A model generated the notes under the pieces. The model had not been told where the DNA came from, ran no database searches, and saw only the letters and a program-made list of their open reading frames with translations. Below, in pieces: positions 1 to 64,000 of a DNA stretch of 64,000 nt. Source of the stretch: Candidatus Acutalibacter stercorigallinarum (GTDB taxonomy: Bacteria; Bacillota; Clostridia; Oscillospirales; Acutalibacteraceae); NCBI GenBank assembly GCA_019112625.1, contig DXIW01000028.1:1-64000 (forward strand), read 5' to 3'. The translations under genes were made by a program, and so were the position numbers. The number at the start of each line of letters is the position of its first letter. Positions within the stretch are counted from its first letter, which is position 1.

Positions 1-203
1 CAGTGCCAGTTGATGTGCTGTACGATGCCGTAAGTCCCGGCCGAGGGGACATATTCCTCCCAGGTGAGCATGAAGGTGCTCTCCACCCAGTCCACAAACA
101 CCCCGTTGAACACCGTGTCCAACAGGAAGTAGAGTACCAGGCTCACTATCAGGAGAGACAGGCAGCCCGCGGCCAAAGGCCCGTACTTACGCGTCCATTT
201 CAT
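1..203 (-). CDS. Sensor histidine kinase, N-terminal fragment (continues beyond window start)
   Basis: Minus-strand frame from ATG at 203: MKWTRKYGPLAAGCLSLLIVSLVLYFLLDTVF (TM segment), overlapping the 3' end of the response regulator. Confidence 0.7.
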   Translation of the reverse strand, partial: MKWTRKYGPLAAGCLSLLIVSLVLYFLLDTVFNGVFVDWVESTFMLTWEEYVPSAGTYGIVQHINWH

Positions 204-915
204 AGCCAACCCCCCACACGGTTTTGATGTATTTGGGGCGCTCGAAGGAATCCCCCAGCTTTTCCCGAAGATGCCGGATGTGCACAGTGATGGTGTTGTT
301 GTCCTTGGTGTAGTAGTCCTCCCCCCAAACACGGCGGAACAGCTCCTCCGAGGAGACCACCTTCCCCTTGTTTTCGCAGAGGGCGGCCAGCAGGGAGAAT
401 TCGGTGGGCGTCAGGGACAGGGGCGCGCCGTTGAGAGAGGCCTGATGGGTCTCCACGTTGATGACCAGGCCACCGCAGGTGAGAGGTTCTTTCTGTAAAA
501 ATTCCCCATTGTAGCGCTTATACCGCCGCAGCTGGGCTTTCACCCGGGCCACCAGCTCCAGGGGAAGGAAAGGCTTGGTGACGTAGTCGTCCGCCCCCAG
601 GGACAGGCCGTTGATCTTGTCCAGCTCCTCCCCTTTGGCGGTGAGCATAATCACCGGGTACTGGTACCTCTCCCGGATGCGCCTACACAGCTCAAAGCCG
701 CTGATTTCCGGCAGCATCACGTCTAAAATGGCCAAATCCACCGATCCGGCCTGGATCTGCTCCAGGGCCTCCTGCCCGTTGTAGCAAACCAGTGTCTCAT
801 AGCCCTCGTTTTTCAGATACAGGGTCACCAGGTCAGCGATCTCCCGCTCATCGTCCACCACCAAAATCTTCTCCGCCATGTCATCCCCTCCTTTGCTGCT
901 CTCAGTATAGCACAC
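187..915 (-). CDS. OmpR/PhoB-family response regulator
   Basis: Receiver domain (KILVVDDE, LAILDVMLP, VTKPF) plus winged-helix domain (TVHIRHLREKL..IKTVWGVGYEM). Confidence 0.95.
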   Translation of the reverse strand: MCYTESSKGGDDMAEKILVVDDEREIADLVTLYLKNEGYETLVCYNGQEALEQIQAGSVDLAILDVMLPEISGFELCRRIRERYQYPVIMLTAKGEELDKINGLSLGADDYVTKPFLPLELVARVKAQLRRYKRYNGEFLQKEPLTCGGLVINVETHQASLNGAPLSLTPTEFSLLAALCENKGKVVSSEELFRRVWGEDYYTKDNNTITVHIRHLREKLGDSFERPKYIKTVWGVGYEMDA

Positions 916-964
916 TTCCCAGTGGATTTCTTTAAGAAAATCCTAAGAACAGAAAGAGCGGGTC

Positions 965-1930
965 TCACACTCCCACCCTCCCCTGCATCTCCGCGCTGAC
1001 CTCCCGTTTCTTCTCATCAAAAGCATGGGTGTAGATGTCCAGCGTGGTGGATACCTGAGCATGGCCTAAAATCCCCGACACCGTAGCCACATCCGCCCCG
1101 CCGGAGATCATCAGGCTGGCGGCAGTGTGCCGCAGGCTGTGGACGTTCAGGTCCAGAGGAAGGTCATGTTTTTTGAGGATCAGCTTGAACCGCCAGGTGA
1201 AGGTGCTGGGGGTCATGGGCAGGTTTTCTCCGTGACGGCGGAAGATGTAGTCCTCTGTGGTCAGCTCTCTGCCCTCGTGGAGTTCAAGTTCCCCCTGGCA
1301 GAAGGAGCGGTACTCTTTCAAGAGGCTTGCCATCTCCAAGGAAAAGTAGACGTACCGGTCCCCCGCGGCGGTCTTGGGCTCTTTGACAATGATGTTCTCT
1401 CCCGTAACTTTCACCACATTTCTGCATATATGGATGGACTTCTCGGAAAAGTCCACGTCCTTCCATTTGAGACCGCAACATTCCCCACGGCGCATCCCTG
1501 TGGCGATGATAAGCTTGAAGTAGGTTTCGTGCTTGATGCTTTCTTCTTCCAGGGCAGCAATTAGTTTTCTTGTCGTCTCTTCGTCAGCGATATTACGCTT
1601 TTTCTTCTTTTTCCCGGCGTACTTGTAGGTGCGCCTGTACTTGTAGGTGCGCCAAGCCGGGTTCTGCAACAAAAAAGCAACGTAACGCTGCACCCAATTC
1701 GCGATCATCACCTCGGTGGTGGCCGCGAACTTTTTTGCCCGCGTTCATGCTGCCATCAAAGGGATTCCCCTCTGTATATATACCTGCAGTGCTCTCGGAG
1801 AGCGGGTTTCCCGTCACAGAGTTCTTTTGTTTTCTAAGCTGGGCGTAGAGATTGCGGAAGTGCTCAGGCTTTAGGCCGGTGAGTTTGTAGCTGCCCAGGG
1901 TAGGCAGGAACCGGTTTGTGTTCCCTTCAG
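965..1930 (-). pseudogene. Tyrosine recombinase/integrase remnant, split across two frames
   Basis: Catalytic part 965-1711 (GMRRGECCGLKW, HSLRHTAASLMISGGADVATVSGILGH, TLDIYTHAF); core-binding-like residues (LGSYKLTGLKPEHFRNLYAQLRKQKNSVTGNPLSEST) lie in another frame upstream; no intact N-terminus. Confidence 0.75.
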
Positions 1931-2968
1931 CTACTGCCACAGCCGCAGCAGCTCTTGATACTGAGGCGTGTTTTTCAAAAATTCCAAATCCTTTCCCTGT
2001 TCCAACTCCTCCCGCAGCAGGGAAAGCAGCCTGTGAGAAAGGCCGTCCCCCTCTTTGGGCGGCGTGTGACGGTAAAGAGGAGTTTTCCAGGGGCGCCAGG
2101 GCTCCTTCAGGGCGGAAACCAGTTCTTGCAGGGCTTGCGCGCACATGGCTGGGTCCTGCCGCAGCACGGCCAGCTGGAAGTGGGCGTTGTGGGCCGTCCA
2201 TGGGGCAAGGCCCAACAGCTGTGATATGTTCTGATACACCAGGGCGATGCTGTCCGCGTCCTGCTGGCGGCCTTCCCTTTCAGCTGCTTCCATCAAGTGG
2301 AGAAGGGCCGTCTGCAAGTCTGTGGCCAGCTTCATCACCTTGCGCTCCCACAGGGAGGCGGCCTCCTCCCATTTCTGCTCCTGGGCCAGGAGCAGAGCCA
2401 GCTGCCCCTCTTTATCCACCACGGGAACTGGGAGGGAGTCGATGAGCTGCCGGGCCTTCTCGAATTCCCCTTGCTGCCGGAAACGGGAGATCAGCACGGG
2501 CAGTACCCCTTGGCGAACCTCCGGGTCGGCGCTTTCCGATAGGCTTTGAAACCACTGTTCCAACTGGGTGCGATAGACCTCCTCATCTGGCGGTGGGTAA
2601 AACGCCGGCGCCCCGTACAGGTACATGGCGGCAGCGTACCGCAGCCTGTCGCAGGAGGGAAATTCCCGCAGCTTCCCACAGGCCGCCTGGAAGGCGGCGC
2701 CATACCCCTGGCGCTGGGCGGTCTCATCCAGCCCGTTGACAAATGAAGTGATCTCCATGTCGGTCAGCGTCTCCCGGAAGGACAACAGTGTGTTTAGGTC
2801 TGTGCCCAGCAGGCGGGCCAGCGGAGGCAAAAGGGTGATGTCCGGGAAACTCACGTCCCGCTCCCACTTGTTGACCGCCGGGGCAGAGACTCCCAGCGCC
2901 TGGGCCACCTGCTCTTGGGTCAGCCCGCAGTTTTTTCTCCGCTCTCGAATGATTTGTCCCAATTTCAC
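1931..2968 (-). CDS. XRE-family regulator with long C-terminal helical region
   Basis: N-terminal HTH IRERRKNCGLTQEQVAQALGVSAPAVNKWERDVSFPDITLLPPLARLLG. Confidence 0.85.
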   Translation of the reverse strand: MKLGQIIRERRKNCGLTQEQVAQALGVSAPAVNKWERDVSFPDITLLPPLARLLGTDLNTLLSFRETLTDMEITSFVNGLDETAQRQGYGAAFQAACGKLREFPSCDRLRYAAAMYLYGAPAFYPPPDEEVYRTQLEQWFQSLSESADPEVRQGVLPVLISRFRQQGEFEKARQLIDSLPVPVVDKEGQLALLLAQEQKWEEAASLWERKVMKLATDLQTALLHLMEAAEREGRQQDADSIALVYQNISQLLGLAPWTAHNAHFQLAVLRQDPAMCAQALQELVSALKEPWRPWKTPLYRHTPPKEGDGLSHRLLSLLREELEQGKDLEFLKNTPQYQELLRLWQ

Positions 2969-3494
2969 GGTGAATCCCTCCCTGGTGTCATTTTAACAAA
3001 ACCTAGCCGGGTGCCGCAAGGGACGCATTGTTATGCTGCGGAGGAAAAAGATGAACACTGGTTAATAGGACCCATTTCCACCGCCACATCCTCCAGGGAG
3101 ATGAGCTTCAGTTCGGGTTGGTTCTTTGGCAAATAACTTTGCACTCCTTTCATCGCTCCCAGGGAAAAGGTGGGAGCAGTATTTTTAATTCCGAAAAGAC
3201 ATTGAGCTGTTTGCCTATTATGGCCGGGGACAAACTGAAAGCCAGCAGGCTATGCCGAGTTCGTTTTTTTCAGTAAGGGAAAAAGTAATTCTTCTTCTCC
3301 ATGCCTTTTCGCTTCTCCGAGGGATACAAAAACTCCCACCTCTTTTGCAAAAGGTGGGAGCAGTGTGTTTAATTTCGCATTTTCAGTTCGGGATAGGTCG
3401 GACAGTTGACACTCTTCTTCCCCTCTCCCATTGCGGAAGCGGGGCGGGTGTGGTATTCTTTTCTCATACACCACGTTGCCAAAGGAGGCCGACT

Positions 3495-3839
3495 ATGGAA
3501 AAGGTCTTTTTCATGGAACTGCGAAAAGTATACCCTCTGCTGGTGGCCAAGGCGGAGCGAAAGGGCCGCAGCCGGGCGGAGGTGGACGAGGCCGCCTGCT
3601 GGCTCACCGGGTACAGCCGGGAGGAACTGTCCACCCTGGTGGAGAGCGATATCTCCTATGGGGATTTCTTCCGAGGCGCCCCGGCGCCCAACCCCAACCG
3701 GGATAAGGTCACCGGCTCCATCTGCGGGGTAAAGGTGGAGGCCATCCAGGACCCGCTGCTGCGGGACATCCGCATTTTGGACAAGCTGGTGGACGAGCTG
3801 GCTAAGGGAAAACCCCTGGAGAAAGTGCTGCGGAAATAA
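3495..3839 (+). CDS. DUF2200-like protein
   Basis: MEKVFFMELRKVYPLLVAKAERKGRSRAEVDEAACWLTGYSREEL resembles the DUF2200 family; RBS-like aaaggagg upstream. Confidence 0.75.
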   Translation: MEKVFFMELRKVYPLLVAKAERKGRSRAEVDEAACWLTGYSREELSTLVESDISYGDFFRGAPAPNPNRDKVTGSICGVKVEAIQDPLLRDIRILDKLVDELAKGKPLEKVLRK

Positions 3840-3874
3840 CACGTTCTAAAACGGGAATAAGGAGGAAACCCGCC

Positions 3875-4795
3875 ATGACAAGAGAAGAAGCTGAAAAAGA
3901 ATTGTGCCGTCTCTTGGAAGAAGCCGAGACGGACATCCAGGCCGGGCGCACCGTCCCCGCGGAGGAAGTGTTCGCCCAACTGCGGGAAGCATTCGCTCTC
4001 CGGAACATCGTCTACCTCACTGGGGACACCCATGGGCGGTTCGAGCGGATCGTGGACTTCTGCTCCCAGCGGGAGATGGAGCCGGGGAACACCTTCGTCA
4101 TCCTGGGAGATGCCGGGCTCAATTTTTACGGCGGCCTGCGAGACGCTATAGGCAAGGAACAGCTGGCAAAGCTCCCCTGTACGTTCTTTTGCATCCACGG
4201 CAACCATGAGCAGAGGCCAGGGCCAGAGCTTGGCTACGAGCTGTCCCGCTACCACGGAGGTTTGGTGTGGGTACAGCCTCAGTACCCCAATCTCGTCTTC
4301 GCCATCGACGGGGAGGTTTACGATTTCTGCGGCCACAGCTGCCTGGTGATTGGCGGGGCTTACAGCATCGACAAGTGCTACCGGCTGGCCATGGGGTACG
4401 GCTGGTGGCCGGACGAGCAGCCCTCTCCCCAGATCAAGGAGAAAGTGGAGCGGGTTCTGGAGGAACGGAACTGGCAGGTGGACGTGGTGTTCTCCCACAC
4501 CTGCCCTCTCAAGTACGAACCAGTGGAGGTGTTTCTGCCAGGCATCGACCAAAGCACGGTGGACAAGTCCACTGAGGAGTGGCTGGACACCATCGAGTCC
4601 AAACTCCACTACGAACGCTGGTACTGTGGCCACTACCACACGGAGAAGCAAGTGGACAAGCTGCGGTTCATGTTTGAGGATTACGCCGTGCTCCCCCACA
4701 CCCTTTCCATCGAGGAGGAGAAAGCCCTCATCGCCAGGATGGAACGCCAGGCTGAGATGATGGAGGCTTTGGGGTGGAACGAGGAAGATACATAG
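3875..4795 (+). CDS. Calcineurin-like metallophosphoesterase
   Basis: TGDTHGRF, ILGDAGLNF, CIHGNHEQRP, GHYHTEK motifs. Confidence 0.9.
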   Translation: MTREEAEKELCRLLEEAETDIQAGRTVPAEEVFAQLREAFALRNIVYLTGDTHGRFERIVDFCSQREMEPGNTFVILGDAGLNFYGGLRDAIGKEQLAKLPCTFFCIHGNHEQRPGPELGYELSRYHGGLVWVQPQYPNLVFAIDGEVYDFCGHSCLVIGGAYSIDKCYRLAMGYGWWPDEQPSPQIKEKVERVLEERNWQVDVVFSHTCPLKYEPVEVFLPGIDQSTVDKSTEEWLDTIESKLHYERWYCGHYHTEKQVDKLRFMFEDYAVLPHTLSIEEEKALIARMERQAEMMEALGWNEEDT

Positions 4796-4816
4796 GACAA
4801 GGAAGGAGGCCCGCCC

Positions 4817-5137
4817 ATGCCCCGCCGCTATCGGATCTATCTGCTCTCCGCCAAGACCATCCTGAGCTACGCCAAGGAGGAGGGCGGGGCCGTTTCCATC
4901 GCCCTCAACCGGGACGCCACCCGGCGGTGCCAGCTTCCGGGGCGGCAGGAACAGGACGAGAACGCCCTGTTCTTCCAGATCCAGTGCGCCCTCCAGGGGG
5001 ACGGCTTTGCTTTTCCCAAGGAATCGGGCGTAATTGAGGACTTGTCCGCCGTCCTCTGCTATGTGGACTTCTCCGGCATCTTTGACCGGAGCTCTGCCGA
5101 GTTTTACTTCTTCCGCTCCCAGATTTCTGATTGCTGA
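4817..5137 (+). CDS. Hypothetical protein (DUF6061-like)
   Basis: 106-aa ORF directly downstream of the phosphoesterase, RBS-like aaggagg; family name from memory only. Confidence 0.5.
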   Translation: MPRRYRIYLLSAKTILSYAKEEGGAVSIALNRDATRRCQLPGRQEQDENALFFQIQCALQGDGFAFPKESGVIEDLSAVLCYVDFSGIFDRSSAEFYFFRSQISDC

Positions 5138-5196
5138 TGAAGCCGCAAAGCGTATTTTCTGTAACTATCTCACTTAAACGAAACGAGGTGGATACC

Positions 5197-5442
5197 ATGA
5201 GTGAGACAACGAACCGTAATGTTCTTTCCGATGCCGCCTGATATTGCCACCATGACCCAGAGGAAGAACGGTTCTATGAAATTTTCTTCAAGCTCTGTAA
5301 GAAGTACAATGTCCGATGGGCCAGCGCAGACGAAAAAGAAAAGCAGTTCCTGTCGGAGGTCGCACGGGTGACCTAGGAAAGGGACAAAGCCAAGCGCCAG
5401 GGCCTCCCGCTTTCCGAGATCCGTCCTTCTTTCACCCAGTGA
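5197..5442 (+). pseudogene. Small ORF remnant with two in-frame stops (TGA, TAG)
   Basis: ATG at 5197 gives MSETTNRNVLSDAA*YCHHDPEEERFYEIFFKLCKKYNVRWASADEKEKQFLSEVARVT*ERDKAKRQGLPLSEIRPSFTQ*; no frameshift over 82 codons. Confidence 0.6.
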
Positions 5443-5670
5443 CTTTTTCCTTTCTGCCCCCCCTCTGACTACTGTTTGACTACTATTTTCCCAAAACCGG
5501 AAAAACCGTGGGAGCCCAGGCGTGACAAGGGCTTCCAAGATTTTTGCAAATCGGTGCTAATTTTGTGTAATATACCTGAAACCCGCATAAAACCTGGGTT
5601 TCCTCCTTGACGGCCTGATAACGACCACTCTGTAGGGTCTTGGTCCCCTGCGGGGACCGTTCAAGACCGA
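5430..5670 (+). repeat. Dispersed repeat copy 1 (~235 bp; related copy near 17060-17305)
   Basis: Shared blocks: TGTTTGAC, CCAAAACCGGAAAAA, GTGGGAGCCCAGGCGT, GCCTGATAACGACCACTCTGTA, TTGGTCCCCTGCGG. Confidence 0.8.
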
Positions 5671-5689
5671 CCGGGCCGGCAGGCGAGAA

Positions 5690-5719
5690 CGCTGGTTCGA
5701 ATCCAGCCGGGCGCACCAC
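5690..5719 (+). other. tRNA 3'-end fragment (T arm + acceptor + CCA), not a complete tRNA
   Basis: CGCTGGTTCGAATCCAGCCGGGCGCACCA without a matching 5' acceptor, D or anticodon arm upstream. Confidence 0.6.
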
Positions 5720-5722
5720 GTC

Positions 5723-5753
5723 GCGGCGAACCCTTGTGGTTCGCCGCATTTTT
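5723..5753 (+). terminator. Rho-independent terminator-like hairpin after the tRNA fragment
   Basis: GCGGCGAACC-CTTGT-GGTTCGCCGC followed by ATTTTT. Confidence 0.7.
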
Positions 5754-6014
5754 CTGCGCAAAATGCGGCTTCACCGTTCGGGTCGGTCTCACCTGCCGGT
5801 TTGGTCAGTGCTAGACGTGCCCCACTGGGGCGCAGCACCGCTCCTCCCCGCAAAAAGTCTCGCTGCGCCTGCATTGTTCGCTTGTAAACGGTCTTGGTCC
5901 CCTGTGGGGACCGTTCAAGACCGACCGAGGCGGCAGCCGAGACCTCACGACGTTCCGGCTTGCTACCAACTTTTTGCGGACAAGGACCTCTCTTTCGAAA
6001 ACGCCCGCAAAACA

Positions 6015-6052
6015 GCCTCCAAAGGATCGGTTCCTTTGGAGGCTTTCTTATG
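6015..6052 (+). terminator. Terminator-like hairpin
   Basis: GCCTCCAAAGGA..TTCCTTTGGAGGC followed by TTTCTT. Confidence 0.65.
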
Positions 6053-6181
6053 TCTGAAAGGGCGATGAAAAAGGCGATGTGCACAGAAGCAGAGAGACAG
6101 ATTTGGGGATAAGGGAGATTCTCTGCAGTAGTCAAATAGTGGCCATTTTTAGTGATCTTCCAGACACCGCACCCACCCATT

Positions 6182-6391
6182 TCAATTTGATGAAGAACCA
6201 CTCGCCTTCTCCACCACAAACTTTGCGCGGTCCACGGGGTAGGGGGCGGTGTCACGGCGGTGCTTCTGGATGGACACCTCCTCCCCCGGCGGGGCGTCCT
6301 CAAAGACTTTCATGGCCAGCAGCTCCTCGGTAAAGTCCATCTGGCCGTTGCCGTTCCTATCGAAGAAATTGGTGAATGGGAATTTTGCCAT
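6182..6391 (-). CDS. Small protein with EF-hand-like motif
   Basis: MAKFPFTNFFDRNGNGQMDFTEELLAMKVF: DxNxNGxxxxxE pattern; RBS-like ggaggtcc upstream of the ATG. Confidence 0.6.
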   Translation of the reverse strand: MAKFPFTNFFDRNGNGQMDFTEELLAMKVFEDAPPGEEVSIQKHRRDTAPYPVDRAKFVVEKASGSSSN

Positions 6392-6646
6392 GGAGGGACC
6401 TCCAATCTACTTCTATGCTTCTATTCTATACGCACACAGGCAGAAAGGGCAAGAGAGAAGTTGCAGTTGCCCCGTTTTTATCTTGTTTCCCGGAGAAAAC
6501 CCTGCTGGAATGCGCCGGGGAATTGGAACTTTTTCTCCAAGCCGTCAAAGGAGACCGTAATAACACCTTTCTCAATGGTGGTGACTTTCCCAGTGCCGAA
6601 GGCTTTGTGCGTTACCATGGAGCCGGGGCTATATAGCAGATGTCGA

Positions 6647-7590
6647 AGATCACCCCCGCGTGCGCGGGGAAGAGAAGATATACTTCATCCCCCGCCGCCG
6701 TACCCGGGGATCACCCCCGCGTGCGCGGGGAAGAGGCGATGGGCAGGTCGGAGGAGTACTCCGGGATGGGATCACCCCCGCGTGCGCGGGGAAGAGCGGA
6801 ACCAGTGTTCGGGGCCCTCTGGGTTGCAGGGATCACCCCCGCGTGCGCGGGGAAGAGCAAGGTCAAGGTCAAGGTAGCTTTCACTCTTCAGGATCACCCC
6901 CGCGTGCGCGGGGAAGAGTAAGATCGGCTAGCATCTCCCGAAGTGACGAAAGGATCACCCCCGCGTGCGCGGGGAAGAGGAGTTCCGGGGCCTTGGCCTT
7001 TGCCCGGATAGGGGATCACCCCCGCGTGCGCGGGGAAGAGGACTACCTTGTACTGGGGTTTTGGACGGGCGTGGGATCACCCCCGCGTGCGCGGGGAAGA
7101 GATTACAATCTGGAATGCCGCCACCATCAACAGGGGATCACCCCCGCGTGCGCGGGGAAGAGCACACTGCTTGCCTGGTCCGGTGCTTCCTCCAAGGATC
7201 ACCCCCGCGTGCGCGGGGAAGAGCTACACCACCGGGGGCACCGTGTCCCTGACCAGGGATCACCCCCGCGTGCGCGGGGAAGAGTGGTACAGCGACAATG
7301 GCACAGAGCGGGACAGGGGATCACCCCCGCGTGCGCGGGGAAGAGCGCCTGGTCTTCGTTGTTGGCGCATACGTCCACAGGATCACCCCCGCGTGCGCGG
7401 GGAAGAGACAAGGACAGGCGCGGCCGGCCGATCTTCAATGGGATCACCCCCGCGTGCGCGGGGAAGAGGTGACGGACACGGTCTCCGCCTCCTCCCCAGA
7501 GGGATCACCCCCGCGTGCGCGGGGAAGAGCTTGTACCCCTGGCGTTTAGCTTCGGCTTTCAGGGATCACCCCCGCGTGCGCGGGGAAGAG
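6647..7590 (-). CRISPR. Type I-E CRISPR array, 16 repeats / 15 spacers
   Basis: 28-bp repeat GGATCACCCCCGCGTGCGCGGGGAAGAG (minus CTCTTCCCCGCGCACGCGGGGGTGATCC) at starts 6647,6708,6769,6830,6891,6952,7013,7074,7135,7196,7257,7318,7380,7441,7502,7563; spacers 33 nt (one 34). Terminal repeat at 6647 has a changed first base; cas2 abuts the other end. Confidence 0.98.
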
Positions 7591-7622
7591 ACTAAACGGA
7601 TCCCTATTATAAGCCATTCTGT
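7591..7622 (-). promoter_or_regulatory. Very short CRISPR leader with TATAAT -10-like element
   Basis: Minus strand CCTAAACAGAATGGCTTATAATAGGGATCCGTTTAGT between cas2 stop and first repeat. Confidence 0.5.
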
Positions 7623-8492
7623 TTAGGTGAAAGGTTCGCTTTCATTTAGTTTCTCATAGAGTGAGAAAAGAATGTGGCAATCGCCCAACGCCCTATGGGG
7701 AGCTGAAACATCCAGCGAAAATCGTGTTGCCAAGGTGGTTAACTTAAAGTCTGGTACGTCAAACACTTTCCTTCGGGCTGCGCTCAACAAGTCTACGCAG
7801 CGATTTGTAGGAGGATGGATCCCACAGGCGCGGCACGCCTCTTGCAGAAATCTCATATCAAAGGCCAGGTTATAGCCCACGATGGTATCTTCCCCCACAA
7901 ACTGTAAAAACTCCGGTAATACCGCATCCAAAGGCTGGCCTTCCTGCTCCACCAAAGCATTGTCAATCCCGGTGAGGGCTGTAACCGTTTGCGGGATGCC
8001 CTTCTCTTGGGAAACCAACCTGGAAAACGTATCGGCCTTCTGGTTTTCCCTCACCCGAATGGCGCCAAACTCCAAAATCTTGTCCTGCACGGGAGTGAGC
8101 CCTGTTGTTTCCAGGTCAATAATCACAAAGGATTGGCCCCGCTTTTTGGAAGCCTGGCTCTTGCGATTTGCCATCTGGCGTTTTGCGGCTTTACTAAAGC
8201 CCGGTTTCAGCGTGTCTTCAACTACGGAAGAGACGGGAAGTGGACGGCGAATCAACTGGATACCCTCATAATCCACTGGTTTCCAAGATGTGTTGTGTAC
8301 TCGAAAGTCCATGCGCTGCTCGTTGTTCGCGGAGAAAACCATGGTAGCACGGCCATTTTTCAGGTTCTCACACACCCTTTGCCAAATAGCTTCCCTAACC
8401 CGTGAATTGACGTTGCCCACATACACGCCGGTATTCACCTCTTGCAGCCATTTGGACAGATCTCCCCGCAGCCTGGGAGGGCAATCCGTCAT
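7623..8492 (-). CDS. cas2: Cas2 fused to DnaQ-like DEDDh exonuclease (type I-E)
   Basis: Cas2: PPRLRGDLSKWLQEVNTGVYVGNVNSRVREAIWQRV; exonuclease: VIIDLETTGLTP, VGYNLAFDMRFLQ, HRALGDC. True start uncertain (see findings). Confidence 0.93.
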   Translation of the reverse strand: MTDCPPRLRGDLSKWLQEVNTGVYVGNVNSRVREAIWQRVCENLKNGRATMVFSANNEQRMDFRVHNTSWKPVDYEGIQLIRRPLPVSSVVEDTLKPGFSKAAKRQMANRKSQASKKRGQSFVIIDLETTGLTPVQDKILEFGAIRVRENQKADTFSRLVSQEKGIPQTVTALTGIDNALVEQEGQPLDAVLPEFLQFVGEDTIVGYNLAFDMRFLQEACRACGIHPPTNRCVDLLSAARRKVFDVPDFKLTTLATRFSLDVSAPHRALGDCHILFSLYEKLNESEPFT

Positions 8493-8513
8493 AGTAATTA
8501 CAACGATTACCGC

Positions 8514-9452
8514 TCACTCCCTTCCTTCGGAATAGTTGATGCCATTTTCTACCGTTCCCTGCTGGTTGTCCCACAGATAGACGGCTTCCTCCGCGCTGTC
8601 CATCTCGTCTTCGGGAAGCAACAGGAACCGGATGTCGTGGACCATGCGCTCTAAAATATGCTGCGATACCATGGCGTCCCGCACCCTCCGCCTGACAACA
8701 GAGGGCAGGTCTTCCGGATCTTCCGCCGCAACCTCAAAAGCAATGGGTATTGTGATCTCCGCTTTATAGAGATCGGCAATATCGTAGACAAATGATCGCT
8801 CGTGGCCTACATGGACAAACCCCAGTCCCGGGGAACAACCCAGGGATACAATGACCGCATAGGCCAACCCGTAAAGGCAAGCATGGCCGGCAGAAAGGGC
8901 TTGGTTTACTTTGTCACTGGCAGAAAAATCCTCCGGCTGATACTCCCGCCCGTTCCAAGGGACACCGGTCTTTTGAGAAGCTGCCCGGTAGGCTTTTCGC
9001 ACCCGGCTTCCTTCCCTGCCTCGCAACTGCTGCATGGTCAATCCGGCAACATCCTCATCTGGGAAACGCAGCTGGTACATCTTTCTCACTACGCTCAAAT
9101 GCTTGCGCGTGTTGCTCACCAATTCCGCCTGGCGCTGGAGCAGTCCTGCCCTGGTGGTAAGAGGGCGGCCATGGGCGTAGTACCGCACCCCATGCTCCCC
9201 CACCCATACAACGCCAACGCCTGTGTCACCCATGAGCTCCATGGCCCGGTGGGTCACCCGCGTGCCAGGCCCCAGAAGCAAAACGGTGATGGCCGCGGCA
9301 GGAACGTGCACGATCCCTTTTTCGTCTGTCACAGTGATCGCCCCATCCTGCCTGCCCAAGGTGCAGTGCTCCAAATAGAGAAAGGTCATCCGGTCCTTAA
9401 TTTGGGGCAGCGCTTGCAGCTCTGGACGAAGGATGCCAGGGATTTCAGCCAT
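8514..9452 (-). CDS. cas1: CRISPR-associated endonuclease Cas1 (type I-E)
   Basis: GFVHVGHERSFVYDIADLYKAEITIPIAF; context. Confidence 0.95.
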   Translation of the reverse strand: MAEIPGILRPELQALPQIKDRMTFLYLEHCTLGRQDGAITVTDEKGIVHVPAAAITVLLLGPGTRVTHRAMELMGDTGVGVVWVGEHGVRYYAHGRPLTTRAGLLQRQAELVSNTRKHLSVVRKMYQLRFPDEDVAGLTMQQLRGREGSRVRKAYRAASQKTGVPWNGREYQPEDFSASDKVNQALSAGHACLYGLAYAVIVSLGCSPGLGFVHVGHERSFVYDIADLYKAEITIPIAFEVAAEDPEDLPSVVRRRVRDAMVSQHILERMVHDIRFLLLPEDEMDSAEEAVYLWDNQQGTVENGINYSEGRE

Positions 9453-10083
9453 GGTTGGCGCCCTCCCTTGTCACTGTTAAAAGGCCCTGCCCATAGGCTT
9501 TTCCGCGGCCGATCCCCTCTGTCAGAACCTGGCGGAAGAGGACGGGGTCTGTCACTTTTAAGACGCCTTCATACACGACAGAGAGCAGTGTGACAGGCTT
9601 TCCCTGCTGCCCTTTTCGGAACCGCAGCCACCGGGACCCTGTCACTTGCAGGCTTTTCAGGCAGAATCCATGCTTTTCTGCGCGCGCCCGAAGCCAATCT
9701 TCTTGAAATTCCGGCGTGACATGGGCCTGCACCTTGCCGCGCTCTAAAGTGCCGGAAGAGGAAGCGCTGCTGACGGTGGGATTGGCTGTCAACCGGAAGC
9801 GCCAAACGCTGTCTGGCAGGATCCGTTCCAACAGGGGATCGTAAGATTTGGTCTCCCCCGGCTCTCCCGTCCCGAATTGCTCCTCGATGCCGGACAAATC
9901 TGGCGCATCCTCGCTGAGGATCATCAAATAGAGTTTTCCCCCCAGCGGGTCCAGACGCCACAGCCGGCGGCGGCGCTCTCCGGGGAACGCCTGTTCCACC
10001 GCTCCGTGAAACCGCTGGGGATTTGCCAAAGCGATCATAGTGGCTCTCTTGTGAAGGTCCAAGGAAACTCTTGATAAATACAC
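9445..10083 (-). CDS. cas6e: Cas6e/CasE crRNA endonuclease
   Basis: MYLSRVSLDL..FHGAVEQAFPGERRRRLWRLD; position between cas5 and cas1. Confidence 0.93.
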   Translation of the reverse strand: MYLSRVSLDLHKRATMIALANPQRFHGAVEQAFPGERRRRLWRLDPLGGKLYLMILSEDAPDLSGIEEQFGTGEPGETKSYDPLLERILPDSVWRFRLTANPTVSSASSSGTLERGKVQAHVTPEFQEDWLRARAEKHGFCLKSLQVTGSRWLRFRKGQQGKPVTLLSVVYEGVLKVTDPVLFRQVLTEGIGRGKAYGQGLLTVTREGANHG

Positions 10084-10092
10084 AGGATCACC

Positions 10093-10782
10093 TCACAGTT
10101 CCGCAAAAGCGTCATGTTCTGTGGAGAGCAGCCCCGCCGCCTTGTCCTCCCGGACCAGCCGGTACCCAAATTGCCGGTGGGTTTGGCTGAAAGACAGGGG
10201 AAGGTCCCGCTGAGGCACTGCGCCCGGCTCGCCAGGGGCGGCATCCAACACCATTCTTCCCACGGCAGGGCCTGGCTGCCGCCATGCCGGTATTAACAGC
10301 GGCTCTTCCGCCAGGGCGGTTTTCAGGTCTTTCTGCCGGATCCCCAGGCACAAGGGCATGGTGGGAGGGCAGGAACGGCGTCCCAAAAACAGCGGGAACG
10401 CGGGGTGACGGAGCGCCTGGGCGAGCTCCTGCAAAAACGCGTCATCCTGGTTTTCCAAGCCTGCCAGAAAAATCGCGTCCGTCAAGTAGTGCCGGTAGGT
10501 GATGTAAGGGGTGATTTTTTCTGCCTTGCGTGTTTTTTTCTCTTTTCGGGCCACATGGTAGTCCACCAGGAAATCCCCTTCCTGATCTACCCGCACCCCA
10601 AAGCGAAGCTGGTTTAACGGGATCAGCTTTTCCGGCTCCTCCCGCCCGATCCCCAGGGCAGCCGCCAAAAGCCCCACCACACCGCTTTTGGTGGGCTCGC
10701 GGTTGGTTTTTCTGGTTTCAAATTTGGAATCCATGCCCCAAGACTGCAGCGGCGCGGCCAGACGCAACAACAAAGTAGCCAT
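10093..10782 (-). CDS. cas5e: Cas5e/CasD
   Basis: LLLRLAAPLQSWGMDSKFETRKTNREPTKSGVVGLLAAALG. Confidence 0.94.
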   Translation of the reverse strand: MATLLLRLAAPLQSWGMDSKFETRKTNREPTKSGVVGLLAAALGIGREEPEKLIPLNQLRFGVRVDQEGDFLVDYHVARKEKKTRKAEKITPYITYRHYLTDAIFLAGLENQDDAFLQELAQALRHPAFPLFLGRRSCPPTMPLCLGIRQKDLKTALAEEPLLIPAWRQPGPAVGRMVLDAAPGEPGAVPQRDLPLSFSQTHRQFGYRLVREDKAAGLLSTEHDAFAEL

Positions 10783-11855
10783 CAGGACACCTCGAATTCA
10801 TCCAGCTCCTGGGACACCGCCCGGGAAAGCCCGGCCAGCATGGCCTGCAAAGGCAGAGGGGAAGCCAGGCTCTCCAGCCCTTTTCCCACGGTAAAAGCGC
10901 CGGAAGGCTCCCCGGTAAAATCGGAGTAGACCTGCTCCGCGTAGGAGACGAGCCGCTGTTTGGAGGGCTCTGCGTACCCATGGGCCGTAGAGGGGACTGC
11001 TTGCTCAAACGCCCCGCACAGGTTGACAGGCTGGTCGCTGCGCAGCGTTACGTAAACGGCGTCCGGCAGGGTGCGGTTGGCAAAGGTGTTCTGCTTTCCG
11101 GTGGGCATAGAACGGATGAAAGCCTCTGTGAATACCTCTACCGCTTTGACGGCGTCTTCTTTTCCCAGATAACCTGCCAGCTCCAGCACATTCACTGTGG
11201 CATAGCGGTACAGGGTGGAGGAATTGTATTCCACAGTGCCCAGGTGCCCGGCGCCGGCGCTGTCCTCCGGGGCGCAGTCGTCCACGGCGGTGAAATAGTC
11301 GTATTCAGTTTGCACCCGGTGGGTGGAGATGCTGTGGGCAACCTGGGCCGAGGCGTCATAGTTCAGCGAGGGGTCGCTGGCCACCATGCGGCCAAACAGC
11401 GCCATGTCAATGGAAGGGGCCTTGTCCAGCGCATCGTGGTAGGCTGTTTTGTCGGAAGAACCTTCCACAATCAGATTTGCCAGTGCTTTGGCCTGGAAAT
11501 GGCTGAGAAAGAAAAGGGCGTCCAAGTCATTTCCATTCTTTTTTGAAAGGGATAGACCCGCATACTCCATAGCCTTTTTTGCCAGCTTTTCCCCGTCTTG
11601 CTCCGGTGCGATCTGCTTGATTTCCTCTGCGAGTATATGCAGGACCTTTTTCGTGCGCTCTCCCATCTGCTCCGTGCCTAACAACTCCTCGCGGAACATA
11701 ATTCGCATGGCGTGTTTCCAGGCCTGGGAAGAAACCCGGGCCCTCCGGACCCCACCGTACACAGCGGTTTTCGGGCTGCCTGTGTCATCCCGGTTCACAC
11801 AGCTGGGGGGCACCGTCTGCAATACATGGAGATCGACATAGAGACGTTTATTCAT
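10782..11855 (-). CDS. cas7e: Cas7e/CasC
   Basis: VDLHVLQTVPPSCVNRDDTGSPKTAVYGGVRRARVSSQAWKHAMR. Confidence 0.95.
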   Translation of the reverse strand: MNKRLYVDLHVLQTVPPSCVNRDDTGSPKTAVYGGVRRARVSSQAWKHAMRIMFREELLGTEQMGERTKKVLHILAEEIKQIAPEQDGEKLAKKAMEYAGLSLSKKNGNDLDALFFLSHFQAKALANLIVEGSSDKTAYHDALDKAPSIDMALFGRMVASDPSLNYDASAQVAHSISTHRVQTEYDYFTAVDDCAPEDSAGAGHLGTVEYNSSTLYRYATVNVLELAGYLGKEDAVKAVEVFTEAFIRSMPTGKQNTFANRTLPDAVYVTLRSDQPVNLCGAFEQAVPSTAHGYAEPSKQRLVSYAEQVYSDFTGEPSGAFTVGKGLESLASPLPLQAMLAGLSRAVSQELDEFEVS

Positions 11856-12444
11856 GGGAATCCTCCTTTTCTTGTCCGTCTTGGGTTTCCTGGGGCTGAT
11901 AGAAGTAGTCCTGTCCCCACCGCAGTTTTACCCGGGGGGCGCTGTCTGGAAATTGCAATTCAAATAGGTCGAAGGCCAGTTGGGGATAATCCAGGGGCAG
12001 GCTTTCACTCCTTAACAGTTGGATCAATCCCCGAAGGTGCTGGGAAACCTCCTCTATGCTGTTGGATGTAACCAGCGCGCTGAAGCGCTTAAAGGCGCCG
12101 CTCTCCTGGGGATCTTCTTTCTGCCTGTTTGACAGCCGGCGCACCGCTTGCCCAATTCCCACACCTTGCGCGCACATGGGTTTCTCCTGGCTTTGCTGAT
12201 GCAGCGCGAAGAGGGTCAGGGCCAGATAGACGGCCCACTCGGCCGCTGTGGCGCTGCCGCTTTGGGTGAAAAACTCCGGCGGCATCTCTTGGAGAAAGCT
12301 CCCCCACAGTTCGGGCAGTTCTCCTGGCGCCCGGCCTACGCCCCGGCGGAGATTGGCCAAGGCCGCCCGGCGGGGATGTTCTGGCAAGGCTTGTATCTGC
12401 CGGATGCGGCGTTCTGCCAACCCGGCGACTTGCTTCGCGGTCAT
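11848..12444 (-). CDS. casB: Cse2/CasB
   Basis: Size, position, RRGVGRAPGELPELWGSF. Confidence 0.88.
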   Translation of the reverse strand: MTAKQVAGLAERRIRQIQALPEHPRRAALANLRRGVGRAPGELPELWGSFLQEMPPEFFTQSGSATAAEWAVYLALTLFALHQQSQEKPMCAQGVGIGQAVRRLSNRQKEDPQESGAFKRFSALVTSNSIEEVSQHLRGLIQLLRSESLPLDYPQLAFDLFELQFPDSAPRVKLRWGQDYFYQPQETQDGQEKEDSHE

Positions 12445-14042
12445 GATGGAATCCCTCCTTTTTCACCGTAGATCCTGTTCAGCTCCCACAAGAAGTGATT
12501 GAAAGCTTTTGGCGCCGCATGGTACACTTTGAGCTCCTTGTTTCCCTTTTTGGATTTTACACATCGGCCCACCAAGGCGCTGGGACCGGCCTCCTCCACA
12601 AGGGCCTGGCCCACCTGGCGGGCGATACGCTTGGCCTGGCTGCGCCAAGCGAGCACGGCCTCGTCGATGTCTTCCTCTGGGTCCAGGGCGGCAAGCCAGC
12701 GGCGGAACGGCTGGTCGATGGCGAAATAGAAACGCGCCCTGGCTGTTTCCGGAGCTGCTTGCCCCCCGGCGGACTTGGCGACCTCTTCGGCAAGGCCGCC
12801 CACTGCTCTGGCGATTTCTTCACAAAAACGGACCTCTTGACTGATTTTAGAAGGGACCCCCACGTGTGAGGAATCCAACACAAAACGGTGAAAGGATAAA
12901 GAATCCGAAAAAGCGTCGTTGACGAAAAAGTCCTTGTCACCGTAGACAGCGCCAACAGATGTAAACTGCACGATGGATTTCCTGTCCATGTAGTCTCTCA
13001 GTGCAACAATCCACTGGACAACACCAGGCGTGTGAGCGCTGGCTGCTGGGGCGAAAGCAGATGGAAATTCCCTCCACATCTGTTTTGCAGAATCATGCCG
13101 CAGGGGGAGATATGTCGTGGGGGCGTTTCTCTTCTCTGGGGCTTTGCGCCACAGGGTCATTTGCTCACAAAAAGCGTTTTCCCGTTCAAAAAAGTCTCCC
13201 CCAATAAGCCGGTAACCCGTGACTCTACTTTCCTCTCGATGGAGAAAAATTCTGCGGGATTGCAAGGTTAACAAGGTCGCTTGGTTGTCCGGGAGGGGAA
13301 TCTCGGTCCGTTCCCCACTGCGGGGCTGATCCAGCTCCCAATACGGGCGAGGAGGCGCCCACAGCTCTTGTCCATCTTTTAGCAAAACCAAGTTTAACAG
13401 AAGCGTCTCAGCCAAGGTGTTACCGCGGGCTAAAAACAACCCAATTCTGCCCAACCAGCCCGCTCCAACAGAGGGGAGCCCTTTGCCTTTTGGTTTCGAA
13501 GAGGTGTCATCAAAACTATTGAGATAGAGCAGCCACCTTGCGGCTTGGCTATACGTAAGAGAGTCTTTTTCAGTTCCGCTATAGGATTGAAACAGCCGGT
13601 ATTTGTTTTCGCTTTCAGAAATTTCCCCGTTCAGCTTCTTGGCTCCATACTCGGTTCCAATCTGGGCCTCTAGCACCTGATAAAAAGGCCTCTCTGGGTG
13701 AAACAGCCAGAACCGGTCCCGCCAGGCCGCCAAGTACTCCAAGATGGGTTTTTCTGACAGCTGTTTTTTCTGCCACAGCTGGCCCCAACGGTCTATAGCC
13801 TCTTCCTCGTCTTCCAAGGGGGAGGGATTTCCCTCCGGGTCTACCCGATAGAAAACGGTTTGCAGCACAGCCAAAAGCAAGCGCAGAACCGCCACGTCCT
13901 GGGTGGGCAGCTCCCCTGCCAAACCGGCATACTCGTGGGCGTGAAGCAACGCATCCGTGATAGACACTTCTTTTAGCGTGCACTCTGGCGCGCGCACCCG
14001 AATCCACGGTTCCTCCAGCAAATTAAATTCCATCTCTTTCAC
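12441..14042 (-). CDS. casA: Cse1/CasA (Cas8e)
   Basis: MEFNLLEEPWIRVRAPECTLKEVSITDALLHAHEYAGLAGELPTQDVAVLRLLLAVLQTVF. Confidence 0.94.
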   Translation of the reverse strand: MKEMEFNLLEEPWIRVRAPECTLKEVSITDALLHAHEYAGLAGELPTQDVAVLRLLLAVLQTVFYRVDPEGNPSPLEDEEEAIDRWGQLWQKKQLSEKPILEYLAAWRDRFWLFHPERPFYQVLEAQIGTEYGAKKLNGEISESENKYRLFQSYSGTEKDSLTYSQAARWLLYLNSFDDTSSKPKGKGLPSVGAGWLGRIGLFLARGNTLAETLLLNLVLLKDGQELWAPPRPYWELDQPRSGERTEIPLPDNQATLLTLQSRRIFLHREESRVTGYRLIGGDFFERENAFCEQMTLWRKAPEKRNAPTTYLPLRHDSAKQMWREFPSAFAPAASAHTPGVVQWIVALRDYMDRKSIVQFTSVGAVYGDKDFFVNDAFSDSLSFHRFVLDSSHVGVPSKISQEVRFCEEIARAVGGLAEEVAKSAGGQAAPETARARFYFAIDQPFRRWLAALDPEEDIDEAVLAWRSQAKRIARQVGQALVEEAGPSALVGRCVKSKKGNKELKVYHAAPKAFNHFLWELNRIYGEKGGIPS

Positions 14043-16752
14043 AGGCTTCCTCCTTTCCGTAGGTCAAACCGCGCTCTCTGTCGTAGACAATTCTTGTTCC
14101 AGCCAAGTGGGTGGAGAATTCCTCGTCCAAGAGCAAGACCAGTTCCCCCTCGAGCATGGGCGCCTGCTGCCACTGACCCAAGAAACAGCGGTTTTGGTCT
14201 TCCAGTTCCCCAATGACGGCGTCTATGGCCCAGTGGCGGCTGAAATAACCAGGCAGCCGCAGACGCTGCCGGGCAATAGCTCGGCTTTCCTCCTGGGAGG
14301 GCGGCCTGTCCGTTGGAACAGCAGCCCCGCCCTCCTGCCATGGGAGGAATCCCACGCTGCCATCCCGACATTTCATCATGACCAGCACCTCGATGGAGGG
14401 GTCTCCGTCCCGGACAGCGGCGCGGGCCTGGGATTCGGAGCGGGCCCTCTCATCCCGCATCCAATCATCCAGCACCGCGGGCCCGGCCAAAACTGTGCGT
14501 TTTTTGGGCGGCAAGATGAGGAATTGGCCGGCGTTCTCCCGCTTGGATTTCTCTTTCAGCTGATATAGCTGCAGCGCACGCTCACTCTCCTCTGTTTCAG
14601 AGAGCACATCCTGCTCTTCCCAGCCGTAGGTGTCCTGTACCAAAGAGGGAATGTCCTCCGGAAGATGGACGGCAGAGGGGAGCAGCATCTGGGTGCGCCA
14701 CAGCAGCCATTCCCCGTACACGGCTTTGCTGCCCTCATCAAAGCCGTCCTCCGCCGTCAAGACGACACACCTCGCCTGCCGCAGCCGGGGAGGGCGGTAG
14801 GGATCGTGGCCGGGGTGGCGGTGTTCCCGCCCGATCCTCTGGAGAAGCAGGTCCATAGGACAGAGCTCCACCACCAAAAAGTCAAAGTCAATGTCCAGCG
14901 ACTGCTCCAACACCTGGGTCCCCACCACAATCAGCCTGTCCCGCTGTTCTGGAGTAGATCTTTTTCCCAGGCGTTCCAACAAGATCCGCTCCTTCTCCGC
15001 GCGATCCGGCATGAGAAATTGGGCGTGGAACAGAACCACCTGATACTCCGGCATCTTTTCTTGAAGCTGGTTCGCAATCGCCTGGGCCTTTTTTACCGTG
15101 TTGACAATGATACCCGCGCAGCCGCCCTCTGCCAGAGCTTCCTCCAATAGTTGGGGAAGGGCGGCCTCCCGGGCGGTTTGTAAGGCGACCTGGCGCTGCC
15201 CGGCAGACAGCGCCACCACACGCTGCTGCACAGTGGTTCCCGACGTCCAGGTGAGCAGGGGATACCCCCGGTTGGAGAAAAGTTTGCGGTCCACCGTTTT
15301 CGCTCCCAGATAGGCCGCCACCAGTTCTGCCCGGCGTTGGGCGGGCAGCGTGGCGGAAAGCAAGAGGACCGGCACATGATAGCAGCCCAGCCAGGACAGG
15401 GCCCTGTCAAGATAGGTGCTCATGTAGGAATCGCAGGCGTGAATTTCATCGACGACCACCACTTTGCCGGCCACTCCCAAGTGGCGGAGCATCAGGTGCT
15501 TCTGCTTCAAAGCAGCCATCAATAACTGATCCACCGTGCCAATGACGAAATCCGCCAGCAGCGCCTGTTTGTTCCCCTGAAACCAGGGGTGTACAGAGAC
15601 CCCTTCTTCGGGGCCCTCTTTCTCAACAAACGATCTTCCCGGAAAAAACTCCCGGTAGTCCTCGTTCAGTTCCGCCATGCCGTGGGCCAGCCGGATGGAA
15701 TGGGCGGTGTCTTCCGACTGGGTCTGCGCCCAGGCGGTCAGCCTTCCAAAGATACCGTTGGCGGTGGCCTGGGTGGGCAATCCGAAGAAAAGGCCGCCTG
15801 CCCCCCACTTTGCGGCAAAGGTTTCCGCCGCGGCCAAGGCGGCCTCTGTTTTGCCCACGCCCATTTGGGCTTCTAATATCAGGAGGCCGGGCGCCTCCAT
15901 GGAGGCTGCCACATCCAGTACGGCCTGCTGCACCTCGTTGGGAGGAAAGCCAAACCGGTCTTCAAAGGAGCCCGAATCCATGGGAAGGTAAGACAGCGGC
16001 TGCCAGGGTTCCGGCAGATGGATCCGCTCCCACCCGTCCGCGATCCGCTTCGGATACAGGGATGCACTGCCCAGATCTTCTGCAGAGAGCAAAGGGAAAA
16101 AGCTGGTGTTGGAGGCGATCCAGTCCGCCATAATGAGAAGCCCTGTCAGCAAAAGCTCCTGGGGAATGGTCAAAACGGGCAGGTCCTCTACCGACGCGAA
16201 GCCCGCGTCCCGCAGATGCTGCTCCAGCATCTGTTTCCAGAGGGAAAACCAAAGGTCTTTTTCCCCCTTCCCATAGTAGTTGTTATGATAGGACTCTATA
16301 TTTTCCTCAATATACTCGTTTTGCCCGTTCTCCTGGGGCTTTCCGTGGTGGGCTCCTGCGATGGAGGCGACGCCCTTTGGGCAGCCCAGCTGCAACAAAA
16401 TGGCCTCGCTCGCTTTGGCGTGAGGCGTTGCCCGGGGAAAGACAAAACGCTCCGGGAAAACACACTGCCTGGCTAACCTCTCCCGGACCTCCGGCAGGCG
16501 TTGCGTGATGTTGCTTTGAAATAGGACAGTTGCTTTTCCTATATCGTGGACAGCCCCCAAAAAGTACGCTAATTTCGAAAGGAGAGCCTCTTCCAACCCC
16601 AAAGCTGCCCTGGCTCCGTTAGAAAGCCAGTGGATGGCTAACCGCCGCATAACTTCGGCGGTGTCGCGGCTGTGTATCCATAGGGGAAGCCAGAGGCCTG
16701 CATTTTGCGGATCTGTTTTTGCGGCCAAAAAGGAAAGCAGATGAGAATCCAT
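14023..16752 (-). CDS. cas3: Cas3 HD nuclease-helicase
   Basis: AVHDIGKAT (HD), AQMGVGKTEAAL (Walker A), VVVDEIHACD (DExH); start chosen at MDSHLLSFLAAK, preceded by ggagggggg. Confidence 0.94.
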   Translation of the reverse strand: MDSHLLSFLAAKTDPQNAGLWLPLWIHSRDTAEVMRRLAIHWLSNGARAALGLEEALLSKLAYFLGAVHDIGKATVLFQSNITQRLPEVRERLARQCVFPERFVFPRATPHAKASEAILLQLGCPKGVASIAGAHHGKPQENGQNEYIEENIESYHNNYYGKGEKDLWFSLWKQMLEQHLRDAGFASVEDLPVLTIPQELLLTGLLIMADWIASNTSFFPLLSAEDLGSASLYPKRIADGWERIHLPEPWQPLSYLPMDSGSFEDRFGFPPNEVQQAVLDVAASMEAPGLLILEAQMGVGKTEAALAAAETFAAKWGAGGLFFGLPTQATANGIFGRLTAWAQTQSEDTAHSIRLAHGMAELNEDYREFFPGRSFVEKEGPEEGVSVHPWFQGNKQALLADFVIGTVDQLLMAALKQKHLMLRHLGVAGKVVVVDEIHACDSYMSTYLDRALSWLGCYHVPVLLLSATLPAQRRAELVAAYLGAKTVDRKLFSNRGYPLLTWTSGTTVQQRVVALSAGQRQVALQTAREAALPQLLEEALAEGGCAGIIVNTVKKAQAIANQLQEKMPEYQVVLFHAQFLMPDRAEKERILLERLGKRSTPEQRDRLIVVGTQVLEQSLDIDFDFLVVELCPMDLLLQRIGREHRHPGHDPYRPPRLRQARCVVLTAEDGFDEGSKAVYGEWLLWRTQMLLPSAVHLPEDIPSLVQDTYGWEEQDVLSETEESERALQLYQLKEKSKRENAGQFLILPPKKRTVLAGPAVLDDWMRDERARSESQARAAVRDGDPSIEVLVMMKCRDGSVGFLPWQEGGAAVPTDRPPSQEESRAIARQRLRLPGYFSRHWAIDAVIGELEDQNRCFLGQWQQAPMLEGELVLLLDEEFSTHLAGTRIVYDRERGLTYGKEEACERDGI

Positions 16753-16809
16753 GTGTTCCCCCCTCCTTTCGATTGTGACATTTCCAACTTGCGAAAGATA
16801 CTTGGCTAT

Positions 16810-16837
16810 ATTATACATTATAAAACGTATTTTGCAA
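16810..16837 (-). promoter_or_regulatory. SigmaA-type promoter for the cas operon
   Basis: Minus strand TTGCAA-16 nt-TATAAT upstream of cas3. Confidence 0.65.
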
Positions 16838-17059
16838 GTGAAAATTGGATTTTTCGATTAGATCAGCCAGATGCTTTTCCCTTGCGTTACCATCGCGGAA
16901 AACCCCCGCTATGGACGAGAGGCGCTGTCTTGCCACCCGGGATTTCCTCGATGCCGAGGGGAGCCCTGTCCAGATAGTATCACCGGGGACACTTCTGGGA
17001 ATGCTGGATTGATTTCGCCCTTTCCTTTGTTCCGGCGTTGTGTGCTGCCTGCGCTTCCG

Positions 17060-17305
17060 TCTCTCTTTCACCCGGTGGATTTTCTCTTTCTGCCCACCCT
17101 CTGGCTACTGTTTGACACCTGTTTCCCCAAAACCGGAAAAACTGTGGGAGCCCAGGCGTACCAGGGACTCTCGAGGTTTTTGCAAATGGGTGCTGATTTT
17201 GCGTGATGTATCCGAAACCCGAACGAAACCTGGGTTCCTTCCTTTATGGCCTGATAACGACCACTCTGTAAGGTTTTGGTCCCCTGCGGGCACCGTTCAG
17301 CGCCG
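17060..17305 (+). repeat. Dispersed repeat copy 2
   Basis: Colinear similarity to 5430-5670. Confidence 0.8.
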
Positions 17306-17523
17306 GTCTCCGTTGCCACGACTGTCGGTCCTGGACGCGGCCCGTTGGGACGCAGGACCCGAGCTGGCAGTATTTTTTTTGCGGCAATCCAGGCTGAATA
17401 GAGCAGGCGGGTTTGCGCTCGCAGGTTCCGTTGGCAGCGGGCGGGGCGGGAGCGCAAGGCGCGGAGGGAAAGCAAAAAATCCCCCAGCTTTTGCCAGGGG
17501 ACTTTTCCGTTCTTTTCCGTGCC

Positions 17524-18321
17524 TTATACGTCCAGCATCGAGATGATATGCCGGGGGCAGGCGTCCACGCACAGGCCGCAGCCGACGCACTTCTCCGGGT
17601 CTACCACGGCGCAGTTGTCCTTCAGGGAGATGGCGCCCTTGGGGCAGGTCTTTACGCACTTGCCGCAGCCGATGCACCCGATCTTGCACACCTTCATGGT
17701 GTCCCGGCCCTTGTCGCAGTTGGAGCACCGGACCACCGCCTGCTTCTTCAGGGGCACGAAGGAGATGAGCTTCTTCGGGCAGGCCTGCACGCATTTGGAG
17801 CAACCCTTGCACTTGTGGGGGTCGATCTGGGCCACGCCGTTGCACACGGTGACGGCCCCGTACTCGCAGGCCCGGACACAGTCGCCCATGCCCATGCAGC
17901 CAAAGCGGCAGCTGGCGATGCCTCCGGCCAGGAACGTAGAGGCCGAGCAGCTCTGGATGCCGTCGTACACCATTTTGTCGGTGGTGTTGTCGTAGCTGCC
18001 CAGGCAGTGGACCAGGGCGGTCTTGTAGGCGACCTCCACGTCGCCGCCGCCCAGGATCTCGGCGCACTTTTTGGCCACCTCGGCCCCGCCGGGGGAGCAC
18101 AGGCCGGGCTTTGCCTCGCCCTTGGCCATGGCCGCCGCGTACCCCGGGCAGCCGGAGAAGCCGCAGGCGCCGCAGTTGGCCCCGGGCAGCACCTCCTCCA
18201 GGGCCTCGGCGGTCTCGTCCTTGGGCACGGCCATCACCACAGAGGCCACCGCCAGGATGACCCCGGCCAGCAGGCCGATGATCCCCACGATGAGGATGGG
18301 AGTTAAAATTTCCATATCCAT
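17524..18321 (-). CDS. rnfB: Rnf electron transport complex subunit B
   Basis: GANCGACGFSGCPGYA plus ferredoxin-type CxxCxxCxxxC clusters; operon context. Confidence 0.95.
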   Translation of the reverse strand: MDMEILTPILIVGIIGLLAGVILAVASVVMAVPKDETAEALEEVLPGANCGACGFSGCPGYAAAMAKGEAKPGLCSPGGAEVAKKCAEILGGGDVEVAYKTALVHCLGSYDNTTDKMVYDGIQSCSASTFLAGGIASCRFGCMGMGDCVRACEYGAVTVCNGVAQIDPHKCKGCSKCVQACPKKLISFVPLKKQAVVRCSNCDKGRDTMKVCKIGCIGCGKCVKTCPKGAISLKDNCAVVDPEKCVGCGLCVDACPRHIISMLDV

Positions 18322-18343
18322 GCTTCCTTTCTTCCCGCCGGGA

Positions 18344-18961
18344 TCACATCAGCCGGTCCACCACGCCGTTGAAGCCCAAAAACGACACGGCCACCAGGGA
18401 CGCCGCCACCAGGGTGATGGGCAGCCCCTGGAACACCTGGGGGATGTCGCAGTCCTCCAGCCGCTCCCGCACGCCGGCGAACAGCAGCATGGCCACCAGG
18501 AACCCCACGCCGGAGCCAAAGGCGTTCACCAGGGACTGGAGATAACCGAAGGTGGGGTCCGCCGCGCCCTTTTCCAGCACCAGCATGGTCACGCCCAGCA
18601 CGGCGCAGTTGGTGGTGATGAGGGGCAGGTAGATGCCCAGGGCGTTGTACAGCGGGGGCATATATTTCCGCAGGGCAGTCTCCAGCAGCTGCACCAGGGC
18701 GGCGATGACCAGGATGAACACGATGGTCTGGAGATACCCCAGGTCGTTGGGCACCAGCAGGTAGGTGTACAGGGGCCAGGTCACCGCGGTGGAGATGACC
18801 ATCACCACGGTGACGGCGCAGCTCATGCCGAAGGCGGTGTCCAGCTTCTTCGAGACCCCCAGGAAGGGGCAGATGCCCAAAAACTTGTTGAGCACGTAGT
18901 TTTCCGTGAGGATGGCCGCCAGGAAGATGGCCACCAGGGATTTGATGGTTTGCGCGTCCAT
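18344..18961 (-). CDS. rnfA: Rnf complex subunit A
   Basis: LTENYVLNKFLGICPFLGVSKKLDTAFGM. Confidence 0.95.
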   Translation of the reverse strand: MDAQTIKSLVAIFLAAILTENYVLNKFLGICPFLGVSKKLDTAFGMSCAVTVVMVISTAVTWPLYTYLLVPNDLGYLQTIVFILVIAALVQLLETALRKYMPPLYNALGIYLPLITTNCAVLGVTMLVLEKGAADPTFGYLQSLVNAFGSGVGFLVAMLLFAGVRERLEDCDIPQVFQGLPITLVAASLVAVSFLGFNGVVDRLM

Positions 18962-18963
18962 GT

Positions 18964-19662
18964 TCAGGCGCCCTCCTTTCTAGAGCCGGATTTTTCCGCC
19001 AGCTTGGTGCAGGAGGCGGCCAGGGGGCAGTGGTCGCAGCCGGGGGCCGCCGGGGCCTTGCCCTCCTCCGACAGCTTGCCCGCCAGGGCCACCAGCATGC
19101 CGAATACGAAGAACCCTCCGGGAGGCAGCAGGAAGATGATGATGGGCTCCATAAAGTTGGAGAGGATGGGCAGGCCGAACACGGTCCCGGCCCCTAAAAG
19201 CTCCCGGATGATGCCCATGCACAGCAGGGTGGCGGTAAAGCCCACCCCCATGCCCAGGCCGTCCACGATGGAGGGCAGGACCTTGTTCTTGCTGGCGTAC
19301 ATCTCCGCACGGCCCAGGATGATGCAGTTGACCACAATGAGGGGCAGGAACACACCCAGGGCCTCGTCCAAATCGGGGGAGAAGGCCTGGATGAACATCT
19401 GCACCACGGTGACGAAGCCCGCGATGATGGTGATGAAGGCGGGGATGCGGATCTTGTCGGGGATGACCTTCCGCAGCAGGGAGATGGCCGCGTTGGAGCA
19501 CACCAGCACAAAGGTGGTGGCAGCCCCCATGCCGATGGCGTTGGAGGCGGCGGTGGTCACCGCCAGGGTGGCGCAGCAGCCCAGCACCAGCCGGAGCACC
19601 GGGTTCTCTTTTACGATGCCCTTGGTAAACTCCCGCAGGAGGCTGTTTTTCTTCTTTTCCAT
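18964..19662 (-). CDS. rnfE: Rnf complex subunit E
   Basis: FTKGIVKENPVLRLVLGCCATLAVTTAASNAIGMG; Cys-containing C-terminal tail. Confidence 0.95.
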   Translation of the reverse strand: MEKKKNSLLREFTKGIVKENPVLRLVLGCCATLAVTTAASNAIGMGAATTFVLVCSNAAISLLRKVIPDKIRIPAFITIIAGFVTVVQMFIQAFSPDLDEALGVFLPLIVVNCIILGRAEMYASKNKVLPSIVDGLGMGVGFTATLLCMGIIRELLGAGTVFGLPILSNFMEPIIIFLLPPGGFFVFGMLVALAGKLSEEGKAPAAPGCDHCPLAASCTKLAEKSGSRKEGA

Positions 19663-19663
19663 G

Positions 19664-20212
19664 TCACACGCCTCCTTTGATCTCTTGGTATTGGGCGATG
19701 GCCTGGTTCACCGCATCGGTGACGGCCCGGGTGGTGATGGTGGCGCCGGTGATGGCCTCCACCTGGCCCTCCTGGGGCGTCTGGTACTTGATGACCGCAA
19801 AGCCGCTGTCTGGGGCGGGCTGCTGGTACTGCCGGAGGAAGTCCTCCTTCTCCGCGTTGGCCCCCAGGCCCGGGGTCTCCTCGTGGGCTAAGATCACCAC
19901 GCCGGTGACGTTCCCCTCGCTGTCGATGCCGGTCATCACCGAGACCGCGCCGCCGTAGCCGCTGGCCTCGGTCTCGAACACATAGCCCACGGCCTCGCCG
20001 CCGGCCAGGCCTGCGTAGTAGCCGTCCTCTTCTTGGAATTCCTCCGCGGCGGGGAGGACGATCTTCCGGGATTCCTCGGCCTTTTCTTGGGACCGCAGGG
20101 CGATCTGGTCTTTGGTCAGCAGGTTGGTGCCCGCCAGGGCCGCCGCCACGATGACGCAGATGGCGAACAGGATGGCTGTGGGGGCCAGGATGTTTTTCGC
20201 GTCCAGTTTCAC
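19664..20212 (-). CDS. rnfG: Rnf complex subunit G
   Basis: FMN-binding SGATITTRAVTDAVNQA motif; context. Confidence 0.93.
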   Translation of the reverse strand: MKLDAKNILAPTAILFAICVIVAAALAGTNLLTKDQIALRSQEKAEESRKIVLPAAEEFQEEDGYYAGLAGGEAVGYVFETEASGYGGAVSVMTGIDSEGNVTGVVILAHEETPGLGANAEKEDFLRQYQQPAPDSGFAVIKYQTPQEGQVEAITGATITTRAVTDAVNQAIAQYQEIKGGV

Positions 20213-21174
20213 GACTGCCCGCCCCCTTTCGCCGCCTTGGCTTTTTTCGGGGAGCCAAAGGCCTTGGGTTTGATATACCGCTCGATGAGGGGCGTGAGGA
20301 TGTTCATCAGAAGGATGGAGTAGGACACGCCCTCGGGCAGGGAGCCGAATTCCCGGATGACCAGGGTGAGGGCCCCGCAGCCGATGGCGAATACCACCCG
20401 GCCCCAGAAGTACAGGGGGCTGGTGGTGTAGTCGGTGGCCATGAAGAAGGCGCCCAGCATCAGCCCGCCGGAGAGCAGGTCGAAGATGGGGTCACGGCCG
20501 AAGAGCAGGGAGAACACCGCCGCGGTGGCCAGGTAGGTCACGGGGATCACCGGGCTGATGACCCGCCGGGCGATGAGGTAGATGCCGCCGATGAGGATGG
20601 CCAGGGCGCAGGTCTCGCCCAGGCAGCCGCCGGTCTTGCCCAGAAACAAGTCCAGGTAAGAGGGGAGCTCCCCGCCGCCCTCCTTCAGGATGCCCAGGGG
20701 GGTTGCGGTGGTGATGGAGTCCGCGGTGGCGGCGTAGTCGAAAGGCGCCACCCAGTGGGTCATGCGGGCGGGGAAGGAGTTCATGAGGATGATGCGGGCG
20801 GTGAGGGCCGGGTTTACAAAGTTCTGGCCGATGCCGCCGAACATCTGCTTGACCACCACGATGGCCACCACGCTGCCGAACACGGCGATGAGGGGGTGGA
20901 TGGTGGCGGGCAGGTTCAAGGCCAGCAGCACGCCGGTGACCACGCAGCTCAGGTCACCCACGGTCTGGGGGCGCTTCATCACCTTCCGGCAGAGGAATTC
21001 GCTGAGCACGCAGGAGGCCACGCAGGTGAGGATGACCGCCGCGGCCTTGACGCCGAAGTAGACGATCGAGGCCAGCATGGCCGGGGCCAGGCCGATGATC
21101 ACGTCCAGCATGATGTTCTGGGTGGTCCGCTTCCCGTTTAAGTGGGGGGAAGAGGAGACGATGAGTTTATCCAT
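20209..21174 (-). CDS. rnfD: Rnf complex subunit D
   Basis: SSPHLNGKRTTQNIMLDVIIGLAPA; STTATPLG-like DSITTATPLGIL. Confidence 0.95.
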   Translation of the reverse strand: MDKLIVSSSPHLNGKRTTQNIMLDVIIGLAPAMLASIVYFGVKAAAVILTCVASCVLSEFLCRKVMKRPQTVGDLSCVVTGVLLALNLPATIHPLIAVFGSVVAIVVVKQMFGGIGQNFVNPALTARIILMNSFPARMTHWVAPFDYAATADSITTATPLGILKEGGGELPSYLDLFLGKTGGCLGETCALAILIGGIYLIARRVISPVIPVTYLATAAVFSLLFGRDPIFDLLSGGLMLGAFFMATDYTTSPLYFWGRVVFAIGCGALTLVIREFGSLPEGVSYSILLMNILTPLIERYIKPKAFGSPKKAKAAKGGGQS

Positions 21175-22521
21175 TTATTTCTTCCCTCCCTGTGCTTTCA
21201 CATAAGTTTTTCCCAGGCGGATGGCCTGGACCAGCCGCCGCCCCGCCGGGCAGGAGAAGGCGCAGCAGCCGCACTCCATGCAGGTCATCACGTTCAGGGA
21301 CTGGAGGGCCTCCACGTCCTTGTTCGAAGCGGCCTTTTCCAGCTTGGTGGGCATCAGGTCCATGGGACATGCCGCCACGCACCGGCCGCAGCGGATGCAG
21401 GCGGTGGGCTCGTAGAGCTTTGCCTCTTTCTCGCCGAAAGCCAAAATGGCGTTGTTCTGCTTGAGGACGGGGATCTCGTCGCTGGTGAGGGCGATGCCCA
21501 TCATGGGCCCGCCCATCAAGATCTTCTTGGGCTCCTCCTTGTACCCCCCGCAGAAGGCGATGACCTCTTTGATGGGGGTGCCCACCGGCACGATCACGTT
21601 TTTGGGTTCTGCTACAGCAGAGCCGTCTACGGTGACCCGCTTTAAGGTGAGGGGCATGCCCGTGCGCATGTAGCTGGCCAAAAAGGAGATGGAGGCGATG
21701 TTCATCACCAGGCAGCCCACGTCGGCGGGCAGGCCGCCGGCAGGCACCTTCCGGCCGGTGCAGGCCTGCACCAGCACTTTTTCCGCGCCCTGGGGGTAGC
21801 GGCTCTTCAGGGGCAGCACCCGCACCTGGTCCTGGGGGTCACGCTCTTTATTGTCGGCGATCTCCCGCAGCTTCTGGATGACATCGGGCTTGTTGTCCTC
21901 CACGGCGATGAGCACCCGGGACACGCCCAGAATCTCCTTTACCTTGTAGACGCCCTCCAGCACGTTCTGGCCGTTCTCCAGGGCCTCCCGGTGGTCGGAG
22001 GTGACATAGGGCTCGCACTCCGCCACGTTGACGATGAGGGTGTCCAGCTCCTTGCCCTCGGGCACGTTCAGCTTTACATGGGCGGGGAAGCCCGCGCCTC
22101 CCAGGCCCACCAGGCCCGCAGAACGGGCGGCCGCCGCCAGCTCCCCCTTGTTGGTAATCGCCGCCGGGGGGTAGATGCCCGGGTCTTTTTCCATGAGCCC
22201 GTCTGAGTCGATGACCACCGCCGTGGTCATCTGGCCGCCGGTGAGCATCACCTGGGTGATGTCCGCCACCGTGCCGGAGACAGAGGCGTGCACCGGGGCG
22301 CATACATAGGCGTCACTGTCGCCCACCACCGTGCCCACGTACACATGGTCCCCCTTCTTCACCGTGGGGACGCAGGGCGCGCCGATATGCTGCTGCATGG
22401 GCAGTACGACCCGCTGGGGGGGCGGCATGGTGGCCGAGGGGATGCTCCAGGTGTTTTTGTGGTGGGGCACCGCCGCGCCGCCGTGGGTCCGGAACGGATG
22501 CTTCGGGAACTCCAACTCCAT
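21175..22521 (-). CDS. rnfC: Rnf complex subunit C
   Basis: GGIHP-like N-term, GLGGAGFPAHVKL, CIRCGRCVAACPMDLMP, MECGCCAFSCPAGRRLV. Confidence 0.96.
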   Translation of the reverse strand: MELEFPKHPFRTHGGAAVPHHKNTWSIPSATMPPPQRVVLPMQQHIGAPCVPTVKKGDHVYVGTVVGDSDAYVCAPVHASVSGTVADITQVMLTGGQMTTAVVIDSDGLMEKDPGIYPPAAITNKGELAAAARSAGLVGLGGAGFPAHVKLNVPEGKELDTLIVNVAECEPYVTSDHREALENGQNVLEGVYKVKEILGVSRVLIAVEDNKPDVIQKLREIADNKERDPQDQVRVLPLKSRYPQGAEKVLVQACTGRKVPAGGLPADVGCLVMNIASISFLASYMRTGMPLTLKRVTVDGSAVAEPKNVIVPVGTPIKEVIAFCGGYKEEPKKILMGGPMMGIALTSDEIPVLKQNNAILAFGEKEAKLYEPTACIRCGRCVAACPMDLMPTKLEKAASNKDVEALQSLNVMTCMECGCCAFSCPAGRRLVQAIRLGKTYVKAQGGKK

Positions 22522-22600
22522 AAATCACACCAGCCTTTCGTTTCTCGTGTATTGGGGAAAGCCCCGGGGCATGGCGCCAGGGGCAGACTTTCCAAACTTC

Positions 22601-22629
22601 ATTGTAACCGAAAAAAAGTGCTCTTGCAA
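22601..22629 (-). promoter_or_regulatory. SigmaA-type promoter upstream of rnfC
   Basis: TTGCAA-17 nt-TACAAT on minus strand. Confidence 0.65.
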
Positions 22630-22950
22630 GAAAAATAAAAAAATAACGAACTCCCCTCCAAATCCCAGCGGAAGGGACAAAAACAGCTGCCTTTGTATCC
22701 GCACGCCAGGACAGGGCTTCCCGGGGAAGGAGACCGGCGCGGGCTCGGGAAAACGGGGCCGGCAAAAGGCCGCAGGGCTCCTGCCCTGCGGCCTTGCTTT
22801 ACGCCTGCTGGGAAGAGGCGGGCCGCCCGCGCCCCCCGCCGGTCCCGCCCCTGCGGGACCGGCGGCCCCTTTTTTGCAAAAGGGGCGGCCCCGGCGCAGC
22901 CGGGGCCGGGGGGCGCGTATGCGCGTGGAAGCTCCCGCTGTCTGAAAGCC

Positions 22951-24381
22951 TTACGGGCTGGCCTGCTTTTCCCGCTCCTTCCGGCACAGCTCCCGCCAGA
23001 TGGTCAGCAGCATGGTGATGTAGCAGGCCCCGCCGCCGATGAAGTTGGAGATGGGCTCCGCCAAAAACACGCCGTTTACCCCCAAATTAAATAGATAGGG
23101 CAGCAGCAGGGTGAGGGGCGTGACGATGACCACCTTGCGGAACAGGGAGAAGAACACCGCCTGTTTCGAGCGGCCCAGGGCCACGGCGGCGCTCTGGCCG
23201 GCCATCTGCAGGCTCATCATAAAGAAGCCGAAGAAGTAGATGTGCATGGCGGGCTCGGCGGCCGCGGTCATGGTCTCCTCCCCGGAGAAGAGCCCGATGA
23301 AGAACTGGGGGAACAAAAACAGCAGCAGCCACACCAGGGTGGTGTAAACCACGCAGGCGACGGTGCAGAACAAGATCCCCTTCCGCACCCGGCGGTACTC
23401 CTCGGCGCCGTAGTTGAAGCCCATTACCGGCTGGGCGGCGCTGGTCACGCCGTTGATGGGGGTGGAGACCACCTCCCGCACCGAGTTGATGATGGTCATG
23501 ACCCCTACGTACAGGTCCCCGCCAAAGGCCTGCAGGGTGGAGTTGCAGGCCACCTGGACGATGGAGTTGGTGATGGCCATGACAAAGCTGGAAAAGCCCA
23601 GGGAGACGATCTTCCACACCAGCCGGGCTTTCAGCCGCAGGTAGGGCCACTCCAGGCGGATGGGGGCCTTTTTCCCCCGCAGGAAGGAGAGGGCCCACAG
23701 CGCCGACAGGAACTGGGAGAGGATGGTGGCCAGGGCCGCCCCCTGCACCCCCATGTGGAACACGAAGATGAAGATGGGGTCCAGCACGATGTTGGTCACC
23801 GCGCCGATGGCCACGGTCATCATGCCCTTGCGGCCGAAGCCCTGGGCGTTGATGAACTGGTTCATCCCCAGGCTCACCATGACGAACAGGCTGCCGCACA
23901 GGTAGATGGTGAGGTAGCCGTCGGCATAGGGGTAGGTCACGTCGCTGGCGCCGAAGGCGTACAGCAGGGGCCGCTTGATGAGCAGCAGCACCGCGGTGAG
24001 CACCGCCCCGGTGCCGATGAGCAGGGCGAAGGTGTTGCCCATGATCTCCTTGGCCTTGTGGATGTCCCCCCGGCCCCGCTGGATGGAGAACAGGGGGGAG
24101 CCCCCCATGCCGAACAGGTTGGCGAAGGCTGTGACGATGGAGATGATGGGGAAGGTGAGCCCCAGGCCGGTCAAGGCGTTGCCGGCGGCGTCGGGCAGGC
24201 GGCCGATGTACATCCGGTCCACCACGCTGTACAGCACGTTGATGAGCTGGGCCACGGTCATGGGCAGGGCCAGGCGCAGGATATTCCCCGCCACACTGCC
24301 CTGGGAGAAGTCCACGGCAGCGCCCGGGGCGGCCTTGCGGCCAGGGTGAAAAACAGCGGGCATGATGCCCCCTCCTCTCAA
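22951..24381 (-). CDS. MATE-family efflux transporter
   Basis: ILRLALPMTVAQLINVLYSVVDRMYIGRLPDAAGNALTGLGLTFPI. Confidence 0.93.
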   Translation of the reverse strand: MRGGGIMPAVFHPGRKAAPGAAVDFSQGSVAGNILRLALPMTVAQLINVLYSVVDRMYIGRLPDAAGNALTGLGLTFPIISIVTAFANLFGMGGSPLFSIQRGRGDIHKAKEIMGNTFALLIGTGAVLTAVLLLIKRPLLYAFGASDVTYPYADGYLTIYLCGSLFVMVSLGMNQFINAQGFGRKGMMTVAIGAVTNIVLDPIFIFVFHMGVQGAALATILSQFLSALWALSFLRGKKAPIRLEWPYLRLKARLVWKIVSLGFSSFVMAITNSIVQVACNSTLQAFGGDLYVGVMTIINSVREVVSTPINGVTSAAQPVMGFNYGAEEYRRVRKGILFCTVACVVYTTLVWLLLFLFPQFFIGLFSGEETMTAAAEPAMHIYFFGFFMMSLQMAGQSAAVALGRSKQAVFFSLFRKVVIVTPLTLLLPYLFNLGVNGVFLAEPISNFIGGGACYITMLLTIWRELCRKEREKQASP

Positions 24382-24637
24382 AAACAGGGCGCCATACCGC
24401 CCAAAAATTTTACACTATGATAAAGATACCAGCTTTTCGCCGGTTTCTCAAGTTTTTTCTTTTCAAACCGCGGCTTCGGTGGTATAATATATCGGTTCGA
24501 GTAACTGGAAACAGAAAATCCCGGGGGCGTGTTCCGGCGCGCGGCCAAAGTTTCCGTTTGCCGAAAGGCCCGGGCCCAGGCAGGGACCTCCCGGCAAGCG
24601 GAAAGACGCCCCTTGTAAGGAAAGGAACGAGTGAGAT

Positions 24638-26461
24638 ATGGGACTTCGAGAAGATCTGCGCAACGTGGCCATCATCGCCCACGTGGACCACGGCAAGACC
24701 ACCCTGGTGGACCAGCTGCTGCGGCAGTCCGGGGTGTTCCGCCAGAACGAGGCCGTGACCGACCGGGTCATGGACTCCGGCGACCTGGAGCGGGAGCGGG
24801 GCATCACCATCCTGTCGAAAAACACCGCCGTCATGTACAACGGCACCAAGATCAACATCGTGGACACCCCCGGCCACGCCGACTTCGGCGGCGAGGTAGA
24901 GCGGGTGCTGATGATGGTGGACGGGGTGCTCCTGCTGGTAGACGCCTTCGAGGGCTGCATGCCCCAGACCCGCTTCGTACTGAAGAAAGCCCTTGCCCTG
25001 GGCAAAAAGCCTGTGGTGGTGCTCAATAAGATCGACCGGCCCGGGGCCCGCCCCGCCGAGGTGGTGGACGAGGTGCTGGACCTGTTCATCGAGCTGGGCG
25101 CCAACGACGACCAGCTGGACTTCCCCGTGTGTTACGCCTCTGCCCGGGAGGGCTACGCCACCCTGGACCCGGAGCAGCCCGGCACCGACATGACCCCCCT
25201 CTTCGAGATGATTTTAAACGAGGTGCCCGCCCCCCAGGGAGACCTGGAAGGGCCCACCCAGGTGCTGTTCTCCAACATCGACTACGACGACTATGTGGGC
25301 CGCATCGGCATCGGCCGGGTGGAGCGGGGCACCATCAAGGTGGGGCAGACCGTCACCATCTGCGGCGGCGGGGAGGACCACCACCAGAACGCCAAGATCA
25401 CCAAGCTGTACCAGTTTGAGGGCCTGAAGCGGGTGGAGCACGAGAGTGCCCGGCTGGGGGACATCATCGCCGTCTCCGGCATCGCCGACCTGAACATCGG
25501 CCAGACCGCCTGCGACGTTAACTGCGTGGAGCCCCTGCCCTTCGTGAAGATCGACGAGCCCACCGTGTCCATGAATTTCCTGGTGAACAACTCCCCCTTT
25601 GCCGGGCGGGAGGGCAAATACGTCACCTCCCGGAACCTGCGGGACCGCCTCTTCAAGGAGGTGGAGACCAACGTGGCCATGCGGGTGGAGGAAACCGACT
25701 CCGCCGACACCTTCAAGGTCTCCGGCCGGGGCGAGCTGCACCTTTCCATCCTCATCGAGCAGATGCGCCGCCAGGGCTACGAGTTCCAGGTGAGCCGGCC
25801 CACCGTCATCCTCAAGGAGAAAAACGGCGTCAAGCTGGAGCCCATGGAGCTGTTGATGATCGAGGTGCCCGACAGCTATGTGGGCGCCGTCATGGAGAAG
25901 ATCGGTTCCCGGAAGGCGGAGCTGCTGAACATGGGCTCCCGGGAGTCCGGCACCACCCATCTGGAGTTCAAGATCCCCGCCCGGGGCCTGATGGGCTACC
26001 GCTCCGAGTTTTTGAGCGACACCAACGGCAACGGCATTATGAACCACGTGTTCGACAGCTACGAGCCCTATAAGGGGGACATCCAGCAGCGCACCCAGGG
26101 CTCCATCATCGCCCACGAGACCGGGGAGTCCACGGCCTACGGGCTGTTCTACGCCCAGGACCGGGGCCGCATGTTCATCGGGCCCGGGGTGGAGGTGTAC
26201 GAGGGCATGATCGTGGGCGCCAACCCCAAAAACGAGGACATCGTGGTGAACGTGTGCAAAAAGAAGCACGCTACCAACACCCGGGCCTCCGGCTCTGACG
26301 AGGCCCTGAAGCTGGTGCCCCACTCCCAGCTGAGCCTGGAGCAGTGCCTGGAGTTCATCGCCGAGGACGAGCTGGTGGAGATCACCCCCAAGAGCATCCG
26401 CATGCGGAAGATGATCCTCTCCAAAGAGCTGCGCATGAAGCAGGCCAGCAAGAAAAAGTAA
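24638..26461 (+). CDS. typA: Translational GTPase TypA/BipA
   Basis: [47 protein letters not shown]. Confidence 0.97.
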
Positions 26462-26636
26462 GGGACTTCCGGGGAGTTTGGGGCCCGCCCGCCCCGGGCC
26501 TCGCTCCGCGAGGGCCCTCGCCCCCAGCGGGGGCGGGGGTTTCGCCTCGCGAAACACGGGGCGGGCGGGGGAGAAGCTCCCCCGGGGGCCTTCCTGCCCC
26601 CTTATGATTGAAACAAACAAGAAAGGGACGTGACCC

Positions 26637-28325
26637 TTGGACATTGTCATCCTAGACCTGGAATGGAACGCGGCGTACAGCCGGCGGATCAAAGGGTATA
26701 TCAACGAGATCATCCAGTTCGGCGCGGTGAAGTGCGGCCCGGACCTGGGGGTAAAAAGCCGGTTCTCCTGCTTTGTCAAGCCCCAGGTGGGCAAGCACGT
26801 CAACGCCTTGGTCACGGATCTCACCAGCATCACCGACGAGAACCTCACCGACGGCCTCACCTTCATGCAGGCGGTCAGCCGCTTCAAAAAGTGGGCCGGG
26901 GACTGCGTCATCCTCACCTGGGGCACCTCCGACATCCTCACCCTCATCGAGAATTGCCGGTATTTCAGCGGCGACGAGACCGTGCCCTTCCTCTCCCGGT
27001 ACTGCGACCTGCAGCGCTACGCCCAGGAGCGCATGGGCCTGGGCACCAAAGAACAGGTGGGCCTCTCCAAAGCGGCCGAGCTGCTGGAGCTGGACCTCTC
27101 CGGCATGGACCACCACCGGGCCCTGGACGACAGCCTGATGGCCCTGGCCATCCTGCGCAAGGTCTACGACCGCCGGGCCCTGGCCCCCTTTGTCCAGGTG
27201 TGCGACGGGGAATTTTACCGGAGGATCACCTTTAAGACCACCTATATCTGCGACCTGAAGAGCCCCCTGGTGCAGCGCAGCCACCTGCGCTTCCCCTGCC
27301 CCAAGTGCGGCGGGGAGAGCCAGCGCAAGACCCGCTGGGAGCTGAAGAACAAGAGCTTCCGGGCGGAATTCCAGTGCCAGGCCTGCGGCCACCCCTTCGC
27401 CGGGCGGCTCTCCTTAAAACAGAAATACGAGGGACTCACCGTGAATAAAAAGACTTACCCCCTGCCCATCATCGAAGCTCCCCGGAAGGCCGACCCCGGC
27501 CCGGTGGGGGAGATGGACCTCTCCCTGCCCCAAGGGGTGGGGGTGCTGCGCTTTGCCGCCTGGCAGGGCCTGGCGGGCGTGAACCACGCCTTTACCACCC
27601 GTATCGGCGGGGTCAGCGAGAAGGAATTCGCCTCCCTGAACCTGGGCTTTGGCCGGGGGGATGGGGAAGAGCAGGTGGCGGAGAATTACCGCCGCTTCTG
27701 CGCCGCCGCGGGCTTCGACCCGGAGTCCCTGGTCTGCGGCGCCCAGGACCACCACGTGAACATCCGGGTGGTGGGGCCGGAGCACCGGGGCATCGGCATC
27801 TGGAAGGAGAAGGACATGGAGTCCATCGACGGGCTGTGCACCGACCAGGAGGGGGTCACCCTGGTGATCTACTGCGCCGACTGCGTGCCCCTCTATTTCT
27901 ACGACCCGGCCCGCCACGCCATCGGCCTGGCCCACGCGGGCTGGCGGGGCACGGCGGCGGGCATGGCCAGGGTGATGACGGAGCGCCTGGCCGCCCAGTA
28001 CGGCACCGCGCCCCAGGACCTGCGGGTGGCCATCGGGCCCTCCATCTGCAAGGAGTGCTTCGAGGTGGACGAGCCCGTGGCCAAGGAGTTTCTGGCCCTG
28101 CCCCAGGCGGAGGCCTTCGTCTCCGGCCCGGTGGGGGAGAAGTACCACGTGGACCTGTGGGAGTGCAACCGGCAATTCCTGCTTGCCGCCGGGGTGCTGC
28201 CGGAACATATCACCGTGGGGGGCGTGTGCACCATGTGTGAGAGCGACCTGCTCTTCTCCCACCGCAAGACCCGGGGCCGCCGGGGCAGCAACTGCGCCAT
28301 GCTGGCCCTGGCCGGGGACCGATGA
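26637..28325 (+). CDS. DEDDh 3'-5' exonuclease - zinc ribbon - PgeF/YfiH (peptidoglycan editing factor) fusion
   Basis: Exo: VILDLEWN, HHRALDDS; Zn ribbon CPKC..CQAC; PgeF: QDHHVNI, CADCVPL, HAGWRGT, CTMCESDLLFSHRKTRG; TTG start. Confidence 0.88.
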   Translation: MDIVILDLEWNAAYSRRIKGYINEIIQFGAVKCGPDLGVKSRFSCFVKPQVGKHVNALVTDLTSITDENLTDGLTFMQAVSRFKKWAGDCVILTWGTSDILTLIENCRYFSGDETVPFLSRYCDLQRYAQERMGLGTKEQVGLSKAAELLELDLSGMDHHRALDDSLMALAILRKVYDRRALAPFVQVCDGEFYRRITFKTTYICDLKSPLVQRSHLRFPCPKCGGESQRKTRWELKNKSFRAEFQCQACGHPFAGRLSLKQKYEGLTVNKKTYPLPIIEAPRKADPGPVGEMDLSLPQGVGVLRFAAWQGLAGVNHAFTTRIGGVSEKEFASLNLGFGRGDGEEQVAENYRRFCAAAGFDPESLVCGAQDHHVNIRVVGPEHRGIGIWKEKDMESIDGLCTDQEGVTLVIYCADCVPLYFYDPARHAIGLAHAGWRGTAAGMARVMTERLAAQYGTAPQDLRVAIGPSICKECFEVDEPVAKEFLALPQAEAFVSGPVGEKYHVDLWECNRQFLLAAGVLPEHITVGGVCTMCESDLLFSHRKTRGRRGSNCAMLALAGDR

Positions 28326-29218
28326 TCCCCGCCTGCAAGCTGTGCCCCCGGCGCTGCGGCGTACCCCGGGGGGACACCGGCGCCGGCGCCTGCAAAAGCG
28401 GGGAGACGGCCCGGGTGGCCCGGGCGGCCCTCCATTTTTGGGAGGAGCCTCCCATCAGCGGCAGCCGGGGTTCGGGGGCGGTGTTCTTCACCGGCTGCCC
28501 TTTGGGCTGCGTCTTTTGCCAGAACTACGAGATCAGCGCCGGGGAAAACCAGGGGAGAGCCTTCTCCCCCCAGGCGCTCAGCGGGCTGTTTTTCTCCCTG
28601 GTGGAGCAGGGGGCCCACAACATCAACCTGGTGACCCCCACCCATTTCCTGCCCCAGGTTCGGCAGGCGCTGCTGGTAAAAAAGCTGCCGGTGCCGGTGG
28701 TGTACAACACCTCCGGGTACGAGCGGCCGGAATCCTTGAAAACCCTGGAGGGCCTGGTGGACATCTACCTGCCCGACTATAAATACGCCCAGCCCGACCT
28801 GGCGGAGGCCCTGTCCCGCGCGCCGGACTACCCGGAGACGGCCCTGGCCGCCATCGCCGAGATGGTGCGCCAGACAGGCGCCCCCCAGTACGACGGAGAG
28901 GGCATGATGACCCGGGGCGTGCTCATCCGCCACCTGATTTTGCCGGGCCACACGAAAAACTCCATGGCCGCGCTGCGCGCCATCGCCGGGCGCTTTCCCG
29001 GCATCCCCGTGAGCCTGATGGCCCAGTACACCCCCTGGGGCCTGGCGGCCCGGGAGGGGGGCGTGCCCGGGTACCCGGAGCTCTCCCGGCCCATCACCAA
29101 GCGGGAGCTCCAGAAAGTCCAGGAGGAGCTGTTTTCCCTGGGGCTGGAGGGCTTTGTCCAGTCCCGGAAGGCCAAGGGGGAGGGCTTCATCCCCGATTTC
29201 CACCAGTTTGGCACCTAG
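28322..29218 (+). CDS. Radical SAM protein (COG1313/PflX-like)
   Basis: CKLCPRRCGVPR, FFTGCPLGCVFCQNYEIS. Confidence 0.9.
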   Translation: MIPACKLCPRRCGVPRGDTGAGACKSGETARVARAALHFWEEPPISGSRGSGAVFFTGCPLGCVFCQNYEISAGENQGRAFSPQALSGLFFSLVEQGAHNINLVTPTHFLPQVRQALLVKKLPVPVVYNTSGYERPESLKTLEGLVDIYLPDYKYAQPDLAEALSRAPDYPETALAAIAEMVRQTGAPQYDGEGMMTRGVLIRHLILPGHTKNSMAALRAIAGRFPGIPVSLMAQYTPWGLAAREGGVPGYPELSRPITKRELQKVQEELFSLGLEGFVQSRKAKGEGFIPDFHQFGT

Positions 29219-29270
29219 CCGCAAGGCTGATAGATCATCCTGCCCAGGGCAGGGGAAAGGAGAGCTTGCC

Positions 29271-30905
29271 ATGCTCACCATGTTGCTGCAGTCCGCGTTG
29301 GAGAAGATCTTTTTGGATGCCAGGGAATTTCAGCCCCCCTACCTGCGGGGCAGCGGCCTGGGCGGGGAGCGCTTTGCCCTCCAGGCCGTGCTGGACTGGG
29401 ACGGCTGGGGGAATCTGCCTGTCACCGTCACGGTGGACTCCCCCCTGCGGGACCACATCCGGCTGTACCGGGTGGGCCAGGTGCCCTGCCAGCTCCCCGC
29501 CTACCCCGCCGCCTGCGACGAGGACTACCTCACCACCCGCCCGGGACTGTTCCCCGACCCCCTGTTCCCCCTGGAGGACGGCGCGGTGGAGGTAAGCGGC
29601 TTCTCCCACACCACCCTGTGGCTGGAGGTAACTATCCCCAAGGGCTGGCCTGGCGGGGAGGTGCCCATCACCCTCACCGCCCAGGTGGGGGAGGAGCGGG
29701 CCCAGGCCGTCTTCACCCTCACTGTGGTGGGGGCGGACCTGCCGGAGCAGAAGCTCACCTACACCCAGTGGTTCTACGCCGACTGCATCGCCAGCTATTA
29801 CGGGGTGCCGGTCTACAGCCAGCGCCACTGGGAGCTGCTGGAGGCCTACCTGAAAATGGCCGCCGAGGGCGGGGTGAACATGATCCTCACCCCGGTGCTC
29901 ACCCCGGCTTTGGACACCGCGGTGGGCAGCGAGCGCCCCTGCACCCAGCTGGCAGAGATCGAAAAGCGCGGGGACCGCTACCGCTTCGACTTCGCCCGGC
30001 TGGACCGGTTCGTGGACCTGGCCCTGGCCTGCGGCATAAAGAAATTCGAGGTCTCCCACCTGTTCACCCAGTGGGGGGCGGGGTTCGCCCCGGCCATCTA
30101 CGTCACGGAGGACGGGGAGCGGCGCCGGGCCTTCGGCTGGGACACCCCGGCGGACTCCCCGGAGTACCGGGGCTTTTTAAGCCAGTTCCTGCCCGCCCTC
30201 ACCGCCTACTGGAAGGGGCGGGGCCTGCAGGACCGGGTGGTGTTCCACATCTCCGACGAGCCCGGGGAGGCCCATCTGGACTCCTACCGCCGGGCGAAGG
30301 AGGGGGCCGCCCCCTATCTGGAAGGCTTCCCCATCTACGACGCCCTGTCCGACTACAGGTTCTACGAAAAGGGCCTGGTGGACCACCCCATCCCGTCCAA
30401 CGACCACATCGGCCCCTTCCTGGAGCACCGGGTGCCGGGGCTGTGGACCTACACCTGCTGCGCCCAGAACAGGAAGGTGGGCAACCGGTTCTTCGCCATG
30501 CCCTCCTACCGCAACCGGGTCTTGGGCCAGCAGTTCTACAAGTTCCGCATCCAGGGCTTTCTCCACTGGGGGTATAACTTCTGGTACACCCAGTACTCCC
30601 GGGGACTGGTGGACCCCTGCCAGGTGACGGACGCCGGCCGGGCCTTTCCCGGGGGAGACGCCTTCTCGGTGTACCCGGGGCCGGAGGGTCCCATCCCCTC
30701 CCTGCGGCTGAAGGTGTTCCACCAGGCGCTTCAGGACCAGCGGGCCCTGGAGCTGCTGGAGTCCCTGGCCGGCCCTGGGGCCGCCGCGGGCTGCATCCAG
30801 GATTTTGAAGGCATGACCTTCTCCCGCTACCCCCGCAGCGCACAGGCGCTGCTGGACACCCGGGAGCGGGTGAACAGGGCCATCGCCATGGCCTTACAAA
30901 AATAA
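29271..30905 (+). CDS. DUF4091-domain glycoside hydrolase-like protein
   Basis: LTYTQWFYADCIASYYGVPVYSQRHWELLEAYLKMAAEGGVNMILTPVLTPALDT; FHISDEP. Confidence 0.85.
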   Translation: MLTMLLQSALEKIFLDAREFQPPYLRGSGLGGERFALQAVLDWDGWGNLPVTVTVDSPLRDHIRLYRVGQVPCQLPAYPAACDEDYLTTRPGLFPDPLFPLEDGAVEVSGFSHTTLWLEVTIPKGWPGGEVPITLTAQVGEERAQAVFTLTVVGADLPEQKLTYTQWFYADCIASYYGVPVYSQRHWELLEAYLKMAAEGGVNMILTPVLTPALDTAVGSERPCTQLAEIEKRGDRYRFDFARLDRFVDLALACGIKKFEVSHLFTQWGAGFAPAIYVTEDGERRRAFGWDTPADSPEYRGFLSQFLPALTAYWKGRGLQDRVVFHISDEPGEAHLDSYRRAKEGAAPYLEGFPIYDALSDYRFYEKGLVDHPIPSNDHIGPFLEHRVPGLWTYTCCAQNRKVGNRFFAMPSYRNRVLGQQFYKFRIQGFLHWGYNFWYTQYSRGLVDPCQVTDAGRAFPGGDAFSVYPGPEGPIPSLRLKVFHQALQDQRALELLESLAGPGAAAGCIQDFEGMTFSRYPRSAQALLDTRERVNRAIAMALQK

Positions 30906-30937
30906 AAAGTGAGATTTGAGAGAGGGATAGAATTATT

Positions 30938-31849
30938 ATGTGGTTTCCATTAGCACTGATCACCGCCCTGTTCTGGGGCGGCTCCGACCTGTTTTCCAAA
31001 ATGGGCACCGACCCCCGGGACAAGTACAGCCACCTGCGGATCATCATCATGGTGGGCACGGTTATGGGCATTCACGGCGCCATCCTGCTGCTCATCACCC
31101 ACCAGAGCTTCGACCCCATGAGCATCATCAGGTACCTGCCGGTGTCCGCCCTGTACATCGGGGCCATGGCCCTGGGGTATGTGGGATTGCGGTTCCTGGA
31201 CCTGTCCGTGTCCAGCCCGGTGTGCAACTCCTCCGGCGCGGTAGCCTCCCTACTGTGCTTCATCTTCCTGCCCGCCACCCGGGCGGACATGAACGCCTGG
31301 AAATTCCTGGCCATCGCCCTGGTGGTCATCGGCATCGTGCTGCTGTCTGTCTTTGACATGAAGGACGAGAACAAGGCCCGGAAATTCCGGGGCGAGGTCA
31401 TCGAGGACAAGTACCGCATCAGCGCCATCGCCGTGTTCCTGCCCATTTTCTACTGCCTGCTGGACGCCCTGGGCACCTTCGGCGACATGGTGGTGCTGGA
31501 CTCCCTGGTCTCCGAGGAGGAGGCCGAAATCGCCTACGAGTTCACCTTCCTGCTGTGCGCCATCGTGTGCTTCATCTTCCTGGTGTTTGTGAAGAAGCAG
31601 AAATTCAACATCTGGCAGGAGCGTGAGAAGGGCCTGGCCGCCCTGTGCGAGACCGCCGGCCAGTTCTTCTACGTGTACGCCATCGCCGCCAACCCCATCA
31701 TGGCCGCGCCCCTGATCTCCAGCTACTGCCTGTTCTCTGTGATCCTCTCCCGCATCATCCTCAAGGAGAAGCTCACCGCCCGCCAGTACGGGGCCATCGC
31801 CGTGGCCATCTGCGGCATCGTCATCATGGGCGTGTTTGACGGTGCGTAA
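30938..31849 (+). CDS. EamA/DMT-family transporter
   Basis: ~10 hydrophobic segments, MWFPLALITALFWGGSDLFSKMG. Confidence 0.85.
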   Translation: MWFPLALITALFWGGSDLFSKMGTDPRDKYSHLRIIIMVGTVMGIHGAILLLITHQSFDPMSIIRYLPVSALYIGAMALGYVGLRFLDLSVSSPVCNSSGAVASLLCFIFLPATRADMNAWKFLAIALVVIGIVLLSVFDMKDENKARKFRGEVIEDKYRISAIAVFLPIFYCLLDALGTFGDMVVLDSLVSEEEAEIAYEFTFLLCAIVCFIFLVFVKKQKFNIWQEREKGLAALCETAGQFFYVYAIAANPIMAAPLISSYCLFSVILSRIILKEKLTARQYGAIAVAICGIVIMGVFDGA

Positions 31850-31887
31850 CACGAGTCAAGTTTCGCTTGCGCTCAACTTACTCGGTC
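31850..31887 (+). repeat. REP-like repeat copy 1
   Basis: CACGAGTCAAGTTTCGCTTGCGCTCAACTTACTCGGTC. Confidence 0.75.
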
Positions 31888-31912
31888 AAAAAGCCCATTC
31901 TGGCTTTTTGCG

Positions 31913-31949
31913 CACGAGTCAAGTCTCACTACGTTCGACTTACTCGGTC
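31913..31949 (+). repeat. REP-like repeat copy 2
   Basis: CACGAGTCAAGTCTCACTACGTTCGACTTACTCGGTC. Confidence 0.75.
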
Positions 31950-32234
31950 GAGTTTCGCTGCTGCGAAACTCGCAGGCAAAGGACAGGAAAAACCGCTATC
32001 CGCTTCGCTAACCGCGATTTTTGTTTTCCTGTTCCGGTTGTGCTGATAGGGCGAAACCTACAGCGCGGGCGACGGGATAGCCGAGCCGCCTGCCACCGCC
32101 CGCCCCGGCTTGCGCCGGGTAAGGTCCCGGCGCAAGCGCCTCCCCGCCTCCGGAGGGGAGGCCGCCGCGGGCTCCGCGGCGCGGGGCGGGCGGGCAAGCT
32201 GCGCTCCGCGAAGCCCTGGGAAAACGATCACAAA

Positions 32235-32285
32235 AAAGACTGCCTCTCCGCCAAGATCCGGCGGAAAGGCAGTTTTCCTTTTTGT
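32235..32285. terminator. Bidirectional terminator
   Basis: AAAAAAGACTGCCTCTCCGCC-AAGATCC-GGCGGAAAGGCAGTTTTCCTTTTT. Confidence 0.8.
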
Positions 32286-32294
32286 GATTTGTCC

Positions 32295-32480
32295 TTACCT
32301 CCTGCGCGGCCAGACGTACAGCCCGTAGCCCAGCAGGCACAGGGAGATCACCGCGGCGCTGAGGGCCGAGCCGATGGCCACCGAGGTGTGGTTCAAGGGC
32401 CCCGCCACCATGCTGAGGAACACGGCGACGCCGTCCGCCGCCAGCAGGAGCCTGCTCAAATTCTTCTCCAACCCGTCCAT
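32295..32480 (-). CDS. Small membrane protein
   Basis: 61 aa, two hydrophobic segments, RBS-like ggaggg upstream. Confidence 0.6.
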   Translation of the reverse strand: MDGLEKNLSRLLLAADGVAVFLSMVAGPLNHTSVAIGSALSAAVISLCLLGYGLYVWPRRR

Positions 32481-32513
32481 GGGTCTCCCTCCTTTCCCGG
32501 TTTTCTCCCTCTA

Positions 32514-33401
32514 TTATACACGATCTTCCCCCGGCTTGGCAAGGGGAGGCAGGGCGTTTGCCAGGGCGGCGAACTGCTCGAGGGAGAGCTGTTCGGCACG
32601 GGCGTTTGCGGGGATGCCGGCCGCCCCCAGGGCCGCCTCCACCTGGGCCTTGGGCAGCTCCAGGGAGGCGGAGATGGAGTTTGCCGCGGTTTTCCGGCGC
32701 TGGGCAAAGGCGGCCCGGCTCACCCGGAAAAACCAGCCCTCGTCCGCCACCTGCACCGGGGGCTCCCGGCGCAGGTCCAGGCGGATGACCGCCGAGTCCA
32801 CGTTGGGCGGGGGCAGGAAGCTGCCCCGGCTCACCCCGAAGAGCACCTGGGGCTGGCTGTGGTAGTGGACCGACACGCTCACCGCTCCGCAGGCCCGCTG
32901 GCCCGGCTGGGCGCAGATACGCTCCGCCGCCTCCTTCTGCACCATCACGGTGATGCTTTTCAGGGGCAGGCCGCCCTCCAAAAGCCCCATGATCACCGGG
33001 GAGGTGATGTAATAGGGCAGGTTGGCGCACACGCATACCTCCTGCCCGCCGAATTTCTCCTGGATGAGGGCATGTAAGTCCAGCTTCAGCACGTCCCCCT
33101 GGACCAGCTCCACGTTGGGGCAGTCCGCCAGCGTCTCTCCCAGCACGGGGAACAGCCGCTGGTCCAGCTCGATGGCCACCACCTTTTTGGCCACCTGGGC
33201 AAGCTCGTAGGTGAGCACCCCCAGGCCCGGCCCCACCTCGATGGCCCCGGCGCACTCTGCCGCGCCGCTCTCCGCGGCCATGCGGGGGCACACCCGGGGG
33301 TCGATGAGAAAATTCTGCCCCAGCGCCTTGGAGAACCGGAAGCCGTGCCGTCCCAGCACCTCCTTGATGGTCGCGGGCCGCCATAGATCGCCCATGGTCA
33401 C
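32514..33401 (-). CDS. rsmA: 16S rRNA (adenine1518/1519-N6) dimethyltransferase
   Basis: LGQNFLIDP, EVGPGLGVLTYELA, CANLPYYITSPV. Confidence 0.96.
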   Translation of the reverse strand: MTMGDLWRPATIKEVLGRHGFRFSKALGQNFLIDPRVCPRMAAESGAAECAGAIEVGPGLGVLTYELAQVAKKVVAIELDQRLFPVLGETLADCPNVELVQGDVLKLDLHALIQEKFGGQEVCVCANLPYYITSPVIMGLLEGGLPLKSITVMVQKEAAERICAQPGQRACGAVSVSVHYHSQPQVLFGVSRGSFLPPPNVDSAVIRLDLRREPPVQVADEGWFFRVSRAAFAQRRKTAANSISASLELPKAQVEAALGAAGIPANARAEQLSLEQFAALANALPPLAKPGEDRV

Positions 33402-35494
33402 ACTCTCTCCTTTTCCGTTCTTACTTGGTACAGGACCCGGCTCCCGTCGTCGTAGACTTTGGGGAACAGGGCGGCAAGCCCCACCTCGTCCACCTGGTAC
33501 GAGCCCCGTTCAAAATCGCTTACCAGCACGTAGTCCACGCCCCAGGCGTCAAATAAATTCCGGGACGCCTCCGGCGCTTCGTACATCTGCCGGGCCGCCT
33601 CCTGCTGCCGGGTGTAGTCCAGCCCGTGGTAATAGAGGTAGGAGGGGGACCCGCACAGGATGTCCCGCCCCGCCAGGGAGGCCACCTCGTTGTTGTGGCG
33701 GCTGTCGGTGAGCACCAGGGCGTCCGCAGGCAGCTCCTCCTCCAGGTACGCGCTCAGGGCGATGGCCCCCGGGTCGAACAGCACGTACCGGGCCACCGCT
33801 TCCCGGCCCATGGTCAGCACCGCCGCGCAGCAGCACAGGCCCAGCGAAGCCCCGGCCAGGCAGCGCCGGGGGCCAGCGGCCTTCAGCCGGGACAAGCCCT
33901 GCCACAGAGCCTGGGCCCCGGCGCAGCACAAAAAGGCGAAGGCCACGTAAAACAGCTTGTTGTTGTCGTAGTCGTTGGGCTGGAACTCCACGAACTCCCC
34001 CAAAAACCAGATGGGCAGGGCAGGGGCATACTTCCCGAACTCCCCGGGCTTTGCCGCCAGCAGCCCCAGCAGGGCCAGCACCCCGGTCAGGCCCAGATTC
34101 TTCAGGTAGAACCACAGGTAGCTGTCCTCCCCGGTGACCCAGGCGAAGTGCCCCCGCACAAAGCCCCCGGCCTGGCCGAAGGTCCAGAACAGCAGCTGGG
34201 GCAGGGCCAGCCCGCAGGTGATGAGAAACAGCGCCCCCCAGGTGGACAGCAGCTGCCGCCCCTTACCCTGTCGGCACCGGAGGCACACCAAGACCATCGC
34301 CGCCCCCGCGCACAGGCAAAGCCCTGCCCCGGCGACCCACAGCAGCTTGGGGCTGTCCTCCCGGCTGGTGGCGTGGAGCACGGTCTTCAGGCTGGCCATG
34401 GCCAGAAGCCCCAGCACGACCAGGGCCTTCCCCAGCCGGGCGGCGGGACGGACCCAACCCAGGTCCCTGCATAGAGTATACACCATCCAGGCGCCGCATA
34501 CCAGAGCTAACGCCAAAAAAGAGTGGGTGTGGATCATGGGCAGCAAGCCGGCCAGCACCCCGCCCCACCAGAAGTAGCGCTTCTGGCCCTGGAACGCCGC
34601 CCGGTACAGCAGGTACAGCAGGGGGAACAGCACCCCCCAGCCAAAGAGCAGCGCCCGCTGGGGCAGCATCATGTCCACCACCACGTTCACCCAGCGGATG
34701 TTTTCCTCCGTCAGGTTGGTGGGGGTCTGGTAAAACTCCGTGAAGATCCGGCTGAAATTCTCCCACCCGCCGCCGAGGAAATACACAAACCCCAGGCCGC
34801 CGTTGAAGAAGAACAGAGTCCAGGCGAGGAGGCCCTTGTTCCAGCTGCCCAGCAGCCGGGCGGCAAACAGCAGAAAGCCGAAGATCACCTGGCCCATGGC
34901 GAACCACATGGGCAGGGCGTAGGCAAGATTCAAAGGCGCGCCCACCAGGTACAACGAGGCGGACACGCTGTCCCCCAAAAAGGGGTAGGCCAGCCGGGTC
35001 CCCGGGAGGATGGAGTACTCCGGGGGGAATTCCCCCTGCCGGGCCAGGCTGGTGATAAAGCTCAGGTGCATGCACGTGTCCCCGTAGGTGGCCTGGCTGG
35101 AGTAGACGCACCCGTCTTGGAAAAGGAGGGATTTCCACACCAAAAAGCAGGCGAAGCCCCACAGGGCCACAGCCGCCCACAGGGCCTTCCTGCGGCGGAA
35201 GGCGAGAAGCGCCTGCCCCAGGCCCGGCCCCCGCCGGGAGAAGCGCCAGCACAGGGCCCCGCAGGCCAGGGCCAGCGCCAAAGCACACAGGTGGGCGGGC
35301 AGGGTGAAGCCCAGGAAAAAGGCGAACACCACCGGGAACCACTGGAGCATCACCGTGCCGGCCACGCTGCCCAGCAGCAGCTTTGCGCCGCCGCTCTCCC
35401 CGGGCAGGGCGAAGCGTGCCACAGCCATGCCGCAGCCCTGAAAAGCCCCGAACAGCGCCAGGGCGGCCAAAGCTCCCCAAAGGCTCCCCTCCAT
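33398..35494 (-). CDS. Large polytopic membrane protein
   Basis: 698 aa with many TM segments. Confidence 0.8.
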   Translation of the reverse strand: MEGSLWGALAALALFGAFQGCGMAVARFALPGESGGAKLLLGSVAGTVMLQWFPVVFAFFLGFTLPAHLCALALALACGALCWRFSRRGPGLGQALLAFRRRKALWAAVALWGFACFLVWKSLLFQDGCVYSSQATYGDTCMHLSFITSLARQGEFPPEYSILPGTRLAYPFLGDSVSASLYLVGAPLNLAYALPMWFAMGQVIFGFLLFAARLLGSWNKGLLAWTLFFFNGGLGFVYFLGGGWENFSRIFTEFYQTPTNLTEENIRWVNVVVDMMLPQRALLFGWGVLFPLLYLLYRAAFQGQKRYFWWGGVLAGLLPMIHTHSFLALALVCGAWMVYTLCRDLGWVRPAARLGKALVVLGLLAMASLKTVLHATSREDSPKLLWVAGAGLCLCAGAAMVLVCLRCRQGKGRQLLSTWGALFLITCGLALPQLLFWTFGQAGGFVRGHFAWVTGEDSYLWFYLKNLGLTGVLALLGLLAAKPGEFGKYAPALPIWFLGEFVEFQPNDYDNNKLFYVAFAFLCCAGAQALWQGLSRLKAAGPRRCLAGASLGLCCCAAVLTMGREAVARYVLFDPGAIALSAYLEEELPADALVLTDSRHNNEVASLAGRDILCGSPSYLYYHGLDYTRQQEAARQMYEAPEASRNLFDAWGVDYVLVSDFERGSYQVDEVGLAALFPKVYDDGSRVLYQVRTEKERV

Positions 35495-35552
35495 GGCGTC
35501 TCCCTCCTCTCCGTTTGCACATATCCTACCATTTTCTCACAAAAATGTAAAG

Positions 35553-35581
35553 TTGCGGACCAGGGGAAAATCGGGTATAAT
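35553..35581 (+). promoter_or_regulatory. SigmaA-type promoter for dCMP deaminase gene
   Basis: TTGCGG-17 nt-TATAAT. Confidence 0.65.
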
Positions 35582-35608
35582 GGGGGAAACAAGAAGGGAG
35601 TGCTGTAT

Positions 35609-36106
35609 ATGGAAAAGATGGAGCGCCGGGACAAGGTGAATTACTATCTGGACCTGGCCGAGACTGTGGCCCAGCGGAGCACCTGCCTGCGCAGGCGCTA
35701 CGGCGCGGTGATCGTAAAGAACGACGAGGTGATCTCCACCGGGTATGTGGGGGCGCCCCGGGGCCGGGCCAACTGCTCCGACCTGGGGTACTGCCTGCGC
35801 ACCCAGCTCAACGTGCCCCGGGGGGAGCGCTACGAGCTGTGCCGCTCCGTCCACGCCGAGGCCAACGCCATCATCAGCGGCTCCCGCCGGGACATGCTGG
35901 GCAGCACCCTGTACCTGGCGGGCCAGGAGGTCCCCACCGGGGAGTACATCCAGAACGCCACCTGCTGCTCCATGTGCAAGCGCATGGTCATCAATGCGGG
36001 CATCGAGACCGTGGTGGTGCGGGACGATAAGGACCACTACCGGATCATCCCCGTAAGCAGCTGGGTGGAGGAGGACGAGTCCCTCCAGGGCCAGCTGGGC
36101 TACTGA
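35609..36106 (+). CDS. dCMP deaminase family protein
   Basis: HAEANAI and CCSMCKRMVINAG zinc-binding motifs. Confidence 0.92.
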   Translation: MEKMERRDKVNYYLDLAETVAQRSTCLRRRYGAVIVKNDEVISTGYVGAPRGRANCSDLGYCLRTQLNVPRGERYELCRSVHAEANAIISGSRRDMLGSTLYLAGQEVPTGEYIQNATCCSMCKRMVINAGIETVVVRDDKDHYRIIPVSSWVEEDESLQGQLGY

Positions 36107-36849
36107 TGGAGAACAGCCAAAAGCGCCCCCACTACGGCGCTCTGGACACCCTCCGGGGGCTGTGCGTGGTCAGTATGGTGGCCTACCACGCCATGTACGA
36201 CCTGGTGTATCTCAAGGGCTTTCCCGCCCCCTGGTACGGGGATTGGCCCGGTTACCTCTGGCAGCAGAGCATCTGCTGGACCTTTATCCTCCTCTCGGGC
36301 CTGTGCTGGAATCTCTCCCGCCGCCACCTGCGCCGGGGCTTGATCTTAGTGGGCTGCGGGGCGGTGATCACCCTGGCCACCTGGCTGGCCATGCCCAGCC
36401 AGCTCATCCTCTACGGGGTGCTGAACCTGCTGGGCCTCTCCGCCCTGCTGCTCATCCCCCTGGACAAGGCCCTGCGGAAGCTGCCCCCCTGGCTGGGGCT
36501 TGCGGGGGCGGGGGCGCTGTTCTTCCTCGCCCGGGGAGTGCCCCGGGGCTACCTGGGCTTTGAGGGCCTGCGGCTTTGGGACCTGCCCGCCGCCCTCTAC
36601 CAGTGGGACGCCCTGGCGGTGCTGGGGTTCCACTCGCCCGGCTTTTCCTCCACCGATTACTTCCCCCTGTTGCCCTGGTTTTTCCTGTACCTGGCAGGGT
36701 ATTTCCTGTGGAGGGTGCTAACCCCCCACAGGAAGGTGCTGGAGCTGCTCCAGCCGGGGCTGCGGCCCCTGCGCTTCGTGGGCAGGCACAGCCTGCTCAT
36801 CTACCTGGTCCACCAGCCCCTGCTGATGGTCCTCTTCTGGTTCCTCTAA
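36106..36849 (+). CDS. DUF1624/heparan-alpha-glucosaminide N-acetyltransferase-like membrane protein
   Basis: ALDTLRGLCVVSMVAYHAMYDLVYL; HSLLIYLVHQPLL. Confidence 0.85.
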   Translation: MENSQKRPHYGALDTLRGLCVVSMVAYHAMYDLVYLKGFPAPWYGDWPGYLWQQSICWTFILLSGLCWNLSRRHLRRGLILVGCGAVITLATWLAMPSQLILYGVLNLLGLSALLLIPLDKALRKLPPWLGLAGAGALFFLARGVPRGYLGFEGLRLWDLPAALYQWDALAVLGFHSPGFSSTDYFPLLPWFFLYLAGYFLWRVLTPHRKVLELLQPGLRPLRFVGRHSLLIYLVHQPLLMVLFWFL

Positions 36850-36911
36850 AAAAGTTTGCCCGGGCGGTTGCCCGGGCATCCCTGTTTTTTCGGGGATTTT
36901 CCCGGGTTCTC

Positions 36912-36940
36912 TTGTGCCTGGGGAAAATCTGTAGTACAAT
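36912..36940 (+). promoter_or_regulatory. SigmaA-type promoter upstream of galT
   Basis: TTGTGC-17 nt-TACAAT. Confidence 0.55.
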
Positions 36941-36970
36941 GAGGCATAGCAAACTGGAGGAGGCAGCGGC

Positions 36971-38479
36971 ATGGAGAACATCGATTTGAGTTTGGAGATC
37001 AGCCGGCTTTTGCACTACGGCCTGCAGCAGGGCCTGCTGGAGAAAGAGGACTTCTCTTACAGCGCCAACCGGATGCTGGCCCTGCTGGGGGCCAGGGAGT
37101 TTACCCCCCAGCCGGTGGAGGAGGAGCTCCCCTACCCGGCGGAGCCCCTGGAGCGGGTCTGCGACTGGGCCGCGGAGCAGGGCCTTTTGGACCCGGACAC
37201 CCGGGACGCCAGGGACCAGCTGGACACGGAAGTGATGAACTGCATGATGCCCCGGCCCTCCCAGGTGGCGCGGGAATTTTACAGCCGGTATCAGGCGGAC
37301 AAAAAGTCCGCCACCGACTATTATTACCACCTGAGCCGGGCCTCCCACTACATCCGGGTGGACCGGGTGGAGAAGGACAAGATGTGGACCGCCCCCACCG
37401 AGTACGGGGACCTGGTCATCACCATCAATCTCAGTAAACCCGAAAAGGACCCCAAGGCCATCGCCGCCGCCCGGAACGCCCCCCAGGCCGGCTACCCCAA
37501 GTGCGCCCTCTGCCGGGAGAACGAGGGCTACCTGGGCAGCCTGAACCAGGCCGCCCGGGGCAACCACCGGCTCATCCCCCTCACCCTGGGCGGGGAGCCC
37601 TGGTACCTGCAGTACTCCCCCTACGTCTATTACAACGAGCACTGCATCGTCCTCTCCGGGGAGCACCGGCCCATGAAGGTCACCCGCCAGAGCTTCCAGC
37701 GCCTGCTGGAGTTTGTCACCTTCCTGCCCCACTACTTTGTGGGCTCCAACGCGGACCTGCCCATCGTGGGGGGCTCCATCCTCACCCACGACCACTTCCA
37801 GGGGGGCTACTACGAATTCCCCATGGCCAAGGCCCCGGTGCGGGAGAAGGTCCGCTTCCCCGGCTTCGAGAACGTGGAGGCCGGCATCGTGAAGTGGCCC
37901 ATGTCTGTCATCCGCCTGCGGGCGGCAGACAGGGAGGCCCTGGTGGACCTGGCGGATAAAATTTTGACCAGCTGGCGGGGGTATTCCGACGAGAGCGCGG
38001 ACATCCTGGCCTTTACCGGGGACACCCCCCACAACACCATCACCCCCATCGCCCGGCGGCGGGGGGAGGACTTCGAGCTGGACCTGGTGCTGCGCAACAA
38101 CCGCACCACCGAAGAGCACCCCCTGGGGCTGTTCCACCCCCACGCAGAGTACCACCACATCAAAAAGGAGAACATCGGCCTCATCGAGGTGATGGGCCTG
38201 GCCATCCTGCCCCCCCGGCTGCTCACCGAGACCGAGCTGCTGGAGGAGGCCCTCACCCACCCGGACCGGGCCGCCGCCATCCTGGCCCGGCCGGAGATGG
38301 AGAAGCACCGGGCCTGGTACGAGGAGCTGAAGGCCGCCGGTGCCGGCCAGGGGGAGACCCGCCGGGCCATCCGGGAGAGCATCGGCGTGGTGTTCGGGAA
38401 GATTCTGGGCAACGCCGGGGTGTATAAGGACACGGAGGCAGGCCGGGAGGCGTTCCGCCGGTTCTGCGCCCAGGTGTGA
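36971..38479 (+). CDS. galT: UDP-glucose--hexose-1-phosphate uridylyltransferase
   Basis: GYPKCALCRENEGYLG, LTHDHFQGGYYEFPMAKAP. Confidence 0.95.
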   Translation: MENIDLSLEISRLLHYGLQQGLLEKEDFSYSANRMLALLGAREFTPQPVEEELPYPAEPLERVCDWAAEQGLLDPDTRDARDQLDTEVMNCMMPRPSQVAREFYSRYQADKKSATDYYYHLSRASHYIRVDRVEKDKMWTAPTEYGDLVITINLSKPEKDPKAIAAARNAPQAGYPKCALCRENEGYLGSLNQAARGNHRLIPLTLGGEPWYLQYSPYVYYNEHCIVLSGEHRPMKVTRQSFQRLLEFVTFLPHYFVGSNADLPIVGGSILTHDHFQGGYYEFPMAKAPVREKVRFPGFENVEAGIVKWPMSVIRLRAADREALVDLADKILTSWRGYSDESADILAFTGDTPHNTITPIARRRGEDFELDLVLRNNRTTEEHPLGLFHPHAEYHHIKKENIGLIEVMGLAILPPRLLTETELLEEALTHPDRAAAILARPEMEKHRAWYEELKAAGAGQGETRRAIRESIGVVFGKILGNAGVYKDTEAGREAFRRFCAQV

Positions 38480-39162
38480 GGCAGCCCCCGGCCCCCAGCC
38501 TGGGGGAGCGGCTGCTGTGCCTCTTTTTCCCCGCCCGGTGCCTGGGCTGCGGGGCGGTGGTGTACCCGGAGGAGTTTTTCTGCGGCGCCTGCCGGGCAAA
38601 CCAGCCGGAGGGGTTCTGCTTCCGGCGGCTGGACCTTCCGGCGGGCTCCCTGCCGGTGGCGTCACCCCTGGCCTATACCGGTGGGTACCGGCGCGCGCTG
38701 CACCAGTACAAGTTTTCGGGGTATAAGGGGGACGCCGGCCGTCTGGGCCGGCTCATGGTCCCCTGCGCCGAAGCCCTGGGGCTGGCCTTTGACGGGGTGG
38801 CCTACGTGCCACTGTCCCGGCGAGGGAGGAAAAAGCGGGGCTACGACCAGAGCCGCCTGCTGGCCAAGGCGGTGGCCAAATCCCTGGGCCTGCCCCTGCT
38901 GGACGTGCTGGAAAAGGCCCGGGAGACGAAAATACAGCACCAGCTGGGCCGGGAGGAACGGGCCCAGAACGTGCGGGGCGCCTACCGGGCCACAGGGCCT
39001 GTGGCCGGGCGGACCCTGCTGTTGATCGACGACATTGTGACCACCGGCGCCACCTTGACCGAGTGCGCCGGGGCGCTGTACCGGGCCGGGGCCAGGGCGG
39101 TGGGCTGCCTGTGCGCCGCCGACGCCCCCGGACCCGATAACGAGAGGAGGTCGCCAGGATGA
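38476..39162 (+). CDS. ComF-family phosphoribosyltransferase-like protein
   Basis: N-terminal CxxC pairs, RGRKKRGYDQSRLLA, LLIDDIVTTGATL. Confidence 0.92.
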   Translation: MRQPPAPSLGERLLCLFFPARCLGCGAVVYPEEFFCGACRANQPEGFCFRRLDLPAGSLPVASPLAYTGGYRRALHQYKFSGYKGDAGRLGRLMVPCAEALGLAFDGVAYVPLSRRGRKKRGYDQSRLLAKAVAKSLGLPLLDVLEKARETKIQHQLGREERAQNVRGAYRATGPVAGRTLLLIDDIVTTGATLTECAGALYRAGARAVGCLCAADAPGPDNERRSPG

Positions 39163-39905
39163 TCCACCGTTTTTCCCGGGAGGAGCTGCTCATCGGCAAG
39201 GCGGGCCTGGAAAAGCTGCAACAGGCCCGGGTGGCGGTGTTCGGCATCGGCGGGGTGGGCAGCTATGTGGTAGAGGCCCTGGCCCGCAGCGGTATCGGGG
39301 CCCTGGACCTGTTCGACAGCGACACTGTGGCCCTCTCCAACATCAACCGGCAGCTCATCGCGTTGGAGTCCACCCTGGGCCGTCCCAAGGTGGAGGCGGC
39401 CCAGGAGCGGGTGCTGCAGATCAACCCCGCCTGCCGGGTGGAGGCCCGGCAGCTGTTCTTCACCCCGGAGAACGCCGGGGACATCGATTTCTCCCAGTAC
39501 GACTACGTGGCCGACGCCATTGACACGGTGACGGGGAAGCTGGAGCTCATCCGCCGCTGCCGGGAGGCGGGGGTGCCGGTGATCTCCTGCATGGGCACGG
39601 GGAATAAGCTGGACCCCACCGCTTTCCGGGTGACTGCCATGGAGAAAACCAGCGGCTGCCCCCTGGCCCGGGTCATGCGCCGGGAGCTGAAAAAGCGGGG
39701 CATCGCAGGGGTCAAGGCGGTGTGGTCGCCGGAGGAGCCCCTGGCCCCTGCCCCTTCCCCCGGCGACCAGAAGGGCACCGCGGGCCGCCCCACCCCGGGG
39801 AGCATGGCCTTTGTGCCCAGCGCGGCAGGGCTCATCCTGGCTGGGGAGATCGTAAAGGACCTGTTGGGGGAGACCCTCAGAAAAGGAGGAGAGCGGCATG
39901 GATAG
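39159..39905 (+). CDS. tcdA: tRNA threonylcarbamoyladenosine dehydratase (ThiF/TcdA family)
   Basis: [36 protein letters not shown]. Confidence 0.92.
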
Positions 39906-40461
39906 AGAGCGCATCGAACGGGCTGTCCGGGAGATCTTAGAGGCCGTAGGGGAGGACCCCGGCCGGGAGGGGCTTTTGGAGACCCCCGCCCGGGTGGCGC
40001 GGATGTACGAGGAGATCTTCTCTGGGCTGGAGGCAGACCCGGAGGAGCACCTGAAGATTTTTGACGAGGGGGGCCGCCACGACGAGCTGGTGCTGGTGAA
40101 GGACATCCCCCTCTACTCCGTGTGCGAGCACCACCTGCTGCCCTTTATCGGCAGGGCCCACATCGCCTATATCCCCAAAAACGGCAGGATCATCGGCCTG
40201 TCCAAATTCGCCCGGATCGTGGACTGCTTTGCCCGCCGGCCCCAGGTCCAGGAGCGCCTCACCGGCCAGATCGCCGACTTCCTCTATGAGAAGCTGGAAC
40301 CCCTGGGGGTGGCGGTGTTCATCCAGGCGGAGCACCTGTGCATGACCATGCGGGGGGCCCGGGCCGCCGGGGCCCTCACCCAGACCTCCGCCCTGCGGGG
40401 CTGCATGCGCAGCGACGCTAAGACCCGGGCGGAGGTCATGGCCCTGCTGGGCGGGAGGTAG
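39898..40461 (+). CDS. folE: GTP cyclohydrolase I
   Basis: [29 protein letters not shown]. Confidence 0.97.
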
Positions 40462-40463
40462 GG

Positions 40464-41288
40464 ATGGAGACATTTCTCGCCCGGGGGAAGAGCTTCCCCC
40501 TCACCCACACCTATGTGATGGGCATTTTGAACATCACCCCCGACTCCTTCTCCGATGGGGGCCGGTACCTGGACCCCGCCGCCGCCCTGGCCCGGGCCAG
40601 GGAGATGGAGGGGGAAGGGGCGGACATCCTGGACATCGGCGGCCAGTCCACCCGGCCGGGGCACACCCCTGTCTCCCCGGAGGAGGAGTGGGCCCGGCTG
40701 CAGGAGGTGCTCCCCGCCCTGCTGGCCGGGACAAAGCTGGCGGTGTCGGTGGACACCTTCTACCCCCAGGTGGCGGAAAAGGCGTTGGAGACCGGGGCCC
40801 ATATCATCAACGACGTGTCCGGCTTCGGGGAGGAGATGCTGGCCGCTGTGGCGGGCTCCGGCTGCGGGTGCGTGGTCATGTTCCCCGGGGGCGGGGAGGG
40901 GCGCAGCGTCTCCGGGGCGGCCCGGGCGTTCTTCTCCCGCCGCCGGGAGGACGCCGCCCGCTATGGCATCGGGCCGGAACACCTGTGCTTCGACCCGGGC
41001 GTCGGCTTTGGCACGACCTATGAGGAGGACCTGGCGCTCATCGCCCAGGTGGGGGAGGCCCGGCTGCCGGGCAGCGCCTGTCTGATGGCCGCCTCCCGGA
41101 AGCGGGTCACCGGCCGGGCAGGCGGGGGAGAGGCCGGCCCCCTGCCCGTGGAGGACCGCCTGGCCCCCACCCTGGCCGCCCACACCGCCGCGGCCCTGGG
41201 GGGCGCGGACATCCTCCGGGCCCACGATGTGAAAGAGACGGTATGGGCCGCCCGCATGGCGGACGCCCTGAAAGCCCACAGGGGCTGA
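40464..41288 (+). CDS. folP: Dihydropteroate synthase
   Basis: VMGILNITPDSFSDGG, DIGGQSTRPG. Confidence 0.97.
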   Translation: METFLARGKSFPLTHTYVMGILNITPDSFSDGGRYLDPAAALARAREMEGEGADILDIGGQSTRPGHTPVSPEEEWARLQEVLPALLAGTKLAVSVDTFYPQVAEKALETGAHIINDVSGFGEEMLAAVAGSGCGCVVMFPGGGEGRSVSGAARAFFSRRREDAARYGIGPEHLCFDPGVGFGTTYEEDLALIAQVGEARLPGSACLMAASRKRVTGRAGGGEAGPLPVEDRLAPTLAAHTAAALGGADILRAHDVKETVWAARMADALKAHRG

Positions 41289-41307
41289 AAAACAGGAGGG
41301 ACCAAAA

Positions 41308-41676
41308 ATGGACACTGTTTACCTCAAGGGGCTGGAGATCTTCGCCTACCACGGGGTCAACCCCGAGGAGAAGGAGGACGGCCAGCGTTTCGTGCTGGAC
41401 CTGGCCATGAAGGCGGACCTCTCCGCGGCCCGGCGCAGCGACGACCTGAACGACACGGTGAATTACGCCGCGGTGCGCAAAACCGTGGAGCGGGCCTTCA
41501 CCGGGGCGAAGTACGACCTGATCGAGCGGGCGGCCCAGGCGGTGTGCGACGCGGTGCTGGCGGAACACCCCCGGGTGCAGGAGGTCACCCTGCTGCTGAA
41601 AAAGCCCGAGGCCCCCATGAACGCCGTGTTCGACTACGCCGGGGTGGAGATCACCCAAAAACGGGAGGAGGGATGA
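41308..41676 (+). CDS. folB: Dihydroneopterin aldolase
   Basis: LKGLEIFAYHGVNPEEKEDGQRF. Confidence 0.95.
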   Translation: MDTVYLKGLEIFAYHGVNPEEKEDGQRFVLDLAMKADLSAARRSDDLNDTVNYAAVRKTVERAFTGAKYDLIERAAQAVCDAVLAEHPRVQEVTLLLKKPEAPMNAVFDYAGVEITQKREEG

Positions 41677-42155
41677 CCATGAAAGCCGTATTGGGCCTGG
41701 GGGGCAACCTGGGGGACCGGGAGCAGAACCTGGCCGCCGCCCTGGACGGGCTGGAACAGCTGCCGGGCACCCAGATTTTAGCCCTTTCCAACGTGTACGA
41801 GACCGAGCCCTTCGACGTGACGGACAGCCAGGACAACTACCTAAACTGCTGCGCCCTTCTGGAGACGGCGCTGTCCCCGGAGGAGCTGCTGGACCGGTGC
41901 CTGGCCCTGGAGGTGAAGCTGGGCCGGGTGCGCACCGGCTACCACAGCGCCCGCACCGTGGACATCGACCTGCTGCTGTGCGAGGGGGCTGTTTCCAACA
42001 CGGAAAAACTCACCCTGCCCCACCCACGCATCCGGGAGCGGGCCTTCGTCATGGTGCCCCTCTCCGACCTGTTCCCCGGCCACCAGGCCTTTGGCTACGA
42101 TTTCCACGACGCCTACGAGGCCGTGGACAAGGGCGGGGTGCTGCTGTACAAATAG
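41673..42155 (+). CDS. folK: HPPK (hydroxymethyldihydropterin pyrophosphokinase)
   Basis: LGLGGNLGDREQNL, SARTVDIDLLL, LPHPRIRERAFVMVPL. Confidence 0.95.
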   Translation: MTMKAVLGLGGNLGDREQNLAAALDGLEQLPGTQILALSNVYETEPFDVTDSQDNYLNCCALLETALSPEELLDRCLALEVKLGRVRTGYHSARTVDIDLLLCEGAVSNTEKLTLPHPRIRERAFVMVPLSDLFPGHQAFGYDFHDAYEAVDKGGVLLYK

Positions 42156-42193
42156 GCCCCATCACGGGGCACACAAAAAGCGAGGTGTTTGCC

Positions 42194-42880
42194 ATGCCGG
42201 AGCTGGATCTGGAACGACTTTTTGCGGAAATGGGCCAGCGGGAGAAGGCCGATAAGCTGGAGCGCTACCGCCGCCTGAACGCCCTGGCCAAGCCCGGGCA
42301 GATCTTGCTGGCAGGCTCCAGCCTGATGGAGCAGTTCCCCATCCACGAGCTGCTCCAGGACGCCGGGGTCAGCCTGCCGGTGTACAACCGGGGCGTGGGG
42401 GGCTTCGTCACCCAGGAATTTCAGGCCGCCCTGGACGTGTGCGTGCTCCAGCTGCGGCCCAGGCACATCTTCCTCAACATCGGCACCAACGACATGAACG
42501 GCCCCGACTATACCCTGGAGGGGCTCCTCGCCCGGTACGAGGCCATAGTTAGGGAGATTTTGGAGAAGCTGCCCGGGGTGAAGATCACCCTGCTGGCCTA
42601 TTACCCCCTCTGCGAGTCCCGCATGAGGGAGGACCCCCACATGGCAGAGGTGCTGCGCTACCGCAACAACCGGACCATCGCCCAGGCAAACCAGGGGGTA
42701 GAGACCCTGGCCCGCCGCCTGGGGCTGTCCTTCGCCAACTGCAACCAGTACCTGGTGGACAGCACCGGCGGCCTGAAGGAGGAGTACACCATCGAGGGCA
42801 TGCACATTTACGGCGACGGCTACGCCATGGTGCTGAAAGCCCTGCTGCCCCTGCTCCAGGCGGCTGCTGCCCAGATGTAG
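42194..42880 (+). CDS. SGNH/GDSL-family hydrolase
   Basis: LLAGSSLMEQFP, NRGVGGFVTQEF, LNIGTNDMNG. Confidence 0.88.
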   Translation: MPELDLERLFAEMGQREKADKLERYRRLNALAKPGQILLAGSSLMEQFPIHELLQDAGVSLPVYNRGVGGFVTQEFQAALDVCVLQLRPRHIFLNIGTNDMNGPDYTLEGLLARYEAIVREILEKLPGVKITLLAYYPLCESRMREDPHMAEVLRYRNNRTIAQANQGVETLARRLGLSFANCNQYLVDSTGGLKEEYTIEGMHIYGDGYAMVLKALLPLLQAAAAQM

Positions 42881-42904
42881 TTTTTGGGGGCCTTGGTGTG
42901 CGCG

Positions 42905-42942
42905 CAAAAAAGAGCTGCCGACTCCATGGCAGCTCTTTTTTA
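42905..42942. terminator. Strong bidirectional terminator
   Basis: AAAAAAGAGCTGCC-gactccat-GGCAGCTCTTTTTT. Confidence 0.85.
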
Positions 42943-42966
42943 ATCATATGTCAGACCCGGCAGCGC

Positions 42967-43197
42967 TCACCCCTCCACACCCCGTGTAGAGGTCAAAAGC
43001 GTCAGCTCCCCGTTTTCCTCTTTGCGGAAGGTGTTTTCCTCGTAGAAAAAGGCGCAGTGAAATTTCCCGCCTTCAAAGCTGGGCACCGCGTAGTACAGGC
43101 GGTTGACCAGGGTGGTCTCGTCCTCGTAAACGTCATGGTCCCCCAGGGGCACGGGCGCGGCGGGATTCTTCGGGGAGTTGGGTGACTTCATGTGCAT
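42967..43197 (-). CDS. Small acidic protein downstream of XRE copy 1
   Basis: MHMKSPNSPKNPAAPVPLGDHDVYEDETTLVNRLYYAVPSFEGGKFHC..; paralogue at 47451-47690. Confidence 0.7.
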   Translation of the reverse strand: MHMKSPNSPKNPAAPVPLGDHDVYEDETTLVNRLYYAVPSFEGGKFHCAFFYEENTFRKEENGELTLLTSTRGVEG

Positions 43198-43477
43198 CGG
43201 GCGCCTCCTGAAAACGGGCGGTCTCTACCAGTTGGGCGAAGGTCCGGACGAAGGCCAGGACCTCCTCGGAGAGCTGGCCGAGAAACAGCGCCAGCGTGGT
43301 GGCGCACGGCAGATGGACGCCCTGCTCCAGCTTTTGGTAGCTGCGGGCCGTCAGGTACAGCGCCTCCGCCAGCTTTTCCTGGGTGAGGTGCTTCTCCAGC
43401 CGGAATCCCCGCACCTGGCCGACCCAAAAAACAAGGAACTGCCTCTCGTACCTTCGCAACGGCAAGACCTCCCACAA
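43133..43477 (-). CDS. XRE-family regulator, copy 1
   Basis: VRGFRLEKHLTQEKLAEALYLTARSYQKLEQGVHLPCATTLALFLGQL; conserved start probably TTG (LRRYERQF). Confidence 0.85.
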   Translation of the reverse strand: MWEVLPLRRYERQFLVFWVGQVRGFRLEKHLTQEKLAEALYLTARSYQKLEQGVHLPCATTLALFLGQLSEEVLAFVRTFAQLVETARFQEAPDAHEVTQLPEESRRARAPGGP

Positions 43478-43537
43478 AACTACACGAACCTTTTTGCTTG
43501 CAGGAAAATCTTACCAGTTGCAACGCTATTCTACCAC

Positions 43538-43556
43538 GTCCTATAGGACGTGTTTT
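43538..43556. promoter_or_regulatory. Palindromic operator upstream of XRE copy 1
   Basis: CACGTCCTATAGGACGTG, perfect 18-bp palindrome. Confidence 0.6.
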
Positions 43557-43642
43557 GTCGATTTTTGTAGAGACTTTTCGCTTTTTATACCGCCGCACCA
43601 CAGAAAAAGGGGGGAAGACAGGTTTTTAGCCGGTTCAAACAA

Positions 43643-43876
43643 AACTCTCATCCACGCCCTCCGTGGGGAGGGCGACTACCTGGAAATCGCCATAGGGTAC
43701 CTCAAAACTATTTCTATCCACGCCCTCGCAAGGAGGGCGACACCTCAACGGTGAGAGGCGGGAGTTGGTGGTGCGATTTCTATCCACGCCTTCCGCAAAG
43801 GGAGGACGACTCCGCTCTCCGTCCCACCACCAGGGAACAGGTGAAATTTCTATCCGCGCCCCCAAGAGGGGGCGAC
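43643..43876 (-). CRISPR. Degenerate type I-C-like mini-array 1 (4 repeats, 3 spacers)
   Basis: Minus: GTCGCCCCCTCTTGGGGGCGCGGATAGAAAT, GTCGTCCTCCCTTTGCGGAAGGCGTGGATAGAAAT, GTCGCCCTCCTTGCGAGGGCGTGGATAGAAAT, GTCGCCCTCCCCACGGAGGGCGTGGATGAGAGTT; spacers about 34-35 nt. Confidence 0.75.
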
Positions 43877-43945
43877 TCCCAACAGAAAAATTTTTCCATC
43901 ATCCAGGAGCCAAAATCGCCCAGGGGGACAGACGCTGCACCGTGG

Positions 43946-44218
43946 TCAGGCGACCTCCTCGGAGTGGCCTGCTTCTGCCAGCTTGCCAAAAGTGTGGACG
44001 AACGCGAGAATTTCCTGGTCGGGCAGCAGGTTGAGAAATAGGGGCAGCGTGATGGCCGACGGTCTGTGAACGCCCCGCTCCAGCTTTTGATAATTGCGGA
44101 CGTTAACGTGCAGCTTTTCTGCCAGCTTTTCTTGGGAGAGGCTCATTTTCGCACGGAACTCCCGGACGCGGACGACCCAAAAGTCGAGAAACAAGTCCTC
44201 GGACTTTCGCAAGCGCAA
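43946..44218 (-). CDS. XRE-family regulator, divergent copy 3
   Basis: VREFRAKMSLSQEKLAEKLHVNVRNYQKLERGVHRPSAITLPLFLNLLPDQEILAFVHTFGKL. Confidence 0.82.
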   Translation of the reverse strand: MRLRKSEDLFLDFWVVRVREFRAKMSLSQEKLAEKLHVNVRNYQKLERGVHRPSAITLPLFLNLLPDQEILAFVHTFGKLAEAGHSEEVA

Positions 44219-44285
44219 GACCTCCTACAAAACCATACAACACTTTTTGCTTACAGGAAAATCTTACCAATTCTCACCCTGGCTT

Positions 44286-44305
44286 ACCACATCCCATGGG
44301 ACGTG
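44286..44305. promoter_or_regulatory. Palindromic operator upstream of XRE copy 3
   Basis: Minus CCACGTCCCATGGGATGTGG. Confidence 0.55.
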
Positions 44306-44412
44306 GTTTGTCGGTTTTTGCCTATGCACTTATACTTTTATTATACCATAGAAAAAAGACGACCGCAACAGTCGCTCTATAACAGGTGATTTTGGGATTT
44401 AGGGTGGGCGGC

Positions 44413-44450
44413 CACGAGCCAAGTCTTACTTACGTTCGACTTGCTCGGGC
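44413..44450 (+). repeat. REP-like repeat copy 3
   Basis: CACGAGCCAAGTCTTACTTACGTTCGACTTGCTCGGGC. Confidence 0.7.
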
Positions 44451-44617
44451 GGGTGACCCCGCGAGACAGGAAAATCCCCCTGGGTTTTGCCCACCGGGAT
44501 TTTGTACGGAGACTGCAAGCCGCTGAGAAAAAGTTGCGCCCTTGCCCTTTTCCGCAAAAAGTTGTTAGTGCAGCGGAGGCGTCGCGACCGCGCTTGCAAG
44601 GGAGCAGCCGGAGCAAA

Positions 44618-44641
44618 CGAGACTTTTTGCGGGGAGGAGCG
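44618..44641 (-). repeat. 24-nt exact repeat shared with 5839-5862 (opposite strand)
   Basis: CGCTCCTCCCCGCAAAAAGTCTCG. Confidence 0.9.
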
Positions 44642-44712
44642 GTAGTCCGAACGGCGTAGCCGCGATTTTCAAAAATGAAAATCGCGGTGAGCCACAAGGA
44701 CTCACCGCGACG

Positions 44713-44788
44713 TGGTGGACCCAAAGGGATTCGAACCCTCGACCTCTCGGATGCGAACCGAACGCTCTCCCAGCTGAGCTATGGGCCC
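44713..44788 (-). tRNA. tRNA-Ala (CGC)
   Basis: GGGCCCATAGCTCAGCTGGGAGAGCGTTCGGTTCGCATCCGAGAGGTCGAGGGTTCGAATCCCTTTGGGTCCACCA; anticodon loop TTCGCAT. Confidence 0.93.
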
Positions 44789-44853
44789 ATGTGCCGTTTT
44801 TTAGACAGCACGAATATTTTAGCACAAGCGGGGCTGGTTGTAAAGGGTTTTTC

Positions 44854-46281
44854 TCACTTTTTCCCGCCGGAAGCGGCAAACAGGTCGATGTGCAGCCACT
44901 TTCCCCGGTACAGCCGCCCCAGGAAGATCAGCCCCCGGGCGCAGAGCTCCGCGGCCATGGCCAGCCACACGCCCACCAGCCCCAGACTCCCCACCAGGGC
45001 CAGGGACAGGGTGATGCGCACGCCCCACATGGAAGCCAGGCTGATGAGAAACGGCCCCTTGGAGTCCCCGGCGCCCCGCAGCGCGCCAGAGGCCACGATG
45101 GACGCCCCGAACAGGGGCTCGGCAAAGGCCACGATGCGCAGCACCTGGCTGCCCAGGTCGATGACCTCCGCCTCCTGGGAGAAGATCATAATGAGCTGGG
45201 GGGCGAAGAGGAACAGCACCGCCCCGCCCAGGGTCATCATGCCCACGCCCATCCAGGTGACCATCCGGGCGAAGCGTTGGGCCAGGTCCTTCCGCCCCGC
45301 GCCGATGGCCTGGCCCACCAGGGTGGTGCCGGCCACCGCCACGCCGGAGGCCGGCAGGTAGCTGATGGATTCCGCGGTCACCGCCAGGTGGTTGGCCGCC
45401 ACCGCCACGGTGCCGATGCCGGTGATGATGGCGGTGATGACGATCTGGGCCACGCACATGATGGAGCGCTCCAGGGCGGCGGGAAGCCCCAATCGCCAGG
45501 CGGCCAGCAGGCAGCCCCGCTCGAACTTATAGCGCTGGTGCAGGCTGATGCGGATGGGGGACTTTTTGCGGAACAGGGCCGCCAGAAACAGCAGGCACAC
45601 CAGGGCGGTGGAGAGCCCCGAGGCAAAGGCCGCGCCCCCTACGCCCCATCCCGCGCCCCACATGGTGAAGCGCAAGCCCAGCACCTCCACCGGGCGGGTG
45701 GGGTAGATGAACAAGGTGTTGAGAATCACGTTGAACACATTGATCATCAGGTTGAGGACCATGGGGGTCTTGGTGTCCCCGGCGCAGCGGATGGCGGCGC
45801 TGAACATGTTGGTGCCCAGGGTGAAGGGCATGGCGCAGGCCATGATCCGGAAGTACAGGGAGGCGTCCCCCCGGACGGCGGGCTCGGCGCCCAACAGGGC
45901 GGGCAGCGGGAAGGAGAGGGCGAATCCCACCGCCCCCATGAGGATGCCGAAGAGGACGGTAAAGCGCAGGCTCTGCCACACCACCCGCCTGGCGTCCTCC
46001 CCCCGGCCGGCCCCCAGGTGCTGGGCCACCTGCACGGAAAAGCCGATGGCCGCCGCGGCGAAAAACCCGTTGAACAGCCAGGTGGTGCTGGCGGTAAGGC
46101 CCACCGCCGCCGTGGCCTGGGAGCCCAGGGACCCCACCATGGCGGTGTCCACGTACTGCACCAGGGTGATCATGATCTGCTCGACAATGGCGGGCCAGGC
46201 CAAAAACAGCACCGCGCCCAGGGTGGACTTTACCGGCGGGGTGCCCTGGTGGGCGAGCAGCTTCGAAATGCGGTCGCTCAT
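44854..46281 (-). CDS. MATE-family efflux transporter
   Basis: LAWPAIVEQIMITLVQYVDTAMVGSLGSQATAAVGLTASTTWL. Confidence 0.94.
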   Translation of the reverse strand: MSDRISKLLAHQGTPPVKSTLGAVLFLAWPAIVEQIMITLVQYVDTAMVGSLGSQATAAVGLTASTTWLFNGFFAAAAIGFSVQVAQHLGAGRGEDARRVVWQSLRFTVLFGILMGAVGFALSFPLPALLGAEPAVRGDASLYFRIMACAMPFTLGTNMFSAAIRCAGDTKTPMVLNLMINVFNVILNTLFIYPTRPVEVLGLRFTMWGAGWGVGGAAFASGLSTALVCLLFLAALFRKKSPIRISLHQRYKFERGCLLAAWRLGLPAALERSIMCVAQIVITAIITGIGTVAVAANHLAVTAESISYLPASGVAVAGTTLVGQAIGAGRKDLAQRFARMVTWMGVGMMTLGGAVLFLFAPQLIMIFSQEAEVIDLGSQVLRIVAFAEPLFGASIVASGALRGAGDSKGPFLISLASMWGVRITLSLALVGSLGLVGVWLAMAAELCARGLIFLGRLYRGKWLHIDLFAASGGKK

Positions 46282-46589
46282 ACTTCGTAATCGATGCTCA
46301 CCCGGCCGTCAGGCTCCCGCAGCTCTTTCACGAACTGGCCGAAGGCCACGTGGCTGGGGTGCTTCTGATAGCGGAGCATCTCCTCCATATTCCGGAAGGT
46401 GGACACCAGGATGTAGTCGTAATTCCCCGGCGCCGAGCCAGGCGCGCCGAAGTAGACCTCCAGGTCCGCGATCTCCGGGATCTCCTCTTTCAGGGCCAGC
46501 ATCCTGGCCCGGGCGGCCTCCAGGTTTTCGGCCTTGGTCCTGCCCTGTGCCGTGTCTTTGAATTTGAACATGACGATATGCTTGAGCAT
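46278..46589 (-). CDS. Dabb-family (stress-responsive A/B barrel) protein
   Basis: MLKHIVMFKFKDTAQGRTKAENLEAARARMLAL..HVAFGQFVKEL. Confidence 0.88.
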   Translation of the reverse strand: MLKHIVMFKFKDTAQGRTKAENLEAARARMLALKEEIPEIADLEVYFGAPGSAPGNYDYILVSTFRNMEEMLRYQKHPSHVAFGQFVKELREPDGRVSIDYEV

Positions 46590-46793
46590 CTCCGTTCGTT
46601 CCTTTCTCCCCAAAGGTGGCGTTTTCCCCCATCTTACCTCATTCCGGGGAGAAATGCAAGGGGGTTTGTGCCCTCCTGTTTCCGAGATTGTTCTTTCAAA
46701 GGTATCCCCGCGTTTTTGTGCCGGGACGTTTTCTTTTTCCGAAGCCGCAGGGGCGCAAAGCCGAGACTGTTTTGTGATTTTATTCCGGGGCCA

Positions 46794-46827
46794 TTGGCCC
46801 GCCCTGCGCAGTATGCTATACTATAAT
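46794..46827 (+). promoter_or_regulatory. Promoter-like element driving mini-array 2
   Basis: TTGGCC-17 nt-TATACT with overlapping TATAAT, just upstream of the first repeat. Confidence 0.5.
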
Positions 46828-46837
46828 AAGCGATTAG

Positions 46838-47007
46838 GCCGTCCCCCTCTTGGGGGCGTGGATAGAAATTTCACCTGCTCCCTGGTGATGGGACGGAGAG
46901 CGGAGTCGCCCTCCCTTTGCGGAAGGCGTGGATAGAAATTTTGGCCTGGAGGACGGCAAGTACGGGCGAGCCAGTCGCCCCCTCTTGCGGGGGCGTGGAT
47001 AAGAGAT
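46838..47007 (+). CRISPR. Degenerate type I-C-like mini-array 2 (3 repeats, 2 spacers)
   Basis: GTCCCCCTCTTGGGGGCGTGGATAGAAAT, GTCGCCCTCCCTTTGCGGAAGGCGTGGATAGAAAT, GTCGCCCCCTCTTGCGGGGGCGTGGATAAGAGAT; first spacer nearly identical to a mini-array 1 spacer. Confidence 0.75.
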
Positions 47008-47092
47008 CAACCGGCGAAAAACCTGTCTTCCCCCCTTTTTTCTGTGGTGCGGCGGTATAAAAAGCGAAAAGTCTCTACAAAAATCGACAAAA

Positions 47093-47111
47093 CACGTCCC
47101 ATAGGACGTGG
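47093..47111. promoter_or_regulatory. Palindromic operator upstream of XRE copy 2
   Basis: CACGTCCCATAGGACGTG. Confidence 0.6.
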
Positions 47112-47161
47112 TAGAATGGCGTTGTAACTGGTAAGATTTTCCTGCAAGCAAAAAGGTTCGT

Positions 47162-47515
47162 GTGGTTTTGTGGGAGGTCTTGCCGTTGCGAAGGTACGAG
47201 AGGCAGTTCCTTGTTTTTTGGGTCGGTCAGGTGCGGGGGTTCCGGCTGGAGAAGCACCTCACCCAGGAAAAGCTGGCGGAGGCGCTGTACCTGTCGGCCC
47301 GCAGCTACCAAAAGCTGGAGCAGGGCGTCCACCAGCCATGCGCCACCACGCTGGCCCTGTTCCTCGGCCAGCTTACCGACCAGGAGGTCCTGGCCTTCGT
47401 CCGGACCTTCGCCCAGCTGGTGGAGACCGCCCGTTTTCAGGAGGCGCCCGATGCACATGAAATCACCCAACTCCCCGGAGAATCCCACCGCGCCCGTGCC
47501 CCTGGGGGACCATGA
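47162..47515 (+). CDS. XRE-family regulator, copy 2
   Basis: Near-identical to copy 1 (VRGFRLEKHLTQEKLAEALYLSARSYQKLEQGVHQPCATTLALFLGQLTDQEVLAFVRTFAQLVETARFQEAPDAHEITQLP). Confidence 0.86.
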   Translation: MVLWEVLPLRRYERQFLVFWVGQVRGFRLEKHLTQEKLAEALYLSARSYQKLEQGVHQPCATTLALFLGQLTDQEVLAFVRTFAQLVETARFQEAPDAHEITQLPGESHRARAPGGP

Positions 47516-47690
47516 CGTTTACGAGGACGAGAACACCCTGGTCAACCGCCTGTACTACGCGGTGCCCAGCTTTGAAGAGGGAAAATTTCACTGCTCTTTC
47601 TTCTTTGAGGAAAACACCTTCCGCAAAGAGGAAAACGGGGAGTTGACGTTGGTCCACTCGGAATATGGGATAGACGCCGCTAAAATCTGA
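47451..47690 (+). CDS. Small acidic protein downstream of XRE copy 2
   Basis: MHMKSPNSPENPTAPVPLGDHDVYEDENTLVNRLYYAVPSFEEGKFHCSFFFEENTFRKEENGELTL; C-terminus diverges from copy 1. Confidence 0.7.
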   Translation: MHMKSPNSPENPTAPVPLGDHDVYEDENTLVNRLYYAVPSFEEGKFHCSFFFEENTFRKEENGELTLVHSEYGIDAAKI

Positions 47691-47824
47691 GAGGCCGGTG
47701 CCCTATCCCCGGCTTTTTTGGAAAAATCACAGGGCCGCACCCCGGGCGGTGGGCAGTCATCCCGTTGCATCTCCCGGCGGGCGTGGTATAATGGGGGAAA
47801 GATATTTGCGGGGAGGCGGTACGG

Positions 47825-48289
47825 ATGTTCCGGGTGAGGAAGGAGGCCTTTGCCATCATCGGCAAGGAGGGCTCCACCGCGGAGGGCGAGGGCTTTATCC
47901 AAAAGCTGTGGCAGGAGGCCAACGGCCATTTCGATGAGATCGCCCACCTGGCAAAGCGGGGCCCGGGCGGGGAGCTGGTGGGCATCTGGGGGGCCATGAC
48001 CGACTTTTCCCGCTCCTTCCGGCCCTGGGAGGACGGCTTCCGCCAGGGCCTGTACCTGGCGGGGGTGGAGTGCGCCGGCCAGGCGGAGGCGCCCGCCGGG
48101 TGGACAAAATGGACCATCCCCGGGTATGAGTACCTGGCGGTGGAAAATCGCGATGGGGCCTTTGGGGAAACCCTGGAGAGCCTGGGGGAGCAGGGGCTGT
48201 CTCTGGCGGGGGCGGTGCATGAATATACAGACCCGGCCACGGGGAAGGAGTACCTGTATTTTCCCATCAGGCGGCTGCCGCCGGAGTAG
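47825..48289 (+). CDS. GyrI-like/effector-binding domain protein
   Basis: FRVRKEAFAIIGKEGST, WTKWTIPGYEYLAVE, YTDPATGKEYLYFPIRR. Confidence 0.75.
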   Translation: MFRVRKEAFAIIGKEGSTAEGEGFIQKLWQEANGHFDEIAHLAKRGPGGELVGIWGAMTDFSRSFRPWEDGFRQGLYLAGVECAGQAEAPAGWTKWTIPGYEYLAVENRDGAFGETLESLGEQGLSLAGAVHEYTDPATGKEYLYFPIRRLPPE

Positions 48290-48359
48290 GGGGAGGCCAC
48301 TTCCCGATCACAATAAAAAAAGCCCGGCGGACCGGGCGGGAACAGCTGCATACACCAAA

Positions 48360-48394
48360 CCTCCAAAGGGAAGGATTCCTTTGGAGGTTTTCCT
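48360..48394 (+). terminator. Terminator-like hairpin
   Basis: CCTCCAAAGGGAAGGATTCCTTTGGAGGTTTTCCTTT. Confidence 0.7.
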
Positions 48395-48469
48395 TTGTGG
48401 ATAGGATAGGCTACAATACAGTTCACAGCACAGGACTATGGCGGACAACCGCCAGAGGAGGTATGCAAC

Positions 48470-49315
48470 ATGGATGACCGGCGTATCAGCCGAGACCAGA
48501 TCGAGGGCTTTGCCCGAATGCTGCGAAGGGAGGAGCTCCGCGAGAGCACCATCGAAAACTATCTCCGGCACGTGGCGGCGCTGGGGGCGTGGATGGGGGA
48601 CGCGCCTGTGACCAAGGAGCGGGTGGCGGCGTGGAAGGAGTCGCTGCTGGAGGGCGGGCGCTGCCCCGGGACCGTGAACAGCATGCTGGTGTCCGCCAAC
48701 CGGTTTCTGGCCTTTCTGGGGTGGGGCGACTGCCAGGTAAAGGCGCTGCGCGTCCAGCGCCAGCTCTTCCGGGAGAACCAGCGGGAGCTGACCCGGGGGG
48801 AGTTCGACCGGCTTATCGCCGCGGCCAGGGCGGCGGGGCGGGAACGGCTGCTCTTGCTGATGGAGACTATCTGCTCCACGGGCATCCGGGTAAGCGAGGT
48901 GAAGTATATCACCGTGGAGGCCCTGCGGTGCGGCAAGGCGGAGATCGCCCTGAAGGGCAAGATCCGCACCATCCTGCTCCCCGCCAGGCTGTGCCGGAAG
49001 CTGCTGAAGTACTGCAAAAAAAGAAACACCGTCTCCGGCGAGGTGTTCCTCACCAAAAACGGTTCCAGCCTGTCCCGCAAGCAGATCTGGGCGGAGATGA
49101 AGTCCCTGTGCGGGCTGGCGGGGGTGGCGCCCTCCAAGGTGTTCCCCCACAACCTGCGGCACCTGTTCGCCCGGGCCTTTTTCAAGGCCTGCCGGGACGT
49201 GGCCCAGCTGGCGGACGTGCTGGGCCACAGCTCTATGGAGACCACCCGCATCTACCTGATCTCCACCGGGGCGGAACACGCCCGCACCCTGGAGCAGCTG
49301 CGGCTGGTATCGTAG
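48470..49315 (+). CDS. Tyrosine recombinase (Xer-like, candidate DNA invertase)
   Basis: TGIRVSEVKYITVE, HNLRHLFARAFFKACRDVAQLADVLGHSSMETTRIYL. Confidence 0.93.
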   Translation: MDDRRISRDQIEGFARMLRREELRESTIENYLRHVAALGAWMGDAPVTKERVAAWKESLLEGGRCPGTVNSMLVSANRFLAFLGWGDCQVKALRVQRQLFRENQRELTRGEFDRLIAAARAAGRERLLLLMETICSTGIRVSEVKYITVEALRCGKAEIALKGKIRTILLPARLCRKLLKYCKKRNTVSGEVFLTKNGSSLSRKQIWAEMKSLCGLAGVAPSKVFPHNLRHLFARAFFKACRDVAQLADVLGHSSMETTRIYLISTGAEHARTLEQLRLVS

Positions 49316-49318
49316 AGG

Positions 49319-49337
49319 ACAAAATAACGATATTGTC
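49319..49337 (+). repeat. Inverted repeat left (IR-L) of candidate invertible segment
   Basis: ACAAAATAACGATATTGTC. Confidence 0.85.
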
Positions 49338-49403
49338 TCAACATAAGCCCATAACTTACCCTACATTTTACCACAGGGCCTGGGAAAGAACAAGGTAAAA
49401 TTA

Positions 49404-49480
49404 AAGAAAAGCGCAAGGAAATAGCCGAGGAACATGAATATGTGTTCTATCGGCTGGATTCGTGCGCTTTTCTTGTTTTT
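49404..49480 (+). terminator. Long hairpin with T-tract inside the candidate invertible segment
   Basis: AAGAAAAGCGCA...AGCCGA..GAACAT / ATGTGTTC..TCGGCT...TGCGCTTTTCTT then GTTTTT. Confidence 0.65.
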
Positions 49481-49549
49481 ACCGGGAAATGGCCGGGCCA
49501 AAACCGGGGTTTTTGGTATCGATTTTTTGCAAACCGCCCGGGCGGACAG

Positions 49550-49568
49550 GACAATATCGTTAAATTGT
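49550..49568 (-). repeat. Inverted repeat right (IR-R)
   Basis: GACAATATCGTTAAATTGT; reverse complement ACAATTTAACGATATTGTC matches IR-L at 17/19. Confidence 0.85.
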
Positions 49569-49611
49569 AGAGCCCAGAGGACAGCCCAGGGCGCGGGAAA
49601 TACCGGAAAGG

Positions 49612-49881
49612 ATGTGCTGGAGCGTGTACGAGCGAATGGGTTTGTTGGAACGCTGCACAGAGGAGGTGGGGTGCGCCTACCTTTCGGATTTGCGGTATTT
49701 GGACACCGAGGAGAGGTTCCGCCTGGCGGGGGCCGTGGAGCAGATCCCCCCGGGGGACTACAGCCTGGCCGAGTGGAACGACGCCCTGGACTACCTGGCA
49801 GGCGGGGCCCCCGCCCCTTCCACCGGGGAGGCAAAGCAGCGGCTTTTGCTGGGGCTTACCCGCCTGCGGTTTCAGAAATGA
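49612..49881 (+). CDS. 89-aa hypothetical protein between the switch and the adhesin gene
   Basis: MCWSVYERMGLLERCTEEVGCAYLSDLRYLDTEERFRLAGAVEQIPPGDYSLAEWNDALDYL. Confidence 0.6.
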   Translation: MCWSVYERMGLLERCTEEVGCAYLSDLRYLDTEERFRLAGAVEQIPPGDYSLAEWNDALDYLAGGAPAPSTGEAKQRLLLGLTRLRFQK

Positions 49882-49978
49882 CGATTTTATGGCAGTGCCA
49901 CACACGCCCGGGGGCGGCAGCCCGCCGGGGGAATAGCGAGAAAGGCAGCTCTGCCCTGTGAAAAGGAGTTCGATTTCC

Positions 49979-52900
49979 ATGGCAAACTACACAAATCGCG
50001 GCAGCCACTACAAGGCCGCCTCTCGGGAAGAAAAGCGCCGGCCCTGGCGGAAAAAGGGCCTGGCGGTTCTGGCCTGCCTGCTGGCAGTGGCCTTTGCCGC
50101 CGGCGTGGCGGCCCTGGCGGTGCCCGGGCTGTTCCGCAGCGGGGATGAGGCCACCCTGACAAAGACCATCTACTGGTGGGACAACGACAACGAGGACGGC
50201 AAGCGCCCCGGTGTGGACAAGTATGAGAAGCCGGTGCTGGTCCTCGGGGATGAAGCGAACGATGTCCAATACAAGAGCGATGATCCAGACGCCCTGGCGC
50301 TCTTGAAGTCCCTGAACTACCCGGACGGCTGGCCCGATGTGGTGGTCGCGCCGGACCAGGGGAATACCTGGAAGGTTACCACCAATCCGAAATCGCTCAA
50401 CAAGATTGTGTATGAGGTGGACGAGGACGGCAATCTGGTGGCTACCGACAAAAAAGTCACCTGGAGCTTGAGTCAGGGATTCCCGCCGGAGGTAGAGGGC
50501 TATACCGCCATTTACGCCGAGCTGGCGGGAGAGCTGGGGGACTTGTTCGGCAGCTTCTCCACAGTGGGGGAGGACGACTGGCACTACGTAAAGAGCACGG
50601 ACTACACCTTTACCATCGACCTGCGCAGCGGCAGCCTGGAGAACCTTTCCGGCATTACCGACGCCATTTTGCAGCAGTTTGAGCTGGAGGCCTCCTTTAC
50701 CGCAGGCGGCGAGCAAAAAACACCACATGTCTCCCTGGCTGAGCTCGAAGGCGAGCCCGGCTATGCCACAGTGCAGTTCCAGGTGAAGGACGACGGGGAT
50801 GAAGAGTGGGAAAACATCGACCTGGACAACCCGGACGCTATGAAGGCAGTCCACGATGAGTTGCGGCTGTCCTTGACCATGCCCAAATATACCATCGAGG
50901 GGCAGCCCATCACCTATAAGGTGGCGGAGGCCAACACGGAAGAGAAACCAGCCGACGGCAAGCTGGACTACCAAATCCCCGGTTTTGAGGGTACGGACGA
51001 CGCGGAGGACTACTTCGCCATTAAGTACGACAACACCAACGCCACCAACCACGGCAGCGCCACCGACGGCGCCTACAGCGGCGGGTCGGTGATTCTGACC
51101 CTGACCGGCACCACGGATTATAAGGCCACCAAGGTGTGGCAGGACAAAGACGGAAAGAAAGAGGATCGCCCCGCCGACGTGACCCTGGAGCTGTGGCGCT
51201 ATGTGGCCGGGCAGCCGCTGGAATCTGCCGCCGCCGTGCGGGACAGCGCGGGGAATATCTACACTTGTCCGATCTCTGCGCAATCGGATTCCGGCGTGGG
51301 TGTGCCTGTGATGTTCTATGATGCGGATGCGGAAACGGACGCGGAGGGAAATAAAATTCCCGCCGCCTTCCCCAAATACGACCCCGAGGGGAACCGGTAT
51401 ATCTATGTGGTGAAGGAGTACGGCCTGGACGGGAATTACACCCAGGTGTTCGGTGAGGTCGACCCCAGCACAGGCGATGTGAGCGGCGACTTCATCAAAG
51501 ACCTGGACGGGGACGGCGTTGTGTATGATAACGTAGGCGGCCGGCAGTCCGGCAACACCTACCTGTACAACGGCGGCACCCTGAACAACGTGCTCAACGG
51601 CACCACCACGGCCACCGCCACCAAGGTGTGGAACGCCTCTGCCTTCCAGGCGGAGTTTGGCGGCGTGACGGTGGAGCTGACCCTGCAGAGCCGCCCCTCC
51701 AAAGAAGGGCAGGGTGCAGAGGAAGGATGGACCAACACAAACGAAACCTACTCGCTCACCGGCTTCCAGGCGGAGAACCTGGCGGGGCTGTCCTACTCCG
51801 GGGCCTTCCCCCAGTACGACAACCTGGGCCGCAAGCTGGAGTACCGCTGGGTGGAGACCAATGTGACCCAGGTACTTACGGATGAGAATGGGGCTGAGAC
51901 AGAATTTACAACAGGATTTACGCGAGACGAAACCACCGGCACCGCCACCTTTACCCTAAAGCAGAAGGACTTTTCGGGCAATACGCGCGAGGTGAAGTAC
52001 ACCTCTGAGACCGAAGTGGGCGAGGATGGCAACCCCAAGATTACCAACTCCGTGGCCAACCAGGTGCACTACGAGGTGGACAAGTGGTGGGCGCTGAAAG
52101 AGGATGAGGAGGTTCCTGAGGACGCGGAATCCAACCCTAATTACTGGCAGGATGAAAGCGGCCAGTGGTACACCAAGGACATCAGTGCGGATGGTAATTC
52201 GACCATTCAAGATAGCAACGCCGAGAAAGCCACCTTCTACCTGTACCGGGTGGAGAGCGGCCAGCAGGTGCCCATGGATGAGCCGGGAGGGTATTACCTG
52301 GCCTTCACCATGACAAAGGATGAAGTAACATTTTTTGACGACCCCGGTTCCGTTACGGACGAGGAATTTGCGAATATAAAAATTACCGAAACGGGTGAAG
52401 GTAACCCCTGGCACGTGAACATCACCGGGCTGCCGGAGTTTGACGAGGGCGGCCGCCAGTACGACTATGTGCTGGTGGAGGCGGACGCCTCCCCCCGGTA
52501 CGAGACAGAGCGCGAGTCGGACGGGTACTACACCGAAGTGTACAACCCCCGGGGGCCGGGGGAGGTCCTGCAGATTCTGGTGCAGAAAAACTGGATTGAC
52601 GACAGCGACACCGTCCACCGGGAGCCGGTGGTCATCCAGGCCTACAAAAAGTCGACGGGCGAGAAAATTGAGGACGCTTCTGTAACGCTGGAGAACGGCC
52701 TGTGGTACGACTGGATCACCATTCAGTTGGGCAGCAGCGGCCAGGGGGAAGGTAACAACCCCAACGAGCCCGAGACCAATCCCGACACCAATGGGAACGG
52801 CGGTGAGGAGAACATCCAGCCCGGCGGCGAGCCCACCCAGCCCGACGATAGCACCATCGTGACCGGCGGCGAGACCGAGGGCGGCGAGACCGAGACCGAC

Positions 52901-55900
52901 GGCAATACCGATGTGACCACCCAGCCCGGCGAGGAGAACGACGAGACTGAGGAAATTACCAATACCGACAGCGACAACACCCCGGAGGAATCCGAGGTGA
53001 GCGAAAGCCTGCTCGCCAACGAGGGGAAGGCGCTGGCGGCGCCCAAGACTGGCGACGGTGAAGGCGAAATTCAAGACCCCCTCAATGAAAACGAAGGCTC
53101 CACCGGTAATGGCGGCACTCCCAGCGGCGGCACCGAAGATGCCAAGCCCGACGGTGTGCAGAGCATTAAGGATATTTACCTGCTGGAGGTCTCGATTGGG
53201 GAGGTTTCTGTCAAAAACACCCTGAAGGACGGCGACCTCAGTGACGGCATTGGTGAGGATGAAGAACCGTGGTACGACCAGGTCACCGGCGACGTGACCA
53301 GCCAGTACCACCGGTACCAGGTGACTTACTCGGACTTTACCCCCATCGATGGCACCAAACCGGATTTGGAACCGGGCAAGAGCGGCAAGTACAGCGCGAC
53401 GGTCACCAACCGGCGGCTGGGCAATATCGACATCACCGTCCATAAGGTGTGGAATTCCGGCGAAATCGGCAGCAAAGAAGAACAGGCCCTGCAGCTTGCG
53501 TTGCATCAAGCCAAAATGCCCGGCTCCGACCCCGAAGAGCCCGGCGGCCTGAGCCTGGCCCTGAAGCTGACTTTCCACGAGAGCATGGGCACGGAGCATG
53601 GATATACCATTGGGGACGATTACGTCATGCTGGGGAAAGGCGCGGAGGAAACGCCCATCTACAATGTGGAGCGGAAAGTGAAAGACGAGACCGGGGAGGC
53701 TGTTCCTTCCGACGAAGGCTTCACGGGTGAGGAGCCGGGCAGCTCTGTCATAAAAATCTACCTGCCGGACGAAGCCATCGGAGATGATGGCGAAAAAGCC
53801 GGGAAAGAGCAGACGTACTATTTCAACAACCTGCCCAAGTTTGACACCACGGGCACCATTGTGCGCTACACCGTGGAAGAAGGGTTGGTGAGCGAAGATG
53901 GCACGTTTATCTCCTTCGATGAGTATATCGCCAAGGCGGAACCTGGCGATGCGTTGGCGAAGGAGCTGAAGAAGTGGGTCCACACCATGAAGGAGGTCTA
54001 CTATGTGGCCGCTTCCGACCCCGGCGCGGCCATTCCCACCACGTCTACCAAGGACGTGGACTTCCAGACGTTCGAGGCCACCAACAGCCTCACCGGCACG
54101 AAAGATGTGCAGTGGTACAAGGAGTGGAACGACGCCTACCGCAACGAGGCGGGCGAGCGGCCCGACATCTTCCTGGATGTTTTCCGGTTAGTCCACACGG
54201 ATGACGATAACACCCGGCTGGAGCTGGTGGTGAAGGACTACCAGTGGACGCCCACCGAAGACAAAGACCCCGTGAACTACTGGACGGCCACCATGGAGGG
54301 CGTGCCCCTGTATGACAGCCTGGGGTACGAAATCACCTACTTCGCCGTGGAGCGGGCTGTGAATGATACAGAGCGGTTCGACTATGGCCCGGTGCGCTAC
54401 TACAACACGAAAGGTGACTTGATGGGCGACCGGCTGGAGGTGGACAGCGAGTATTTGGAGGAGACCGCGGAGGGCGTACTGTATGCGTGTTCCCTCAAAG
54501 ATGGCGATGACTATGTGGAAGTCGTGGGCCTGGACGAGCCCCTGGGGGAGCGCTACGCTGCCCGGAAGGTGAACTATGCCCTGGGGGAGGGCGGCACCTT
54601 CGAGAACTACCTGCGGGCCAACCCCAACCTGGCGGGCAGCAAGCTGTGGCAGGGGGTGGAATCCGGCTACCCCACCGACCAGCTGCCCCAGGTGACCTTC
54701 GCCCTGTACCAGACCACCCTGGGGAAGGAGACCGAGCCCGAGAACCCGGACGCGGAGACCGACCCCGAGAACCCGGGCGAGGAGGTAGCCACCCTGCAAG
54801 TCAACTGGGGCGGTGATTTTGGCATGCTGAATGGCAGCCTGACCACCGATTTCTGGTTCTTTATGAAGGGCGACTGGCAGGTAGATTGGAAGGACGACCG
54901 CTACGTCTACACCTCTGATGAGAGTAGTGGCACATACTATGTAAACAGCGACTGGGAAGTGGTTAACGAGAACGGCGATGACATCGAATTGCCCGACGAC
55001 GTGCGCCTGCCCCAGTACGACGAGGAGGGCAACCGCTACGCCTACACCATGGTGGAGCGGAGCGTCACCATGATGGGCCCGAATGGGAAGGACAAGATCA
55101 CGATCAAGCTCGACCCAACGACCGGAGAGCCCAGTGAGGACAACGAGGAGGAAGCTGTAGCCTTCTATAAGTCCATCTTCAAAAACGCCAAGATGACCGA
55201 CGGGGCGACCTTCCAGGCCACCAACGTGTACAACGACGAGCAAGAGGGCCAGCTGGCGGTGGAGAAGTGGCTCAACGTGGGCGAGACAACGCCGGTGAGC
55301 TACCCCGCCATCCAGGTGGAGCTGTACCGGGCTGTTACCAGCCAGAAGGACAATGAGGACGCTTGGAGATTGGTGGACTCCCACATCTGGAAGTCCAACG
55401 AGGTGCAAGAAAAGTTTACGGGTGATACCCCTGATGCGTGGGGCTACCTGGAATATACCTTTGAAAACCTGCCCATCTACGCCCCCAACGGGGAGAAGTA
55501 TGTCTACAAGGTGGTGGAGGTCAAGGAGGATTTCCTCGACGGGTACGACACCTGGGCGGTGGAAGGGCCGGTTGCAGAGGGTGACCTCGACGGAAAAATG
55601 GAGGATGACAATCGAAAAGAAGTAGTATCCGATTTGGAAGCCACAGAAGTCCTGGAGGGCAGTGAGACTACCCCAGACCTGGACACCGCCACATTTATCA
55701 ACAAGCGGGATGCCGACAGCGTTAAGCTGCAGGGCACCAAAGTGTGGGAGGACTGGGGCGACGAAATGGAGCTGCGGCCTAGTGATGCGGAAAATGTCAT
55801 TACGCTGACGGTTTCCCGCCGTGCGGACGCCCAGCCCGGGGAGAACAATGCCATTGAATCCCAGCCTTTGACTGCGGGCACGGATTACACTGTCTCTTGG

Positions 55901-58900
55901 AATATACCAGAAGATAATAATGGAGAACCCTGGACCTACACCATCACTGGCGCGAACGGCGAAGAGCTGGAGCAGTACGCCCCCAACGGCATGCCGTGGA
56001 TCTACCAGGTGACGGAGACGATCAGCGACCCGTATGATTATTACAATGCCAGCACCAACACGGTCACGTTTGGCACGGAGCCGGTGAACGGCTTCTTGAC
56101 CATCAGTGGGACAACTCCCATCACCAACAGCCTGAAAACCAGCGCCGCGTTCCAGAAGAAGTGGGTGGACGAGGACAACAAGGAAATCTCCACGGACTAC
56201 TTCGGCGATGTGACGGTGGAGTTTAAGCTGCAGGTGGCTTTTGCACCCGATACCGGTGCAGAAGCCGACTGGCAGGACGCCGAGACCTTCTTTACAAACG
56301 ATACTGCTCGGGACGGCCAGGTTTCCGTGCCGAGTAGTGTGCTCAACATGGGGACATACCAGTTTGAGGGCAGCACAAACGAGGCCAACGGCTGGCAGCA
56401 TACTTTCTCGAACCTGCCCCGGGCGGTGAAGGTTGGAGGTGAGACCACCAAACTCACCTACCGCGTGGTGGAGACCAAAGTGACCTACACGCTGCCGGGT
56501 GAGGAGAATGCTACGGAAGTTGAGGTGGAGATTAACGGCGATAAATATACCGTTACGGACAGTAAAGGCATTTTCACGGAAGCTACCTTAACTGAGCCGA
56601 CTGCTGGCGGCGCCACCTGGACTACCACCAACACCATGAGAACCGTGGACCTGACGATCACCAAGAAGTGGGTCGACCAGAACAATAAATACCACACCCG
56701 GCCCGAGGGCGAGAACGGTGAGTGGGTGGTGGACTTCCTTATCCAGTACCAAGACGCGGAAGATGTGGAGACGGGTACATATCATAACGTCACCACCAAG
56801 GACGACGAGCCCCTAATTGTGTCCATCAGCGGCACGGCCGAGAACGAGGGCACCACCACCGTGAAGGACCTGCCGTATGTAGAAGGCCGCCAGTACTACG
56901 CTTTCGAGCTGGAGCCTGGATATACAACTGATAATGTAGACGAATACATCTGTGATGAGAACGGGGGAACTTTCCACATCGGTTATACGGTGGACTACGG
57001 GGACGAGAACCCGGTACAGGTTGAGGAGCCCACAGACGGCCAGACCGACTTCATCACTACCGCTACCAACACACTGGACACCACCTCGGTGAGCGTAAAG
57101 AAAAACTGGGAACCCGAGAAACTGCCCGGTGGCGACCAGTACCCCTCTGTGACCATGAAGGTGCAGTATAAGTCTGGGCCCAACGAGGACGATTGGGAAG
57201 ATTTGGAGGGCTGTACTGTTACCCTAAATGGGAGTGAAACCCTTGCTTGGGAGCACACCTTTGAGGATTTGCCCAAATACTACCCCGAGGCTGCCGGATA
57301 TGCCGAGAAAAGGGAGACCCAGTACCGTGTGGTAGAGTTGGATGGCGACGGCTATGTGCAGGTAGAAGAGAAGTATGACGGAGAAAACAAAACCTTTACC
57401 TTCACCAACAAGCCGGTGGTGGACTTTACGGTTACCAAGCAGTGGAACAGCGTGCCGGAGGCGGCCTATAATTGGCAAGTGACCGTGGGCCTTTACCGCA
57501 CGACAGAGGAGGTAACCGACTACACAAGCCTCGCTTACGATGTGGAACACATGGTCACGAACGAAAACGGCCAGCTGTTGACCGTGGAGCTTTACGGACC
57601 CGACAACCTGACCGCCACCTTTGAGGACCTGGACAAGTACTACATGGATGAGACCACGGGCGACTGCCTCGAGTACACCTACTACGTGAAAGAGCTGACG
57701 GTTGGCGGTGATAAAATCGAAGGCGCCAGCTTTACCAAAGAGGTGGACGGCAAGGACGTTGCCTTCACCGTGGACTACACCTACGCCGAAAACGCCGCCA
57801 CCGTGGTGAACCGGGTGGAAGGCTCCCTCCAGGTGAAGAAGGTTTGGCATGACAAGGGCGGGGAAAGTGCCCGCCCGGAGACAATCACCGTGGGGCTGTA
57901 CCGCTTTGATAAAGCGTCTCAGGACTATGAGGCGGTGAAAGACCCGAGCAATCTCGAGAAAAACTACACCCTTACCCTGGATGAAGAAAACGACTGGCAA
58001 GGCACCTTTGAAAACCTGCCGGAGTACTACAGCGACGGGAACGGCAACCGAGGCGAGAAAATCCAGTATGCGGTTTACGAGCTGGAGAATGGCACGCGAA
58101 TCGAGCAGGGAGGTACCCTAACTGCAACGGACGATGGAAGCTACACCGTCTACTACGATGGGTTCACGATCCACAACGTGCGCGAGGTGGATTTGACCAT
58201 TGAGAAAACGGTCACCGGCGACGCGGCGGACCCCGAGAGGAAGTTTGCCTTTGAGGTCGGCTTTACCTACGATGAGACTATGCCGGAAGCGATCCACACC
58301 GGGCCCTACACCTACACGGTGTACCAGAAGGGTGACGGGGACGAGGCAACTCAGGTGAAACAAGATACCATTCCCAGCAGGGAGGGCACCATTACCCTCA
58401 CCGGCGGCCAGTACGCGGTCATCGAGGGCCTGCCCGCCGGGACGGCGTACACCGTGACCGAGCAGGAGGCCAACCAGGACGGCTATGTCACCACGGCCAC
58501 TAACGCAAGCGGCACCGTCACCGTTGACGGGGAAAACAAGGTTTCCTTTACCAACTGCCGCGCCCCCGGGGATCTGATTATCCGCAAGGAGGTCACCGGC
58601 AGCGGCGGCGACCGGAGCAAGGAGTGGACGTTCCACCTGAAAGCGGATCTGCCCGATGGCAGGACGCTTTGCGGCGAAGTAGCTTGTGAGCGCAACGGGA
58701 AGTCGGAGACCTTGTTCTTTGATGAAATCGACGGTTACGCCACCTTTATCCTGAAATCCGGCGAGAGCCTGACAATCAAAGACCTTCCCAACGGCACGGT
58801 CTTTACCGTGACGGAAGCGGGAGCCAACCAGGGCGGCTACACGACCACGGTGGACGGCACCGGTGCTTTACTGCCAGATAAAGATGGCAGGACAGGCACG

Positions 58901-59344
58901 ATCGACGCCGAGGATAACAACTTGGTGACCTTTACCAACCACAAGCCCGGCGGCGGAGGCCCCGGGCCTGGGCCCACCCCCACCCCCACACCGGAGCCGG
59001 AGGAGACGCCTACGCCTGAACCGGGCGAGACGCCTACCCCCGCCCCGGAGGGGTCGCCCAGCCCCGAGCCCAGCGGCACACCGGGACCGGATGGGACGCC
59101 TACCCCGGCGCCCAGCGGCTCCCCCAGCCCCAGCGGGTCGCCGACCCCGGGGCCGGGCGGGTCGCCTACACCGGCCCCCACCCCGACGCCCCCTGGGGGC
59201 GACACGCCAGACGACACCCCCCAAACCGGGGACCCCACCCACACCTTGTGGTGGGCCCTGGCAGGGGCGGGCGCGCTGGCCGGACTGGGCGCCCTGTGGG
59301 CCACCCGGCCCAAGGGCCATAAGGCCCGCCATCGGAAGAAGTAA
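49979..59344 (+). CDS. Giant Cna-B-repeat cell-wall-anchored adhesin/pilin-like protein (~3121 aa)
   Basis: N-terminal signal/TM; many repeats of the type KVW.D...RP..V.L.LYR......Y.V.E; Pro/Thr/Ser-rich stalk; DTPQTGD + hydrophobic helix + RPKGHKARHRKK tail; AAAAGGAG RBS. Confidence 0.93.
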   Translation: MANYTNRGSHYKAASREEKRRPWRKKGLAVLACLLAVAFAAGVAALAVPGLFRSGDEATLTKTIYWWDNDNEDGKRPGVDKYEKPVLVLGDEANDVQYKSDDPDALALLKSLNYPDGWPDVVVAPDQGNTWKVTTNPKSLNKIVYEVDEDGNLVATDKKVTWSLSQGFPPEVEGYTAIYAELAGELGDLFGSFSTVGEDDWHYVKSTDYTFTIDLRSGSLENLSGITDAILQQFELEASFTAGGEQKTPHVSLAELEGEPGYATVQFQVKDDGDEEWENIDLDNPDAMKAVHDELRLSLTMPKYTIEGQPITYKVAEANTEEKPADGKLDYQIPGFEGTDDAEDYFAIKYDNTNATNHGSATDGAYSGGSVILTLTGTTDYKATKVWQDKDGKKEDRPADVTLELWRYVAGQPLESAAAVRDSAGNIYTCPISAQSDSGVGVPVMFYDADAETDAEGNKIPAAFPKYDPEGNRYIYVVKEYGLDGNYTQVFGEVDPSTGDVSGDFIKDLDGDGVVYDNVGGRQSGNTYLYNGGTLNNVLNGTTTATATKVWNASAFQAEFGGVTVELTLQSRPSKEGQGAEEGWTNTNETYSLTGFQAENLAGLSYSGAFPQYDNLGRKLEYRWVETNVTQVLTDENGAETEFTTGFTRDETTGTATFTLKQKDFSGNTREVKYTSETEVGEDGNPKITNSVANQVHYEVDKWWALKEDEEVPEDAESNPNYWQDESGQWYTKDISADGNSTIQDSNAEKATFYLYRVESGQQVPMDEPGGYYLAFTMTKDEVTFFDDPGSVTDEEFANIKITETGEGNPWHVNITGLPEFDEGGRQYDYVLVEADASPRYETERESDGYYTEVYNPRGPGEVLQILVQKNWIDDSDTVHREPVVIQAYKKSTGEKIEDASVTLENGLWYDWITIQLGSSGQGEGNNPNEPETNPDTNGNGGEENIQPGGEPTQPDDSTIVTGGETEGGETETDGNTDVTTQPGEENDETEEITNTDSDNTPEESEVSESLLANEGKALAAPKTGDGEGEIQDPLNENEGSTGNGGTPSGGTEDAKPDGVQSIKDIYLLEVSIGEVSVKNTLKDGDLSDGIGEDEEPWYDQVTGDVTSQYHRYQVTYSDFTPIDGTKPDLEPGKSGKYSATVTNRRLGNIDITVHKVWNSGEIGSKEEQALQLALHQAKMPGSDPEEPGGLSLALKLTFHESMGTEHGYTIGDDYVMLGKGAEETPIYNVERKVKDETGEAVPSDEGFTGEEPGSSVIKIYLPDEAIGDDGEKAGKEQTYYFNNLPKFDTTGTIVRYTVEEGLVSEDGTFISFDEYIAKAEPGDALAKELKKWVHTMKEVYYVAASDPGAAIPTTSTKDVDFQTFEATNSLTGTKDVQWYKEWNDAYRNEAGERPDIFLDVFRLVHTDDDNTRLELVVKDYQWTPTEDKDPVNYWTATMEGVPLYDSLGYEITYFAVERAVNDTERFDYGPVRYYNTKGDLMGDRLEVDSEYLEETAEGVLYACSLKDGDDYVEVVGLDEPLGERYAARKVNYALGEGGTFENYLRANPNLAGSKLWQGVESGYPTDQLPQVTFALYQTTLGKETEPENPDAETDPENPGEEVATLQVNWGGDFGMLNGSLTTDFWFFMKGDWQVDWKDDRYVYTSDESSGTYYVNSDWEVVNENGDDIELPDDVRLPQYDEEGNRYAYTMVERSVTMMGPNGKDKITIKLDPTTGEPSEDNEEEAVAFYKSIFKNAKMTDGATFQATNVYNDEQEGQLAVEKWLNVGETTPVSYPAIQVELYRAVTSQKDNEDAWRLVDSHIWKSNEVQEKFTGDTPDAWGYLEYTFENLPIYAPNGEKYVYKVVEVKEDFLDGYDTWAVEGPVAEGDLDGKMEDDNRKEVVSDLEATEVLEGSETTPDLDTATFINKRDADSVKLQGTKVWEDWGDEMELRPSDAENVITLTVSRRADAQPGENNAIESQPLTAGTDYTVSWNIPEDNNGEPWTYTITGANGEELEQYAPNGMPWIYQVTETISDPYDYYNASTNTVTFGTEPVNGFLTISGTTPITNSLKTSAAFQKKWVDEDNKEISTDYFGDVTVEFKLQVAFAPDTGAEADWQDAETFFTNDTARDGQVSVPSSVLNMGTYQFEGSTNEANGWQHTFSNLPRAVKVGGETTKLTYRVVETKVTYTLPGEENATEVEVEINGDKYTVTDSKGIFTEATLTEPTAGGATWTTTNTMRTVDLTITKKWVDQNNKYHTRPEGENGEWVVDFLIQYQDAEDVETGTYHNVTTKDDEPLIVSISGTAENEGTTTVKDLPYVEGRQYYAFELEPGYTTDNVDEYICDENGGTFHIGYTVDYGDENPVQVEEPTDGQTDFITTATNTLDTTSVSVKKNWEPEKLPGGDQYPSVTMKVQYKSGPNEDDWEDLEGCTVTLNGSETLAWEHTFEDLPKYYPEAAGYAEKRETQYRVVELDGDGYVQVEEKYDGENKTFTFTNKPVVDFTVTKQWNSVPEAAYNWQVTVGLYRTTEEVTDYTSLAYDVEHMVTNENGQLLTVELYGPDNLTATFEDLDKYYMDETTGDCLEYTYYVKELTVGGDKIEGASFTKEVDGKDVAFTVDYTYAENAATVVNRVEGSLQVKKVWHDKGGESARPETITVGLYRFDKASQDYEAVKDPSNLEKNYTLTLDEENDWQGTFENLPEYYSDGNGNRGEKIQYAVYELENGTRIEQGGTLTATDDGSYTVYYDGFTIHNVREVDLTIEKTVTGDAADPERKFAFEVGFTYDETMPEAIHTGPYTYTVYQKGDGDEATQVKQDTIPSREGTITLTGGQYAVIEGLPAGTAYTVTEQEANQDGYVTTATNASGTVTVDGENKVSFTNCRAPGDLIIRKEVTGSGGDRSKEWTFHLKADLPDGRTLCGEVACERNGKSETLFFDEIDGYATFILKSGESLTIKDLPNGTVFTVTEAGANQGGYTTTVDGTGALLPDKDGRTGTIDAEDNNLVTFTNHKPGGGGPGPGPTPTPTPEPEETPTPEPGETPTPAPEGSPSPEPSGTPGPDGTPTPAPSGSPSPSGSPTPGPGGSPTPAPTPTPPGGDTPDDTPQTGDPTHTLWWALAGAGALAGLGALWATRPKGHKARHRKK

Positions 59345-59351
59345 GACCAGG

Positions 59352-59380
59352 AAAGCGCCGGGCTCCGGCGCTTTTCCCTT
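59352..59380 (+). terminator. Terminator-like hairpin after the adhesin gene
   Basis: AAAGCGCCGGgctCCGGCGCTTTTCCCTT. Confidence 0.75.
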
Positions 59381-59404
59381 ATGCAGGGAAGAGAGGAGGA
59401 CCGT

Positions 59405-60187
59405 ATGAAAAGGAACGTCCTGCGGCGGATTTTGGGCGCGGCGCTGGCCCTGGTGGTCCTGGTTTCGGGGGCCGTGGTGGCCAGGGATTTGCTCCGCGCC
59501 CGCCGGGAGCGGGCAGCCTACGCTTCCTTGGCCAGCCAGGTGCGGCAGCTGGCGGAGCAGGAGTCGCCTGCTTCCTCTGACGGGCCCTCTTCCCAGCGGG
59601 AAGAGGCCCCCAGCCGGTTGGGGGCCTACCAGGCCCTGGCGGAGGAAAACCCCGACCTGATCGGGTGGGTGTCCATCCCGGGCACTGGGGTGGACTACCC
59701 CGTCTTGTACACCCCCCAGGACCCGGAGTACTACCTGCGCCGGGACTTTTACGGGGAGTACGCGGTCAGCGGCAGCATCTTCGCCGGGGAAGGCTGGACC
59801 CCCGGCGGGGCCCACACCATCCTGTACGGCCACAACATGGACGACGGGTCCATGTTCGCCGCCCTGCTGGACTACCAGGAGGAGGACTTCGCCCGGGAGC
59901 ACGGCACGGTGCGGTTCGACACCTTGGAGGAGGAGGGGGAGTACCAGGTGGTGGCCGCCTTTTACAGCCAGGCCTATGGTTCCCAGGAGGAGGGGGCCTT
60001 CCGCTATTACCAGTACACGGACCTCTCCGACCCCCAGGTCTTTTCGGAGTACGTCCGGCAGGCGAAGGCTGCTTCCCTGTACGACACGGGCGTCACCCCC
60101 CAGCCCGGCGACCAGCTGCTGACCCTCTCCACCTGCAGCTACCACACCGGCGACGGGCGGTTCGTGGTGGTGTGCTGCCGGACGTAG
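59405..60187 (+). CDS. Class B-like sortase
   Basis: HTILYGHNMDDGSMF, LTLSTCSYHTGDGRFVVVCCR (catalytic His, Cys, Arg). Confidence 0.93.
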   Translation: MKRNVLRRILGAALALVVLVSGAVVARDLLRARRERAAYASLASQVRQLAEQESPASSDGPSSQREEAPSRLGAYQALAEENPDLIGWVSIPGTGVDYPVLYTPQDPEYYLRRDFYGEYAVSGSIFAGEGWTPGGAHTILYGHNMDDGSMFAALLDYQEEDFAREHGTVRFDTLEEEGEYQVVAAFYSQAYGSQEEGAFRYYQYTDLSDPQVFSEYVRQAKAASLYDTGVTPQPGDQLLTLSTCSYHTGDGRFVVVCCRT

Positions 60188-60213
60188 CGGCTCCGGGAAA
60201 TTTCGGCTTTGTC

Positions 60214-60242
60214 TTTACAAATGGGCGGCAGAATGCTATAAT
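60214..60242 (+). promoter_or_regulatory. SigmaA-type promoter upstream of the GH2 gene
   Basis: TTTACA-17 nt-TATAAT. Confidence 0.65.
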
Positions 60243-60302
60243 TCTGGCGAAAATGGCGAAACACACGGCGGCCATTTCGCGGCGAGAAAAGGAGGAGTCA
60301 CT

Positions 60303-62708
60303 TTGAAACAGCAACGCATCCTGCAGGACTGGACCTTCTATCCCGGCCTGCCCGACCGGTTCCACGCCCCGGAAAAGCGGCGGCTGGACCTGCCCCACGA
60401 CCTGCAGCTGGAGGTGCCCCAGACCCCGGAAGCCACCGCGGCCTCCGGGTTTTACCCGGGCTGCGCGGGGGTCTACGAGAAGCTGCTGGACATCCCCGCC
60501 CAGTGGGCGGGCCAGCGGGTGCTGGCGGTGTTCGACGGCGTTTACATGCAGGCGGCAGTGTCCCTCAACGGCAGCCAGCTGGCCCTGCACCCCTACGGCT
60601 ACAGCCCCTTTGTGGTGGACCTGACCCGCCGGGTGCGCTTCGGGGAGCGAAACCGCCTGGAGGTGGTGGCCGACGCCACCGCGGCGCCCAACTGCCGCTG
60701 GTATCCCGGCGCCGGCATCTACCGGGAGGTAAAGCTGGTCCACGGGCCCCTGGTCCGTATCGCCTACCAGGGGCTCAGCCTCACCACAGAGTCCATCGAC
60801 GGGGACACCGCCACCCTCACCGCCGCGGTGCAGGTGGAGAACGACACCATCACCCCCTTCCAGGGCCATGTGGAGGTGACCCTCACCGGCCCGGATGGCG
60901 ATGTGACCAGCGCCCGCACCTCGGTGTGGGCCGAGCCCGGGGAGAGCGCCCTGGCCCGCCTGCGCTTCGTGGTGCGGCAGCCCCGGCTGTGGACCGCGGA
61001 GACGCCGGACTTGTACGATGCCAGCGCCCTGCTCACCGACTTTGCCACCGGCGAGGCCCTGGACAGCGACCAGGCCCGGGTGGGCATCCGCACCGTCCAG
61101 GTGGACCCGATCCACGGGCTGCGCATCAACGGCAGGACCGTGAAGCTCAAGGGCGGGTGCGTCCACCACACCACCGGCCCCCTGGGCGCCGCCGACTTCG
61201 ACAGCCAGACTCGCCGGGTGCTCCAGGCCCACAAGGACGCGGGCTACAACGCTCTGCGCACGGCCCACAACCCGCCCTCCGCCCGGTTTTTGGACCTGTG
61301 CGACGAGTACGGGCTCTATGTCATCGACGAGGCCTTCGACGGCTGGCACGTGCAAAAGACGCCCCAGGGCTATCACCAGGCCTTTGACGACTGGTGGGAG
61401 CGGGATGTGGAGGCCTTTATCCGCCGGGACCGGAACCACCCCAGCGTGATCTTCTGGTCCATCGGCAACGAGGTGTTCGAGCGGGCGGGCACCGGCGGCG
61501 GGTACCGGCTGTCCCAGCAGCTGGCGGAGAAGGTGCGCTCTTTGGACAGCACCCGCCCGGTGATGATGGCCCTGTGCTCCCTGTGGAACGGCCTGGACGA
61601 TCAGGACGCGGCGGAGGCGGCAAAGCGTATGGGCACTGCCGCCGCCGGGCAGAACGCGGACTTCTCCTACCTCAACGAGATCTGGGCCAGCCGCACCGAG
61701 AGCATGGCCTCCCCCCTGGACGTGGTGGGCTACAACTACATGGAGGAGCGCTATGTCCCCGACCACCAGCTGTTCCCCCAGCGGGTCATCTGCGGCACAG
61801 AGTCCTTCCCCATGGAGATCGACCGGGTGTGGGCCCTGGTGGAGCAGTGCCCCTATGTCATCGGGGACTTCACCTGGACCTCGGCGGAGTACATCGGCGA
61901 GGCGGGTATCGGCGCGGTGGAGTACGCGGACCCGGACAGCGGCGCGGAGATGACGGACCACGGCGCCGGCCGGCCCTACCCCTGGAAGCTGGCCTATGAC
62001 GGGGACTGGGATTTCCTCAACCAGCCCCGGCCCCAGCTGGCCTACCGGAAGATCGTCTGGGGCGGCAGCGACACCTACATCGCCGTGCGGACCCCGCAGA
62101 ATTATGGGAAAAAGGAGCTGCTCAGCCGCTGGGCCTGGCCCGAGGTGTGGAACAGCTGGACCTGGCCCGGGGACGAGGGCAGGCTTGTGGCCATCGACGT
62201 GTACACCCCCGGCGATACCGTGGAGCTGTTCCAGGACGGCAAGTCCCTGGGCAGGGAAAAGGCGGAGCGCTTTACCGCCCGCTTTACCACTGTTTACCAG
62301 CCCGGCCGGCTGGAGGCCGTGAGCTACCTGGCCGGGGTGGAGATCTCCCGGGACGTGGTGGAGACTGCCGGGGAACCCGCCGCCCTGCGGCTGCGGCCGG
62401 AGACTGCTGCCGCTGCCGCCGGCGGGGAGGAGCTGCTCTTCGTGCTGGTGGAGTTTGTGGACAGCCAGGGCCGCCGGGTGCCCGGGGTGTGCCGCTCCCT
62501 CACCGCCGGGGTGGAGGGGGCCGCCAGCCTGCAGTGCTTCGCTTCCGCTAATCCCATTACCGACGAGGACACCCACAGCGGGACCATCCGCAGCTTCGAC
62601 GGCCGGGCCATGGCTGTCCTGCGCACCGGCCGGGAGCCGGGCAAGGCCACCCTCACCGTCTCCTGTGAAGGGCTGCCCCCTGTGAGCCAGACGCTGGACA
62701 TTCTTTGA
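60303..62708 (+). CDS. Glycoside hydrolase family 2 (beta-galactosidase-like)
   Basis: LKGGCVHHTTGPLGA, NALRTAHNPPS, IDEAFDGW, NHPSVIFWSIGNEVFE. Confidence 0.95.
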   Translation: MKQQRILQDWTFYPGLPDRFHAPEKRRLDLPHDLQLEVPQTPEATAASGFYPGCAGVYEKLLDIPAQWAGQRVLAVFDGVYMQAAVSLNGSQLALHPYGYSPFVVDLTRRVRFGERNRLEVVADATAAPNCRWYPGAGIYREVKLVHGPLVRIAYQGLSLTTESIDGDTATLTAAVQVENDTITPFQGHVEVTLTGPDGDVTSARTSVWAEPGESALARLRFVVRQPRLWTAETPDLYDASALLTDFATGEALDSDQARVGIRTVQVDPIHGLRINGRTVKLKGGCVHHTTGPLGAADFDSQTRRVLQAHKDAGYNALRTAHNPPSARFLDLCDEYGLYVIDEAFDGWHVQKTPQGYHQAFDDWWERDVEAFIRRDRNHPSVIFWSIGNEVFERAGTGGGYRLSQQLAEKVRSLDSTRPVMMALCSLWNGLDDQDAAEAAKRMGTAAAGQNADFSYLNEIWASRTESMASPLDVVGYNYMEERYVPDHQLFPQRVICGTESFPMEIDRVWALVEQCPYVIGDFTWTSAEYIGEAGIGAVEYADPDSGAEMTDHGAGRPYPWKLAYDGDWDFLNQPRPQLAYRKIVWGGSDTYIAVRTPQNYGKKELLSRWAWPEVWNSWTWPGDEGRLVAIDVYTPGDTVELFQDGKSLGREKAERFTARFTTVYQPGRLEAVSYLAGVEISRDVVETAGEPAALRLRPETAAAAAGGEELLFVLVEFVDSQGRRVPGVCRSLTAGVEGAASLQCFASANPITDEDTHSGTIRSFDGRAMAVLRTGREPGKATLTVSCEGLPPVSQTLDIL

Positions 62709-62742
62709 TACGATGGCCCGGTTTGATCCATAGACAGCAGGC

Positions 62743-62775
62743 GAGGGCCGCTCCCCTACGGGAGCGGCCCTCTGG
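62743..62775. terminator. Terminator-like hairpin between convergent genes
   Basis: AGGGCCGCTCCC-CTAC-GGGAGCGGCCCT. Confidence 0.65.
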
Positions 62776-62804
62776 TATGGGAAAATGTTTGCCTTGTACG
62801 CTGA

Positions 62805-64000
<1,196 letters not shown>

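Follow-up and report, generated by a model that had tools for sequence, protein, structure and literature searches.

In E. coli fim, a promoter segment enclosed by inverted repeats is inverted by the tyrosine recombinases FimB and FimE, whose genes lie next to it, and controls a surface adhesin (PMC2784873). A second well-described switch comes from the Clostridia. In C. difficile, the cell-wall protein CwpV is phase-varied by inversion of a segment of about 200 bp through the Xer-family recombinase RecV, with 21-bp repeats 195 bp apart (PMC2784873). More recently, the main text of a survey of gut Clostridia has tied inverton group 139 to tyrosine invertase group 35, with Clostridia invertons nearly always neighbouring a tyrosine recombinase (Jin et al. 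2025, PMC11892184). According to that text, read mapping has shown that Clostridia invertons associated with a group of tyrosine recombinases do flip. One example given there, an inverton of Intestinimonas butyriciproducens, has arm starts separated by 241 bp and shifts its orientation between surface-attached and free cultures (PMC11892184).

The locus considered here lies in a stretch of 64,000 nucleotides (the window) from Candidatus Acutalibacter stercorigallinarum. Its parts are the following.

48470-49315, plus strand: Xer-like tyrosine recombinase of 281 aa, likely an invertase (PF00589, E=1.5e-22).
49318-49337: left recombination site, GACAAAA-TAACGA-TATTGTC, core at 49325-49330; it fits the 7-6-7 site of the family.
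49340-49345, minus strand: TATGTT, one mismatch from the family leader motif TATGTA, recognized from the placement of that motif in the family.
49365-49370, minus strand: predicted -10 of the switch promoter, TAAAAT with an extended TGG (family profile, 24.6 bits).
49388-49393, minus strand: predicted -35, TTGTTC, separated by a 17-nt spacer from the -10 (part of the same 24.6-bit match).
49404-49475, both strands: almost symmetric hairpin whose two strands both carry T tracts, a bidirectional terminator as predicted from folding energies.
49550-49569: right recombination site, GACAATA-TCGTTA-AATTGTA, core at 49557-49562.
49612-49881, plus strand: small all-helical protein of 89 aa, the first gene after the switch, with homologues at five other switches.
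49979-59344, plus strand: giant Cna-B/DUF7601 adhesin of 3121 aa with a C-terminal PQTGD-type anchor (PF05738, E=4e-37; PF24547, E=1.2e-46).
59381-60187, plus strand: class B-like sortase (PF04203, E=6.6e-11; TIGR03064, E=1.4e-40, slightly under its cut-off).

This locus probably follows the known fim-type invertible promoter principle. It shares with fim a short intergenic promoter segment, inverted repeats, a neighbouring tyrosine recombinase and a surface adhesin, but it has a single recombinase, upstream, and its segment also holds a two-way terminator. Two further features set beside fim, a core private to each locus and a 10.5-bp phasing of the sites, come from the present comparison. 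With cwpV the locus has in common a surface protein of the Clostridia, a short segment and a tyrosine recombinase of the Xer family. The cwpV promoter, however, lies outside its segment, regulation works through a terminator and recV is located elsewhere in the genome, whereas here the predicted promoter and terminator are both inside and the recombinase is adjacent. The interval 49318-49569 is best read as a site-specific invertible promoter cassette that would be worked by the adjacent recombinase, with the assembly holding the OFF state and inversion giving ON (probability roughly 0.9). An invertible promoter switch worked by the recombinase had been proposed in the initial annotation. The relatives strongly support that proposal; the promoter it chose and the ON state it favoured did not hold up. 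Domain matches bear out the neighbours it named, a tyrosine recombinase on one side and a Cna-B adhesin followed by a sortase on the other.

The arms at 49319-49337 and 49550-49568 are complementary at 17 of 19 positions with 212 bp between them, exactly as first described. The perfect 13-bp core also reported there, TAACGATATTGTC, is indeed present, and in the 2.19-Mb genome it has exactly two copies, which are the two arms. By chance a perfect 13-bp inverted match would be expected about 0.001 times (roughly 105 x 840 comparisons, uniform bases), and the inverted match score is 13 at the window against a maximum of 11 in shuffles. The functional sites reach one base past the reported arms (49318-49337 and 49550-49569), and the left one starts three bases past the recombinase stop codon. 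When the right site is reverse complemented, it shows the same core TAACGA and inner arm TATTGTC as the left site. Its outer arm is imperfect (tacaatt), so recombination may be weak. The diverged arms (17/19) and the unpartnered sites of some relatives would also suit a locked relic, in which the sites are remnants, no inversion takes place in the species and the adhesin is permanently off from this promoter. This is unlikely, since core and inner arms match perfectly between the two sites, the recombinase is complete and retains its catalytic motifs, and the adhesin is an intact frame of 3121 codons.

The recombinase has the XerC-like/XerA protein 4a8e as its best PDB relative (E=1.2e-18), and the catalytic motifs R, K, HxxR, H and Y are visible in the alignment to it. 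It falls under the NCBIfam equivalog cut-offs for XerD (100 vs 330 bits) and XerC (88 vs 335 bits), and the NCBIfam invertase models match it weakly (E 3e-7, under cut-off). Relatives occur in 12 of the 29 genomes of the genus; across the order, 88 of 297 genomes have one, spread over 63 of 145 genera; 80 loci with flanks around such relatives formed the comparison set. Two loci of the same genus share their sites with loci from Candidatus Acutalibacter pullistercoris. No relative was found in viral contigs, and a mobile or phage origin was dropped on that ground. Contig ends were considered as a sign of mixed orientations and set aside, as several contigs end just past the recombinase and a similar number just before it. 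At L031 (4261-5094) and the same-genus loci L023-L025, L028 and L029, a second tyrosine recombinase, about 31% identical, comes immediately after the switch and may, at those loci, be what the promoter drives.

In most relatives two inverted sites follow the recombinase stop codon. Each site of the family is a 20-bp palindrome of 7-6-7 form, GACAAAA-N6-TTTTGTC. With the first choice of sites, the two 6-bp cores were identical within the locus at 66 of 73 loci, among which there are 51 distinct left cores. Because that choice favoured matching cores, the choosing was repeated by arm sequence alone. Cores were then identical at 6/6 positions within the locus in 59 of 65 loci, compared with 1.7% between loci, counts that are not fully independent since the relatives share descent. 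In 13 independent loci, mostly from contiguous assemblies and none of them used to define the site, cores were identical in 12; one complete genome among these has five different cores. Strand exchange depends on a homologous core and so demands cores that agree within a locus, even though they vary between loci.

Seven loci showed an apparent core mismatch. In two of them (L054 and L100) a matched partner lies at a distance of 1.3-1.8 kb. The other five (L042, L052, L064, L077 and L078) have a left site after the recombinase and no core-matched partner in the flanks examined; these are possibly locked or remodelled switches. A third site sharing the core, or even a fourth, is present at L019, L026, L043, L045, L054, L086, L088 and L094. 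Many of these extra sites run in direct orientation at some 50-100 bp from a main site, and they could permit deletion or an alternative flip.

The distance between the two sites is also constrained. Centre-to-centre distances group near 221, 231, 241, 251 and 281 bp. When all periods from 7 to 15 bp were tried, the best was 10.5 bp, the helical repeat of DNA, and none of 2000 jittered controls scored as high; with one locus per core kept, 1 of 2000 did. Spacings in the independent loci are mostly 240-241, 250-253 and 272-283 bp, and that of the window is 232 bp. Group 139 of the gut Clostridia survey agrees with the present family in its Clostridia host, recombinase adjacency and the 241-bp spacing, the main class here, and the two are probably the same, on a comparison by class, adjacency and spacing rather than by repeat motif. 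No mention of a 7-6-7 site, of matching cores, of helical phasing or of a leader motif was found in the main text of that survey (PMC11892184). Likewise, no description of private cores, helical phasing or a strand-specific TATGTA leader was found in the open-licence literature.

Inversion itself is seen between relatives. The L074 segment must be reversed before it aligns to five close relatives; against L071, for example, identity is 46.8% forward and 83.8% reversed, compared with 86.7% over the 3' end of the recombinase gene. In L074 the outer half-sites remain attached to the flanks whereas the inner ones travel with the segment, and this locates the crossover within the core. The L074 and L071 loci belong to separate genomes, and their downstream DNA differs (45% over the first 100 bp). 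Both orientations are observed between related loci rather than within the species of the window. The Xer-like recombinase and the dif-like sites, two half-sites around a 6-bp centre, might instead suggest integration or Xer-like resolution, or the repeats might be due to chance, in either case with no role in switching. Such readings are scarcely credible beside dozens of loci with inverted, helically phased sites and a promoter between them, the lack of relatives in viral contigs, and an L074 segment that shows inversion and not deletion or insertion.

A generic sigma-70 scan gave nothing, owing to its threshold, and a family profile was built instead from 51 promoters with the window left out. 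The family promoter, TTG-17-TGnTAAAAT, is usually near one end of the segment, and a strict pattern (TTG-N3-N14-TGN-TANNNT) is found in 54 of 76 segments versus about 1.4% of control stretches. In the window the profile gives 24.6 bits, compared with a best score of 17.2 among 253 stretches, each 252 bp long, taken across the 64 kb. The predicted promoter is at the left end on the minus strand (49393-49365) and is aimed at the recombinase, so the assembled orientation is read as OFF; the best right-pointing score in the segment is -5.6 bits. On these scores OFF is the more probable state of the assembly. Distances from promoter to site also step by about one turn (26-27, 34-36, 45-48 and 57-58 bp). 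The 27 bp of the window compares with a usual 45-48 or 34-36, and one other locus has 26.

The initial annotation had instead placed a right-pointing promoter at the other end, TTGCAA (49527) and GACAAT (49550) with a 17-nt spacer and CCGCCCGGGCGG, had seen no comparable -35 at the opposite end, and had suggested that the assembly might be ON. All of these letters are present, the hexamers are correctly spaced and they aim at the adhesin, so the same switch could be imagined with this pair as its working promoter. That is very improbable: each hexamer matches the consensus at 4/6 positions, the pair scores -5.8 bits on the family profile against 24.6 for the left-pointing promoter, and relatives show no enrichment of -35-like hexamers at the TTGCAA position. 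Moreover, the GACAAT -10 sits in a recombination site and would exist in both orientations. The strong promoter-like pair, TTGTTC-17-TAAAAT, is at the very end said to lack one, and it points left. In the family, leave-one-out profile calls have the promoter facing the recombinase in 51 segments and the cargo in 15. On the recombinase tree, ON and OFF are scattered as much as shuffled labels, and the sister genes L031 and L032 differ.

Between promoter and right site, the hairpin at 49404-49475 has a folding energy of -39.6 kcal/mol (z -7.3) for the plus strand and of -31.0 kcal/mol (z -7.8) for the minus strand. Hairpins in two directions occur in 59 of 74 family segments and in 6 of 74 shuffles. 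As predicted, a two-way terminator would shield the cargo from recombinase read-through in either orientation, which argues against an attenuator of the cwpV type. In such an arrangement the promoter would be outside, upstream, and inversion would make or remove a terminator that governs read-through coming from the recombinase side and entering the adhesin. Its precedent in C. difficile cwpV (PMC2784873) and the very strong hairpin speak for it. It is nevertheless quite unlikely, because inversion of a near-symmetric hairpin with T tracts on both strands would not abolish termination, and because a strong conserved promoter is inside the segment while the cwpV segment has none.

A short motif accompanies the invertible promoter. 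In 41 of 69 segments, where about 0.9 would be expected, TATGTA stands on the promoter strand in the interval from the -10 to the site; on the opposite strand it is present only once. Its flanking bases are unconserved. After similar promoters elsewhere it occurs in only 2 of 63 cases. This preference for one strand suggests that the motif acts in the ON transcript or through directional binding to DNA. An upstream start-stop codon was considered and rejected, since the next base varies and ATG-TAG/TAA is not consistent.

The first cargo gene encodes the 89-aa protein, which has homologues after five other switches (L038, L043, L055, L069 and L088; E 2e-15 to 2e-9). Its AlphaFold model has a pLDDT of 82; it has no Pfam or NCBIfam match, and a PDB fold search gave no meaningful match. 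Cargo in the relatives includes S-layer homology, Listeria-Bacteroides repeat, leucine-rich, VWA and Cna-B/DUF7601 proteins. Further cargo includes Wzz, LytR-CpsA-Psr and DUF4379 zinc-finger proteins and second recombinases.

The proposed cassette would operate as follows. The Xer-like recombinase would bind the two palindromic 20-bp sites and exchange strands within the shared core TAACGA, so that the segment of about 250 bp flips. The segment is taken to carry one sigma-A-type promoter near one end and the two-way terminator in the middle. In the assembled state the promoter would run antisense to the recombinase gene and the terminator would block read-through to the adhesin (OFF). After inversion the promoter would be at about 49494-49522 on the plus strand, from where it would transcribe the gene of the 89-aa protein, that of the giant Cna-B adhesin and, probably, the sortase gene as well (ON). 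From sequence comparison we infer that this recombinase acts here and that the segment flips in this strain. We likewise infer that the transcript would reach adhesin and sortase and that adhesion would vary among cells. The prediction is a giant adhesin of a gut Acutalibacter-like bacterium toggled by DNA inversion, and assemblies of this clade that usually display the OFF state.

On a broader scale, the loci may form a modular, plug-in switch family across the Oscillospirales, with shared recombinase, promoter and two-way terminator, private cores, helical phase and TATGTA in the ON leader, attached to many surface-protein or polysaccharide operons. The odds for this reading seem evenly balanced. 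If it is true, several switches without crosstalk could run in one genome, and the leader motif would mark an additional layer of control. The family also offers naturally distinct recombinase/core pairs for tests of orthogonality. Its members can be searched for without reads by a simple signature: a recombinase stop codon, a palindromic site, a second site with the same core phased at 10.5 bp, and a TTG-17-TGnTAAAAT promoter.

Another pair of inverted repeats is found elsewhere in the window, at 43000-43614 and 47031-47648. The copies are 94-95% identical, contain XRE-like HTH frames and lie around a MATE transporter gene. Inside them are CRISPR-like repeats of about 34 nt (GGCGTGGATAGAAAT) in opposite orientations. 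The pair could be either a substrate for homologous inversion or an assembly effect.
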